The notes under the pieces were generated by a model. That model searched no databases and had not been told where the DNA came from. It was given only the letters and a program-made list of their open reading frames with translations. From Anaspis maculata (lineage: Eukaryota; Arthropoda; Insecta; Coleoptera; Scraptiidae): a stretch of 64,000 bases of DNA. Positions 1 through 64,000 of this stretch are shown piece after piece. Each line of letters opens with the position of its first letter. Positions within the stretch are counted from its first letter, which is position 1. The stretch lies in NCBI GenBank assembly GCA_949128115.1, contig OX421967.1, forward strand, positions 23,576,635 through 23,640,634, given 5' to 3'. The position numbers and the translations under genes are program-made.

Positions 1-1470
1 TTTTTTGTAGAAGGAACGGGATAAAACTAAGTTTAACACCCTCATATCATCCGGCTAGTAATGGAGCTGCGGAGAATGCAGTAAAAAGTGTCAAAATAGC
101 TTTAAAGAAATCTTTCGATGATCCACAAAACGGTTCTAGCTCGATTTCTTGTATCTGTCAAGATATCTTCCAAATTACAGGACAACGTCTCACTGCATGA
201 CTGGTACTCCAGTTGTAAACCCCTTGAGTTGAAGTAGCAGCGTTGGTGCCGGGCGACCAAGATTACAGTTTGTCAGTGAAATTGAAACTTTTGCTACTTT
301 GTCACTTTGACATAAAGCTAAGAATTTCAAAAATCAGTACTTTTTGCGTCAACAGAGCTGTACGCGTTTTCAATGGCGGTGACCGTACACAAAAATAGAC
401 TCCAAGAAAGAGGTTGTGAGGTAACGTGATGTGTGAAGTGAATATATAAAAGTTAATACCGTCTGACCTGGGTGACCAGTTCAAGCCGCTCATGGCTTCG
501 GGGCAAGGAGAATCGCTCCTCGGGTATATACCCCTTGATGGTCTTGGCCACGATTAGCTCATAGTCTGGAGTGAGTGTGGGTTCGGGTTATGGGATTTCG
601 TGCATTCAGCATAGGGTCAAGGATAGGAAAAGCAAAAAGGAAACAGGTCAACAGTTATATTCATGACGTAAGGTTACATAACAAAAGGAATACAAAACAA
701 ACTGTAACCGTTTCTGGTGTTACGAAGAAAGCAAAATAAAATAGAAAAGATACTTAGTAGGTCCCAGAGTGAAGCTCATAACCATCCTCGACCTTTCTCT
801 GTCCATCGGTGAAACCATCGTTCTTACTGGAAAACTGCCACGGCTACAGGACTCGCCTCGTGGTGTTAGGTCTCCGTCAGCACTTGAGAAGGTAAATCGG
901 GCGCCACCAGTGTAGCAGCGGAGTAGACGGAGCCCTACGAGGGTCCTAACGGCACACTGGAGCCAGCCGGGCAATCCTCCAGTAAGACAGCTTCACCTAG
1001 AACATCGAAAGGAATCAGAGACACATACACTACTTTGGTATCTTTCCCCAAAATTTATATCCCTACCCCAATTTTGATGATATTGCCGAAAAAGGTAATA
1101 ATAGGTGGGTAATAGTCAAATGATATAGACGATAGACGTCGACAGATAATTTAGAGTTGGTGGCGGCTCAACCTTCCGTGAGCAAAGGCCAGGTCAACAG
1201 ACATGTACGCTGGCATGCCATTATAACAAAGCACCACTTAACTGGACTGTGCTGTGGCGGATAGACGCCGACTGAGAGATGGATCGCCTGGTGATGTCTA
1301 CGATGGTACCACGACGGGGCGTATTCTGTAGACGCCGGCGCTGTCGTATGGTGGCCCACGGTTGACTGACGAAGCGAAAGCAGACAGTTGGAAGTCGCTA
1401 TGGTCATCTGGCAGCATCAATATGTCAGGAACTCTGATTTTCAGGAACAGCACAATACCAGTGACAGGCC

Positions 1471-1707
1471 ATGTCAACGGGCAACAGGAGAATTTGGATG
1501 ATCATAACTGGCAAAACAGGAAACAGGACTGGGAAGACTGGAGCGGATGACGATGAGGATGATGTTCAGTCAACGCCGGAGGAACAGCAGCAATCTCGAC
1601 GGCGGAGACGAGGTGGTGGATTGGAATCTAGCTCGACACCGGAATGGATGAAAGCTTCATCGGTGGAGGGACAATGGAGATGTGGGCGGCCGGGGCGGCC
1701 TAACTAA
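1471..1707 (+). CDS. Weak candidate coding segment, acidic then Arg-rich
   Basis: This is a 78-codon open frame in a GC-rich patch. The translation runs through a short Asp/Glu cluster (DDDEDD), a Gln run, an Arg run (RRRRR) and a segment containing TPEW. I do not recognise the family. There is no convincing splice site or poly(A) signal tied to it, and an overlapping frame on the same strand (1362-1550) also stays open. It could be a piece of an exon or chance low complexity in GC-rich DNA. Confidence 0.12.
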   Translation: MSTGNRRIWMIITGKTGNRTGKTGADDDEDDVQSTPEEQQQSRRRRRGGGLESSSTPEWMKASSVEGQWRCGRPGRPN

Positions 1708-3935
1708 CGTCTTCTTCTACTCGATCATCTTCTTCTTTCGAACCAAACTCGAAAACCAATCTCACGAGCAGCGCTCTTCTCAAAACCCAAAAACTGTCTC
1801 CCCTCTTGTTATCCCTACCAACCACACCTTCACTTTTTTTTTCTTCCGCCTACTCCTCACATTTCACACCGTTTCAAAGTGACAGATTTAAATATTGAAA
1901 GGTCTTCTTAGATTTGTTTGTCATTGTCAGCATAGGCAGTTGAATACAGGCAGCTGCGACGCGACGTAAGCAATCGCACGGCACGCCGCCCAAATGATTT
2001 ATTACGATATTACTGGATCACAGTTGGCACGCTGCGCTCGCTTTTCAGCGTTTTACGGAAATGACATCCCCTGTGGATTTTTTCAAGTCGGGACAAAACA
2101 AAGTGGACATTAATGTAATTGAATTTAAAGTTTACGTCTCTTTCTGCACTACAAAAGGAGATAAAATCGCGCAGTTCTCAATTGTTCCACTTGCCCTACG
2201 CCAGAACTCACGGGCTGACCTTTTCTCCTCTCCACCGGATGATCCGCTCCTACTCCTGCATTGAGACCCGTTGTGATATTCTTGCCACTTCTGTTTCGGC
2301 CATCAAGGAGGTTTTCGGCTCTTTGTCATGATTGCTTCGGGCTTGTTCTGTCTTCTTCACTGTGTTCCCTACTTGTATTATGTTCTATGCATTCACACAT
2401 TCTATAAATAGGCAATGCCCTGTTGAATTTCCATCAAAAAATCGACTCCCTCTTTGTTATCCACATATTTTATGGCCATGGCTGATGTGGACAAATTAAT
2501 GCGCACTAGCTGATTAGTTAGGTAATCAAGAAGGGATCAACCGCAAGGTAAACAGAACCAAAGCCGAAAAACACGTAATAATGTGCGTGATCATGAAGTC
2601 GATCAAAATCTAGTCTCTGGACAACAAAGCGCGATTAGCTACAACGTAATCGTTTTCTTTTCAATATCGAAACAGTTCATGTTTTTTTTTTTGGGAGAGA
2701 GGGATTGGAATGATGAAAAAAACGCTCGCTCAAGCCCGACAGGAAACTCGATAAGAAACTTCCAAGCGTCCCCCGAAGTATACCAACCAACCTTTTTAGT
2801 GACATTTTCGCAGCCCCCTGGGACAGTCGCTTCTTTGATCTTATATTGGACCGATCCGAATATTGCCAATCTCTCCCCTAAATAACTCAAAGGCCAACTT
2901 TTTGGGGGAAATACACAGTAGGTATAGAGGACCGTATCGTCACCCAGTGAGGGGACTATTGCAAATAACGCGCTCTCGAGAGCTAGTTGATGGCATATCG
3001 ATCTGTGACGTCACCGGCACGTCGCGACGCTTTTCCAGCAACAGGCAATATCAACAGGCGGCAGTGTCGTGCAGCGCGTCTCGACGTCAACACCTTCCAC
3101 GTCAGGCCACACTCCGGAACCGCGTGTGCCAAAAAAAAGTGCCAATTTTTTTTGTCGTCGAACAACTCACTTTTTAAAGTTTCTTCCATTTTTGTCGATA
3201 ATTGTACCTATGGTTGTCTACCGGGCTGCTCGAATTTTTTGTCAGTTCTATAACCACGTGTCCGGTCACGTGTTTGTCAAGTAAACAGTACAACAAAAAG
3301 AAACCGGAAGTGTCGGTAAACACGATGGTCGATTGCGGACAAGGCAGCGAATCACCTTCCAGCAGATTTGTTTGTCCCAACGATCGACAATTGGCGCTGC
3401 GGGCCAAGTGAGTAAGCAAACAAACAATTACAAAGCTGTAAACACCTGGTTATCAGTGACAGATGTGGGTATTACAACAAGTTAATTGCCTATCAACTCA
3501 ACGCTGTCACTAGAAGAGCCAAGTTTCCGGCCGATATGATTCCCCTTTTATTGGAGGCAATCCGAGAAGAAGGCAATAACATACACAAAGCCACAGACAA
3601 AGCCTATTATTAACCCTTGTTTGTCTGGTTCATGCTTAGGTTTAGGTATCGCTCGGAAATGTATTGTTTTCCGAACGCACATATGTGCGGGAGAGAATGG
3701 AGATATTGGAGAAAAGGCTAATTAAATTTCACAGGGAGAGGCCAATTAAAATTCAAAAAAGCTCTCGTCATGGGAGGCGCGCGCTGGAATTCTAAGAGAT
3801 TTTCCTGGAAGCAACTGAGGAGTCAAGAGTAACCGAAAATAACTTTGGAATTGCTCAATTAACGTGGACGTGACGTGGGCGCACGTGTTTCAGAGAGACA
3901 AGAGAGGAAAGCTCGTTGTTAATTGAGCTTTTATG

Positions 3936-4113
3936 AGTTAATGAACCGAATGATTCTGATTCGCACTTCTTGGACGCCGGCCGTCTTCGTGGAGGTGGCT
4001 CCACCCAGGGACGGGCTGGCCCAGATGGGCAGCACACCCTTAGTGGGCTTGTATAGTACCAGCACCAGCCTTGCGGGACCTCGACCCCAAGCACAGGACA
4101 GCCCTAAAATCTG
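3936..4113 (-). CDS. Weak candidate internal exon (GC-rich island)
   Basis: On the minus strand a cag acceptor-like site near 4113 is followed by about 50 open codons containing KPTKGVLPIWASPSLGG, inside a GC-rich island surrounded by AT-rich DNA. The base composition contrast is what makes it look exonic. No start codon, good donor site or neighbouring exon was found, and I do not recognise the protein. Competing open frames exist in the same interval on both strands. Confidence 0.18.
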
Positions 4114-5283
4114 AAAGTTTTCAACATAAAACTTCACATCTGTGAAATAAAAATTCCCAGGGACTAAAAGAACGACGATAATTTACACATCCGTGGAGGG
4201 GTGCAATGGGCCCAATAGAGAGGCCTACGTGCCAGATGGAACCACGTTCCATCAACTGGTTCCATCAACTCCTTCTAATAGATCCACGATGAAAATTTTA
4301 CAAATTTGATACAACACAATACAAATTTCAAATGCTGCTTCTTATTTTGCTGGGCTGAAGAACAAAAACACGTCGTATCAACGATCAATGCCTTGGCATT
4401 ATCAGTTTTGCCAGCCGAGGACGCTACAATACCTAAGGATAAAATCGATAGAATTGGCGAATCAAGAATGAAAACTGAATTCTTAACGTATAAAATTTGA
4501 TATACGTGGTCCTTTCTGAAAGGACCCACGATTTTCTCTCCGAGGAGGCATGTAGCCAGCATATTTTCAAATGTACGGTTCCATTCCCTTACACAAGGTG
4601 GACTAACTTCGAAAAATTTCAAATGAGACAAGAATTGTTTTGAGCCGGTTTCAAATTTTTTAATTTGAGTTAGGTAGGTACTATTTTTCACTCAATGGGT
4701 GGAACTCAGCTATGGTCTTGGACAATGGACGTACCTTATCTCCGTAGAGCTACCAGCTACCTCCCTCCTCTCCGTTAGTCCAGAATGCAAACTGCGTATG
4801 TCTTTAACATTTTGACCTCGGCTAACTATGAATACTTAATTGAAATTAGGTACAACAGGCCCCTTTGTATACGCCATGATAATTACCGGCCTTGCTGTTA
4901 ATTGCGCGATTCTCTTATAACAAGAACAAGACCTTGTATTTCGACGTCACTGAACTGCAAGAAAAGAGCAGATTCTAATTATTTCATTAGCTGATGAAGT
5001 ATTAACCGACTAATATGTAGTTATTCGAATAATTTTAGTCATTTGAAACATTTTTCTCTCCTAAGTTTATTTAATAGCCCAGGCATTTTGGTTGGAGAAA
5101 CGGCAAAACATGAAACTGTATACATCTCAAGGTGCACTGTCTGCTTCAAAATGATCCATCCTAGTATTCTAGTTCTCAACCACTGGGTCGATTTCTATAA
5201 CCGTGATCTTGACGAACGAAGGATATTGAATCCGAGTGAATGATAACCGGTAGCTATATTGTCCCAAATTCAACAGTAGTGAT

Positions 5284-5432
5284 GACCACGAGACTCCAGT
5301 TTTCGAGACGAGACCTGAGACGAAACTTGAAATTCTCTCAACGAGACGAGACATTCTGTTGGTCTCGGTTGGTCTCGTCTCGAAACTCTCACAAGAGTTC
5401 CGAAGTCTTGTACGAGACTCTTGTGACAAATA
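5284..5432. repeat. GAGACGAGAC inverted repeat tract
   Basis: The tract holds repeated GAGACGAGAC on its left side and the reverse complement GTCTCGTCTC on its right, so it can fold back. It looks like a short palindromic repeat or MITE remnant. I could not fix its ends or a target duplication. Confidence 0.55.
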
Positions 5433-8057
5433 GATACTGATACATATTTGTGAGCTATTCAATTCAAGTATCTTTTAGTCGTAAGGACTTCTCAAATTAT
5501 ACTAAAAATATGCTTAATTGTAAGGTATAATCGCCGCTAACCCGGACGGACTCTGTTTTTATAAGCAATTCCAAAGATAGTCGGAGATTTTTATGCGTCT
5601 TTAGTACAGTTAGATCAACAATTATTTTCAAGGGTCAAGGGTGGCCCTGACGCCGTGAATGCAGCAGCGTGAGTGGTGTATAGACAATACAAATAGAGAA
5701 GACCATATGTTATCACCACCGTCGTCACGGATATTGGGGCATCAAAAATCAGCAAACCTTTTTTTGAATGATGGACTCATCCCGATAGTGACGATAACTT
5801 TTCGAATAATAATTTCACATAATTGGGACTTTGACATTATGGAGGCACTTTTTAGCGCCTTTTCGTAGGAAATCCGCTATTAGCCGTGCTTTGAAGTCCG
5901 TCCGTCTGTCCGTCTTGTAGTTGAACTCCTCCCAAATGAAAAGTCGTAGCGGTATCGGGTTTTTTGCAAATTAATGCTGATTGTCTGCGGATGGGAAAAG
6001 GCACAAAAAATATTTGATTGTACAAATCAAACACAAATCTGTTGTGGGCGACACAAAACTTTCCCGACTGGGTATCCAGGAATCTACGGAAATTTTTGTC
6101 TCAGTCGTTCCTTCGGGTAGGCACTTGGGAGTTTAAGAGATAAATAGATTCAAGCAAAATTTGCAGGAAACTGAACATTTTATTAAAAAGGTTTTTGAAT
6201 TTCGCGGAAAAATTCCAAGCTTCTTCTAATTCCATTGTAAAAATCGTCAATTAATGACTTCCTTTTGAGCTCTCTAATTTGAGTCAGCCCTCGGCGATAA
6301 GCAGATTTTAAATTTTCGACTGGAAAACTTTTGGAAAATTGGGAAAAGAAATTGTTAGAAAATATTCAAGAACCAGTTACCTCTTGTTTAAAAAAAAATT
6401 GGTGAAAATCTGTTCACGGGATAAAAAGTTGAAAATTTGCAGTTTTTCGAGAGTGGAAAAATCGAAAACCGTTGATTCGATTTCAAAAATTTTCTTTTCA
6501 AGAATGATTTTTAATCCTTTCTCCAATTATGACTCTCAGCAAGTCTGCACCTGAAATCAATATTTCGTAGAGCTTACCGCATGTCGAAATTTGCTCTGCA
6601 GTTTTTTTGGAAATTACGGAATGTGGAAGTTCCATTTTGAAAAAATCACCGCCGGAAAACCGGTACCGCGTCGCATTTGAAAATAGACCTACACGACGCC
6701 CAATGTGATCTACTTTTGATATCAACTCAAACGCGGGTCGTTCTGATCAAAATCCGTGGGTGGCCGTCTCTGGCGGTAACGGCCAGAAGAAAGTTCAAAA
6801 ATTCGTAACGCCCGACTGGAAAATGGTGGAAAACTCGAACTTCAGTCTTAGTTTGGTTCTTATATTATGTTCTAGTTCTAGTCAAATCTGGTTCCAATCC
6901 ATCGGATAGATTCTGAATAATTAAATGGCCAACTTTTTAACTTTGACATTCTTTAATTATTGACAAGTCACAGTTAGAGGAATACTTCAAACTGTTCTGA
7001 ATACAGCTTTTTCAGGGCTTTCAAATAACATATTGCAAGTCAAGTTTCGTGGAATAAACCTTCTATCATTTTTGATAGTGACACTTCAGTTTGCCTGATG
7101 ACAGCCAAAAACTAATCAGCTCATTTGACAGAAAGACCCTGTCTGTATACCAAATTTCAAGTCGATCGGGTTAACGGTTTGGCACCTGTCAGAAAGGTCT
7201 CCTGCATCATCACATACCTTTCTCTTCCGAGTGAAGGGACAGGTCGGGAAAGTAAATTTAAAATGTTTAAAACGTCGGTATTCAACGCTACGGTGTAAAC
7301 TTCTACATCTAAGAATCTTGCAAACCGTTGTAGATACATGCATACACCCAGCAAATGAAAGATGCAGAAAGAGATGAAAAAAATTTAGTGAAAACATTAA
7401 TTAACCTGATTGATTGATTTTCAAGGAAGATATTTTCATTTTTATGCGAAATATATATGCAGATGCGATTTTCAAGTCGCGGCGCTGCGGCAACAGTGAA
7501 CGGTGTACTTATCTGCACTCTGAAAATGCGCTCATGAGACTCACCCTCGTGAGGACTTTGCTACTTGTTTGAGACGAAATGTTGGTCGAAAATGCTGAAA
7601 AAACAACCAAAGTCTATGAGAAAAACAAAAGTTAACAGTCACATCTTGGGAATAAAATAAAATAAGAGAAACCTGGTAACCTGTTTGAACGCGTCTTGAA
7701 AAAGTGCCTCGATAATGTCAAAGCTCGAAAACTAAAAACTTATCAAAATGTATGTTTACAGGATTGAAATATTTAGTTATGAAATTCCAAAAAACTTCTC
7801 CAATCAACTTCTCCGCTTTGTATGTACTATAATGATGAAGTTACCTATAGAACAGACTTCTTGAATCTGGGAGACATTGTATCGTAAGTACATAAAGTCA
7901 TAAATCAAGTGATCTAAGAGGGTATCTTGTTATCAAAAGATTATTCCATCAAGCATCACAAAAATTCCCAAAAATCGGGCAATCCTTTGGGGCAACCCAC
8001 TTCAATTGTTTTGGCCAGTTTATTTAAGAACGTATGTTTAACGAAGAGGAAGTATAA
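5433..8057. other. AT-rich intergenic stretch, no gene seen
   Basis: No coding signal is visible. A short GTCCGTCC/GTCTGTCC microsatellite sits near 5898-5916, next to a GGCACTTTTTAGCGCC inverted repeat that may be the end of a MITE. The rest is AT-rich unique or degenerate repeat sequence. Confidence 0.5.
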
Positions 8058-8061
8058 ATAC

Positions 8062-8518
8062 TCTTACGGTATTCGGGTTCACCTATTTCTAAATTGAACG
8101 CGCGGATTTACTTGTAAACAAACTGCACTTTATTCACTACTACCGATACAACTAAATAACGCACACAATTATTAATCGCTTAGAAATTCACAATGTCGCT
8201 TGAGATGTTATCGCCACGGTCGCTCGATTCCAACTCTGTCTGTCTGCCAGGTCGAGTTCCTCTCTTATAGTGGCATCGAAGGTTTTGGATGCTTCCTGTT
8301 TGATCGTTGGAGTTTCCAGCACACACGGATTTTTCTGGTATCTGCGTCGAGATGGGTTCCAGAGCCGAATGGAATATACGCGTACCTTCTACGGCACCTC
8401 CACCAGAAGTCTCGATGTGTCGTGACCTACTGCTGCAGTCTCTCGATGCCTCCCGAATGCGACGCGGAAACCTAGATTTCTCCGGAAAGAGCCGGGATGG
8501 TCGCAAGCAGCTCTAACA
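8062..8518 (-). mobile_element. Solo LTR, 4-bp ATAC target duplication
   Basis: This is a solo long terminal repeat in minus orientation. It begins TGTTAGAG (8518) and ends near TCTTACGG (8062), and the same four bases, ATAC, flank it at 8058-8061 and 8519-8522. Its sequence is a diverged, reversed copy of the LTR at 51334-51756, including an AATAAA signal (complement of 8129-8134). Four-base duplications and TGTTAC/GTAACA-like termini fit Ty3/gypsy-type elements. No internal pol region is present, so it probably arose by LTR-LTR recombination. Confidence 0.85.
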
Positions 8519-8522
8519 ATAC

Positions 8523-10477
8523 GAGCATTAAGGCCCCAGGTGTCGATTTTGTACTCGTGAACACTTAACTGACGTGAAAATAATGGCGGACGACCGACAA
8601 AGTTGATGTTGTGTAACGCAACTACCTATACCTACTTAGAAGTATTTGAAACAGGTGTGAGGATGATGAAATAGGTAGTTGATGTAAATCCAGCTTGTTT
8701 CATGAATAGCATTTCTGTAGAGCTGCCCTTCCTCACGTGGCAATTTTGATCAGTCGTCAAGACTTCAAATATGATCTACTTGATGGTGTACAATAGTTGA
8801 CATTTTTTAACATTAAATTAAAAACTCTTGTCTGTATAGTTGTATAGTCTTTCCACATGAACCGTAATTCGAGTGACCTGCGAGATTTTTCTCAAGTTTC
8901 CAAAGCTGAACAATGGAAAATCCCCAAATATATATTTACGGTTGGTTGCACTGACGAGTGGTGACATTCGGCTCGATAATTCACGACGAATGAAACGCAT
9001 GTTTGGTAAATTTCCGCTTTATACAAAGTTTCTACGATATCGTGATGTCTGGCGCTTCTTTTTATTTTAATGGAAAAATTACGTCATTTTTCGACCTGTT
9101 TTAATTTTGGCAGTGAACAAAGGAATCAATGTAAATCCTGCGACATTTGACAATTGAGAAAAATACTCTTAACCTCTTGAAGCGAGTTCGATTCTTCGAC
9201 GCTTCAGTGTAAAAATGCGATGCATCGACCATTTTACATGCTTCAGTCAAAAAGACGCATCAAGTCCTGAAAGATATGACAAAATAACAAACCCCCGGCG
9301 TGGTGGTCGCAATGGGCAGCAGGATTTACATCTCAAAACTCTATCAATCTAAGTTTCAAAGAGCCCAGTAGTTCAATGTTGGGTATTGAACAGGAATTAG
9401 TGTAACAGCCTTCAATTTGCCATTGCAACAACTTGCGTTTTGGGCCCCGCGCGAAACAAGTTTGTGTCAGCACTATGACTCTGGCCATCAGGACGGTTGA
9501 GAGGCCCGTGCGGTTTTGGTGCCTAAATGACGGTAACACGTTCCTGCGGCCCTCGACTCGCATTTCCAAGCATGACCCGGTGAATTTTCCAACGTTCAAC
9601 ACGTTTCAACGTTCAAATGCTGGGAAACGATCCGTTAGCCTTGAGCACGCAACTTGAATTCTTTACCAAACGAACGACTCGTGTTTTAGAAAAAAAACGA
9701 AAAATCGTCTATCTGTGACATTTGTCGTTCGGTTTTTTGTTTCGTTAATAGTACCTCCCTCTAGGTAGGTTCAATTACTTTAAACTGCGTAGGTCTTGAA
9801 CAACCTACCTTCATCCAACTTGAATATATTGCGTTGCAATAACATCCAAATATAATAATTCCTACGCTGTAATTGCCGTTGAAGTTTTTAATTGCACATT
9901 TAACTAAAACTCGAGTTTCAACTTCACTGAACTGAAATGAAACAGTTGCGCTGATGTGGATCATTATTCTTATTAGCTTAATGAATATCACGTCTCAAAT
10001 TGTATTTTTTCAAGCTTTGAACTTTTCTGGGGCTTTTCTCACATAAATACAATAAAATTTGAAGTGTAAAAGATTCAGTTGTCTTTTTCTAGATATAGAC
10101 AATAATTCATAACTTCAATAAACTTGGCTTGACACAAACAGAAAATTTGTGGTGTAGACTTGGACAAAAATATCGGGAATTGACTTTATAGTACCATGTC
10201 CTCCAGGTCGGAATATGAGTAAAACGATTAAAAGCACAAGAGATTCCAATAAAAGCACTGATGTGTCTTGAACAGAAATAATCATTTGTGAACGCCATCT
10301 TCATAGATTTTGCTTCTCCAAGCTCCAGGTCCCTATCAATGCTCAAGAATAAGTTTCATAATACTTAAGCTGGATCAAGTATAAAAAGACTTGAGCTGAG
10401 ATGTTTCGAAAGTTGAGTTTTTCAGGCACTCATAGAGTTTAGTAAAGATACAGTTTCGATCAAAGCTTTTTGGCACC
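8523..10477. other. Intergenic stretch left of the Polinton-like element
   Basis: No gene is recognised. Around 9040-9060 there is a short segment (GATGTCTGGCGCTTC) that recurs in inverted form near 61370, so part of this stretch is dispersed repeat. Short open frames near 9430-9660 are not recognisable and lack splice or poly(A) context. Confidence 0.5.
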
Positions 10478-10525
10478 GTTTATAGTAGAGAGAGAAGAGG
10501 GCGACTGAATCAAGTTTCATTACAT

Positions 10526-10690
10526 GTAATTACAGAGGAGGTAATTACGACGTCGGTAATTAGACCGGTCCTACCGCTCTACAGTACACTCTTTAGGGTA
10601 CGACGCCGGGTGCTATAGAGACGTGATATGGGTCAGGATCCTGAAACCGAGCTCATTAATTATTGAGGTAATTACTAGAGAGGTAATAAC
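10526..10690. promoter_or_regulatory. Phased GTAATTAC boxes in left TIR
   Basis: Palindromic GTAATTAC boxes start at 10526, 10541 and 10556 (last base varies), then at 10668 and 10683 (one-base variant GTAATAAC). Spacing is exactly 15 bp within each group. The set is mirrored in the right TIR (for example 21035-21042). Phased short palindromes close to a terminus look like protein-binding iterons, for example for a replication or recombination protein. TAATTA is also a homeodomain core. The role is inferred. Confidence 0.55.
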
Positions 10691-11110
10691 ACCCTGAGAG
10701 TATGTGCACACCAGTTTTACCGTTGCGAGCTTGAACCCGCGGTTTACCTGGACCGTCGCTTTAGTCCTCCTCCTCCTCTTCATGCCTACCGCTGCAGGTG
10801 CAAAGCAGAACAGTGGCAGGTGCATGTGCCATCGTGTCTTCTCAGTCGAACCTCCTCCGACACCGTTTGCGCTATATTGGTAAGAGCGAGATGAAGCGCT
10901 GCCATCCTCTTAACACAGCTCGACCAAGCGCACAGCGGTGGGTCTTCTCCTCTCGCGCTCGGTTCTACCTGCTCTGCACGGCACAAAACCGCCGGATCGT
11001 GTTTTATGGCTGCTTCCAATCGAACATGCGAAGGAGTCGCAAAGGTAGGTCCTTCGCAAGGTCCTGATGGTCGGAGGTCCTTGCACATATTGGGGGCATG
11101 AGCGCTGCAT

Positions 11111-11112
<2 letters not shown>

Positions 11113-11167
<55 letters not shown>
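11113..11167. repeat. (GA)n tract in left TIR
   Basis: This is an uninterrupted 55-nt GA dinucleotide run, matched by (CT)n at 20401-20455 in the right TIR. GAGAG is the known binding motif of Drosophila Pipsqueak, and the element encodes a Psq-domain protein. Any link between the two is an inference. Confidence 0.85.
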
Positions 11168-11169
<2 letters not shown>

Positions 11170-11247
11170 ATTTCGCTCCCCATCTCTGTCTATCATCCTA
11201 TGCGCTGGCGGTCCAGCCAAACGCAGGTGTTTATGCATCGGTGAAAT

Positions 11248-11755
11248 CGGTGTACGGTTTCATTTATCGACGCTCACAACATGGGAACGAAGGGATGCAC
11301 GGCGCTTTAAAAAAATCAATGAGAGGAGGTACCTAATTTTTCCATATGACCGCTACGTCGCAATGTTTTAATCATAGCAAGGAGGGAGAATATGAAATAG
11401 ATATGGAAGCAGAGGTGAGGCGCACAGCGTTTTAAAAAAATTAGATGAGGTACCTAATTTTTCTGAGATGAGGTACCTAATTTTTCTATTTGCTCGCGCT
11501 TCGGTGTACGGTTTCATTTATCGACGCTCACAACATGGGAACGAAGGGATGCACGGCGCTTTAAAAAAATCAATGAGAGGAGGTACCTAATTTTTCCATA
11601 TGACCGCTACGTCGCAATGTTTTAATCATAGCAAGGAGGGAGAATATGAAATAGATATGGAAGCAGAGGTGAGGCGCACAGCGTTTTAAAAAAATTAGAT
11701 GAGGTACCTAATTTTTCTGAGATGAGATATCTAATTTTTCTATATGCTCGCTACG
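11248..11755. repeat. Direct duplication of about 254 bp inside left TIR
   Basis: Two consecutive units beginning CGGTGTACGGTTTC start at about 11248 and 11502. Each contains several GAGGTACCTAATTTTTC segments. The same duplication is present in the right TIR, so it arose before the arms were last homogenised. Confidence 0.8.
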
Positions 11756-12285
11756 TCGGAATGTATTAACCAAAACAAGTCGACATGCTCTGGACAGATG
11801 AAGCGATACATAGCTAACTGTTGTACTAATCATCATGATGTTTTTGATGGTAGGGGGTAATAGATACCTCGGTACATCATCTAGCTGTGTTTTAACGGCC
11901 ATTTTTACCTTCGTCACAATTCAAAAATTCAAATATTCAAATCCGGTATTGGTATGATATCCCCTGCCAGAGGGTGGAGGGTAGGGAGCGGCGGGTGGTA
12001 AACCGGGATTGTTCGATGAGGTGAACGAAACTGCTGGTTATATAGATATTGCTCGTTTATGGTTTTGTAAATTGCCGAATTAAGGGCTTTTTCTCGCGAG
12101 AAGACCTAAGCGCCGCATATGACAAAGCGCGCTATATCGGCTCCATCCCTGTCTATCATCCCACAGCGACATGGATATATTTGAGGCCTGTTAGATGCAT
12201 AAGGTGAGGTTTCCGACCGAGGGTCTGCAGGTATAAAGTGCTATTATCATACAAAACCGATAGGTACCTGTTCTTTAAAAAATTC

Positions 12286-12468
12286 ATGCTCTCAAAGCTC
12301 GGGGTATATTATAGAATTATATGCCATCATAGTTTCGAGGAAAATGGTGATATGATGGTGGTGTATGGAGATAATTCTACGAGCACTTTGGAAAAACCAT
12401 TTAGCAACACAACGAGACGGCTTCTATACCACTTTCTAAAGCATGGGGAAGCAGTGCCACTTGAATGA
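12286..12468 (+). CDS. 60-aa frame in left TIR, unknown
   Basis: This ATG-started frame of 60 codons begins MLSKLGVYYRI and runs toward the interior of the element. The right TIR carries the equivalent frame (19282-19100, minus) with the same start and stop and only a few residue changes (for example I to M, F to Y, final E to G). I do not recognise it. Conservation between arms may simply reflect TIR homogenisation, so its being a gene is unproven. A T-rich run follows it. Confidence 0.25.
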   Translation: MLSKLGVYYRIICHHSFEENGDMMVVYGDNSTSTLEKPFSNTTRRLLYHFLKHGEAVPLE

Positions 12469-12647
12469 AAACTACGAGTGCACTCGCTTTTTTTTTTATA
12501 AACCCAGCTGTGAATGAGCATAATGAGCACCGTTTACCTGGGATCGCATGGTTTAGCTGTAAAGATGTTGTGGGGTATGAGACAGTTCGGCATGCGTTAA
12601 TTAGCAGTAGCCGTTGAAAAAAAACCAGGCAATCATTTTTTCAAGAG

Positions 12648-12653
12648 TTTTAT
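12648..12653 (-). terminator. Poly(A) signal of the 219-aa gene
   Basis: TTTATT on the plus strand gives AATAAA on the minus strand, sharing bases with the stop codon context (TGAATAAA). Confidence 0.6.
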
Positions 12654-13313
12654 TCAAAAATTAATACATGTCTTCAGTCGTTCATAATCCGATAATACAT
12701 CGTCGTAGTGTAGTTCGAGGAACTCTAGCATGCATGAAACTTTTTCATTAGATTTGAAACCAGCCAAAATCTGTTTGAGAACTTTATACATAGAAACGTT
12801 CGAGTTCGATACATCGCTCGTTATTTTAAAGGAGCTTGATAATAAATCAGTATAAAATTTTTTAAAATTCATTGATTCTAGAGCCTCTAATCTATAGCTA
12901 ATGATATCTCTCATTCGTGCAATTTGTTGTAGAAAATTTTCATGCAGATAGACGGTCTGGGCCCTGCTATGTAGATGTCCGATGCCTGCAGATGAACCCA
13001 ATTTTAGAGTATAGTTCTCGAAAATTTTCATATCACCATTCGGAACGTTCGAAGTTGATGCAGTCGAAGAGGGCAAGAGCTCTATTAATTCACTCCATTC
13101 CCGCATGGTGAAAGATATTCGGCTCGAATTTGCATGCGATATGATGATGATTGCTGGTGAGAGTCCTCTGGCGATGCTAAGCCCAACTCGTATCCTTGCA
13201 GCTGATCCGTTCAGAGTTGTTTGATATAGTAATTCGGTCTCTTGAACGATGGCTTCGTCATAATACCGTAACATTTTTTCGATAGACTGCCAGGGGCTGA
13301 ACAAGGTGGGCAT
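12654..13313 (-). CDS. 219-aa cargo protein of the Polinton-like element, unknown
   Basis: This is an intact single-exon frame starting at a true ATG (13313) just inside the left TIR. The TGA stop (12656-12654) overlaps the poly(A) signal, read as TGAATAAA on the minus strand, a compact arrangement typical of viruses and Polintons. There is no signal peptide or membrane segment. A strand-rich stretch around residues 35-80 includes RVGLSIARGLSP and ISFTMREWSELI, which faintly recalls PC4-like single-stranded DNA-binding folds; that is a guess from pattern only. The C-terminal half looks helical and ends near LSDYERLKTCINF. It faces away from the Psq gene. I do not recognise the family with confidence, but an undamaged 219-codon frame inside a decayed element suggests selection or recency. 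Confidence 0.7.
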   Translation of the reverse strand: MPTLFSPWQSIEKMLRYYDEAIVQETELLYQTTLNGSAARIRVGLSIARGLSPAIIIISHANSSRISFTMREWSELIELLPSSTASTSNVPNGDMKIFENYTLKLGSSAGIGHLHSRAQTVYLHENFLQQIARMRDIISYRLEALESMNFKKFYTDLLSSSFKITSDVSNSNVSMYKVLKQILAGFKSNEKVSCMLEFLELHYDDVLSDYERLKTCINF

Positions 13314-13320
13314 CTCTCTT

Positions 13321-13720
13321 TTTGTTTGACGTTGGTGCTGGCGATGCTATGAAGATGTTTACGATGCTTATAATGCTAGCTGCTTATCTCGATATGCCGG
13401 TGATGATCCTTACGTTGATATGACGATAGAGGTGATGATGCTTGCGATGATATGACGATAGCGAGGGTGATGAATATGATAATATGACGTTGTTTTATGA
13501 TGAAATAACGTTAGCGGTGATGATGCTTGTGATGATATGGCGATAGCGGTGATGATCCTTACGTTGATATGACGATAGAGATGATGATGCTTGCGATGAT
13601 ATGACGATAACAGTGATGTTGCTTTATGATGATATGGAGTTGCTGGTGATGTTATCACGTTGTTGGTGATGATGCCTACGTTGCTTATGGCGATAGCGCC
13701 GATGGAGTTTATGACGGCTG
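13321..13720. repeat. Imperfect GATGATATGACGATAG-type minisatellite
   Basis: About 400 bp of degenerate tandem repeats built on GATGATGCT, TATGACGATAG and related words lie between the 219-aa gene and the integrase remnant. Frames through it read as His/Ser/Ile-rich repeats and are not believable proteins. Confidence 0.75.
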
Positions 13721-13797
13721 TGATCGGGACGTTTTTGCTCCAGACACCTTATTTCACCGGCTCTCTGACGTTAAGTGTGATCGACGAGGTTGCTGGT

Positions 13798-14088
13798 TCA
13801 AACAACGTCTGCTCTCGCAATCCACCCTCGATCGGGCATGCCCAAATATTTAACGTAAAGCCTCGAACCGGTTTTTTTCAAAACTTTTTCCACCAGATAG
13901 ATCTCGGGATGTTTAGTTTTCTGTAGTTCTCGTTCGTAAAAACATCCCATGATCGGCGAACCCTTTAGATCTTCAATAAGATATGTAGGTGGATTGCTGT
14001 TCGGTTTCACTCGTCTGATGCGAAACAGCTCCGTCGTCCAGTTGGGGGTATAACCTTTTTCAAAAAGTACTTTGTATTTACCCAGACG
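13798..14088 (-). pseudogene. Polinton-type integrase, C-terminal remnant with chromodomain-like end
   Basis: The minus-strand translation contains KYKVLFEKGYTPNWTTE, then TYLIEDLKGSPIMGCFYEREL and YLVEKVLKKTGSRLYVKYLG before the stop. This order (SH3-like FEKGYTPNWTTE, the G-x-FY-x-x-EL element, then a chromodomain-like EKVL...YVK segment) is that of the C-terminus of Polinton/Maverick integrases. The catalytic DDE core is missing: just upstream (about 14104) sequence homology stops at the flank of the 59-bp repeat array and a stop codon follows. It is therefore a truncated remnant that marks the element as Polinton-derived. A second, shorter and inverted copy of the end is at 17885-18002. 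Confidence 0.8.
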
Positions 14089-14103
14089 CGCTAGCAGCCC
14101 ATG

Positions 14104-15108
14104 CCGACTCGGCGCTTAAATGATTCTATTAATCTATCCATCTATAATATGCCTCATTAGATCAGCCGGCTGAACCATGCCTAATTCCACATGGTCGTCG
14201 GTTAAAACATCACGAGCTGATTATGGCATGACGAGCTGCCAGTTAAATCATGACGTCACTGTTGACAGCTCATGCCGACTTATGGCATGACGCGCTGGTG
14301 GTTAAAGCATGACGTCACTGTTGACAGCTCATGCCGACTTATGGCATGACGCGGTGGTGGTTAAAGCATGACGTCACTGTTGACAGCTCATGCCGACTTA
14401 TGGCATGACGCGGTGGTGGTTAAAGCATGACGTCACTGTTGACAGCTCATGCCGACTTATGGCATGACGCGGTGGTGGTTAAAGCATGACGTCACTGTTG
14501 GCAGCTCATGCCGACTTATGGCATGACGCGGTGGTGGTTAAAGCATGACGTCACTGTTGACAGCTCATGCCGACTTATGGCATGACGCGGTGGTGGTTAA
14601 AGCATGACGTCACTGTTGACAGCTCATGCCGACTTATGGCATGACGCGGTGGTGGTTAAAGCATGACGTCACTGTTGACAGCTCATGCCGACTTATGGCA
14701 TGACGCGGTGGTGGTTAAAGCATGACGTCACTGTTGACAGCTCATGCCGACTTATGGCATGACGCGGTGGTGGTTAAAGCATGACGTCACTGTTGACAGC
14801 TCATGCCGACTTATGGCATGACGCGGTGGTGGTTAAAGCATGACGTCACTGTTGACAGCTCATGCCGACTTATGGCATGACGCGCTGGTGGTTAAAGCAT
14901 GACGTCACTGTTGACAGCTCATGCCGACCCGATGCTTAAATGATTCTATTAATCTATCCATCTATAATATACCTCAATAGATCATCCAGCTGAACCTTGC
15001 CTAATTCCGCATGGTCGTCGGTTAAAACATCACGAGCTGATTATGGCATGACGAGCTGTTGGGTAAGGCATGACGTCATTGCTAGCAGTCCATGCCGACC
15101 CGACGCTT
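14104..15108. repeat. 59-bp tandem array with CRE palindromes, flanked by direct repeats
   Basis: Twelve units repeat at exactly 59 bp: GACGTCAC starts at 14252 and recurs every 59 bp to 14901. Each unit contains GCATGACGTCACTG, with a perfect TGACGTCA (CRE/ATF site), and CATGCCGAC. Units are nearly identical; the first and last differ in the GACGCGGTGG portion. A flank of about 125 bp containing TTAAATGATTCTATTAATC lies at about 14113-14221 and again at 14940-15055, followed by a degenerate unit (TGACGTCATTGC, about 15070). The array lies upstream of the Psq gene and could be an enhancer, replication or binding array. Confidence 0.9.
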
Positions 15109-15291
15109 AAAACGTGATGATCTAGGTGATATGGCATGACGACTGATGGTTAATGCACAGCGCTTTGACTCTCAGACCATGCCGTCTCTACGGATAAAAC
15201 ATGTCGACTAGTGCTGCTGGCACATGTCAAATTATCTAGCAGAGCATGCCGACTTGTTATGGTTGAAACATTGCACCATAGCGGTTATAGC

Positions 15292-15327
15292 TATAAAACC
15301 TCGAACACCTCCGATTAATAGCCAGTC
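15292..15327 (+). promoter_or_regulatory. TATA box and initiator of the Psq gene
   Basis: TATAAAA at 15292-15298 is followed by CCAGTC at 15322-15327, whose A (15324) lies 32 bp downstream, the usual TATA-to-initiator distance in arthropods (initiator consensus TCAGTY). The coding start is about 50 bp further on. The CRE array lies just upstream. Confidence 0.55.
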
Positions 15328-15349
15328 GCGAGCGATCTTTGTTCAGTGA

Positions 15350-15379
15350 ATGAAGCTGCTGATCCTGAAAGAAACATGA
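15350..15379 (+). CDS. 9-codon upstream ORF overlapping the Psq start (ATGA)
   Basis: An ATG at 15350 opens a nine-codon frame whose TGA stop overlaps the main start codon as ATGA (15376-15379). It is the only ATG between the predicted initiator and the main ATG. Such an overlap would favour termination-reinitiation or leaky scanning. The arrangement is seen directly; the regulatory effect is inferred. Confidence 0.4.
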   Translation: MKLLILKET

Positions 15380-16743
15380 GAAATCAAATTAGTTCTGAAA
15401 CAATTCAAAAGGCTGTAGCCGAAGTCCGACGTGGTGGCTCGCGCAGAGCGATCGCTAGGTCATTATGTATTCCCGCATCTACACTGGGGCGGCTGTTGCG
15501 ACGGGTTAAGAAAGTGAACGGCGTGTATGTCTATAATCCAAATATCGGGAATAGGAGAATCTTCTCAAAAGATGAGGAGTTGATGCTCGCTGATTATATC
15601 AAAGCAGCATCGAAAATGCCACATGGCGTGACACGCAAGCACGTGTGTAAATTCGCTCTAGAACAGGCTAGGCTGCTAAACAAGAGCTATCCACAACGCT
15701 GGGATAAACAACAAGCAGCATCTTTTGATTGGTGCAGAGGATTCATGAAACGGCATCCAGACATTTCACTTAGAGGCTGCAGGGAACGCAATTTGCAGCA
15801 AGTGGTAGATCCTGACAAAGCGGCTGAGACCGTCTCTTGTAAAAATCTCGAGACTTTTGACGTCAGCTCGAATAATTCGACTATGGTTATGAAGTATCCA
15901 ACCAAAGCTTCCTCGAATACGTCGCTACAGCTCCTAGCATCATCAGGGCCTCAACCGGGACCTTCGCCAGTGCTGTCATCATCAGCCAGCATGATATCGG
16001 AACCATCAGATGTGTATGATGACGAGGATGCAGATGGTTATGAAAGAGCAAATGAGGACTCCACTACCAAGTTCTCCGGTAATAAAGAAGATTTTCACAG
16101 CTCTCAGGTTGGGACGTCCAAAGCCTATAATTATGTTAGCGTGTTCAGACCACGTTTTTCATCGGGAGATCAAGTCAAATCACGTCTCGCTTCTAAATAT
16201 GCGAACACTGCTAAATCCTCGGAGGACTCTGTCTTGAAAGCTGATAGTGACGATGTGTTATACGATAGCTCTGGTGATTTCAACGCTGCCAAAGAACTTT
16301 CTTCGAGTTCGCTTATCAATCCGCGTACGGGGTATAAAAATGCATATGAGCGCCGTTTTTCATCTGAGGACGAGGATCAAAACATGTGGTGTAAGAGCTT
16401 CAGTAATACAAAAGAAGTTTCTTCAAGGGCGCGACTTACACCGAGTGGCGGATATCAGAATGCGTACAAGCACTGTTTTTCATCTAAGGATGAAGATAAG
16501 AGGTGTTCGGGGAGCGACTTCGAGAACATTGATGATCGTGCGGGGAATGGCTCCTTTATGAATGATATGGGACGACGGCGATTTGCGAAGAGGTCCCTAG
16601 TAGGTGAATATTTCACTGACATAAATGGCGTTATAGATCGATTAGTAACATTGAGTGCACAGCGGAACACCGGGGACGTCGGAGTCGTCCGAGAAATAGT
16701 ATCGCTGGAAAAAATTCTCCGAGATGCTGAAGTAATATACTAA
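15376..16743 (+). CDS. Psq plus CENP-B-type HTH protein without DDE domain, 455 aa
   Basis: The frame is open from 15322, but the first in-frame ATG is at 15376, giving 455 residues. Residues about 5-44 form a Pipsqueak-type helix-turn-helix (IQKAVAEVRRGGSRRAIARSLCIPASTLGRLL region). Residues about 62-140 match the CENP-B/Tc5-type DNA-binding domain of pogo/Tigger transposases (FSKDEELMLADYI, then FMKRHPDISLR). Where a pogo-type transposase would have its DDE domain there is instead a Ser- and acid-rich tail with three diverged repeats, each with a tyrosine motif followed by FSS (near residues 251, 320 and 360). It is probably a nuclear DNA-binding protein derived from a captured transposase N-terminus. 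Two DNA-binding modules and no catalytic core suggest a regulator or replication/segregation factor. The frame is intact, with TATA/Inr before it and AATAAA after it. Confidence 0.85.
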   Translation: MRNQISSETIQKAVAEVRRGGSRRAIARSLCIPASTLGRLLRRVKKVNGVYVYNPNIGNRRIFSKDEELMLADYIKAASKMPHGVTRKHVCKFALEQARLLNKSYPQRWDKQQAASFDWCRGFMKRHPDISLRGCRERNLQQVVDPDKAAETVSCKNLETFDVSSNNSTMVMKYPTKASSNTSLQLLASSGPQPGPSPVLSSSASMISEPSDVYDDEDADGYERANEDSTTKFSGNKEDFHSSQVGTSKAYNYVSVFRPRFSSGDQVKSRLASKYANTAKSSEDSVLKADSDDVLYDSSGDFNAAKELSSSSLINPRTGYKNAYERRFSSEDEDQNMWCKSFSNTKEVSSRARLTPSGGYQNAYKHCFSSKDEDKRCSGSDFENIDDRAGNGSFMNDMGRRRFAKRSLVGEYFTDINGVIDRLVTLSAQRNTGDVGVVREIVSLEKILRDAEVIY

Positions 16744-16894
16744 CATTTTTTTTTTTGGATACCCTCAATAGCGTAAAAATGTCCATATTTTATTCACGAT
16801 CGAATGGGACATTGATCGGAAATTTGTATCAACTAATACCTAATACCTACCTACCTACCTAGCCATTTAAAGATGTAGTGAATATTTCCGTGGA

Positions 16895-16900
16895 AATAAA
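16895..16900 (+). terminator. Poly(A) signal of the Psq gene
   Basis: AATAAA lies 152 bp after the stop codon, in the same orientation. Confidence 0.6.
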
Positions 16901-17052
16901 GATATTGAACACTTTTGAATAGAGCATATTTCTTTCACTGTCATAATCACCAATCCTATATGCCTGGTTGTGATGCCCATACTTGTCTCAATAGCGAATC
17001 ATAAGGTGAGGGTTTGCGGAATGCCTGCCTCATGGACACATTCATATTTATC

Positions 17053-17083
<31 letters not shown>

Positions 17084-17884
17084 AAGAATTCAGAGATGTC
17101 AAATAAATAGAGTGAGCTCGCGCGAAAGAATAGTCTCGACTGTAGAAACCCTCCAAAGCTCTTGTACTTTTTATCCCACCCGAATCAGTCCGAGCAGAGT
17201 CCAATTCCGGCTCTGTTAGAAGTCTATAATCTCTCATTCAATATATAAAAATGGTGCATTCCTTGATGCTAGAACATGGTATGCAAGGTGAGACATCCTT
17301 TTTGGCTCCCTTTTACTTCTCCTGAGCCACATCAATTCGGATGATAGCCTTACCCACTTCGAAGGAACGTCTACCGTATTTGGCGAGACAAATCAAAAAT
17401 TTATATTTTTGCAATCACTGCGGGTACTAGCTACTGTAGCATCATGCATTTTTGCAGATTTTGGCCATGCAATGAGTTGCTAGAGACAAATTTCCCTGGC
17501 AACTCCCTGCACAAAAGAGGCGAAGCAGCACCTAATTCGAGCTGTATATCAAGTCAGGGAGATATTATAAATACAAATTTTTTATATGGTTTGCGGAAAT
17601 CTCTGAGCTTTCGAGTAAACTAGATAATATTATCCTATCCAATTTTATTCAGAAAATCAGATAAAACATATAAAACATGTTTCACCCTCTAGCTTATCGT
17701 CAAAACCGATGAATTATTCTCGGAAATGCTTGCAAATACCTTCAAACATGTGAATGAAAATTTCTATGCTCTTGCTAGTACGATAAAATCCATCGTGTTT
17801 AACACTTGGGGGATATGGAAGATGCCGGTTCTCCGGTCATTTGGTTGGATTTTTTCCAACATTCCCATCTCAGATGGGGGGTTT
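16901..17884. other. Element interior without recognisable gene
   Basis: This stretch holds a long A run with AAAAG repeats (about 17055-17085) and no credible frame. A 70-codon plus-strand frame from 17726 only becomes recognisable in its last 16 codons, where it joins the inverted integrase remnant. Confidence 0.5.
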
Positions 17885-18002
17885 TTTCGAGTCGAACTTT
17901 GCGGTCGAGGATGGATTACGAGAGCAGATGTTGTTTGAACCGTCAACCTCGTCGATCACGCTTATCATCAGAGAGCCTGCGAAGTAAGCTATCTGGAGCG
18001 TA
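17885..18002 (+). pseudogene. Second, inverted copy of the integrase 3' end
   Basis: The plus strand ends RGWITRADVV then TGA, matching RGWIARADVV-stop of the left remnant. Homology continues past the stop: AACCTCGTCGATCAC is shared at about 17945 (plus) and 13780 (minus), and the similarity runs on through CTGGAGC near 17998 and 13738. Upstream of about 17890 it is not integrase-like. The element therefore carries two inverted copies of the integrase end, as if formed by palindromic duplication of one Polinton terminus. Confidence 0.65.
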
Positions 18003-19023
18003 GTGTTCCGACCATCGTATTATTTAAAATTATCGTAGCGAGAATAATCCAGCTTATTATACATGATTTTCTCTTAAATCAATGCTTTCATACGTATATC
18101 ATATTCTTTTCTTTCCGTATGTGGTTATTTTGAAGCGAACTTGGGTATTTAGGCAAATACTTATCACTCTATACTCTACTATTTTCACGCAAGCATCCTG
18201 GGTTGAAAAAAATTATTCAGTGCTGATATTTTCCAACTCATGGCACTATGGCATGCAAAAGAAAGAAGTAGCTTTCAATTAAGTTTCTACATAAATATTT
18301 ACTATATAATTAACTCCATTAATAGGTCTGAAAGAGCGTGCGCCCGAAGCTTCTCCTATAATACCTGCATATGGCCAGGACTATGTAGGTACCTGCATCA
18401 AAACAGGTGGCATGGCTGGGATTTCTTCGCGAGCTCCGAGATTCTTCTACGGTCCTCATTATGATGTCATCGCTCGAAATTGCGCTGTTTTGTTCGACCC
18501 GGGGTAAATTGGTTTTTATTCGCTAGGCATTTACAATACATCAGCGCTTACTATATACGTATCGCAATTTTACACCAGCAGCCATGTTGCATGCTCAATT
18601 AGTCATGGTTCAGCCGACTGATCTATTGAGACATATTATAGATGGATGGATAGATAGATAGAATCATTTATTTGTTCAAGATGAAAACAGACAGGCAGGT
18701 TATCACGTGGGTACCTACACCCAGATCATTAGCGAACTTATGACATCCAGTATGTACACGCATGCGGTGGGATAGGTAGCCCTTCTCACTACATAGCACT
18801 ATATATGGGGAGTTATGTTTGAAGGTGGATTCGGGTTTTATTTTAACAAAAATCTCGCACCGGTACGACCCTTTTTTTTTTTTAAACCCGTAACACCATG
18901 ATAAACAAGACGGGAGATTTTAAATAAGGTTTTTATCTATCAAATAAATATTTCTCGGTTCACTCAGTTCTTTGCCATAGGAAAAAAATAGCTGATGCGA
19001 CTAGCCATTCTTTCAGAAAGGAG
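18003..19023. other. Right interior of the Polinton-like element
   Basis: No gene is seen. Around 18585-18670 a segment (ATAGATGGATGG, GAATCATTTA) is an inverted match to the flank of the 59-bp array at 14113-14195, further evidence of palindromic rearrangement inside the element. Short GATA/GATGG microsatellite words are present. Confidence 0.55.
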
Positions 19024-20398
19024 GCGATTCCAGGTAAACGGTGTTCATTATGCTCATTCACAGCTGGGTTTATAAAAAAAGCGAGTGCACTCGTAGTTTT
19101 CACCCAAGTGGCACTGCTTCCCCATGCTTTAGAAAGTGGTATAGAAGCCGTCTCGTTGTGTTGCTATATGGTTTTTCCAAAGTGCTCGTAGAATTATCTC
19201 CATACACCACCATCATATCACCATTTTCCTCGAAACTATGATGGCACATAATTCTATAATATACCCCGAGCTTTGAGAGCATGAATTTTTTAAAGAGCAG
19301 CTACCTACCGGTTTTGTATGATAATAGCACTTTATACCTGCAGACCCTCGCTCGGAAACCTAACCTTATGCATCTAACAGGCCTCAAATATATCCATCTC
19401 GATGTGGGATGATAGACAGGGATGGAGCCGATATAGCGCGCTTTGTCATATGCGGCGCTTAGGTCTTCTCGCGAGAAAAAGCCCTTAATTCGGCAATTTA
19501 CAAAACCATAAACGAGCAATATCTATATAACCAGCAGTTTCGTTCACCTCATCGAACAATCCCGGTTTACCACCCGCCGCTCCCTACCCTCCACCCTCTG
19601 GCAGGGGATATCATACCAATACCGGATTTGAATATTTGAATTTTTGAATTGTGACGAAGGTAAAAATGGCCGTTAAAACACAGCTAGATGATGTACCGAG
19701 GTATCTATTACCCCCTACCATCAAAAACATCATGATGATTAGTACAACAGTTAGCTATGTATCGCTTCATCTGTCAAGAGCATGTCGACTTGTTTTGGTT
19801 AATACATTCCGACGTAGCGAGCATATAGAAAAATTAGATATCTCATCTCAGAAAAATTAGGTACCTCATCTAATTTTTTTAAAACGCTGTGCGCCTCACC
19901 TCTGCTTCCATATCTATTTCATATTCTCCCTCCTTGCTATGATTAAAACATTGCGACGTAGCGGTCATATGGAAAAATTAGGTACCTCCTCTCATTGATT
20001 TTTTTAAAGCGCCGTGCATCCCTTCGTTCCCATGTTGTGAGCGTCGATAAATGAAACCGTACACCGAAGCGCGAGCAAATAGAAAAATTAGGTACCTCAT
20101 CTCAGAAAAATTAGGTACCTCATCTAATTTTTTTAAAACGCTGTGCGCCTCACCTCTGCTTCCATATCTATTTCATATTCTCCCTCCTTGCTATGATTAA
20201 AACATTGCGACGTAGCGGTCATATGGAAAAATTAGGTACCTCCTCTCATTGATTTTTTTAAAGCGCCGTGCATCCCTTCGTTCCCATGTTGTGAGCGTCG
20301 ATAAATGAAACCGTACACCGATTTCACCGATGCATAAACACCTGCGTTTGGCTGGACCGCCAGCGCATAGGATGATAGACAGAGATGGGGAGCGAAAT

Positions 20399-20457
<59 letters not shown>

Positions 20458-21084
20458 ATGCAGCGCTCATGCCCCCAATATGTGCAAGGACCTCCGACCA
20501 TCAGGACCTTGCGAAGGACCTACCTTTGCGACTCCTTCGCATGTTCGATTGGAAGCAGCCATAAAACACGATCCGGCGGTTTTGTGCCGTGCAGAGCAGG
20601 TAGAACCGAGCGCGAGAGGAGAAGACCCACCGCTGTGCGCTTGGTCGAGCTGTGTTAAGAGGATGGCAGCGCTTCATCTCGCTCTTACCAATATAGCGCA
20701 AACGGTGTCGGAGGAGGTTCGACTGAGAAGACACGATGGCACATGCACCTGCCACTGTTCTGCTTTGCACCTGCAGCGGTAGGCATGAAGAGGAGGAGGA
20801 GGACTAAAGCGACGGTCCAGGTAAACCGCGGGTTCAAGCTCGCAACGGTAAAACTGGTGTGCACATACTCTCAGGGTGTTATTACCTCTCTAGTAATTAC
20901 CTCAATAATTAATGAGCTCGGTTTCAGGATCCTGACCCATATCACGTCTCTATAGCACCCGGCGTCGTACCCTAAAGAGTGTACTGTAGAGCGGTAGGAC
21001 CGGTCTAATTACCGACGTCGTAATTACCTCCTCTGTAATTACATGTAATGAAACTTGATTCAGTCGCCCTCTTCTCTCTCTACT
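19024..21084 (-). repeat. Right TIR of the Polinton-like element
   Basis: This is the mirror of 10484-12547. The CT tract at 20401-20455 is exactly the complement of the left GA tract and has the same 55-nt length. The inner limit is where the shared sequence (CCAGGTAAACGG side) diverges at about 19024. Equal microsatellite length on both arms argues for recent insertion or gene conversion between arms. Confidence 0.9.
19100..19282 (-). CDS. 60-aa frame in right TIR, counterpart of 12286-12468
   Basis: This is the mirror copy of the left-arm frame, also 60 codons, starting at an ATG whose complement ends at 19282. It differs from the left copy at a few residues without any stop or frameshift. 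The function is unknown. If translated, both copies would be read toward the interior of the element. Confidence 0.25.
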   Translation of the reverse strand: MLSKLGVYYRIMCHHSFEENGDMMVVYGDNSTSTLEKPYSNTTRRLLYHFLKHGEAVPLG

Positions 21085-21090
21085 GTTTAT

Positions 21091-21898
21091 ATGTATAGAT
21101 TTATCTCCTCCCTCGACTCCGATTGTCCTTGATACTTGTCTTGGCACTTAACAAATAATAATAATAGGTATGTGCTAAAAAGTGGGCAAATCAAATTTTT
21201 GCCACTGTTGCAAATGCGGGAAGAAAAGCAAAAGGTCTCCCATAAGGTCGCTGCTGCGTGGCATTCTCGGCTATGTCGTAGCTAGAAGAGCCATTTCTTC
21301 TTGCTGGAGATAATGTGGGCTTAGTTGGTAAAGGCCACAGGCTTTGATACAAAATACTTTTGTTGTCTTCAACTGCAATGTTCTTAAGTCGATATTCGCA
21401 ATTTTGACGCTTCAAATGAACTCCGACAAAAACAACAATTTGATGCTCAAGAGCCATATTATATGGGTAGATATTGGAGACGCTTTCTAGCGACATTTGA
21501 ATCTGAATAATAAATAGGTACCAGATGTAAAATTGACTTACTTGTTGGGCATCATCTCTGTAGGATCGCAGGAAAGCCTTCTCCAGGTGTTTATGCATGC
21601 TCTTTTATCTAGTTTCTCAAACAACGAGACTGTTGATAAATTTTTTGACTTAAACTCAGCTGCCTACTCACATTTGCACGATATTACCAATAATTCCTTA
21701 AATTTTCTCACGAGATAAATTCCTGAACAAGAGCAGTTTCAAGTTAGAAGTGTACCCCGGCTAAAAGTAACGATTTGAAACTCAAAGCATGTATTTGAGA
21801 CGATAACTAGATGAAATCTAGAAGAAAATCGAACAAACTTTGTGGACGACATCTCCAAAGAGCAGCCTTCTCCAGGTCACTGCACGTTTAGTTATTAG
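21091..21898. other. Stretch between the Polinton-like element and the Rph upstream foldback
   Basis: A minus-strand frame of 135 codons (21598-21191) reads through a perfect GTAAGT donor-like site at about 21543, so the interval could contain an exon, but nothing in the protein is recognisable. Near 21837-21878 a segment (CATCTCCAAAGAG) resembles the dispersed CACCATCTCCATAGGG repeat of intron 2. Confidence 0.35.
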
Positions 21899-23342
21899 TA
21901 CAAGAAAAATAGATTTCAACCTCGGAAAAAATATGGACGTCCTGAAAATTTTATATTTTGTTCAGAACTGAGTGCTCTACAACATATCCAAAATCGCCAA
22001 AAATCGCACCCGGGGGTTTTGAGTTATTGGAGGGGGGGTAAAAAATTGCAGGTAAAAATGGAGGGGATGGAACCCGTCAATCCATTGGATGCGAATACAT
22101 TATAGTTCGACGTATCATATCCCATTGATACTATTTTGGCATAAAAAGTGTCCATCATTGTTGAAGGGGAGTAGTGGGGGGGCGAAGCTCTGCTAGGTGG
22201 TCGAATTTGTTTTTATAGCCATGTAGAACCGATCACGACAAGTTTGGTATCTTTTCCAACTAAATTCAATCTTCTGAACTCATATTCGATGTGTAAATCT
22301 AAATGAAAACAAGTTTGAACAAGTTATTTTGAGAAAACTTGTTTTTTCTTTGACAATTTTGACGAATTTTTGTTTTACTGTTGGAGGCGTTCATTTTTAG
22401 ATAATTTCCAGGGACCATTAAATTGAAGTGTATTCTCCACAAAAATCATCCACCCGTTGTATAATTTTGTTTCTCAAGTTTAAAAAATCGATTTGAACTT
22501 GAGCCGGCGCGAAGCGTCGCACACAAGCGGAATTTCAAAAAATCGTGGACAGAATTAAATTTTAATTTTTCTTACTTTTTTTGCAGGAATTCGCTTAAAA
22601 TAGCTAGATTGAATGTAATTCTTCAGTAATCACCAAAAAAAACTTTTTTTTTGTGAACAGAAACAAAATAAATGTTTTAGAACGTCGCGTAGACCTCATG
22701 GAAAAATTATTTCGTATAAAATGTTGTTTTGACACGTAGATTTGGTTGAAAATCCAGTATATTGTAGATATTCAATAAAGTATCAGATGATCCTATAGCT
22801 AAATTCCATTTAATTGATTCCGAGTTTAGCGAGTAGGGCGGAGAGAAGGTGTATTTCCAGTTATTCGGCGAAAATTTTGTAATTTACGTAACTGGTCCAA
22901 TACCAAGCTCCAGATTACAGGAAAAATAGTGGAAAAAAGTCTCCTTGGGTTGATGAGGGTAGTAAGTGGGGTTTCAAAATTTATTGACTTTACATTCTCC
23001 AAAACAGCTCTGTCAAAATTATTAAAAGATTTTCTCACTATCTTTCCTATACCTCCTTCACAGCTTGTGTTGGACAAGTTTCACTACTTTTGAGAATCAA
23101 TAATTTTTTTGGTTTTCGATGACAAGTCCTGGTCGTCACATCCGGTAACTTGTTTGATTTGGCTCAGCAAATGGCTTGCACTTATCCATGAAGTTAGGAG
23201 CTTGACAAAATTGTAAGATACGAACTAGATTATTTTTTTGCTACGCCTACGGTAATAAACTCTGATCGGGAATCTAAAATTAAAGTATTGGTTGAAAAAA
23301 ACTAAATTTTTGTCTTTATAATTGAGAATTGAGGAACACATA

Positions 23343-23700
23343 CAGGGTGTTACACTTTTTTTGTCAATATTTCAGGAGATAGTAGAGTATCAAAAAATAT
23401 GTGGACTTTCTCGAAAAAAAAAAAAACATCGGAAACGCATTATAACGGAGATAGAAGTTTTCAAAGTTGAGTTTTGCAAAGGATTTTTTTTTATTACTTC
23501 GAGTTCAATCAATGAATTTTTGATAAAATTTAGTACACATCATAAGTTGATGTATGCATACAAGATGGTCATATTGGTTTTTGTCACATCTCGAAAATTG
23601 TAACTTTTTATTTTTTATTATTTTTCTTTTATTTGCGAAACTACTTATTTTTCGATGCTTTACCATATTCTCAAATATTAAAAAAAAGTGGAACACTCTG
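23343..23700. mobile_element. TA-flanked CAGGGTG MITE, 358 bp
   Basis: TIRs CAGGGTGTTACACTTTTTTT and its near-complement (ending AACACTCTG) are flanked by TA at 23341-23342 and 23701-23702. The element is nested inside the 3.5 kb foldback. Confidence 0.75.
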
Positions 23701-24329
23701 TATAGGAGAAGCGGTTCAATAGAACCAAGTTTTCAAATTTGGTCAAAATTCGAGTGGTGCGTTATTTTGCGATTTTATGTACTCCAAAGTCAACAAAAAA
23801 ATTAGTTTCTCGTAATATAGCAAGTTATAGCAAAATATGTTGCCTGGAACATGTACAGTATACATTTTGGCTTATAAAAATATAAAAATCGCTGCTCGAT
23901 CGTGCTCGATAGGATACTTTTTGTCTACAGGTAAACAAAAATTCACTTTTTTCGAAGATTGAAAACTCTACTTCAAATATTATTTTTTGGGGATGACCAG
24001 TGGATATTTTCCAATGAAATATCTATATGTAAATGTAATACAGACCTCCTGCTATAGACTCCATATATTTGGATTGGATAAATTCACATGGCAATGCGTC
24101 GAGGGCCATTCGAAACGAGTAAGAAAAAGTCCAAAACTGATAACTGGTGACAGCTTTTTTTCAGCATGAACTTCATATCGCTGTATCTTTTTTATCCTTG
24201 CACCTGTTAAGCTGAGGGTACCTGATAATTATAGCTAGATTATCCAAGAATATTTCAAAGTGGATAGTTCCTGATCAACTCAATATTTTTATTTTTGGTT
24301 TTTGTCCACGATTTTTTGAAATTCCGCCT

Positions 24330-24740
24330 GTGTGCGTCGTCTACTACTGACCAGAACACTACAGCATGCACCTTTAAATGAAAACATCTCAAACTATTGA
24401 AGAAATAGCAACTCATCTTCGAAAATTGGAGGATCTGTGGAGAATTGAATTTGCTATAACATAAACAAAATCGCCATGAATCGCACTGCAGGGTTTTGAG
24501 TTATTTAAGTGGGGAGGTAACAGTTCATCGAGTGTGAATCCTGTCAAAGTGTTATCCTTCTCCTCGAATAACTCAAAATCCTGCATCGCGATTCATGGCG
24601 ATTTTGTTCATGTTATAGGGAATTAAGTTCTGCACAAATCCTCCAATTTTCAAAGATGAGTTGTCATTTCTTCAATAGTTTGAAGTGTTTTCATTTAAAG
24701 GTGCATGCTGTAGTGTTCTGGTCAGTAGTAGACGACGCGC
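24330..24740. repeat. Inner palindrome of the Rph-upstream foldback
   Basis: ACTACTGACCAGAACACTAC on the left is mirrored by its complement near 24713-24732, with GATGAGTTG and AATTGGAGG landmarks closer to the centre. It can form a long hairpin. Confidence 0.7.
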
Positions 24741-25471
24741 CGTGCCGGCTCAAGCTCAAATCGATTTTTTAAACTCGAGAAACAAAATTATACATCGAGT
24801 GGATGATTTTTGTGGAAAATACACTTCAATTGAATGGTCCCTCAAAATTTTCTGGAAATCAACACCTCCAACAGTGGAAAAAAAATTCGTCAAAATTGTC
24901 AAAGAAAAAACAGGTTTTCTCAAGTTAACTTGTTCAAACTTGTTTTGATTCAAATTTACACATCGGATACGAGTTCAGGAGATTGAATTTAGTCGGAAAA
25001 GATGCCAAACTTATCGTGATCGGTTCTACATGGCCAAAAAAACAAAATGGACCACCTAGCAGAGCTTCGCCCCCCCCCCACTACTCCCCTGGAACAACGA
25101 TGGACACTTTTTGTGCCAAAATGGTATCAAGGGGATATGATACGTCGAACTATAATGTATTTGCATCCAATGGATTGACGGGTTCCATCCCCTCCATTTT
25201 TATCTGCAATTTTTTACCCCCCCTCCAATAACTCAAAACCCCCGGGTGCGATTTTTGGCGATTTTGGATATGTTGTAGAGCACTCAATTCTGAACAGAAT
25301 ATCAAATTTTCATGACGTCCATATTTATTCCGAGGTTTTGCCGATTTTTTTACTATTTTTCCTGTACTATATTATATAAGTTGTATTTTCGAGAACAGTA
25401 AGTCGTGCATCTATTGGAGAGCTAAATTTATTTTTAGATTAAAAACCGGATGGAGCGTCAAAACTGCTACC

Positions 25472-25631
25472 ATGGCCTACCACGGCGGCAACATCAACCA
25501 ACCCCTAGGACCCGAAGAACAAGCCGCTATCGTGGACGTCATCAAGCGGGCGGAAGAAGTCGAAATGACGGAACAAGAACGCGTCGGCCGCCTAATTGAG
25601 CGTCTCGACAACATGCGACGCAACGCTTTGG
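25472..25631 (+). CDS. Rph: Rph coding exon 1: N-terminal Rab-binding helix
   Basis: The ATG sits in a good context (taccATGG). Residues 1-53 include LGPEEQAAIVDVIKRAEEVE and EQERVGRLIERLDNMRRNA, the amphipathic helix that in rabphilin and other Rab3/27 effectors packs on the switch regions of the Rab GTPase. The exon ends in phase 1 at ttg-g|gtaatt, and its last base completes a glycine codon with exon 2. The N-terminus is shorter than in vertebrate rabphilin. An in-frame upstream extension in an unseen 5' exon cannot be excluded. Confidence 0.93.
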
Positions 25632-25806
25632 GTAATTCATCAGAAAAATTGTTTCTTTCAATTCATTAACTTTTTTTTGTTAATATATTTTTACTAATTT
25701 GTGTACCCACCTATATTCTTTCACAACATGTTCAGTAGGTACTTGAAATATCATAAAAGTACAAATTCCGGAAAGTGGATGAAAATTGAATGAAGTATTT
25801 TATTAG

Positions 25807-25945
25807 GTCGCAACCCTTCTCAGTGCCTACTTTGCGGTGATGGATTTGGCCTCGTGATGGGCGCCCACAAGGTGGTCTGCATGGACTGTCGCCGTTTGGT
25901 ATGCCAAAAATGCGCCATAGAATCCTATACCACTAAAAATACTTG
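25807..25945 (+). CDS. Rph: Rph coding exon 2: first part of FYVE-type zinc finger
   Basis: The exon follows ttattag|gt after a 175-bp intron and ends acttg|gtaag. It encodes residues 54-100 with the first six zinc ligands as CLLC (60, 63), CMDC (78, 81) and CQKC (86, 89). The spacing matches the rabphilin FYVE-related zinc finger, which binds Rab rather than phosphoinositide and lacks the basic RR/KHCR signature of true FYVE domains. Confidence 0.95.
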
Positions 25946-26476
25946 GTAAGAAAATATCAAAACTCAAATTCACCCGGTCCTAACCAGGGACCCGGACCGG
26001 ACCGATTTTGGACCGAAAACCGGACCGGAACCGTAATTTTTATCTGGACCCGAACCGAAACTGAACCCATATTTCATGTTTTATAAATTTTAGGGAACGA
26101 ACCCGAACCCTTAACACATTTTTCGGTTTTTTCGGGTTTTTTTCGGTTCTCGTCGGAATTTTTTTTTCGCGTTTTACTTTAGGTCTTGCTCTGTAAATAA
26201 TCAATTAAATAATTGTATTATCGTTACGCAATACCTACGCTTATCCACCACCAACGAGGAGATGGGCACATTCGCACCACTACCGACTGACCTCTCACCC
26301 CGCGCCCGCCACGCACGCCTCGTGACTCCTGGGACAGCGGAACAGGCAAGAGCTTGTGAATTTCCGAATCCGCGTGAAAATCATATCATCATGGGGCGAA
26401 AAAGCACAAGTTCCAGTGCATTTTGATTTTGTGGCAGCTTAAAACAAATCTAAGTGCAATTATGCGGTGAAACTTT

Positions 26477-26961
26477 AAGGACGGAGTTGAATAATTGGTA
26501 AAATAAGCGTTGCGAAATCAATCCCGGTGGGTTTATTCCTTGACGGATTCTTACCATTTTGGTCTCTTTCGAAAGCTTAAGGTGCGTTCAGTCAGCTTAT
26601 TTAGCTGCAATTTTAGTTTTAGCCGTAAGCGCTGCATCGCTTATTGGCTGTTCCGAGGAGGCTGGTTCATAAGAGCCAATGGGCGTCGCTGCGCTTGCGA
26701 CTAAAATTAAAACTTGCGGCTGAATAAGCTGACTGAACGCACCTTTACAAAGATGTACTTTGGTTTGAGCCCATTGGCATTTCCAAAATCCAAAAATAAA
26801 AAAAAATTATGTTTGAATTCTGGAAATGCCAATGGGCTCAATCCAAAGTATGTACATCTTTGTAGATTTCGAAAAAGACCAAAATGGTAAGAATCCGTCA
26901 AGCAATAAAGCCACAGGGATTGATTTCGCAACGCTTATTTTACCGATTCAACTCCGTCCTT
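26477..26961. repeat. Foldback nested in the hAT-like element
   Basis: The ends AAGGACGGAGTTGAAT and complement are followed by matching inner arms (GTAAAATAAGCGTTGCGAAAT). The left arm is interrupted by the 165-bp MITE at 26580. No clear target duplication was found. Confidence 0.75.
26580..26744. mobile_element. Harbinger-like palindromic MITE, copy A (TTA)
   Basis: The TIR is AGGTGCGTTCAGTCAGCTTA with its complement at the other end, flanked by TTA at 26577-26579 and 26745-26747. At 165 bp it is nearly a full palindrome. TWA duplications of 3 bp are characteristic of PIF/Harbinger. Confidence 0.88.
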
Positions 26962-27054
26962 GAGGGTGAGTGTTTAGTTTAAAATGACTAATTTGTTTCC
27001 TCAAGGTAAGGGCCAGTTTTAAACTTTTACAGAAGCTGATAGCGTTATGGTGGC

Positions 27055-27214
27055 CCTACATTGAGCATCAATGAATGCTGCAGCTTTTTTAGCTGCTGAG
27101 CTCTCATTGGTTACATGTTGGTCATTGACAGAAATTTCAGGGGTCAGTTTCAAGTTCCAATCAGAACTTTGCAGCAAAAAAAAAACTGCAGCATTTGATG
27201 CTCAATGTAAGGCT
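27055..27214. repeat. Small palindromic repeat with CTACATTGAGCATCA ends
   Basis: The left end CCCTACATTGAGCATCA is mirrored by TGATGCTCAATGTAAGG on the right, with CTGCAG inside. It is probably a short MITE. The target duplication is unclear. It lies inside the hAT-like element. Confidence 0.6.
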
Positions 27215-27592
27215 AGCATTAGGTATTTAAGTGCCTGAGAAATATGTGAGTAATTGTCAGTTTGGTATCACTTGACCGTTATTTTTGAGTAAGATTTTAT
27301 ATCCACTACCTATAATTTATATTTACTTTTGAATTGAGGCCGAAAAGTGCTCAAGGTTACGCTAGGTTTAAGTTTACGTTACCAAGAATATTTTTTATGA
27401 AAAAGGCTGAAGTGATAACCTTATTTTTCCGAACCGAAAAAAACCCGTTTGGACCGAAAAAACCGGACCGGACCGGACCGAAATATTTTTAAAATGGTGT
27501 GGTCAGAACCCGAACCCAAATTTTCGATCTCGTTCCGAACCGGACCGGACCGGAACCCTTATTTCATTTGGGTCCGGGTCCCTGGTCCTAAC

Positions 27593-30513
27593 GCTAAATC
27601 GGCTTAATCGCAGTACACCATTCTATTACTCATTAAGTCATTTATCCAACTTGACGTTAAAATTTAAGGTTAAAATTAGGAAGCTTCAGAAATATTTGTC
27701 CAACATTTTGGCAGGTGCTTTAGCACGTATTAGGTGCCTGCTGGCTTATACGTTGATTTGTTTAACTAATCTGGTTGTCTTAATATGACAATAACATTAG
27801 TAATTTCCATGCACAGTTTGACAGTTTGTCAACTAGATTGACAGATGTTTTGCTCTTTTACACGATGGCAAATACAATATGAGACAAATAATATTGAGCC
27901 AAAACGGTTATTGCGTGTGAATATCAGAATGAATCAATCCAGACCAAAATAAATAAGTATTAGAAGTACCTACCCACCATAATCGACAGTATCGATGTTG
28001 ATAACGGAGTACATATTGATAATTTTCTAATTACTACAAATCACAAAAAACAATATCGAGCAATTATCTAGATATGCGGACACCATCTCTATAGAGTTCA
28101 ATCCACCGGGCACGAAACTCTTTTGATTGCTGATTTTGAACATATTCTGATATAGATAATATTTTTATGAAAGAAACCATCTTCATGAACTTACTTTTTC
28201 CAAGTTGAATGAAGTCTTTGTGCTTTCTCCACTCTACATAGTTTCTCTTTTGGTAGTACCTATACCTAATGAGTAATAATAGGTACAACAACTGAATAAC
28301 AAACATTTCACAAATCTGCGGGCGTCAGTTTTATAAAGTTTATTCGTCAGGTCACTCAATTTTTTTCCGCATAAATGAACTAAATAATTACAATAATTGA
28401 ATCGTGAGCTATTCTTGGTAGTGTTTAATTTAAAACGAGATTTTTGGTCGTCAGCTTCATGGAATTACTACAACTACATACAATCCTTGCTGTAATCTAT
28501 TCCAAGCTTGAAAAAAACACAGCTTGCCATGATTCGAGTTTAGTTGGTATCCTTGATTTTTGATGTTTAATGTCATCTTGATAGGTGCTAATAGTATAGG
28601 CGATTAACCTTATTGGGGAAAATGGCCGTTTCGTCGAGGAAGTATTAGGGGATTGATTTTTAGAACTGGTGTAAGTTGCCGTCCGGCAACGGCGGTGGTT
28701 ACGTCAATTGGTGGCATGTCAAAACTGTCACTTTGCTGTCTTGTGCAGTACGCTACAAGCAAACTTTCGTTCCTGTGAACCCTTGGGACCCCATAGGCTC
28801 GTTATTGGGCCCCATGTTGATGACCAGCGTCGTCGCAGACCTTTCTCTAAATCATCCATAGCTTCCGCCCAAGGAAGAGCAACAGACTCTGTCACACCCG
28901 CACGGAGGGAAACACACAAGCCCGTCGACCAGCCTGCCAGCCAAGAAAAAATCACCTCGGGCTGGCCGTGCAGAGTCAACCACCACCTACCTTTTTTCCT
29001 CGCTTTTTTCTAAAGATTTCCTGCTTCGACTTCAGCTGGAGATCCGCATTTTTCATTCTAACAAGCTCGCCGTAGCTACCTCTGTGTTCGCGACGTAAAC
29101 GTTGTCTTTTTTATCGCAATAATGTAGTGCATTGCTGGGGGCGTAGTCTTTCAGCTGCGCACCTCTGGAGCTAGATCTACAAACCTACTAAATACGCTAA
29201 CCATAACATGAAATAAGAGAGACAAATGCAAACTCCTTTTTCAGATTATTTCTACTTGTCAAATTTCCATGTCAATATGTGGGTATTACAGGTATCCACT
29301 AGTGCCCACCTAGGCTACTAGACGTCGGAGTATGTTTTCCTCGCAGAAACGTCCTCGACGATCAAGTACCGAGCTCTACACCAGGTGGCGTTTTTTAAAT
29401 GTAAATCTAGGGAACCTAATTATCACGCGACCGGTCGGCCGGCGTAAGGGTACCGCATTCTGGCCGAGCGTTTGTTTTCCGATCGGCCTCACGGAGTTAG
29501 GGACTGACGTCTGTCGGCCTCACGGAAGGCCATAGGCGTCCGTCTCAACGGGCTCCAGCTGTCAAGAGCGTGTTTATTTTGGATTTAGGTGTACAAATTC
29601 GTGTGAGTGGTGGATATGACTTGCCCGATGAGTTTCAAAACACGTCTTTTATGCCGCTATATGAATGAAATTTTCATGTATGTTCGGTTGCGGACATCAA
29701 GCAACAGCACCGGACCCCGCAAATTTCCTTTTCTCTCCGCTCATGATAAATTTTGACACAGCTGAATTTTAGCCCCTCCCATCGGCCCTTAGCAACGGAT
29801 GATTGCGTAGCCCTTGTACAGCCAAAGCTGTCGATAATCTAGCAACCCTATGTAAATCGCCTATAGTGCTAGGTGAGAATTTGTGTCCCTAAAACATGAA
29901 ACCTGAATTACGCTGTATTGTTAAATTTTCATTCTAGAGACCACGTTGCCGGTTTGCTCACTGACCTGAACCACTTTCATTCGGCCAAGATTACAGATCA
30001 TGATTCTGGAACAGAAAGTGAATTGACGTGAATTTTTGACCTACGAGGTCCCTTGCTCGTAAAAATCTTGCGTAAAAATCTGTGAATCTTACCTCACCTT
30101 ACCTTCACCTTCATCACTTTACCGCGCCTCTCGGTTGATAGTGAAGGGCTATCCCATAATCACCTGCGACGAAATCGCACTGGGGTGCTAGAAATGCGTC
30201 TTACTCGGTCGTTTTCGAAAATATATTGTTGCAATCACATCTTGTGCTTATATTTTTGCTACTGTTGCACCTTCCAACACTTCTCACTACTCAAAGTAAT
30301 TTTCTTTCAGCATCAATTTCAAAACAAGCCTGGTACGTGAACTAGAGCTGAAGCTACATGGGGAGTGTTGAACTTCGAATAAGTTAATTTTGAACATAAT
30401 TTTCTCAAAGGTGCTCGGGTATTTGATACCTGATTTGCACTTCTGAAGTTTCGTCACTCTTCCACTCTAATGTGTCCTGAACACTGAACAACTAATCATG
30501 GCTTTGAGTACTA
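27593..30513. other. Rph intron 2, low-information stretch
   Basis: This is AT-rich intron with no gene recognised. At 28075-28200 there is a diverged copy of the dispersed GGACACCATCTCTATAG repeat. A GC-richer patch (28670-29010, 29300-29560) has overlapping short frames on both strands, none recognisable. Confidence 0.5.
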
Positions 30514-30515
30514 TA

Positions 30516-32305
30516 CAGGGTGATTCATGAGTGACCTTACATAGGCTAATGGGAGATAGAGGACTTCGACGCGAGTCAGGATCCACTGAAGAAATTTTGT
30601 TTTCTCCATTGGTTACGAAGAAGATACAGGGTGTTTTGTGAGTTTCGTATGAAACTTTGATAAGCGATATTTCTGAAACGGCAGAGATGTTTTCTTGAAA
30701 TTCACCAGTAATATTGTCAAAGGTCACCGTCGTCTTACCTTTTCATGGCTTCTATCCGGGACATTCTGATATGCCCGAATACCGGACGATCGTTGCCTCT
30801 AACTGGGTGGCATAGGATTTCACTCCACTCGCTTGGCTTTTTAGTACATTTCGGTATTCTAATGAGTGGCGCAAATAACCCAGCAAGGGGAACGTTTGAG
30901 ACGTTTATTAAACATTAAAGATCATCGAAAATAAACGAAGTATAATAATTGAATGACTAGAGTAAAGTACTTACATTATACACAACATCCCGTCGACCCC
31001 GTACATCGCAACGAACCGCAGTCTCGCACAACCACCACACCATCAGCCCCGACCAAAAAGAGGCCTTCCTCTGTGTCTCCAAAGGTTTTATCACCTGGGT
31101 TCATTCTTCACCCCTCCTTTGGATTTTTCCATGGAGGTCGGTGGACGGTGTAGATTGTGCCGGATGTGATGATTCTGCTCATCTTTCCAAAAGTTGCAAC
31201 TTTGCGTTCCCGGATCATTGCTATGCGAGAGGTACAACATACTTATATTTACTGTATCGGGTGCGCCGTAAGTCGGTTACACCGAGACATACCGGGTGAA
31301 TCCTACGTTCAAATTGTCATTTCCGACAATATTTCTCTATTGGATCTTACCCTGAAGCCATACTGGGTAAGTCAAAATCCAGGGCCGGGATTGAAAAAAG
31401 GTGCCCCTTTTTTATTTGATCAAAAAGTATATTTTCTGACCGCTCTCCTAAAAAACTGCTATCGGATTCGAAAAGCTGAGGAAAAATGCTTCAAGAATCA
31501 CTTCAATTTAAATGGCACACCTAAACCGTTTCGACATAAAAATTGAAAGTGAAATTTATGGGTAAGTTTCCATTTTTGACCGGACATAATCGACTCATTG
31601 TTTGATTGAATTCATTCAAATTCATTTCTTAGCTTGTCTCTGTGGAATAGAAGAGCTCGGTAGGGAAAAAATTTCATAGCCGAAGATTTTTTAGACGACC
31701 AATTCTGAGTCTAATTTTGGTTTCACTTTCGATTTTGTCATTGAAAAAAATGGTCGACTCAGGAATTTTTCTTTTAACCAAGCTCTTCTATTCAACAGAG
31801 ACAAACCAAAAATGAGTTTTGATGAATTCAATCAAACAATGAGTCGATTAAGTCCGGTCGAAAATGGGAAGTCACCCACGTATTTTACTTTTAATTTTGT
31901 TGTCGAAACGGTTTGGGTGTGCCATCTAAATTGAAGAGTGATTTTTAAAGCATTTTTCCTTAGCTCTTTGAATCCGATAGCAGTTTTTGAGAAAAGCGAT
32001 CAGAAAATGTACTTTTTGATGAAACAAAAAGAGGGCATCTTTTTTCTAGCCCGGCCCTGGATTTTGACTTACCCGGTATGGCTTCGGGATAAGTTCCAAT
32101 AGAGAAATATTACTGGTGAATTTCAACAAAATACCTCTGGCTGTTTCAGAAATATCGCATTTATCAAAGTTTCATACGAAACACACAAAACACCCTGTAT
32201 CTTCGTAACCATTGAAGAAAAAAAAATTTCTTCAGTGGATCCTGACTCGCCTCAAAGTCCTCTATCTCCCATTAGCCTATGTAAGGTCACTCATGAATCA
32301 CCCTG
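30516..32305. mobile_element. CAGGGTGATTCATG foldback, interrupted by a solo LTR
   Basis: Ends CAGGGTGATTCATGAGTGACC and near-complement; TA precedes the left end, and TT (mutated) follows the right. Arms match over several hundred bases, including a second inner palindrome with CCATACTGGGTAAGTC (about 31330-32112). The left arm alone contains 614 extra bases, which are the solo LTR at 30715-31328. Confidence 0.75.
30715..31328. mobile_element. Solo LTR, 614 bp, ATAT duplication, inside a palindrome arm
   Basis: It begins TGTCAAAGG, ends CCGACA and is flanked by ATAT (30711-30714 and 31329-31332). The opposite palindrome arm, at about 32110, preserves the uninterrupted site (GAGAAATATTACTGG), which confirms both the insertion and the 4-bp duplication. 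AATAAA occurs near 30930. TG...CA ends with a 4-bp duplication fit a Ty3/gypsy-type LTR. Confidence 0.78.
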
Positions 32306-32771
32306 TTTACCGGATGTCCCAGGAATGATAAAACGTACTTAACTTTAGACTTTTTTATTGTTTTATTTATCCTTGCGCAAATTATTTTTCCAAATTCGGA
32401 TCCATGACACCACAGATATCGCTTTTTTCATTTTTTTGTCCATTTCAGAAAAATCTTCCTGAGGTGAGTGACAGAAATAATTAAAAAACAAGAGTCGAAT
32501 CTCCAAGAATACCTACTCTCGATTATTTTAGGTAAGAAGTCTGAGACACCCTTGTATAATGTAGATTTCAAAAGTAATTTTGTGTCCACCTTCATTGGAT
32601 TCAATCCCCACGTCACCGACTCTCAATAATCTTCCATCTCCCATGTAATTCTGAAAATCATGCTGAATTTATATCCAAAGTTTTTTATAAATAAAATATT
32701 GAGTCACTGGAAGAGCTGTATTATCTTCACCAACAATAACCGAACAAATTCATAATTACTTTACATTGTAT
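32306..32771. other. Intron 2 filler between foldback and LTR
   Basis: AT-rich, no features recognised. Confidence 0.4.
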
Positions 32772-33302
32772 TGTTACGTATTTCGCGTACGGCTTCGAAT
32801 ATAATTGAGACGATCGTTTTAAAACACACACTGTTTATTACTGCGTACTGCAATAAATACACGCCCACAATTATTTACTTGGGAATATCGCTGTGATTAC
32901 AACTCGCTTTCAATCCGCTCGCTACCACTTTGCATTCCAATGCAATACTGCCCGTGAGCTGGCAGTTGATGCCTTATACATATAGGCCTCTGAATAGTGT
33001 TCCCGAACTTTTCATCATCTTCCAGCAAATTCGACAGTGACCCGGCATACGATTTTCTAGGCGACTCCCGAATAATCCCACACATTTCGCATATAATTCT
33101 GCCGTGCTCCAGAGCCGGCGCCGCCGCCAAATGGATAGATAGATGTGTCTTGATCAGGCGTTGGAGTCTCCATGTATTTCAATGCCATCACGTATACTCT
33201 AGAAATGTCCAGAGCTCCGCGCATTTGTACACTGCGGCTGTGGAAGAGAGTCTAGAAAGATCGCGTGTTTTACAGATTGTACAGGAATCGTCGCTCGTAG
33301 CA
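32772..33302 (-). mobile_element. Probable solo LTR, minus orientation
   Basis: It starts TGTTACGTATTTCGCG on the plus strand and ends CGTAGCA, with near-matching four-base flanks (GTAT/GTAG). On the minus strand it contains AGTAATAAACAGTGTG, a poly(A) signal block shared with the LTRs at 34885-35378 and 59637-60147. Boundaries are moderately certain. Confidence 0.6.
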
Positions 33303-33388
33303 GTAGGTATTTATGCCGAAATTATAAAAAATCAAAACGGTTATTGCATTATACACAGCAAGCGGTACTCTTTGCTATAAGAATAGTA

Positions 33389-33508
33389 CCGTATGATCAA
33401 AAAACTTTTCCACTTGCGGTAGGCTGTGGCCTGGTCATGGCAGGCAAACGAGGCTGATTTTGGCCAGGACACAGCCTACCGCAAGTAGAAAAGTTTTTGA
33501 TCATACGG
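33389..33508. mobile_element. 120-bp TA-flanked palindromic MITE
   Basis: Ends CCGTATGATCAAAAA and complement are flanked by TA (33387-33388, 33509-33510). CTTGCGGTAGGCTGTG is repeated in inverted form nearer the centre. Confidence 0.8.
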
Positions 33509-33510
33509 TA

Positions 33511-34104
33511 TTATTCTTTTGAGCAATAAATGATTGATTGATTGTTGCATGTAGATTGTAGGTGTCACAATAAAACTAGTCCAGACTGCAATTTGCTAAT
33601 TTGCTATAATAAAGATTACGCGGTCATAATCGACGTTGATAACGGAAAACATTTCGATATTTTTCAAATTAATAATTCAAATCGAAAGAAGGACATAAAG
33701 CTATTAGCTAAAGCTATGCGGACATCATATTCCATAGATGTCTCTTTGTCTCACAGACGACTCGTCGCAAAATAGTTTTCTTCATTTGTCTCAGCTTTGA
33801 TGAGCCCTTTGTATTTATTTTCTCGTTGCTTTTCGAACTCTAGTAAGCTCCCTTATGCCTTGAATTGTTTTGCCATCCGTTTTATTCAAATGGGCCCTTA
33901 ATAGCGTATCACGCAATTACCTGCACTACAAGACTCCCAAAGAAACTCTGTGAACACCATCAAATCTAAACCACCAAGTCCACCATTCGTTTTTAATTTT
34001 GAACTAAATCTGGTGTAATAAAAAAAGTTGTACACATTTTATATTTTTGAAACTTTTTTGTCATGTATCCAAATGTACAATAGTAAACAGAGATGATTTT
34101 TAGA
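33511..34104. other. Intron 2 filler
   Basis: No gene is seen. A short open frame (33542-33775) has no recognisable domain. Part of it (GCGGACATCATATTCCATAG, about 33718) is a diverged copy of the dispersed intron repeat. Confidence 0.4.
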
Positions 34105-34800
34105 GAAAATCTGTGGACACCATCTCCATAGGGTTCGATCTTCAAGTCACTGAATCTCTTCAAATTTAATTTCTGTGCAAACTCTGGTATAAAAGTTGAC
34201 TCTTGAGCTGTCCTGAAGATGTCAAACTTGAAACCGGCAATCTGCGCGCAACATCTTTATGAAATTATTTCTTGAAGTTACACTGAAGTAAAAAGTTGTA
34301 TTGAAAATTTTGCTTTCTATTGAGCTTATGCTCAAAGAGGTTATTCTCTTCCGAGAGACTCTGGTCAAGTTTTCAGAATGCAGACCAAGAAAACTCCTCT
34401 GGAGTGTAGGTGCTAGCTCTCAGCAGTGCCAGTGACTCGTGGTTCGGAATCCAAATCCACTTTGTTGATCCCTGGTTGATATCAATTGGCAAAGAAGTCA
34501 GCCAAGGGCCTGAATGGCTTGTAGAGCTAAAGATTATCATATTCTTCCGAAGCTCTGACGCCCACATTCAAGTATAATCAGAAATATTTTGGATATTTGT
34601 AATGAACTATGCAGGCGCTGAATAAGGAGAAATGCTTCATAAATTATGAATAATAATTAATAGTTATAAGGATATAACAGTCGGGCTATTTCGAAAAATC
34701 AATACTCAAACAATACGCCAGAATAATTTAGAACACGATTTCAAGTCAGAAAGAATTGAAACGCGATCAATTTGTGGACACGATCTCCTCAAAGGAAACC
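34105..34800. repeat. Segmental repeat copy 1 in intron 2
   Basis: It begins GGACACCATCTCCATAGGG and continues with GTCACTGAATCTCTTC, TTATTTCTTGAAGTTACAC and later GCGATCAATTTGTGGACAC. The same order of landmarks recurs at 39470-40545. The copies are diverged but collinear. Confidence 0.65.
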
Positions 34801-34884
34801 CCTGCCTTTTTTTACTGGGTGCTCACTTTTTTGATTCCACTGTTTTGAAACATCTATAATCGTCACGAACTTATAATCAAGTAC

Positions 34885-35378
34885 TGTTACGGATTTGTGC
34901 TGGGCAGTTTTTATAATTGATAGACGAACGTTTAAACACTCACTGTTTATTACTGCGTACTACTAAACACACCTCAATTATTATTCCATACTTGAATAAT
35001 CGCTAGCTCAACTTCTCCGATCACTAGTTCGTTATCGTTGTGAATTCAAGTTTGGTGTTGGTCGGTTCGACTGTGCTTATGCACTCCGACTGTTACCTTC
35101 AGGAACATTCCACTGGTTCTCTAGCATATTCCACATTGACCGCCACCAGTAAATTGTCGTCGGCTCTCGAAACGTCCATCACATTCGCGCGTGTATGCCG
35201 GCATGCTCTGGAAACGTGGCACCTCCGCCATTTGTGCAGGGAAACGTGGCACCTCCGCCATTTGTGCAGATGTGTTCTACTCGCCTATTGGGGTCTCCAG
35301 CTTTCGTGAACGATCTAAGGCTACCGTACATGCTCTCGAATACATTGGAATCGCACAAGGGCCTTGCAACTCGTAACG
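34885..35378 (-). mobile_element. Solo LTR remnant, minus orientation
   Basis: The plus strand runs TGTTACGGATTT ... CTCGTAACG with flanks GTAC/ATAC, and the minus strand carries AGTAATAAACAGTGAGTG. It includes a 29-bp tandem duplication (35209-35266, unit with GTGGCACCTCCGCCATT). It is related to the LTR at 59637-60147. Confidence 0.65.
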
Positions 35379-35382
35379 ATAC

Positions 35383-37126
35383 ATAGAACTGAACTGCTGG
35401 TTGCATCACCAAAAAAAAAACAACGCACCACTATGCATGTGAGAGATTGGCAGCCACTGTGAAACTGATATGCCAGCAGTTCTCAATCAACTACTGGGAC
35501 TCTACTCAGTTTTATAGCATATAGTGAGTAGCATAATGCTCATTCACTGAAGTTTCAATGAAAGCTGGAGAAAAAAAAATTGGAAATTTTGCTGAAACTT
35601 TCCGTAACGACTTCGAAAACGAGAAAAATGCTTTGCATTTTTTTGATTAAACGGATGATTCAAAGTCATATTAGATCATTTGCAAATATTCAACAGTAAT
35701 ATCACAAGTGCTTAGATTTTCACGATAATTTTGGTCAGGCGATCGCGAGTGCTGATTGTAGCGATAAATGCCCGACTCCGTAGGAGGAGGGCATTTATCC
35801 AGGGACAATCAGTCCGAGGGAAACGCCTGGCCAAAATTATCTGGGAAAATCTCGAGCACGAGTGATATTTTGAAGATTATTACATAAAAGAAGTCCGAAG
35901 TGACAGCTGTCAGATTTTGTTGTTTACATGAATTTTATTCCGTTGCTATTGACAGTGGGATTTAGATAAGTGAATATTATCCTTGTAGGTCTAATAGTCA
36001 AGGGCGTTGTATGTAATAATCGAAAATATTAATTTACAAAAAATCCTAACCCAACAAATCTTCAAGATTATTAAAGTTTTCTTGACAGCTCAAGTCACCG
36101 ATTGCATTTTTCCAAAATGAAAAACAGTATGCGCAATATTCTATCAAAATGTTTCGTCCTCGGTTTCGTCTGAAGTTTGGCGACACTGTTCCAAACGACA
36201 GATGAGTCAGAAGTTATGACAGATGAGACGATTATACGAAGCACAAGCCATTATAAGGTACACGCACCACGGCACAAAGTCTCGAAATTTTATTATTAAT
36301 GTACTGTAGGTACTAAGAACAAATTTCAACCTTCATGCAAATAAAGCGAGGTTATTAATCTTTTGACATGTCTTTCTGTCACATTTCAGGTACCTATTTT
36401 TAATTCCGTAATATTTCAGCCCCTGATTTAGAAAGTTGTCACGTGGCACACTACCGGGGCCAATCAACTGGCATGAATTCAATTTAAACTAAAGTGTAGG
36501 CCGGTCCTGGAAATTTCAAACTTATCAATAAGGGATCTATCAGTAGAAGAATGAACCTACAAAATTTCAGTCGAATCCATTCAGCTATTCTGAAGAAATG
36601 GTTCATCAAAAATTCGACAAAATACCTGAATCGCCCGGTAACTTCAAAACGAAGAGCGTTAGAAAAATGTCAAAGTTATATTTAGATCCTGACTATTACC
36701 TGGAAGAACTGGACCTACCCTTAGGCTATGTCCATCTGATGGTGAAACACCCTGTACCTATAAACTGAAAAAAGTCTTTCGCATTATAGAGTTTAACCGC
36801 CACTGACTCCCCGACTCTAGTACACTAGTACAGAAAACATCTGCTTGCTTGGTATAAGGGTGTTCAAGAAAATTGAAAACAGATCGGAAAGAGTGACGTA
36901 GCGTAGGTAAATGATAAATTGATAGCCAGGATAAGAACTTTTCATTGATTTCAACATCGTAATCCAGGATTTCAAAGAAAAAACAATTCCAAACCAAGTA
37001 TTTAAAAACCCTAGAAGACTTCATCATAGCCACTTCATGGTCAATTTCCCAAATAGCATAATGAAAGGATTGTCGTGAAACTAATCATCGGTCCAGTTCT
37101 ATGTATAAATCCGCGGTAATAATAAA
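35383..37126. other. Intron 2 filler
   Basis: No gene is seen. An imperfect inverted repeat around 35735-35850 (TTTTGGTCAGGCG / CGCCTGGCCAAAAT) encloses a short stem-rich segment. CACCCTGTA at about 36749-36757 looks like the right end of a CAGGGTG element whose left end I could not find. Confidence 0.45.
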
Positions 37127-39188
37127 CTGCTTGACAATTGAACTGCAACACCTAAAAATTAGGTGCGTTTTCAAATTGAGATAGCTCAAAAAATATTTGA
37201 CGGATTCCAGAAATTCAGGCATGTGAGGAAAGATAATTTCTTTGACTATCGAGTGCTGGTATTGATGATAAGTTTGATTGCACAATTTGTCATATACAGG
37301 GTGCCAACGGAGAGCGTGCAGATATGGGCAATCTTTCACCTTGTACAACTTTCGAAAAAAAAATCCTAGGTTTTTTCTATTGCCTGCTTTTGAAAGGTTG
37401 AATCATTATGCCGAAACGGTTTTGGAATTTTGACCCTAACTTTTTTTTTCGAAAAATTGTGCTCAATTTTTTGAAATATGCACTTTCTGATCGAGAAAAA
37501 GAAATAGAGAAATTGTCTGTTTTCAAACGGCCTCCATATTGAATTTGCTTATGAAGATTTTTATTCGAGCCTCCACATCCCCTAGAAACTACCCCTTTTG
37601 GGACACCGTCTCACAACAAGATATGCAATGCTTCATTTAAAAGGCATAAGGTAATTACTCGTCAATAATTGGATTGAAATAAGGATACTGCGATGACCCC
37701 ACACGTACTGCTCCATAAAAACCACCCCTTGACTTCAAGGGACAGGGTTGGTATGATGAGACATGCAATATGTACATGAAAATTCCAAAAAACGTCTTTT
37801 TCAACTGTTCCACTAAAAAAGTGATGCTACACGATGACCCTCTGCGTAGGTCATCCCAACAGTAGCTACCCTCTCGGAAAAAGAACTACCCTTTAAAAAA
37901 CCAGTACATACTTTCGCAAAACCTCATTTGTTGGAATTTTTTCATAACCTGTCGCAATAGTTTGCCGCTACGATGATTTCATTCACATATCTACCCGAAA
38001 CTACCCCATTCAACTACCCCTCCAATATCGCATAGCCTTTACCTTGACGCGTGTAAGGTCATCGCGAAATCATTTTGAACTTATTCAATCGCACCTTCTC
38101 TGAGCTTCCAAATGAGGTATTGCATACCTTTTACAAAAGGAGCGATCGCTAGGGGTAGTTTCAGGAAAGGTTTTGTACTATCATCGTAGAAAACACCATC
38201 ATTCCAATGAAACGGTTAGTAGGCAGAAGTTCTTTCAACTCGTAAATAACGCATCAAGGTAGAGGCTTTGCGATATTGAAGGGGTAGTTGAAGGGGTAGT
38301 TTCGGGTAGATATGTGAATAAAATCATCGTAGCGGCAAACTATTGCGACAGATTTTTTAAAAATCTCAACAAATGAGGTATTGCGAAAATACTGTTTTTT
38401 TAAAGGGTAGTTCTTTTTTCAAGAGGTTAGCTACTGTTGGGATTACCTACGTAAAGGGTCATCGTGTAGCATCACTTTTTTAGTTGTGAAAGACGTTGAA
38501 ACACGTTATGAACAGTTGAAAAAGACATTTTTTGGAATTTTCATCTATAGCATGTCTTATCATACCAACCCTGTCCCTTGAAGTCAAGGGGTGGCTTTTA
38601 GGGAACTGTACGTGTGAGGTCATCCTAGTATACTTATTTCAATCCAATTATTGATGAGTACTTTTCTTAGGCCTTTTAAATGAAGCATTGCATATCTTGT
38701 TGTGAGACGGTGTCCCAAAAGGGGTAGTTTCTAGGGGATGTGGAGGCTCAAATGGAAATCTTCGTGAGTAAATTCAATATGGACGCCGTTTGAAAACAAA
38801 CAATGTCTCTATTTCTTTTTCTTAATCAGAAAGTGCAAATTTCAGAAAATTGAGCACAATTTTTTGAAAAAAAAAGTTAGGATCAAAATTCCAAAACCGT
38901 TTTGGCATATTGATTCAATCTTTCAAAAGCACGCGATAGAAAAAATCTCGGACTTTTTTTTCGAAAGTTGCACAAGGTGCAAGATTGCCCATATCTGCAC
39001 GCTCTCCGTTGGCACCCTGTATATGACAAATTGTGCAATCAACCTCATCATCAATACCAGCACTCGATAGTCGAAGAAATGATCTTTCCTCACATGCCTG
39101 AATTTCTGGAATCCGTCAGATATTTTTCGAGCTATCTCAATTTGAAAACGCACCTAATTTTTAGGTGTTGCAGTTCAATTGTCAAGTA
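37127..39188. repeat. Palindrome with a TA-flanked foldback at its exact centre
   Basis: Outer arms of about 170 bp (37127-37296 and 39020-39188) are inverted copies. Between them is an element with CAGGGTGCCAACGG ends (37297-39019) whose arms of roughly 770 bp are also inverted. TA flanks it at 37295-37296 and 39020-39021. Joining the outer arms would make a perfect palindrome around GTCATATGAC, so the insertion is at the symmetry point. Confidence 0.75.
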
Positions 39189-39469
39189 GTTTAGATGGTG
39201 CAACCGCTTGAGGGTCTGTGCATCTGATATTCTATGAGCGCCATCTCCACAGAGTCCTATCTCAAGGTGACTCAATCTTGATTAGCTTTAATTTTGACTA
39301 AAAACTGATATTCATTTTGAACTGTTCTAGAAAGTGCTAACTTAGAAAAAATTATTTGTGTCTCATCTTCACTCAATTGTAATTTCCTCCAAAGCATTCT
39401 AGAGATTTCTGAAGTCTTGTCAACCATTTTATTCAAATGTACAGTAGCAAATGGAGATGATTTCTAGAA

Positions 39470-40545
39470 AAAGTTTTTGGACACCATCTCCATAGGGTTC
39501 AATCCCTAGGTCACCTAGGTCTTCAAACTTCACTTCTGAGCATAATCTGATGTGAAACTGGCATCTGGAGCTGCTCTGGAAACGTCAATCTTGAAAACGG
39601 CGATCTGAGTGCATCACCTTCATGAAGCTATTTCTTCAAGTTACACACTTTCAAAGTTATTGGATGCTCTTGCATTGACTATGTCGTATTTATTGAATTT
39701 GGTTATATTTTTCTGAAGTGTCGACGCGCACTTCAAAATATCAAAAGTATCTTGAATAATAGAGTATGAAGGCGTTGAATGATAGAAAACCAATCACTCA
39801 TTAAGGAATAAATAGTTATTAAATTCATAGTTCTGTGAATATTAGTCGTGTTTTTTTGAAAAATCAATCAACAAAGAGCTACAATTATTCAGTACAGGGT
39901 GTTCACGTTAAGATGGACTTTCCCCACTAGCTGCGTTATCCATAGGACAATTTCAAATAAAAACTTATTCTTGAAGAATTTTTGCTACATTTTTTGAATT
40001 TGTCCAAATTTCAAGACCATTAATTTCAGGGTGTCACAAAAAATATTATTTTCATTACATGCAGTCCATGCAGACTGTTATCCCGATTACAACGAAATAT
40101 AACACTTACGGGTTCATTAGACAAAAAATCTGTCAAAATATTATCAATGGAACAGTTTAGAAATATTAAAAATCACAATCAAGACGACTTTGAGAATTTT
40201 ATTTGGAAAATCTATTTTTTTTTGGCCAAATGAACCCATAAGTGTTGTATATGTTTGTAATCGGGGCAAAAGTCTGCACCGATTGCATTGTTTAAAAAAT
40301 GTAGAATGTAATAAAATAATACATTTTTTGAAACATCCTGTAAGTTGGGGATCCAGAAAATTCTCAGGATCAAATGTGAAAAATTGAACACAAATCCTCC
40401 ATGAATCAGTTTTATTTTTGAAATTAGTTCAAGGATAAGGCGACCAGTGGGGGGGGTCAATCTTAAGGTGAACACCCTGTCCATGTTTTCAAGTCGGTAA
40501 GAACTGAAATGCGATCAATTTGTGGACACCATCTCCGTAAAGGTT
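39470..40545. repeat. Segmental repeat copy 2 in intron 2, with MITE insertion
   Basis: This is collinear with 34105-34800 (GGACACCATCTCCATAGGG, TATTTCTTCAAGTTACAC, GCGATCAATTTGTGGACACC) but carries a 585-bp CAGGGTG element that copy 1 lacks. Confidence 0.65.
39895..40479. mobile_element. CAGGGTGTTCACG MITE, 585 bp
   Basis: TIRs CAGGGTGTTCACGTTAAGAT and near-complement; TA on the left (39893-39894) and TC (mutated) on the right. It is absent from the paralogous copy at 34105-34800. Confidence 0.7.
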
Positions 40546-40733
40546 TTGTCACCCAGGTCTTTTTTAGCACCAATCAAGTATAAGCAAGATATTGATTTTT
40601 GAGACTTCTTAAATATTTACAGTTTCTATAAATAATTTTTTCGATTAAGCTGGTTTGGCATAAGGATTGTGATTGTCTTACACGTTAGTGATAAATATTG
40701 GTAACTTCTAAATGTTTAAAGTTCAAAGAACAG

Positions 40734-40966
40734 CTGGTTGTGCATGATCTGCGCGGAGACTCGCGAGATTTGGAAAAAGTCCGGGGCCTGGTTCTTCAAA
40801 AGCATTCCAAAATACATCTTGCCGGGAGAAAAGAATTCCGTTTATAAGGTTGCCAGCGCTGGAGTCGGTAGTAAGCTGAAAATGTACAGGGAGGACGACA
40901 GCAGCTCGGACGAGGATCACTGGACTAGAGTGCACCGGAGGCATTCGAGTACGGAAAGCACGCATG
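40734..40966 (+). CDS. Rph: Rph coding exon 3: end of zinc finger and SGAWFF Rab-binding motif
   Basis: The exon opens after aacag with c-tgg-ttg and closes at gcatg|gtaagt. It supplies the last two zinc ligands in WLCMIC (103, 106), then [21 protein letters not shown], where SGAWFF (116-121) is the conserved motif that fills a hydrophobic pocket of Rab3/Rab27. The exon goes on into a Ser/Asp-rich linker with RRHSS, a possible phosphorylation site by resemblance only. It is preceded by an intron of 14.8 kb. Confidence 0.95.
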
Positions 40967-41245
40967 GTAAGTTCAATTGTTATTGCAAAACGTTTATCTC
41001 TGGCGCCGGTGAATGGCCTCGTCGTGGAAATAACCAGGCATTACGTAAACAAACAGTAAAAAACTTGTTGAGCCAATCAATCAAGACGGCAGAGGTCTTC
41101 GTTTAATAATTCAACGCCTGCTCAATAATGCATGGGCGCTGAGGAGTGCAGATGAAAAAATCCCTAAACCGGATCATTACCTCAGCGAAATAATTCATGT
41201 TATCAGGTCGATAATTTACGTTCCCAACAATTCGTGCGTTTCAGA

Positions 41246-41287
41246 TGTCCACGAGTCGGTCCAGGACACGGGTGCCATGTCTTACCA
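41246..41287 (+). CDS. Rph: Rph coding exon 4: microexon in the linker
   Basis: This tiny exon of 42-43 nt lies between cgtttcag and a GTAAGT donor and encodes about DVHESVQDTGAM plus two or three residues. Exon phases on either side require 43 nt, so its right end should be read as accurate to one base. It belongs to the flexible linker between the zinc finger and C2A and could be alternatively spliced. Confidence 0.75.
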
Positions 41288-41438
41288 GTAAGTGTTCTCC
41301 CTTCAACTTGTGCTTTTCTGCTTTCATTCTTTTGGTTTTGTTAATTTATCGATTTTGTTTTTTTGGAACTCAAAACGTTCCTACTGAGACTCATCAGTTT
41401 CCACACAATTCTTAATTCTTGGGATTTGGTTCTTGCAG

Positions 41439-42308
41439 CAGACAAACTAGCAGCAGCGAATCTCAATTGTCCAAAGATCTCGGTTCGGTTTCACTGAACG
41501 AACCAAGAGAAGAAGAATCGGCGGAAGACTCTGAAGCGTCCAGGAGAGAATCAACCACCAGCCGATCGCTGTCGGAATGGAACTGGACCGAAGGCAGAAG
41601 CGACGAAAAGGTCTCGCCGAGCACTTCGAGCGTGACGAGCAGCTTGTTCAAGGTGAGGCCGTTCTTCATGTCCATCCTGGATCTGTTACAAATTCCCTTG
41701 CAGAGCTCGCAAGACTCGAAGCCTTCCCACGACTCGTCGCTCGGCACCATCGAACTCTCCCTCACCTACGACCCGGTCACCACCACACTGCACTGCACCG
41801 TCTACCGGGCCAAGAACCTGATCCCGATGGACATTAACGGTCTCTCGGACCCGTTCTGCAAGCTCAACATCCTGCCCAACGCCAAGATGTCGACGCGCCT
41901 CCGCACCAAGACCGTCCACAAGACGCGCAATCCGGAGTTCAACGAAAACCTGACGTTCTACGACATCACCGACACGGACCTGCTGAAGAGGTCGCTGCAC
42001 GTCCTGGTGGTGGACGACGACAAGTACGGGCACGATTACATGGGCGAGACGAAGGTCAACTTGGCCAAGCTGAAGCAGCAGAACACGATTTACGTGTCGG
42101 CTCCGCTGGAGAAGCTGAGGAACGAACCGAAAGGTCCGCTGCCCGCGCCAGAGATGAACCAGTGGTTCGACGATTTGTGGTCGCGCGGCCAGATTTTGCT
42201 GTCGCTTTGCTACAGCACGAAGCGCAGAGCGTTGCTGGTGATGGTGTGCAGGTGCGCCAATCTCTTGCCGATGGACAACAACGGGTTTTCGGATCCTTTC
42301 GTCAAACT
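41439..42308 (+). CDS. Rph: Rph coding exon 5: linker, C2A and start of C2B
   Basis: The acceptor is a tandem gcagcag. The first 100 residues are a Ser/Glu-rich linker. C2A spans about 294-418 (GTIELSLTYD; PMDINGLSDPF and VVDDDKYGHD carry the aspartates that bind calcium in C2 domains; NPEFNENLTF). C2B begins at about 441 (RGQILLSLCY) and the exon ends inside NGFSDPFVKL at ct|gtaagt. All five canonical acidic positions appear to be present in C2A. No frameshift is seen. Confidence 0.96.
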
Positions 42309-42510
42309 GTAAGTCTTTCATCTTATAAAACTTTTTATGTATTTTGTGTCTATATTTTTTCCCTCGCGTTTCCCATTCTCTAATTAAACGCTCCAGATTC
42401 AGTTTGATCTGTTAGCATTTCAAGTTGATAACAATGTGATTTATTTTTTTCCAAAACAAATTTCAAGTACCTACACGTACACGTTTAGTAGAAATTAGAA
42501 AAGCTTCATA

Positions 42511-43495
42511 CAGGGTTATTCAAAAGTCCAGAATAAAATTAATAATTTTTGACCATATTTTTCCCGGAAAAACGCTCGAACAGGTCGATTTCTGAAAAAG
42601 ACAAGCCGTTTTTTCATAATGCAGTCTTGATCTACCGTCAACCCCTTGACCCCTAGCCGCCCTTGGTATTTTTTTTTAATGGCACCCTATGACTTGTGGA
42701 GGCTCGTTGGAAAGCTTGTCAAAAACTGTATTCAGATCTACTATTGAAAGTTAGATCGAACGCTTCACCATGACGTTTTGAGAAATCCCAGGGTTACTCA
42801 AAAGTCCGGAGCAAAATTCATAATTCATCACCATATTTTTTCCAAAAAAAAAAGCTCGAACAGGTCGATTTTGAAAAACGGTAAGTCTTTTTTCCATGAT
42901 ACGTGTCATGATTTATCGTCAACCCCCTAACCCCCAGCCACCCTTAGTACTTTTTTGAATCGCATCCTATAGTTTGTGGGGGTTCTTTGGAAAGCTTGTC
43001 AAAAACTGTGTTCAGATCTACCTTTAAAAATGATTGGACGCTCAAGGGGTTGAGGGTCAAGGGCTTAAGGGTTGAGGGGTTGACGGTAGATCATGACACG
43101 TATAATGGAAAAATGACTCACCGCTTTTAAAAATCGACCTGTTTGAGCGGTTTTTTTTCAGAAAAAAATATGGTAAGAGATTATGAATTTTGTTCCGGAC
43201 TTTTGAGTAACCCTAGGGTCACTCAAAACTTCATGGTGAAGCGTTCGATATAATTTTCAGAGGTAGATCTGAACACAACTTTCGACAAGCTTTCCAACGA
43301 ACCCCCCTTAGCCATGGGGTGTCATTAAAAAAAAATACTAAGGGTGGCTAGGGGTCAAGGGGTTGACAGTAGATCATGACACGTGTCATGGAAAAACGGC
43401 TTACCTTTTTTAGAGATCGACTTGTTCGAGCGTTTTTCTCGAAAAAAATATGGTCAAAAATTATGAATTTTATTCCGGACTTTTAAATAACCCTG
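42511..43495. mobile_element. CAGGGTTATTC foldback, 985 bp, TA duplication
   Basis: Ends CAGGGTTATTCAAAAGTCC and complement are flanked by TA (42509-42510, 43496-43497). A second internal inverted pair with CAGGGTTACTCAAAAGTCC lies inside, so each arm carries a tandem duplicate of the same module. Confidence 0.82.
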
Positions 43496-43819
43496 TATGT
43501 TGACAATCATAACAGAGACCTCGAAGCGGCATTTGTAAAATAGATCTTACCGCGACTGCAGGTTTTTAGAGCTCAATTTCAAGTCCAACTTGCAATCGAC
43601 AAAGTTGCGCCATCTATGTAAACGTCAAAAAATTTCAAACTTTTACTTCAATTTGTAGCCTTCTTCTCCGCTACTAATCGCAAGTTGTATCGGAAAAACA
43701 TGTAAAAGTTACTTGTACGAAAAAAAAAAACGATTATTCTACCACTAAATATGATCTTTTCCTGTGGCTAATGAATCTTGATAAATAGAAAAATAGAATA
43801 GAAAAATAGGAACAATAGT

Positions 43820-44405
43820 AAAAAAAACGGCTAAACCTCGGAAAAAATATGGACGCCCTGAAAATTCGATATTCTGTTCAGAATTCAGTACTCTCCTACA
43901 TATCCAAAATCGACAAAAATCGCACCAGGAGGTTTTGAGTTATTGGAGGGGGGGTGAAATATTGCAACTTAAAATGGAGGGGATAGAACCCATAAGTCCA
44001 TTGGATGCAAATACATCGTAATTCGACGCATTGTATCCTTTTGATATCATTTTGGTACAAAAAGTGTCGGTGTCGATCATTGTCGAAGGGGGCTCGTGGG
44101 GAGGCGAAGCTCGGCTAGGTGGTTCTTTTTTCCCCTGGGCCTTAGTGAATCGATCACGACAAGTTTGGTATCTGTTACGACTGAATTTAATCTCCTGAAC
44201 TCGAATCCGATGTGTAAATTTAAATGACAACAAGTTCGAACAAGTTAACTGAAGAAAACTTCTTTGACAATTGGAGGTGGTTGGAGGTGTTCATCTTGGA
44301 AAATATTTCAAAAGCTATTTGATTGAAGTGTGTTCTTCACGAAAATCATCCACTCGATGTATAATTTTGTTTCTCGAGTTTGAAAAATGGATTTGAACTT
44401 GAGCC
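43820..44405. repeat. Single arm of the Rph-upstream foldback family
   Basis: Landmarks CCTCGGAAAAAATATGGACG, GGTTTTGAGTTATTGGAGG and GAGCCGGC match one arm of 21901-25364. The second arm is missing; a hAT-like element follows directly. Confidence 0.7.
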
Positions 44406-44445
44406 GGCCCAACGCAGTTTCTACTAGTTCTACTACGGGCCGGTA

Positions 44446-46022
44446 CAGGGCCGATTCTGAGTGGTGTGCTGGGTGTGCCCCTGCACAGGGGCGGCCAAAA
44501 TTCACGGGCGGCGAAAAGTCGCCAATTTTTTCTAACGATAAATTGAGTGTCGAAAAAGGAACTGATGTTATGATTTTCGAGACCGACGGCAGCCGCCCTG
44601 CGTAAATTGTGATTTTTTAGTACCGAAAAAATACAACAGGTTGTCAAGAATGGAGGCGAGGCGGCCGCCCTGCGTCAACTATTATGGATATCAGACTTCT
44701 TTCTCAGATAAGTATCTGAGGAAGGGCAAGAATTTTCATCTCTTGGTAACATTTCGGATAGTCTGTTTGAAATCGGATCGGCGTGAAAAAATGCGGTGTA
44801 GTACAAAAAAAATTCACAACTTTCAAAAAAACCGCACTACGATCAAAATTCGAAAACCGTTTAGAGATATTGATATGTGCTTTTCAGAACTGCACTTAGA
44901 TAAAATCCGGGATCTTTTTCACAGAAGCGGGGCATTGAATATTGCGGACCGGTTTTGCACTTCTTCTGTTTTCACCCTGTATAGCTCACTCAACGTCGTT
45001 GAACCTCTGTACCATCCAAGTATCTTACAGCCAAAAGAACACGCTATCCAGCATGACCACGATTTTTAAAATCGATCTATTTTTACCTGAGATATTCTCA
45101 TTTGAAGTAAGGCAAAATTTTCCAGTGAATCAGTTTAATTGTTGCCCATTTTATTTGAACAGCTTTTTCTGATTCCATCCAACTACAAAATTAATATGCT
45201 TACCTATGAATTGGTATAAAGGTGCGTTCAGTCAGCTTATTTAGCCGCAAGTTTTAGTTTTAGTCGTAAGCGCAGCGATGCTCATTGGCTGTCACGAACC
45301 AGCCTCCTCAGATCAGCCAATAAGCGATGCTACGCTTACGACTAAAATTGAAACTTGCGGCTAAATAAGCTGACTGAACGCACCTTAAGTGCCTAAAAAC
45401 TCATCTATAGGTCACGGGAACATAACTGTCACCTTGGCACCCGCTATGGCAACGTTGCAAGTATGCCTGACGTGGCAACTCCGCAATGCGCATTCTTTTC
45501 GTCGTTGAATTGACATGAAACGCTCGCGCAAGCGCAGACAGGGTGCCAAGGTACCGCGACTCGTTTGTTTTTAACATTTCTCAGACAAATCTTGAGTTTA
45601 GCACAATTATTTTTTTGATAAAGTGGCAATTGTTCAATAAATCATCTATATAATTTATTACAACTCAAGAAAACGGTATTCACAAGTACTAGTGACAATA
45701 ACATTATACCATATACCCATCTTTAGCACGCGATTTTTGCTCCCACGACCTATAGGGTGTGCCGAGGGATATGTTGAAGTGAGGTGGCCATGGACGCACC
45801 TTGATCCTCAGCGGAAAATAGATCATAATTGTTCATAATTTTGTTTAAAATGAGGGGGGCTTTGGCGGTTTTAGGCCCGAAAAAGTGAAAAAAATCGCCT
45901 GCCTGCGGTTCAATTTCTAGGGAGCCCAGACGCCCCCGCTAGAAAATTGCTGCGGGGTTACAGCTGGCGGGCGGCCAAATATTTTTTGCACAAGGGCGGC
46001 CGACGAGCCAGAATCGGCCCTG
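44446..46022. mobile_element. hAT-like element, 1.58 kb, 8-bp duplication GGCCGGTA
   Basis: Ends CAGGGCCGATTCTG and near-complement are flanked by perfect GGCCGGTA (44438-44445, 46023-46030). It is non-autonomous. Internal GGGGCGGCC motifs lie close to both ends. It contains Harbinger-like MITE copy B (45220-45385). Confidence 0.85.
45220..45385. mobile_element. Harbinger-like palindromic MITE, copy B (TAA)
   Basis: AGGTGCGTTCAGTCAGC ends with TAA on both sides (45217-45219, 45386-45388). It is the same family as 26580-26744. Confidence 0.88.
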
Positions 46023-46156
46023 GGCCGGTATTTCCATCTCCGGATAAAGTTCCCGACAACTATCCTCCGAACAACTTCATCTGGAGGATTTATCCGGAGA
46101 GTTGTATCACGATCTAGGTACCTGGGTTTTATCTAGATCATATGTTAAATCTATCA

Positions 46157-46190
46157 ATCTAACTATCTATCTATCTATCTATCTATATAT
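46157..46190. repeat. (CTAT)n microsatellite
   Basis: A short CTAT tetranucleotide run. Confidence 0.85.
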
Positions 46191-46237
46191 GTCAAATGTG
46201 CATTGACGTGTGTCTATGTTGACTATTTATGTGCATA

Positions 46238-46957
46238 CAGGGTGATTCACAACTTATGACTTTCCTTTCAAGGGGTTATGAGGCCCCAAAAACTTGACTT
46301 CATGTGCTTGAAAATAATTCAAAAAGCCATATGGTTTACGAGGGAAAAAATAATGAAAATAATAATGATGTAATGAATATATAATGAAATCTGTTGATGA
46401 GACATACGATTACATACATACATAATAGTTTAACGATAAGCGAAAATGTTTCTATGTAAACACTCCTCCTTTAGCAATAATCGGAGGTAAAAATAAATAA
46501 TTTGTCAGTGTCAACCTCAACTGATGATGCCTCGACTTACTCCCTTTCCTCGTCTCTTTGTCCATTACATAAGGTAAGGACCCTTATGTTTGGTTGATGG
46601 TCGGGGTCGCAATGATCCACTCGGGTTACCTATCTAACTGTATTTGTACCCGCTACTTGTAAATTTTAGTTGAATAGGTAATAATAATGGTCAACTAACG
46701 TCATTCTTGACAATAATACCTTATTATCGATCAACCATTATTGAGTATGTTTCCATTGTTATTGTTTCCATAGTACCAGATTAGAATTATTCACGTGAGG
46801 CATTGCATCGGCGATCCCCAAAATTTTCTTCGATGTTGAGTTCAAATAAGTCAATATTTCAGGATTTTTTTTTCAACTTTTTGCCCTCAGAAATAGTTTT
46901 TCTGGCACATCCTGAGCTCACCCGTGAAAGGAAAGTCACAAGTTGTGAATCACCCTG
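46238..46957. mobile_element. CAGGGTGATTCACAAC MITE, 720 bp, TA duplication
   Basis: TIR CAGGGTGATTCACAACTT and complement are flanked by TA (46236-46237, 46958-46959). The interior is AT-rich with no frame. Confidence 0.85.
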
Positions 46958-47206
46958 TATAATCTCAAATCTGTCTTCGTAGTGTTACAAGTATTCGCTA
47001 TCGGCAATGGTTGGAAAAACCACGGGAAAAACGAGCTAAATGCCCGCAGAAAAAGGAAAACGTGAACAAGGTGTTCACGTATAATACCCCCCCTCTTGGA
47101 GGCTTCTTCTTGAAGATAATTCAGAAGACGAAAAACGATTCCCATAATATAATTTTTTCCATAGGTTCCGAATTTGTCCACAAAATGCTCTGTGCTTTAA
47201 CGCTTA

Positions 47207-47651
47207 CAGGGTGCAACATCGAAATTTTTTCTCAATTTGGACACGCTGTATTTTAATATAGGAATCGATTCCGCTTTTTTCGCTCATCACACTTTAACAG
47301 AACACACGTTGACAAAATTTGTTGGAATTAAAAAAAAAATTGCTAAAATTTCTGAAAATATAAAAAAAAAATCGAGTTTGTAGCGTTGAGTTTAGTTGAA
47401 TGGAAGTTATAATCAAATCCATTTTACGAGAATGACAAAAAATTCACTCGGCCATTTTTAAAAAAAAAACATTTTCCAATATTTTTAAAACTTAATCAAT
47501 TTTTTCACAAGTGTTTTGTTGACTAACCTATCAAGTCTGACATATTCATAATTGTGACATATATTCATAATCAGGATAAAAAGTAGAATCGATTCCCATA
47601 TTAAAATACAGGTTGTTGATTTTTGAGAAAAACTTTCGATGTTGCACCCTG
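47207..47651. mobile_element. CAGGGTGCAACATCG MITE, 445 bp, TA duplication
   Basis: TIR CAGGGTGCAACATCGAAA and complement are flanked by TA (47205-47206, 47652-47653). Confidence 0.85.
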
Positions 47652-47755
47652 TAAGTGATCACAGAAAATTTTTGTGGACAGATTCTAAGCAATGATGAAA
47701 ACGAGTATACTTGCGAGTATGTCAGAAATCTGGAACAAAAGTTTTCACACGGTCA

Positions 47756-50233
47756 CAGGGCAGGGGCGTAACTAGGTACCCGCAGCCCCCGCGATTGCGG
47801 GGGAGGGGCGATTTTTTCAAGAATTCATGGGGCCCCCAAGAAGTCTGTGTTGAAAAAAATTCAGTCGGAAATGTATGTACGTACAATTCATTTTGGGGGC
47901 GCCAAACTCGGTCCGCAGTTTTGTAACATGCTTATTTTTGAAATACCTATTTATTAGGAGTCGAACTTTCGTTAAGATTTTTTTGATCCCTCAAATGTCC
48001 TAAATTAATCCACTTTGCTTAACACAGGCTCCAACTCGGCGAAACTCTGCACTACTTCTACTTATTCTTTATGATTCTAGAGAATTTTTTTGACATTTCC
48101 CTTTCGATTTCAATTTTTTTTTTTTTTCATTTAGGGCTTCATTCCAACATATATCTGTTACTGACGAGAACTAACAAGCTCGAAACAAACGTTTGTATGC
48201 CAGTTATGGGGAAATTAACAATTTTTCCAATGAAATAGTCAATGCGAATCGACATTTAATTTTAGCTTTTGTACCTGTATTTTTCCCAAAAATGAGTTTT
48301 GTCGTTACCTAGTGAATTCAATAATTTCTGGCGTTCAACGTCAACGAAATCCAGGCGAGTCCTTGCCCTGTAGCCTGTAGCCGTAGAAAAGCGGCTTTTT
48401 AACTTTGCAGATTTGGTGGAAATGCGAAATGCGAGTGAATTTGGAATTACTGCTCTTTTGTTTCTTGAAATTTTTATTCATGCTTAGCTCCCGCCAAAAA
48501 AAATCAGCGTTGACTGTTTGGGTCGCCAGCCCCCATATATTAAAAATATCCTGTGGCCCCTTACCGCGGAGTGGATATACCGGGTGGGCCATAAAAAACC
48601 GTGCTCTGAATTTTTCCTTCTAAAATTTTTATTCCTCCACTGATTTTATCGAAACTTTCAGCATTTGATAGCCAATTGAATAGGCTATCATTTCTGTATT
48701 TCAAAATGGCCGACATATCAAAATTCAAGATGGCAGAAACAATTGAAAATAGGTCTTCTTTTGTTCTTGTTGCTTTTTATTGAAAATTACGGGAAGGTCA
48801 AAACCAATAATGTATTATAAAGGATTGGACCTTCCTAGTCAATTCAAGACCACAACCAATGAAATCGGGTTATCTGCTGAGGAGCTATTGCGAGTTGAAG
48901 CGAAGCCTACTTTACGTTTTTTTCATTTCCGCATAATGGATCCTTTGGGTATCCTGCCCGCAAATCCGCCATATGCTTATTTCTCAACCGATTTTCTTAA
49001 ATTTGGTATCAATGGCTAGCCAATTGGACAGGCTACCTTTTTCATATTACAAAATGACAGACCTGTCAAAATCCAAGATGGCGGAAGCACATGAAAATAA
49101 AAAAAAAATTGTCGTCATTGCTTTTCAATAAAAATGAGCGGAAAGTCAAAACCAATGATTTTTATGGAGGAATAGACCTTCCTCGACAATTCAAGACAGC
49201 AACCAATCAAATTGGTTCATCTGATGAAGTGCTACGGCCAGTTGAAGCGAAGCCTACTTTCCGTTTTTCTATTCCAACAAGGACGAATAAGACCTATTTT
49301 CAATGGTTTCCGCCATCTTGAATTTTGTCATGTTGGCCATTTTCTTATATGAAAATGGCAGCTTGTCCAATTGGCTAGCCATTGACATCAAATTTGAAAA
49401 AATCGGTTGGAAAATGAGGATATGGCGGGCAGGATTCCTAAATTTGGGTCATTTATGCGGGAATAAAGGAGCCGGTAAGTAGACTTCGCTTCAACTGACC
49501 GTAGCTCCTCAGCAGATGACCCGATTTGATTGGTTGTGGTCTTGGACTGTCAAGGAAGGTCTATTCCTTCATAATAATTATTGGTTTTGGCTTTCCGCTG
49601 ACTTTTATCAAAAAGCAATAAGGAAAAAAAAAACTCTATTTTCTATTGCTTCCGTCATATTGGATTTTGACATGTAAGTCATTTTCTCATATGAAAAAGA
49701 TAGCCTGTCCAATTGGCTAGCCATTGATACTAAATTTGAGAAAATCGGTTGAGAAATGAGCCAATGGCAGATTGGCGGACAGGATACCTAAATTTGGATC
49801 AATTATGCGGAATTAAAAAAAAAAACGGAAAGTAGGCTTCGCTTCAACTCGCAATAGCTTCGCAGCCGATGACCCGATTTTACTGGTTGTGGTCTTGAAT
49901 TGACAAGGAAGGTATATTCCTTCATAATACATTATTGGTTTTGACTTTCTGGTAACTTTCAATGAAAAGCAACGAGAACAAATAAAGGCCTATTTTCAAT
50001 TGTTTCTGCCATCTTGAATTTTGATATGTCGGCAATTTTGAAATACGGAAATTATAGCCTATTCAATTGGCTAGCCAATACTGAAAAGTTCAATTAAATC
50101 AGTGGCGAAATAAAAATTTTAGAAGGAAAAATTCCGAGCACGGTTTTTTATGGCCCACCCGGTACCTTTTTGTCACAGCAAAGGCCCCTGTCAGTTCTTG
50201 CGGGAGGGGGGCAATTTTGAAGTTACGCTACTG
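47756..50233. mobile_element. hAT-like element, 2.5 kb, 8-bp duplication CACGGTCA
   Basis: It starts CAGGGCAGGGGCGTAACT, ends AGTTACGCTACTG and is flanked by perfect CACGGTCA (47748-47755, 50234-50241). Most of it is filled by a TA-flanked foldback at 48580-50162. No transposase is present. Confidence 0.8.
48580..50162. mobile_element. TA-flanked foldback with duplicated modules in each arm
   Basis: Ends CCGGGTGGGCCATAAAAAAC and complement are flanked by TA (48578-48579, 50163-50164). Each arm holds two diverged tandem copies of a module of roughly 350 bp with landmarks CAAAACCAAT, CCTTCCT, CAATTCAAGAC and GTTGAAGCGAAGCCTAC, so there are four related modules in total. Confidence 0.8.
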
Positions 50234-50274
50234 CACGGTCATCAATCCTGTACAGGGTGAAAAGAGTAATCTGA

Positions 50275-51003
50275 CTGGATCAAGATGAAGTCAAAGATCT
50301 GAAAAAGATCGCGTTTCATCATAATAGTTTTCTGGCATACTTGCAAGTATATTTGCGAGTATACTTGTTTTCATCATTTATTTCATCCTAGATTTTCTAC
50401 GACAAGTATGATTTCAATGACCATGTGACAGAGGCTTTACACAAATGACTAAACCCAACTTGGGAACTCAACTATTAGTTTTTCTTTTGAGGGTGGGCGG
50501 GTATCCGTGTAGTCACTGGCAGTACCTCCTTAGCGTCACCTTAGACTAAGAGCGGCGCCGGGTGATTCTCACACCACCCACCATTTACCATTTTATGGAC
50601 GCATCAACAGCGAGGTTATTAGCACCCTTTTTCGGTGTCGTTCTCGTTTCACCCTTTTTCCCTTGACGTGACTACACGGTAATACACGCCAAGGTACTAA
50701 AGAAGGCATGTTCACCTGGCCCGAGCCGGATTCGAACCCACGATCCCTAGAATTGCTTCCAAAGATGGAGTCCGCCGCGCTACCGGCCGGGTTCTATTAG
50801 TTTTTACTTTACTTTGTTTGATTCTTACTTTCACCACATAATGAATGACAATCACTATTTGTTGAAGTACCTTTTTTCTCATTTATTTTTCAGTGAGCTT
50901 ACGAGAATCTATTTTGGGAATATTGTTATTGATTGACTAGCTTCCGCCGGGCCCGCTTTGCGGCCCCTGAGCGAACCCCTAACGCGAAAAGCGAACTTGG
51001 TTT
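50275..51003. repeat. Left arm of a 4 kb inverted repeat (with SINE inside)
   Basis: It pairs with 54063-54395: CATACTTGCAAGTAT, TGTGACAGAGGCTTTA, CACATAATGAATGACA and CGGGCCCGCTTTGCGGCCCC all recur as complements there. This arm carries the extra SINE and is otherwise collinear. Confidence 0.75.
50484..50793 (-). mobile_element. tRNA-derived SINE, minus strand, 12-bp duplication
   Basis: It is flanked by perfect CTATTAGTTTTT (50472-50483, 50794-50805). Read on the minus strand, the head has a box A-like TAGCGCGGCGGA (complement of 50771-50782) and box B GGTTCGAATCC (complement of 50728-50738), spaced as in a tRNA promoter for RNA polymerase III. The body is about 310 bp and is not a full cloverleaf gene. 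The opposite arm of the host palindrome lacks it, which confirms insertion. Confidence 0.85.
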
Positions 51004-51333
51004 GTTCTACATCCTCAATTTGGAATATTCCAAGGAGCTATCGGCTCTTTTGGAGATGATCCAAAGATATTTCCCAAAAATTCACCCGGACAGTGCATCA
51101 AAATCTGAAAAACTAACCTAGTCAAAAAAGTGATTGCATTGATCAAAAATTTGAATTAATTTTTTTTGATTAATTTTTCATTCTCATATTTTACGGTTCT
51201 TATTTTTGTTCATTTTTCAATGTCAGTTATTAAAATCATTGTCCTTCCACTTGTTTGTTTTTTAAGGCCGACGTCACTTTCCAACAGTTTAGAAGTATCT
51301 AACAGCTATTGTTTAAGTCACAGCTTACAATAT

Positions 51334-51756
51334 TGTTACGAAGCTCGCGACCATCCCGGCTCTTTCCGGAGGAATCAAGATTTCCGCGTTGCATTTGGGA
51401 AGCATCGAGAGGCTCAACGGTAGGTCACGACACGTCGAGACTTCTGGTGGAGGTGCCGTAGAAGGTACGCGTATATTCTTGACGCAGATACCAGAAAAAT
51501 CCTCGTGTGCTGGAGACACCAACAGGAAGCATCCAGAACCTTCGATGCCACTATAAAAGAGGAACTCGACCTGGCATCGGCAGAGTTTGAATCGAGCGAT
51601 CGTGGCGTTAACATCTCAAGCGACATTGTGAATTTCTAAGCGAATAATAATTCTGTGCGCTATTCAGTCGTATCGGTAGTAGCTAATAAAGTGCAGTTGT
51701 TTACAAGTAAATCAGCGCGTTTAATTTCGATATAGGCGAATCCGAATACCGTAACA
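51334..51756 (+). mobile_element. Solo LTR, 423 bp, ATAT duplication
   Basis: It starts TGTTACGAAGCTCGCG, ends CCGTAACA and is flanked by ATAT (51330-51333, 51757-51760). It contains TATAAAA (51552-51558) and AATAAA (51685-51690) in the right order for a U3-R-U5 layout. It is the same family as 8062-8518. Ty3/gypsy type is likely from the termini and 4-bp duplication. Confidence 0.87.
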
Positions 51757-51760
51757 ATAT

Positions 51761-52340
51761 ATAAAATTATTACAACGGATTTCGAACGAATTGTCAGGCG
51801 TTTCCAGGCAAAAGAAGTTACGTGTTGAATATTTGAATATTTTATTTGACAACAACAAAAAATATCAAATATATTTATATACATTGAAACATTGCTCGTA
51901 ATCTCGTATAATGCAGCCTCAGCTTTTTGCTTGAAAACCTTGCTTTGTTTTGGTTGCAATAATCTTGTACTAAAATGTGGGTATAGTCCTTTTCAGCTAT
52001 TTTCGGTGGGTGGCAAAGTTATACACATCAGGAGCTCTGTAGCACCCTGTATAACCCCCCGCCCGCCAAAATAACTGAAAGAACTATATAGTAACTTAAA
52101 AGAAAAACGAGAATACTTATACCTACCTCGCTGGAATTTACTAACTAATATAGAATTACGTTGTAGATATACGTTGTGAATTTACATTGTGAATTACCAA
52201 GGTAATTTGAATTTATCTTGTGAATTCACCATGAGCGGATGTGAAATATCGTTGTGTATAGTCGGCAATTCCCATGGTGAATCCACAGTTTTCACTGTAA
52301 ATTTACAAATATCACAATATCATAGCTTGATGTAAAATCA
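51761..52340. other. Intron 5 filler
   Basis: No gene is seen. CACCCTGTA near 52042-52050 resembles the right end of a CAGGGTG element. A run of diverged TTGTGAATTNAC words occurs at 52150-52310. Confidence 0.4.
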
Positions 52341-52348
52341 CATCTCAA

Positions 52349-52589
52349 CAGAGGCGGCGGAACCGGGGGGGGGTCAAGCCCCCCCCCAATCTCAGTCTTG
52401 GGGGGGGGACTGGCTCCTCCAATTTTCTCGATAAAGAGTTTTTCTCCATGTCAAATAAGATGATCACGCCTCTTTTCTGAAAAAATTTTCGACTGCGGCG
52501 CTTCTCACTTCACTCGCACTTCTTTTCCTCTCACTTGTGCCCCCCCCCCCCCCCCCCCCCCCAATAATTATACACTTCCGCCGACCCTG
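52349..52589. mobile_element. hAT-like MITE with long G/C homopolymers, CATCTCAA duplication
   Basis: Ends CAGAGGCGGCGGAA and near-complement (TTCCGCCGACCCTG) are flanked by perfect CATCTCAA (52341-52348, 52590-52597). It contains G runs near 52366 and 52399, C runs near 52379 and about two dozen C from 52540. Confidence 0.82.
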
Positions 52590-52689
52590 CATCTCAATAT
52601 GTGAGAGTGCAATACTGCGTGAAAATACAGTAGAGATATATTATATATTCATATTAAATACAGAATAATTTGGAACCTATGATAATTAA

Positions 52690-52962
52690 GTGAATTTACG
52701 TAAAGACTTCTATCAGTGTACTAGCGGCATTTCTCTGGACCGGTTGTTTCAGCTCCACCATATCGGCTTTCATCGCTTCCATTTTGTTTTTTCGGCCTCA
52801 TCAACAGAGAAGATAGTGAGCAAAAAAAATGTGCAGTTTACTGTCATGCCTTTTGGGCGCTGTAATGCATCGGCCGTGTTCGGCCGTGTTCAAGCGTTTG
52901 TCGGGGTAGGTCTCTGGTGTTGCTCGCAACGAATAGGCTTCAGACTCGGCCTCAGAGTAGGA
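52690..52962 (+). pseudogene. Ty3/gypsy reverse transcriptase fragment
   Basis: The translation includes NVQFTVMPFGRCNASAVFGR, matching the conserved F-x-VMPFGLCNAPATFQR block of Ty3/gypsy reverse transcriptase, preceded by a short divergent segment. It is an isolated fragment with no flanking LTR, catalytic YxDD box or integrase, in intron 5. Confidence 0.75.
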
Positions 52963-52990
52963 TAGCGTTAAGAAACTTGCTAGAGAATAA

Positions 52991-53324
52991 AGGTGCGTTC
53001 AGTCAGCTTAAGGTGCGTTCAGTCAACTTATTTAGCCGCAATTTTAATTTTAGCCGTAAGCGCTGCATCACTTATTGGCTGTTCCGAAGAGGCTGGTTCA
53101 TAAAAGCCAATGGGCGTCGCAGCGCTTGCGACTAAAATTAAAACTTGCGGCTAAATAAGCTGACTGAACGCACCTTTATTTAGCCGCAAGTTTTAGTTTT
53201 AGTCGTAAGCGCAGCGATGCTCATTGGCTGTCATGAACCAGCCTCCTCAGATCAGCCAATAAGCGATGCTGCACTTACGACTAAAATTAAAACTTGCGGC
53301 TGAATAAGCTGACTGAACACACCT
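52991..53324. mobile_element. Harbinger-like MITE copy D split by copy C
   Basis: Copy D (52991-53010 plus 53179-53324) is interrupted by copy C (53011-53175) of the same family. Copy C is flanked by TTA (53008-53010, 53176-53178). Removing C restores AGCTTATTTAGCC of D. D itself has flanks TAA/TCA. Confidence 0.88.
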
Positions 53325-53327
53325 TCA

Positions 53328-54062
53328 GACACACATCTGCACAATTGGCGGAGGAGCCGTGAGCCATGCATCGAGCCGGCCCTGGCCATGGACCTGAATT
53401 AGAACTTGTGTATGGTCAAGGCGAATTCAACACCTTTTTCGAATTATGCTGGCACTGACTCAGTTCAAAGCAGTTATTTGCCTTAAGCCATAGGTAGATA
53501 GATACATACATTTATTGCCTTATATAAAACCATTTTACATGGTTAAAAAATTCAAACCACCCAATAGTGGACTGGCACAGTACAAGTGCAATCTACCTTT
53601 CCCATGAGAACACCACGCATACCTGTGAGGACAGAACTAGCGGTCTGTAGTAGCCGTCTGCATTAGCGGGAATCTGCGCTCACAGCTATGCGCGCAAGTG
53701 ATTTCTCTCATGAGAAAGGTGGATTAGCTCGGAAGCTCTATAAAGGTGCATTCATCCTACAGAGTTTAAGGTGCGAAACAAATTTAATTTCCGTTGAATA
53801 GTCACATTTTGCATTGACATCTTGAACTTCTGCATTTTCACCCGACCAGATTTAAGGTCCAAATTCAAAATTTTCCCAAAAGAAAATAACGAGGAGAATA
53901 ATAAAGATGCAAATCAAATTTGTTCTTTTAGGAATTTTCAAGGCACTAGTGTGTATTTTATTGAAACAAGAAAACATCATCATCATCTGCCACCATCCCA
54001 TGGCCACCCGTCCACCATCAGTCGTTTCGTCCAATGGATAAATTTCACTACGACGGTTTCGC
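53328..54062. other. Intron 5 filler
   Basis: No gene is seen. A short inverted pair (CCCATGAGAA near 53600, TCTCATGAGAAAGG near 53707) may be a MITE remnant. Confidence 0.4.
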
Positions 54063-54395
54063 TCAGGGGCCGCGAAGCGGGCCCGGGGGAAGCTAGTCAA
54101 AAAATAACAATATTTCAAAAATAGATTCTTGTAAGCTCACTGAAAAATACATAAATATGAAGAAAGGTATACTGCAAGAAATAGTGATTATGTCATTCAT
54201 TATGTGGTAAAAGTAAGAGTCAAACAAAGTAAAGTGAAAACTAAAGCCTCTGTCACACGGTCATTGAAATCATACTTGTCGCAGAAAATCTAGGACAAGA
54301 TCAATAATGAAAACAAGTAGGTATACTTGCAAGTACGCCAGAAAACTATGATGAAACGCGTTCTATTTCAAATCTTTGACTTCATCTTGATCCGG
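54063..54395. repeat. Right arm of the 4 kb inverted repeat
   Basis: It mirrors 50275-51003 without the SINE. Between the arms lie a solo LTR, a hAT-like MITE, a gypsy RT fragment and Harbinger-like MITEs. Confidence 0.75.
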
Positions 54396-55153
54396 GCTGG
54401 GGCGTCTAGGATCTTTTCGGATAAAAAGCAATGCTAGAGGAAAGTCATGTTAAAGTTTGGCAACATGTGTTTTAAGGGTATTTGGACCTCGCTAAATACG
54501 AAAACCATTGTTGCCAAGCCGAATTTTGCACCGGAAGCCCGTAATGAGGGGGTAAAGGGAAAGGAAGACCAAAAATCACTATTTTTCACCATTTTTGATG
54601 TCGGGACTGCGACCTGTCATTAACGTGGAGTGAATTACATCATATCTTGATTCACTGAGGTCTTATACTACCATATTGACATAATTACTGTCAAAATTTC
54701 TAGAGGGGGAAGACTGGTGGGGGAAATGTTGACTGTGTAGATGATTCTTCTTTTCTTTCGATTTTGAGTGAATATAAACATGTTTGGTATCGTTTCCGAC
54801 TAATTTCTATATTCCCTATTCAACTATGGTGTTCAAATTGCGATAGAAGCGAGTTAAAACAAGTTTTACATGATAAAACATGTTTTTTATCAATATTTTT
54901 TCACGTCTTTCAACTGTGTTATTTTACTGCAAATCGACATTTTTTCTCAAAATTCTTGCGTAGTTCGTTAGTTTCATGTATTTACCATGATATAGGCATC
55001 CAATTGATTTGCCTCTACTTTTTTAAATGTAAAGAAAAAAAATTTTGTGTGGAAATTCTTTGGCTCTACTTTTCAACTTTGTTTTTTGCTGTATGATGTA
55101 TGTTTAATCAAAACTCAAGTTTTTCATATTTTAAAAAGTGAAGACACACTTAT

Positions 55154-55573
55154 GCCCGATTGCACAAAGGTGGTATCAAATTTTAGTTCGGTACTAAACA
55201 CGGGATCAAATTTTTGAAGTGGAACAAAATGCAAACCCAGTTACTTCAAGGAGAGATTATGATGGGAATACAAAATATGGCTTCAAGTGATTATTAGGAT
55301 ACCAAAACACAGGTGAGACAGCCTTTATTCTGGCTTGTAGAACAAATCTTGCCGGAACTGTCAGATCTTTTCTTTGTAATAAAAATTAAGCGACAAGTGC
55401 GTGTTACCCCTTCTTTGTTTTTGTATACAAATAATCGTAAGGGGTTATATTTTGTATTCCCATCATGTTCTTTCCTTGAAATGATCGGATTTGCATTTTG
55501 TTTTACTTTTAAATATTTGATCCGCTGTTTGGTACCGAACTAAAATTTGATACCACGTTTGTGCAATCGGGCA
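55154..55573. mobile_element. Harbinger-like MITE family 2, 420 bp, TTA duplication
   Basis: Ends TGCCCGATTGCACAAA and complement are flanked by TTA (55151-55153, 55574-55576). TIRs are at least 45 bp with GGTATCAAATTTTAGTTCGG. Confidence 0.85.
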
Positions 55574-55989
55574 TTAGTATGTGAATGTATTGTGTAAAAT
55601 ACACCAGACTAACGAAATACGCAAGAATTGTCGAAAAAAACTCCGATTTGCATTGAAATATCATGATTTATAGAATTAAAAAAAAATACGCTAATGAAAC
55701 TGAAGAGAACTTGGTGTAATCGAAGGCAGATACATTACCCTAAACGTTAAGTTGAATGATACAATTAGGTTTTATCATTTACATTTATTACATTCGATTT
55801 CAAAATCTCTTCTACCTCTTCTCTGGGTATTATTAGAGGAATGCGGCTTTTTCGAATATAGGTACATCTCATGAACGTAAATTTTGAGGAGTTGTTCTTT
55901 TTTAGAGGTTGATGGTAGAGAACACCTGCCCAAGACGTTCGAAAAAGGTAACTTTTCTTGGAGGTTTGATAGATCATCTCACGGAAATC

Positions 55990-56395
55990 CAAAACAGGTA
56001 ACCTTTTTTAGAGCATAATCAAACATACCAAAGAAAATTATGATTACTTTTTTTTTGAGCTGAAATAGAACTTCTTAGAGAAGTTGGAGAAAAGTAACCT
56101 CAAGGGTAACTTTTGGAGCTTTATTATTTTATGAAACATTTTGGATAAGGTCTAAAAAGTAACCTTCTTTGGAGCTTGAGAGAACATCATAGAGAAGTTG
56201 GAAAAAGGTAACCTCTTTGGAGCTCAATAGAACCTCTCAAAGAAGTGGAAAAGTGGTGACATATTTGGAGCTCAAGAGAACATCACAAAAAAGTTGGAAT
56301 AAGGTAACCTCTCTCTGTATCTTAATAGAGCATATCAAAGCCGTTTGGAAGAGGTAAACCGTTTCTCGAGCTCAATAGAACATCTCCGGCCTCTC
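55990..56395. repeat. Degenerate minisatellite, unit about 57-60 bp
   Basis: Repeating words GGTAACCT, GGAGCTC, AATAGAACATCTC and AAAGAAGTTGGAA recur about every 57-60 bp over seven or eight units, well diverged. Confidence 0.65.
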
Positions 56396-57325
56396 TGAGA
56401 GGACTCTTGCCCACTGGGCATCAGGTTCTAACATGAAAAACTCTTCTTTTGAAAAAAAATACATTCTAGAATATCTCAGCTAAGGTTTTCTTTATAATGA
56501 TGGGGTGGAGGACCACAGTTTTTCATCATACAATAAAATAATAGCAAAAAATAAAGTTGAAAAGTAGCGCCAAACAGTTTTCACAAAGAAATATTTTTTC
56601 CATATTTTTAAAGTTGAAGGCACATCAGTTACATGACTGTATTGTGTGAAATAGACCAGACTAACGAACTACGCAAGAATTTTGAGAAAAAAATGCTGAT
56701 TTGCAATAAATAACACAGTTCAAATTGGTAGAAAAATATTGACAAAAAAACATGTTTTATCATCTAAAACTTGTTCAAACTTGCTCCTATTGCAATTTTG
56801 ACACCATAATTGAACTGAGAATATGAAACTTGATAGGAAAAGATACCAAGAATGTATATATTCACTGAAAATCAAGAGAAAAGAAGAATCATCTCAACAG
56901 TCAACATTCCCCCCACCAGTTGCCCCCCTATGGAAATTTTGACAGTAATCATGTCAAGATGATAGTATAAGACCTCAGTTAATCATGATACGATGTAATT
57001 TACTCCACACTGATGACAGGTCTCAGTCCCGGTATCAAAAATGGTGGAAAATGGTGATTTTTGGTCTTTCCCCCCCTTTACCCCCCCATTGCGGGTTTCC
57101 GGTGCAAAATTCGGCTTGGCAACAATGGTTTTCGTATTTAGCGAGGTCCAAATACCCTTAAAACACATGTTGCCAAACTTTAACATGACTTGCCTTTAGA
57201 ACCAGTTTCCAGGCCACTTTTTCAAAAATGATCCTAGTCTATTATAGCTAACCATCTGACTTAGCTGTAGTACTACAAATCGGAAGTTTAGTACCCAGAT
57301 TAATTTCTTTTATTTGAAATTTCAG

Positions 57326-57626
57326 CCAGCTACGTCCAGATCCCTACCACAGAAAGCACAAAACCTCCATCAAATGGAAGAACCTGAACCCGACATTCAA
57401 CGAAGAGTTCGCTTTCGAAACGCGACCCACGGAACTGGCCACGCAAAGCCTGTACGTCACCGTATACGACAAGGATTACGGCAAGAGCAACGACTACTTG
57501 GGAGGGTTGATCCTGGGCGGCAGCGGGTCCAAAGGCCAGCGTCTCAAGCACTGGCTGGACATGATCCGCTATCCGGACCACAGGCACGAGGCGTGGCACA
57601 ACTTGACCGAAGAAGTCTTAGATTGA
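57326..57626 (+). CDS. Rph: Rph coding exon 6: rest of C2B and C-terminus
   Basis: After atttcag the reading QLRPDPYHRKHKTSIKWKNL continues C2B exactly where exon 5 stopped (FVKL). YDKDYGKSNDYLGG holds the second group of C2B calcium-binding aspartates; the final helix region is LKHWLDMIRYPDHRHEAWHNL and the protein ends EEVLD, then TGA at 57624-57626. A Trp-x-x-Leu ending of this type is normal for rabphilin and synaptotagmin C2B domains. The preceding intron is 15.0 kb and interrupts C2B. Confidence 0.96.
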
Positions 57627-57670
57627 AGGCAAAGAACAAACGATTGAGTAGAGTACCTACCCATTTATTT

Positions 57671-57722
57671 ATTAAATGTTGTTATATTGTGTAAGACCAA
57701 AATTTATATAATTATTAATAAA
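57671..57722 (+). terminator. Rph: Rph poly(A) signals
   Basis: ATTAAA at 57671-57676 and AATAAA at 57717-57722 follow the stop codon by 45-96 bp. Confidence 0.75.
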
Positions 57723-59020
57723 CATCAAACTGCGTAAACATATTTTGGTGGTTATGTGAGCTTTTTTTAATTCATATAACCTTCGACAAATCGGCCCTCA
57801 AGCAAGTAAACATGTTTACGGCATAAATATTCAAATTTGAAGGACAGGTATGCCTATGTAAGTAACTTAATGGCGAGGAAACTCATCTAGTATAGGCTCG
57901 TAATTTCATACCTTCAGGATATTTCAGCATCAAAGCATGCATCCCGTTATGATCGAATCCATTAAGCCAGTGCTTGTTTTACAAACACCTACAAAGACTT
58001 TGGTCTAAATTCCATCTTCGCTTTGAAGCTTTCGCCGATAACGCAGCTCTGTTTCACTCCTGTGATTCCATCTGCCAATAGCAGCAGTATATTAGAAATT
58101 ACGTGCCGGGATTGTTGTTGTGTTTACTTCTCGACGTGGGACTTGAAGATTCATCTTCAGTAGAGAATGAGAGCATATACGCAAGGAATCTTCAGTCAAT
58201 AAGACCGACAGACGGGTACATTTTGAATAAAAAATAATTATTTCATTTGGAAGGGTACTTGTAGAATTTCTTATCTATAAACCCAGGTCTTTTTACAGTT
58301 AGAGATAAATTATTTCGGTTGGCACACAAAAAAGCTTGAGGATTTATGTGAGAACAAGTTGGCCATGCCCCTTCTTTCGAAAAAATTCATCTTCGGCGCT
58401 AGTTTGCTCGCTTCGCTCGCACTGCCAGCACCTTTTTTGCAATAATAATGATTGTTGATCAAACATTTTTGTCGAGGGGGCATGTAGTCGTTCAACATTT
58501 CCCGGTACGATATCAGGTACTTCCCAATAGGACCATTGCATGGTGTTGGTTCAGCCTGTCGCCGCTTGGTGGCTACCAGTCGCGACTTGATGTCGGTGGC
58601 ACAGCGCTTGCGCCAAAATTATCAATCGGTTCCCTATATGGATTTGGTTTGTTTATGTTTGGTATGCAAATTGGTCAAGGTTTAATGTCAGTGGGAGTGG
58701 TTAAATTTTAGGTTATCTCTCTTCCTTGAACTTCGAGCGCAGTGCGGCACACAACAAATGTAGGCCATTTTTCAGCGTCGACAATGACAGAGAGATGGTG
58801 GTAGGCAAGTGGCGAAGTGACATAAATGTCAGGTTATTTGCCGTCTGCAACAAAGTGTCAAAAATGACGCGATTGACAGACGATTTGACGTTTCGCAATA
58901 CCAACTGACAAACTTGAAGTCCCTGAGTGGGCAAATTTTGCCATAAGCACTACGCAATCGCCCGATTCGGCCTTGATCGTTTACCTTCCCCAAATACCTA
59001 GCTCTTTTTGCATAGCTTGA
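57723..59020. other. Intergenic stretch after Rph
   Basis: No gene is recognised. Short frames around 58450-58930 overlap on both strands and lack splice context. Confidence 0.45.
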
Positions 59021-59021
59021 A

Positions 59022-59635
59022 TCACTGCCAAGCATTCATGTTCCGTCGACGTGTATAGTTTTGCTCAGCTGTATTTATTGAACGAATCAAGCAAAAAAAA
59101 AACATCTTGATAAATTTTTTCTTACCAATGAGGGTTTTTCGAACACACGCAATACAATCCAAGTTTCTATAGATGAGAGCTTGCAGGGTAGGCCAAAAAT
59201 TATTGTTCAATCGCTCCTTGGCCTCACCACCCATTGAGGGTTCCAGCTTCCTTGACAAGCCTCTCCCATGTGACTTTATCATGCTCTTATAGAGCTCGTT
59301 TTTTTGTCTGATGGCTCACGAAGTGCGATGACAGAAGCAGCAGCAATCCATATTAACATTTATCAGCCAAAGATATTCTTCTGGCTATTTCTATTGCTCC
59401 TGATCCATCCTCTGTTATCAATGTCCCAAAATTAACAAAATCTTCTCTTGAACGTGAAACCAGTCCATCTTCTGCAGCATCTTTGCATTTTCCTACCTTT
59501 AATTTAATCAGTTCAGTATTTTCCTGCTTGATTTGAAATCCCATTCTATTGGCTTGTTTCTCCAGTGTCTCAAAGCTCTTTCTTACAGACTTTTTGCTCT
59601 TCACATCATCACCTCTCAAACGCAGTTAAACAACG
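59022..59635 (-). pseudogene. LINE reverse-transcriptase C-terminal remnant
   Basis: The minus-strand frame 59619-59353 reads KSFETLEKQANRMGFQIKQ and FGTLITEDGSGAIEIARRI, the region after the YADD box in many insect non-LTR retrotransposons (thumb, then the conserved F-x-LGT-x-IT ... EI-x-RI segment). Beyond a stop it goes on with residues like YGLLLLLSSHFVS and, in another frame, a W-x-x-LV-x-EA ending. Stops and frameshifts mark it as dead. A related segment of about 200 bp recurs at 60250-60450 in the same orientation. Confidence 0.7.
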
Positions 59636-59636
59636 G

Positions 59637-60147
59637 TGTCGTCACGGATTCTTTGTTTCAAATCAACCCTAAAAGCCTGAAAACCGTCAACTTCATATTG
59701 CTTCGCATTTTGCGCTTGGGCTCTTTTATAATTGAGAGACGAACGTTCAAACACACACTGTTTATTACTGCGTGCTACTAGACACGAGTCAATTATTATT
59801 CGCACTAAGAAAACGCTCTAAATAACTTCGCCAATTACTCGCTCGATGTTGAATTCAATACTGGTGGCTTATCGGTGCCTACATTCTCCGACTGTCAACT
59901 TCTACAATTTTCCACTGGTTTTCTGGCAAATTTCACATTGACCGCACCATCTAGATTGCGACGGTTCTCGAAACCTTGATCACCTTCGCGTGTAATTCCG
60001 GCGTGCCTTAGACCGGGCACCTCCGCTAATTGGGAAGATGTGTTCTACTCGCACGTTGAGGTCTCCAGGTTATTTCGAACGTTCCAGGGCCCACGCGTAT
60101 GCTCTCGAATGCACTGGAATTGCACAAGAGCTTCGTAACCCGTAACA
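59637..60147 (-). mobile_element. LTR remnant, minus orientation
   Basis: The minus strand begins TGTTACGGGTTACGAAG and carries AGTAATAAACAGTGTG. It is similar throughout to 34885-35378. The far end is degraded (GTGTCGTCACGG), and no clean target duplication was found. It lies between two copies of the LINE-like segment. Confidence 0.55.
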
Positions 60148-60249
60148 CTGTGTTCAACCTGTCTAGAAGACTCGCGTGTGCTCTCAAATGCAATAGAATC
60201 ACACGAGAGCCTCGCGATACCATACTTTGTACTTTTCAATCATAGAAGG

Positions 60250-60450
60250 CTACATGGCTTGAATCATTGCCAAGCATCCATGCTTCTTCCAGGTATAGCT
60301 TCTCTCTGCTATATTAATTGAACAAATCAAGTAGCAGGATACCAGCTTTATCTTTTTTTTTACCGCTGAGCATATTTCGAACACAAGCAATACAATTTAG
60401 ACTACTATACATAGATGAAATATTGTAGGGCGGATCAAAAATACCTACTA
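60250..60450. repeat. Direct repeat of 59013-59208
   Basis: Shared landmarks are CATTGCCAAGCATCCATG, ATTGAACAAATCAAG and AACACAAGCAATACAAT. It is probably part of the same LINE family. Confidence 0.6.
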
Positions 60451-60514
60451 AGCTACGTTATTGTACATAAATCACTGGAATGAAAAACTGAGTTGCCCCT
60501 TAATATACATACTA

Positions 60515-61690
60515 GAGGAGGCCACGGAATTTCGTACATCAATTTTTTTGTCAATCCAAAAAAAGCGACAAGCTTCATTATTGTAATTATGACCTGATAA
60601 AATAAAAGACGACTCCTGGCTTCATGATGAATATAGGTACTATAGTAGGTTCACTTCTACTGTGATTCTAGTTGGCTGGGCAAATTTTCCACTTCAGCAT
60701 TGTAGGCGTGCTGCCGTTTTACCAGGTGTGAAACTGGCTTCTCTAAAAGTAAAATTATGTTTCTTATCAAAGTGGTATTGAAACCTTGGAAAACTGACCT
60801 TGTCATACGTGGAAGTGCGACTAGGGGGGCGCAGAGCTGTATTACGGTGATTCAGACACCAAAACCACACGGGGTCGCATTCATTCTAAGTCATCTTGAC
60901 GGCGGTCATTCAGACAGGGCTGACAAAAACTCGTCCCGCTTAGCCCTAAAACGAAAACAAATTGCAAAATAAAGGTACTCACGTCAATTCCGGTCTAATA
61001 CGCAACTTTGAGCGGCTGGGTTTTTTAAATTGTGTTTACGTTTACATATTAAACTTTTACACGAAAATTCTTCTGCCCACGATAGACCGCCGCAGCGATC
61101 CTTGTTTCGGGAATAGTTCAGGGCTTGGCGTGGCTTTTTGGCTGGAAGAAGCGAAAGGGTTGATAATTCCATAGCCACAGAGTCCTTTCTTTTGGACGAA
61201 GGTCTTGCATATTCTTTAGTTTGGAGCATAAGAAAGTTGAACAGGCTTGAAAATATTTTTGACAATGAATGTCAAATGTCAAGGCAAGGCTGCTTTGATG
61301 TATTTGTTCATCGGCGAAAATTGAAAACAAGTCGAAAACTTGCTGCATTTTCCAATAAAATGGAAAAAAGCGCCAGACATCACGCCCCGCAAAAATGTTC
61401 CGTTCATCTGCAGAAAAGATCCACAAAAAATGTGTCTCCAAAGTGATCCGGACGACTTCGTGTGTTGTCTTGAATTATTGTGCCGAGTATCGCCGCATAG
61501 CAGCCTACCGCGAAGAAAGTTTTAAAGCTTTTCTATTTTTCACATTTGGAAACTTGGAAACAAAATCTCACAGCCGACTAGAATCACGGTAGAAGTGAAC
61601 GTACTATATGTGGAAACTCCTTTTATTGCCATATACCACCTTTTTAGAACAACAAAAACTTTGATGTATGAAATTCCGTGCTCCCTACCA
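60515..61690. repeat. 1.2 kb palindromic element
   Basis: CACGGAATTTCGTACATCAA on the left is mirrored by TTGATGTATGAAATTCCGTG on the right. Further in, GTTCACTTCTACTGTGATTC pairs with its complement near 61577-61600. No target duplication was determined. Confidence 0.65.
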
Positions 61691-63060
61691 TACCTACTTT
61701 ATGACGTTCTTGAAGGCTTCACAATAAAAAAGCTTCATTGCTGATAGCATATGAGATTTTTAGGTTCGTCCGCAAGATTTCCTCTCAGTATTGACTCCAA
61801 TTTGAATACCTACCCCCAAGGAAGCGCTCACAAACTTGAAAAGAAATTAAGTGCCGGTATATAGCCAAGCATTCTTGTGGAAATTGTAATACCCACATGT
61901 CCAGAATACCAATAAAATGGCGCACTTTATGCCCTCATGCATAATATTGTGTATATGTACGAAAAGCAATCAAAAAACTTTTCCAATTACAAATTCCGGC
62001 ACGTGTCGGAATTTATTTTTATGAAAACCGACCGGTACACGCCAGATCTGATTTATTGAAACATGTTTTTCCATTATTGTTTCCAACAAAATGCTTTGCA
62101 TATTTATCAACGACTGACCGCCAAGTATTTTCGACCGATGAATATTTAATATAAAAGGCGACCCTCCGCTATGTCGATGCTGGGGGTGAATCCCGCAATC
62201 CATTCGTATCGTCCGACCGTCCCCATTCGAGAAGAATCAGGACATAAATGAAAATAAAATAAAACACGCCGGGATTATAAACTGTGACCAGGGGAAACTG
62301 AATTTCTATTCAGCAAAATTTATGCAAAAAAAGTGGTCATTGTCATGAGAAGCCTTTTTATGTTCCCTTTGATAAATATACAGCAAAGCTCTGCCACAAA
62401 ATCATATTTCATTTTTAAAGGTGGTCGCTGTATAAATAGAAGCCAGCAGAGAGATTTTGGATTTTATTCTTCGATTTATATTAGGGGTAGGTAGTGGCAA
62501 AAACATCAAGCAAATATTTGAGTGAGTTTCCTCCGAATGTTCCCCCTTTGTTGTTTCAAGAGATCAGGAAGGGGCTGGGATATAGGATCCGTGTGCTGAA
62601 ATATTAAACGTTTTATTGATATTAAATTTTTATTACCTACCTATCCCTGATGATGTGTCTGACAGTGAATTATTCATGCGAAAAAATTTGGATCAGGATT
62701 AAGATTTAATAGAAGAAGAAAAAAGTAATAAACTCAATATACTGAGCTCAAAGTCTTATTTTGTGGTATTAAAAAAAAGGTTAAAGTGGAACGCCGGAAA
62801 AATCCAGCGCTCGATTTATTTTCAGCGTTCAAATTTGATTGCATACTTAATTGAAAAGGAAATTGCGAACAAGAAGTGGCTTAATGATAAATTGATAGAC
62901 ACCTAGTTAAACTACTTGAACACAACACGGCTTGGAAACGGACGAGAAAAATCAATCAAGTAAAAATGTTCAATTAAATCACGGGAAGAGAATTCAATGT
63001 CAACATTATCAATCCAAATATGGAAAACATTTTCGCTGGTGTTGAAGAGTTGTCGTCCCT
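61691..63060. other. AT-rich intergenic stretch
   Basis: Nothing gene-like was recognised. Confidence 0.4.
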
Positions 63061-63065
63061 AGGGA

Positions 63066-63520
63066 TGGGCGATATCGTCATCCGGATATCAAAGTTTGAT
63101 AAGAAAAAAATATCGATAATTATTGATATATCAAATATCGATAATTATCAAAGTATCAAAAATTGACAATTATCAAAATATGTATGAAAAATCAATAATT
63201 ATCAAAGTATCAAATATTGATAATTATCAAAATATCAAATATCAATAAATATCAAAGTATCAAAAATTGATAATTTTAAAAATATCAATATAAAAATAAG
63301 GATATTGTAATAACATGAAAAAATTTATCACTATGTTCAATCTTGACTTGCATGATGAGTGAAACTTATTACTTCTTTGGCAGTCTTTGGTCTTTATATT
63401 TTATTTAAAATGATATTTTGATGTTATGATAACCATTGTCTATGATATTCTGATAATTATCAATATTTGATATTTTGATAATTATCGACATTTGATATTT
63501 TGATAATTATCATTATAGGG
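63066..63520. repeat. AT-rich GATAATTATC/ATCAAATATC repeat block
   Basis: The left part repeats TATCAAA and AATTATCAAAATATC. The right part (63400-63510) repeats the complement TTTGATATTTTGATAATTATC, so the block folds back. It begins with GGGATGGGCGATATCG. Confidence 0.7.
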
Positions 63521-63714
63521 CTATCTGTTTTGAAAAATTCTATATACATACTACGAAATCATTTATACAATAAGTAATTTCAATTTACACTTTACCCTTT
63601 TACTCTGTTCATATTCTTATTATTATGTTATACCTTTTTGAAATGTATTCTTTGTTGATATAGCAACCCAAAGTGTTGGGAAGAAGTAATTTTTAAATAA
63701 AATTTCTATATATA

Positions 63715-64000
63715 CAGGGTGGTCCGACTTTTAAGTCATTAAATTCAAGGATTGATAGAGAATGAAAAATGAAGGGGACTTTCTTCAGAAAACATATTTG
63801 AGAAATGTCTAGTAACAGAGATACAGCCCTTCAAAGATGGAAATAAATAATCGTTTTTTCCGCATAACTTTTGAACCGTTCAACCGATTTAATTCAAAAT
63901 AGAAGTAAAGGTTTACTGAAATTATCCCCTGTCAAACAATCATAACATGTTCCATAAAAAGTTTCAGGAGCGTAGACATTACGGGGTGTCCCTACTTTTC
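63715..64000. mobile_element. Left part of a CAGGGTGGTCCGAC element, cut by window end
   Basis: TA (63713-63714) is followed by CAGGGTGGTCCGACTTTTAAG, the terminal form of the TA-flanked CAGGGTG family. The right end is outside the window. Confidence 0.5.

What the first reader, a model, noticed from the sequence alone, without database searches (positions are those of the whole stretch)
10484..21084. A 10.6 kb non-autonomous Polinton with 2 kb near-identical TIRs and non-Polinton cargo
Seen: perfect GTTTAT duplication, AG...CT ends, mirror-paired coordinates summing to 31568 from tip to at least 12468, and an integrase C-terminal remnant. Known: 6-bp duplications, AG ends and long TIRs define Polintons/Mavericks. 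Inference: the core replication and capsid genes were lost and replaced by two intact novel genes and repeat arrays, yet the arms are so similar that mobilisation or conversion was recent. A Polinton that moves in trans while carrying its own DNA-binding protein would be a new class.
Basis: partly seen in the sequence, partly recalled or inferred. Interest (0 to 1): 0.9.

Follow-up and report, generated by a model that had tools for sequence, protein, structure and literature searches.

The report
Polinton split into three segments
In this animal genome (likely a beetle's) the genes of a virus-like mobile element are divided among three kinds of separately inserted DNA piece that carry the same ends, so the pieces likely depend on one another to be copied, packaged and inserted, much as in a segmented virus; the flagged stretch is the commonest of the three.

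Summary
Observation confirmed: 10484-21084 is a 10,601-bp element with AG...CT ends, a GTTTAT duplication and 2-kb inverted repeats. It is more than a lone non-autonomous Polinton with foreign cargo. The same ends bound three kinds of element: A has DNA polymerase B; B has integrase, double-jelly-roll capsid, protease and packaging ATPase; C, the window's kind, has a helix-turn-helix protein and an integrase remnant. Gene probes find 22 A, 48 B and 115 C loci. Of 48 end-paired elements 5 are A, 11 B, 32 C, none mixed. In other Polinton families of this genome 11 of 12 polymerase loci have a capsid gene within 7.4 kb; here 0 of 22 within 20 kb; nine loci of a sister group stay unresolved. Forty of 40 copies with both ends read have perfect 6-bp duplications; a paralogous empty site confirms one B insertion. 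One A, one B and one C copy are identical over their outer 600 nt. Best reading: a Polinton with a split genome moving in trans, C being a third or satellite segment. Trans-action and packaging are inferred, untested.

The parts
10478..10483 (.). Left copy of the 6-bp target duplication GTTTAT
21085..21090 (.). Right copy of the 6-bp target duplication GTTTAT
10484..12494 (+). Left terminal inverted repeat (tip AGTAGAGAGAGAAGAGGGCG); outer about 1.0-1.6 kb shared with A and B elements
19074..21084 (-). Right terminal inverted repeat
10484..14088 (+). Stretch matching the left end of B elements at about 97% (inverted repeat, p230 and integrase C-terminus)
   Evidence: W 1-1014 and 1018-3605 against L017
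12657..13346 (-). p230: open frame of 230 codons, also carried by B elements
13801..14115 (-). Integrase C-terminal remnant (residues 216-315 of B's 315-aa integrase, 96%)
13398..13698 (.). Imperfect 32-bp tandem repeats
14221..14928 (.). Array of 12 copies of a 59-bp repeat
15376..16743 (+). 455-aa psq-like protein (stop-to-stop frame 15322-16743, 473 codons): sub-threshold helix-turn-helix matches at the N-terminus, C-terminus homologous to p399 of B
   Evidence: frame open in 16 of 16 C copies read
17902..17999 (+). Inverted trace of the integrase end, mirror of 13737-13834: remnant of a second B-type arm

Best explanation
The window element is the commonest of three kinds of element (A, B and C) that share one set of ends and divide a Polinton's core genes between them, with DNA polymerase B found on A and intact integrase, capsid, protease and packaging ATPase found on B, and it is predicted to be copied, packaged and inserted in trans by the A and B proteins. 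Shown: the gene partition, the shared ends, 6-bp duplications on all three kinds, one precise recent insertion of B, and a one-piece layout in related families of the same genome. Inferred: A's polymerase replicates all three linear molecules from the shared inverted repeats, by protein priming as in other Polintons; B's capsid and ATPase package them, probably one 10-12 kb molecule per particle; B's integrase inserts them; replication through the repeats keeps the two ends of a molecule, and the ends of different segments, alike. C looks like a B left end duplicated in inverted orientation around a new middle, as defective or satellite genomes of protein-primed viruses are (recalled), but it keeps one gene open in every copy read, whose putative DNA-binding protein likely favours C's own spread. 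Whether A and B need C is not known.
For: Partition: 22 PolB, 48 capsid, 115 psq loci by 33-nt probes; 48 of 48 end-paired elements among the 100 listed tips carry exactly one of the three markers; nearest PolB to this family's capsid 746,922 bp. Control: 11 of 12 PolB loci of the 60%, 48% and 47% groups have a capsid gene 5.0-7.4 kb away, against 0 of 22 here within 20 kb; at one 48% locus integrase, p188, the p301 C-terminus and protease flank PolB within 3 kb. Mobility: 40 of 40 copies with both ends read (5 A, 12 B, 23 C) have perfect 6-bp duplications, though A and C lack an intact integrase in all 3 and 16 copies read; empty site for one B. One system: 600-nt ends differ between kinds (0.0147-0.0158) no more than within kinds (0.0166-0.0185); three single-linkage clusters mix kinds; one A, B and C copy identical. 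Intact genes: 14 of 21 listed PolB loci have the whole 1082-codon frame open; B genes open in the 4 copies read where not cut by a stretch end. C built from B's left end. psq frame open in 16 of 16.
Against: No data on particles, replication or expression. Nine PolB loci at 53-58% identity have no listed capsid within 20 kb, but the capsid list was truncated (126 of 272 candidates scored, this family's own capsid not among them), so the control is 11 of 21 if they are counted. Constraint is weakly measured: ZnF397 pN/pS 0.99 (3 copies) and p154 0.73 (3 copies) show none; psq 0.38 rests on 16 changes. 13 of 16 C copies also keep one full-length p230, so openness alone does not single out the psq gene. 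Kind and end genotype are weakly associated (permutation 0.0475). Integrase was not counted genome-wide.
Confidence: 0.68

Rival explanations
1. A, B and C are internal-deletion derivatives of a one-piece Polinton of the same family that supplied everything in trans and is absent from this assembly (lost, or present in other individuals).
For: Related families in the same genome are one-piece; C is visibly a rearranged derivative of B.
Against: None of 48 paired elements and none of the probed loci joins PolB with capsid; A and B are complementary, A showing no trace of B's genes and B none of PolB in the copies read, uniform in size over 5 A and 11 B paired copies; most listed PolB frames are open.
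Confidence: 0.17
2. The family is moved by enzymes of the other, one-piece Polinton families in this genome, so A, B and C are all non-autonomous passengers.
For: Such families are present, several with open PolB and capsid frames.
Against: Does not explain why PolB, capsid and the other B genes stay open in A and B. The ends of the other families were not read, so this is not excluded, least of all for C.
Confidence: 0.08
3. One reading: C is simply a non-autonomous Polinton with captured cargo, A and B being unrelated coincidences.
For: C lacks enzymes and is the most abundant kind.
Against: A, B and C have the same ends, down to an identical 600-nt repeat in one copy of each; p230 and the psq C-terminus are Polinton-derived.
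Confidence: 0.03
4. Host-domesticated viral set, comparable in principle to polydnaviruses: the host keeps the copies for its own use.
For: Split gene set, and an abundant segment with a gene of its own.
Against: Dispersed near-identical copies, perfect duplications, several end lineages and decayed PolB copies look like ongoing selfish transposition. Not directly tested.
Confidence: 0.04

Closest known systems
Polintons/Mavericks (adintoviruses, Eupolintoviridae)
   Same: 6-bp duplications, AG...CT ends (definition recalled), long inverted repeats, PolB, rve integrase, DJR capsid, adenovirus-like protease, A32-type ATPase
   Different: Here the genes lie on separate integrated elements of 9.8-12.2 kb with the same ends. 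One-piece adintoviruses with PolB, integrase, capsid, protease and FtsK on one contig of about 14.5 kb are described in PMC8363768 (passages).
Bidnaviruses
   Same: PolB from Polintons, inverted terminal repeats, genome divided into segments with related ends; in the silkworm virus two linear segments in separate capsids (PMC4061559, passages); a relative may have up to twelve segments (PMC8363768, passages)
   Different: Single-stranded DNA viruses with a parvovirus-type capsid and helicase and no integrase in the passages seen; here DJR capsid, integrase and genomic insertions with 6-bp duplications
Defective-interfering and satellite genomes of protein-primed DNA viruses (recalled)
   Same: C has the ends, an inverted duplication of one helper end, and no enzymes
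   Different: C keeps a gene of its own open in 16 of 16 copies read, and its likely helper is itself split in two

Membership tests
Polinton/Maverick | 6-bp target duplications | tested here: met
   40 of 40 copies with both ends read
Polinton/Maverick | AG...CT ends and long terminal inverted repeats (definition recalled) | tested here: met
Polinton/Maverick | PolB, rve integrase, ATPase, protease and DJR capsid encoded by the family as a whole | tested here: met
   protease by resemblance to the locus and by eye, PDB match only 0.05
Polinton/Maverick | Core genes together on one element of about 15-20 kb (size recalled) | tested here: not met
   48 of 48 paired elements carry one marker only; 9.8-12.2 kb apart from one with a nested insert
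Polinton/Maverick | Protein-primed replication | not testable with these tools
   inferred from PolB and inverted repeats
Bidnaviridae | Segmented genome with PolB | tested here: met
   partition, (segments as integrated DNA only)
Bidnaviridae | Parvovirus-type jelly-roll capsid instead of a DJR capsid | tested here: not met
   capsid matches DJR-like_dom at 2.8e-64
Segmented/multipartite virus | Segments packaged in particles and co-transmitted | not testable with these tools
   no virion or read data
Non-autonomous Polinton | Shares ends with a full-length Polinton that moves it | tested here: not met
   no one-piece element with these ends among 48 pairs; probes show no PolB-capsid neighbours in the family. 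28 of 128+128 tips aside from the 100 listed were not paired individually: the listing stopped at 100 of 256

The most novel reading that the evidence does not exclude
A genuinely tripartite double-stranded DNA virus-transposon: polymerase, virion-plus-integrase and DNA-binding-factor segments are separately replicated, packaged and integrated in trans, their ends homogenised by shared replication and their 10-12 kb size set by the capsid.
Probability: 0.5. Interest if true: 0.93.

Novelty: new variant of a known kind. Interest (0 to 1): 0.85.

Why it matters
Polintons are held to be self-contained, and segmentation is rare among double-stranded DNA viruses (both recalled). A Polinton whose replication genes and virion/integration genes sit on separate integrated molecules would be an intermediate between one-piece Polintons and segmented PolB viruses such as bidnaviruses, and the origin of segmentation could be studied beside one-piece relatives in the same genome. 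Six full-text searches for segmented, multipartite or non-autonomous Polintons or adintoviruses listed no paper whose title, start of abstract or passages seen described such a case (passages; open-licence papers only).

Tried and rejected
Foreign-cargo reading: rejected because p230 is also on B and the C-terminus of the psq-like protein is homologous to p399 of B. Assembly artefact: rejected by the duplications and the empty site. Relic or single copy: rejected. The 13,968-bp copy as a full-length helper: it is C with a nested insert of about 3.06 kb. Viral-contig scans with PolB and capsid confirmed no relative. Structure of p230 uninformative (mean pLDDT 34.5); the psq-like protein modelled only at its N-terminus, with helices up to pLDDT 84. 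PDB searches gave nothing firm; PHROGs matched integrase and PolB only. A whole-protein search with the psq-like protein scored 7998 candidates and none passed. The Pfam scan of p399 found no family at E 0.1, though its relatives carry a precomputed DUF8207 domain. Species not established; beetle is inferred from the PolB matches. Fisher's test (0 of 22 against 11 of 12) left out the nine 53-58% PolB loci; with them the control is 11 of 21.
Full report
OBSERVATION. The element spans 10484-21084 (10,601 bp), begins AGTAGAG, ends CTCTACT, and has GTTTAT on both sides. The arms are 2011 nt with 12 mismatches, all beyond arm position 1308. The 31-nt tip occurs 128 times forward and 128 times reverse in the 758-Mb genome with up to 3 mismatches, and 0 times as the reversed control. 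Only the first 100 of the 256 places were listed; they form 48 inward-facing pairs and 4 unpaired tips.

THREE KINDS OF ELEMENT. The interiors of 23 copies (the window's and 22 fetched; for three of these only one 10-kb stretch) show three gene contents. A (3 copies): PolB (1082 codons), an overlapping zinc-finger frame (397 codons) that in a 60%-identical relative is part of the same protein, and p154. B (4 copies): p230, integrase (rve, 1.5e-14), p123, p399, p188, capsid (DJR-like, 2.8e-64), p241, protease, a protein with a PLA2-like domain (2.7e-11) and an ATPase with a poxvirus-A32-type match (7.2e-5). C (16 copies, the window among them): p230 whole or partial on one or both sides; in 15 of 16 an integrase C-terminal remnant; and the 473-codon psq-like frame. 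The C copy without the remnant (L015) joins C to about 3.3 kb of A.

CENSUS. Probes of 33 nt (up to 3 mismatches, all reversed controls 0) find 22 PolB loci, 48 capsid loci and 115 psq loci (100 listed). The 48 paired elements divide into 5 with PolB, 11 with capsid and 32 with psq, none with two. Sizes: A 11,386-12,042; B 11,925-12,198; C 9,817-11,906, plus one of 13,968 with a nested insert of about 3.06 kb. Nearest distances: PolB to this family's capsid 746,922 bp; PolB to a listed psq 34,351 bp; capsid to a listed psq 71,976 bp.

CONTROL FAMILIES. A six-frame search with PolB (43 of 350 candidates scored) gave 21 loci of this family at 90-100% identity, 14 of them with the whole 1082-codon frame open, and other groups at 47-60%. 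A capsid-profile search gave 126 matches (126 of 272 candidates scored; 0 of 14 control genomes; this family's own capsid, 217.8 bits, is not among them). Of 12 PolB loci of the 60%, 48% and 47% groups, 11 have a capsid gene 5.0-7.4 kb away, start to start; the twelfth is on contig C26, where no capsid was listed. For this family 0 of 22 lie within 20 kb of any of 174 capsid positions (126 listed plus 48 probed), the nearest being 34,822 bp. At one 48% locus 3 kb on either side of PolB were read: integrase (45% identity) upstream, and p188 (23%), the C-terminus of the PLA2-domain protein (56% over 80 residues) and protease (50%) downstream. So these genes are linked there and unlinked here. 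Nine PolB loci at 53-58% have no listed capsid within 20 kb (nearest 24,549 bp, a capsid of the present family); because the capsid list is truncated this says nothing either way, and a sister split lineage is possible.

MOBILITY. All 40 copies with both ends read have perfect 6-bp duplications (5 A, 12 B, 23 C; 39 different sequences; three more copies had one end only). For the B copy on contig C47 the joined flanks match 14 other places end to end at 99-100%, three of them without a mismatch by score, each with one copy of the 6-bp target, while C47 itself is split with a 6-bp overlap: a precise, recent insertion into a copy of a repeat. In 12 of 14 copies the outer 600 nt of the two ends are identical.

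ONE SYSTEM. Over 600 nt the end repeats differ between kinds (A-B 0.0147, A-C 0.0155, B-C 0.0158) no more than within kinds (A 0.0185, B 0.0181, C 0.0166). Of 43 copies, single-linkage clusters at no more than 2 differences hold 28 (2 A, 10 B, 16 C), 8 (1 A, 1 B, 6 C), 3 (2 A, 1 B), 2 C, and two singletons; members of a cluster may differ by more than 2. One B, one A and one C copy are identical. A weak association of kind with genotype remains (permutation 0.0475). More diverged end lineages exist.

ORIGIN OF C. The left 3.6 kb of the window element matches B's left end at about 97%, and several C copies carry the same stretch inverted on the right, including p230; the window kept only traces there (17902-17999). 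C is thus B's end duplicated around a new middle. Its gene is not foreign cargo in full: the last 70 residues align with p399 at score 95 (best of 1000 shuffles 42), whereas the N-terminal 170 residues do not. p399's relatives carry a precomputed DUF8207 domain. The N-terminus has sub-threshold helix-turn-helix matches (Tc5 type 0.0026, CENP-B type 0.042) and modelled helices, so 'psq-like' is tentative. The frame is open in 16 of 16 copies with 7 synonymous and 9 non-synonymous changes (pN/pS 0.38). Beside it the integrase remnant is split or stopped in 4 of 15 copies, and 16 partial p230 copies were found, yet 13 of 16 C copies also keep one full-length p230. The numbers are small and the copies recent. 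Elsewhere pN/pS is 0.17 for PolB (2 copies) and 0 for capsid (4 copies, 2 changes), but 0.99 for the zinc-finger frame and 0.73 for p154.

MECHANISM. Shown: the partition, the shared ends, duplications around elements that lack an intact integrase, one precise insertion, open genes. Inferred: protein-primed replication by A's polymerase, packaging by B's proteins, insertion by B's integrase, homogenisation of ends during replication, a size limit from packaging, and a role of the psq-like protein in C's own spread. Whether C is a required third segment or a satellite is open; its abundance, lack of enzymes and origin from a duplicated B end lean to satellite.

LITERATURE. I saw search listings and passages of PMC11071296, PMC8363768, PMC12567637 and PMC4061559. 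The passages describe one-piece adintoviruses and segmented bidnaviruses; none that I saw describes a segmented Polinton. Most subscription papers are not held.

Noticed in passing
G000 genome-wide: At least 126 capsid (DJR-like) loci of other Polinton families, many with the same score, hence probably near-identical copies: the genome is very rich in Polintons.
   Followed up: partly
C5:55758112, C9:35647269, C3:38245986, C5:32165694, C4:93765393, C1:90810555, C2:120173333, C45:67036, C2:15895317: Nine PolB loci at 53-58% identity without a listed capsid within 20 kb, possibly a sister split lineage; two have long open frames.
   Followed up: partly
L098 1764-2039: Beside PolB of a one-piece Polinton, an open frame that by eye resembles a BIR (inhibitor of apoptosis) domain; recalled, not searched.
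   Followed up: no
L015 (C4:65217903-65228208): C element whose one side is about 3.3 kb of A sequence with p154: a recombinant between kinds.
   Followed up: partly
L049/L050 (C1, about 8.70-8.71 Mb), L056 (C3, 85.26 Mb), L054 (C1, 33.67 Mb): A and B loci with diverged end repeats (about 80-96% to the window's), showing several end lineages.
   Followed up: partly
L021 5450-9767: PolB and an N-terminal zinc-finger frame overlap in different frames in A, whereas a 60%-identical relative has both in one protein; intron or frameshift not examined.
   Followed up: no
window 11247-11751 and 19817-20321: Two 251-nt direct repeats inside each arm, with 23-bp tandem units; alignments suggest their number differs between copies.
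   Followed up: no
window 41416-42312 (+): Open frame that by eye looks like a C2-domain (synaptotagmin or rabphilin type) host gene; recalled, not searched.
   Followed up: no
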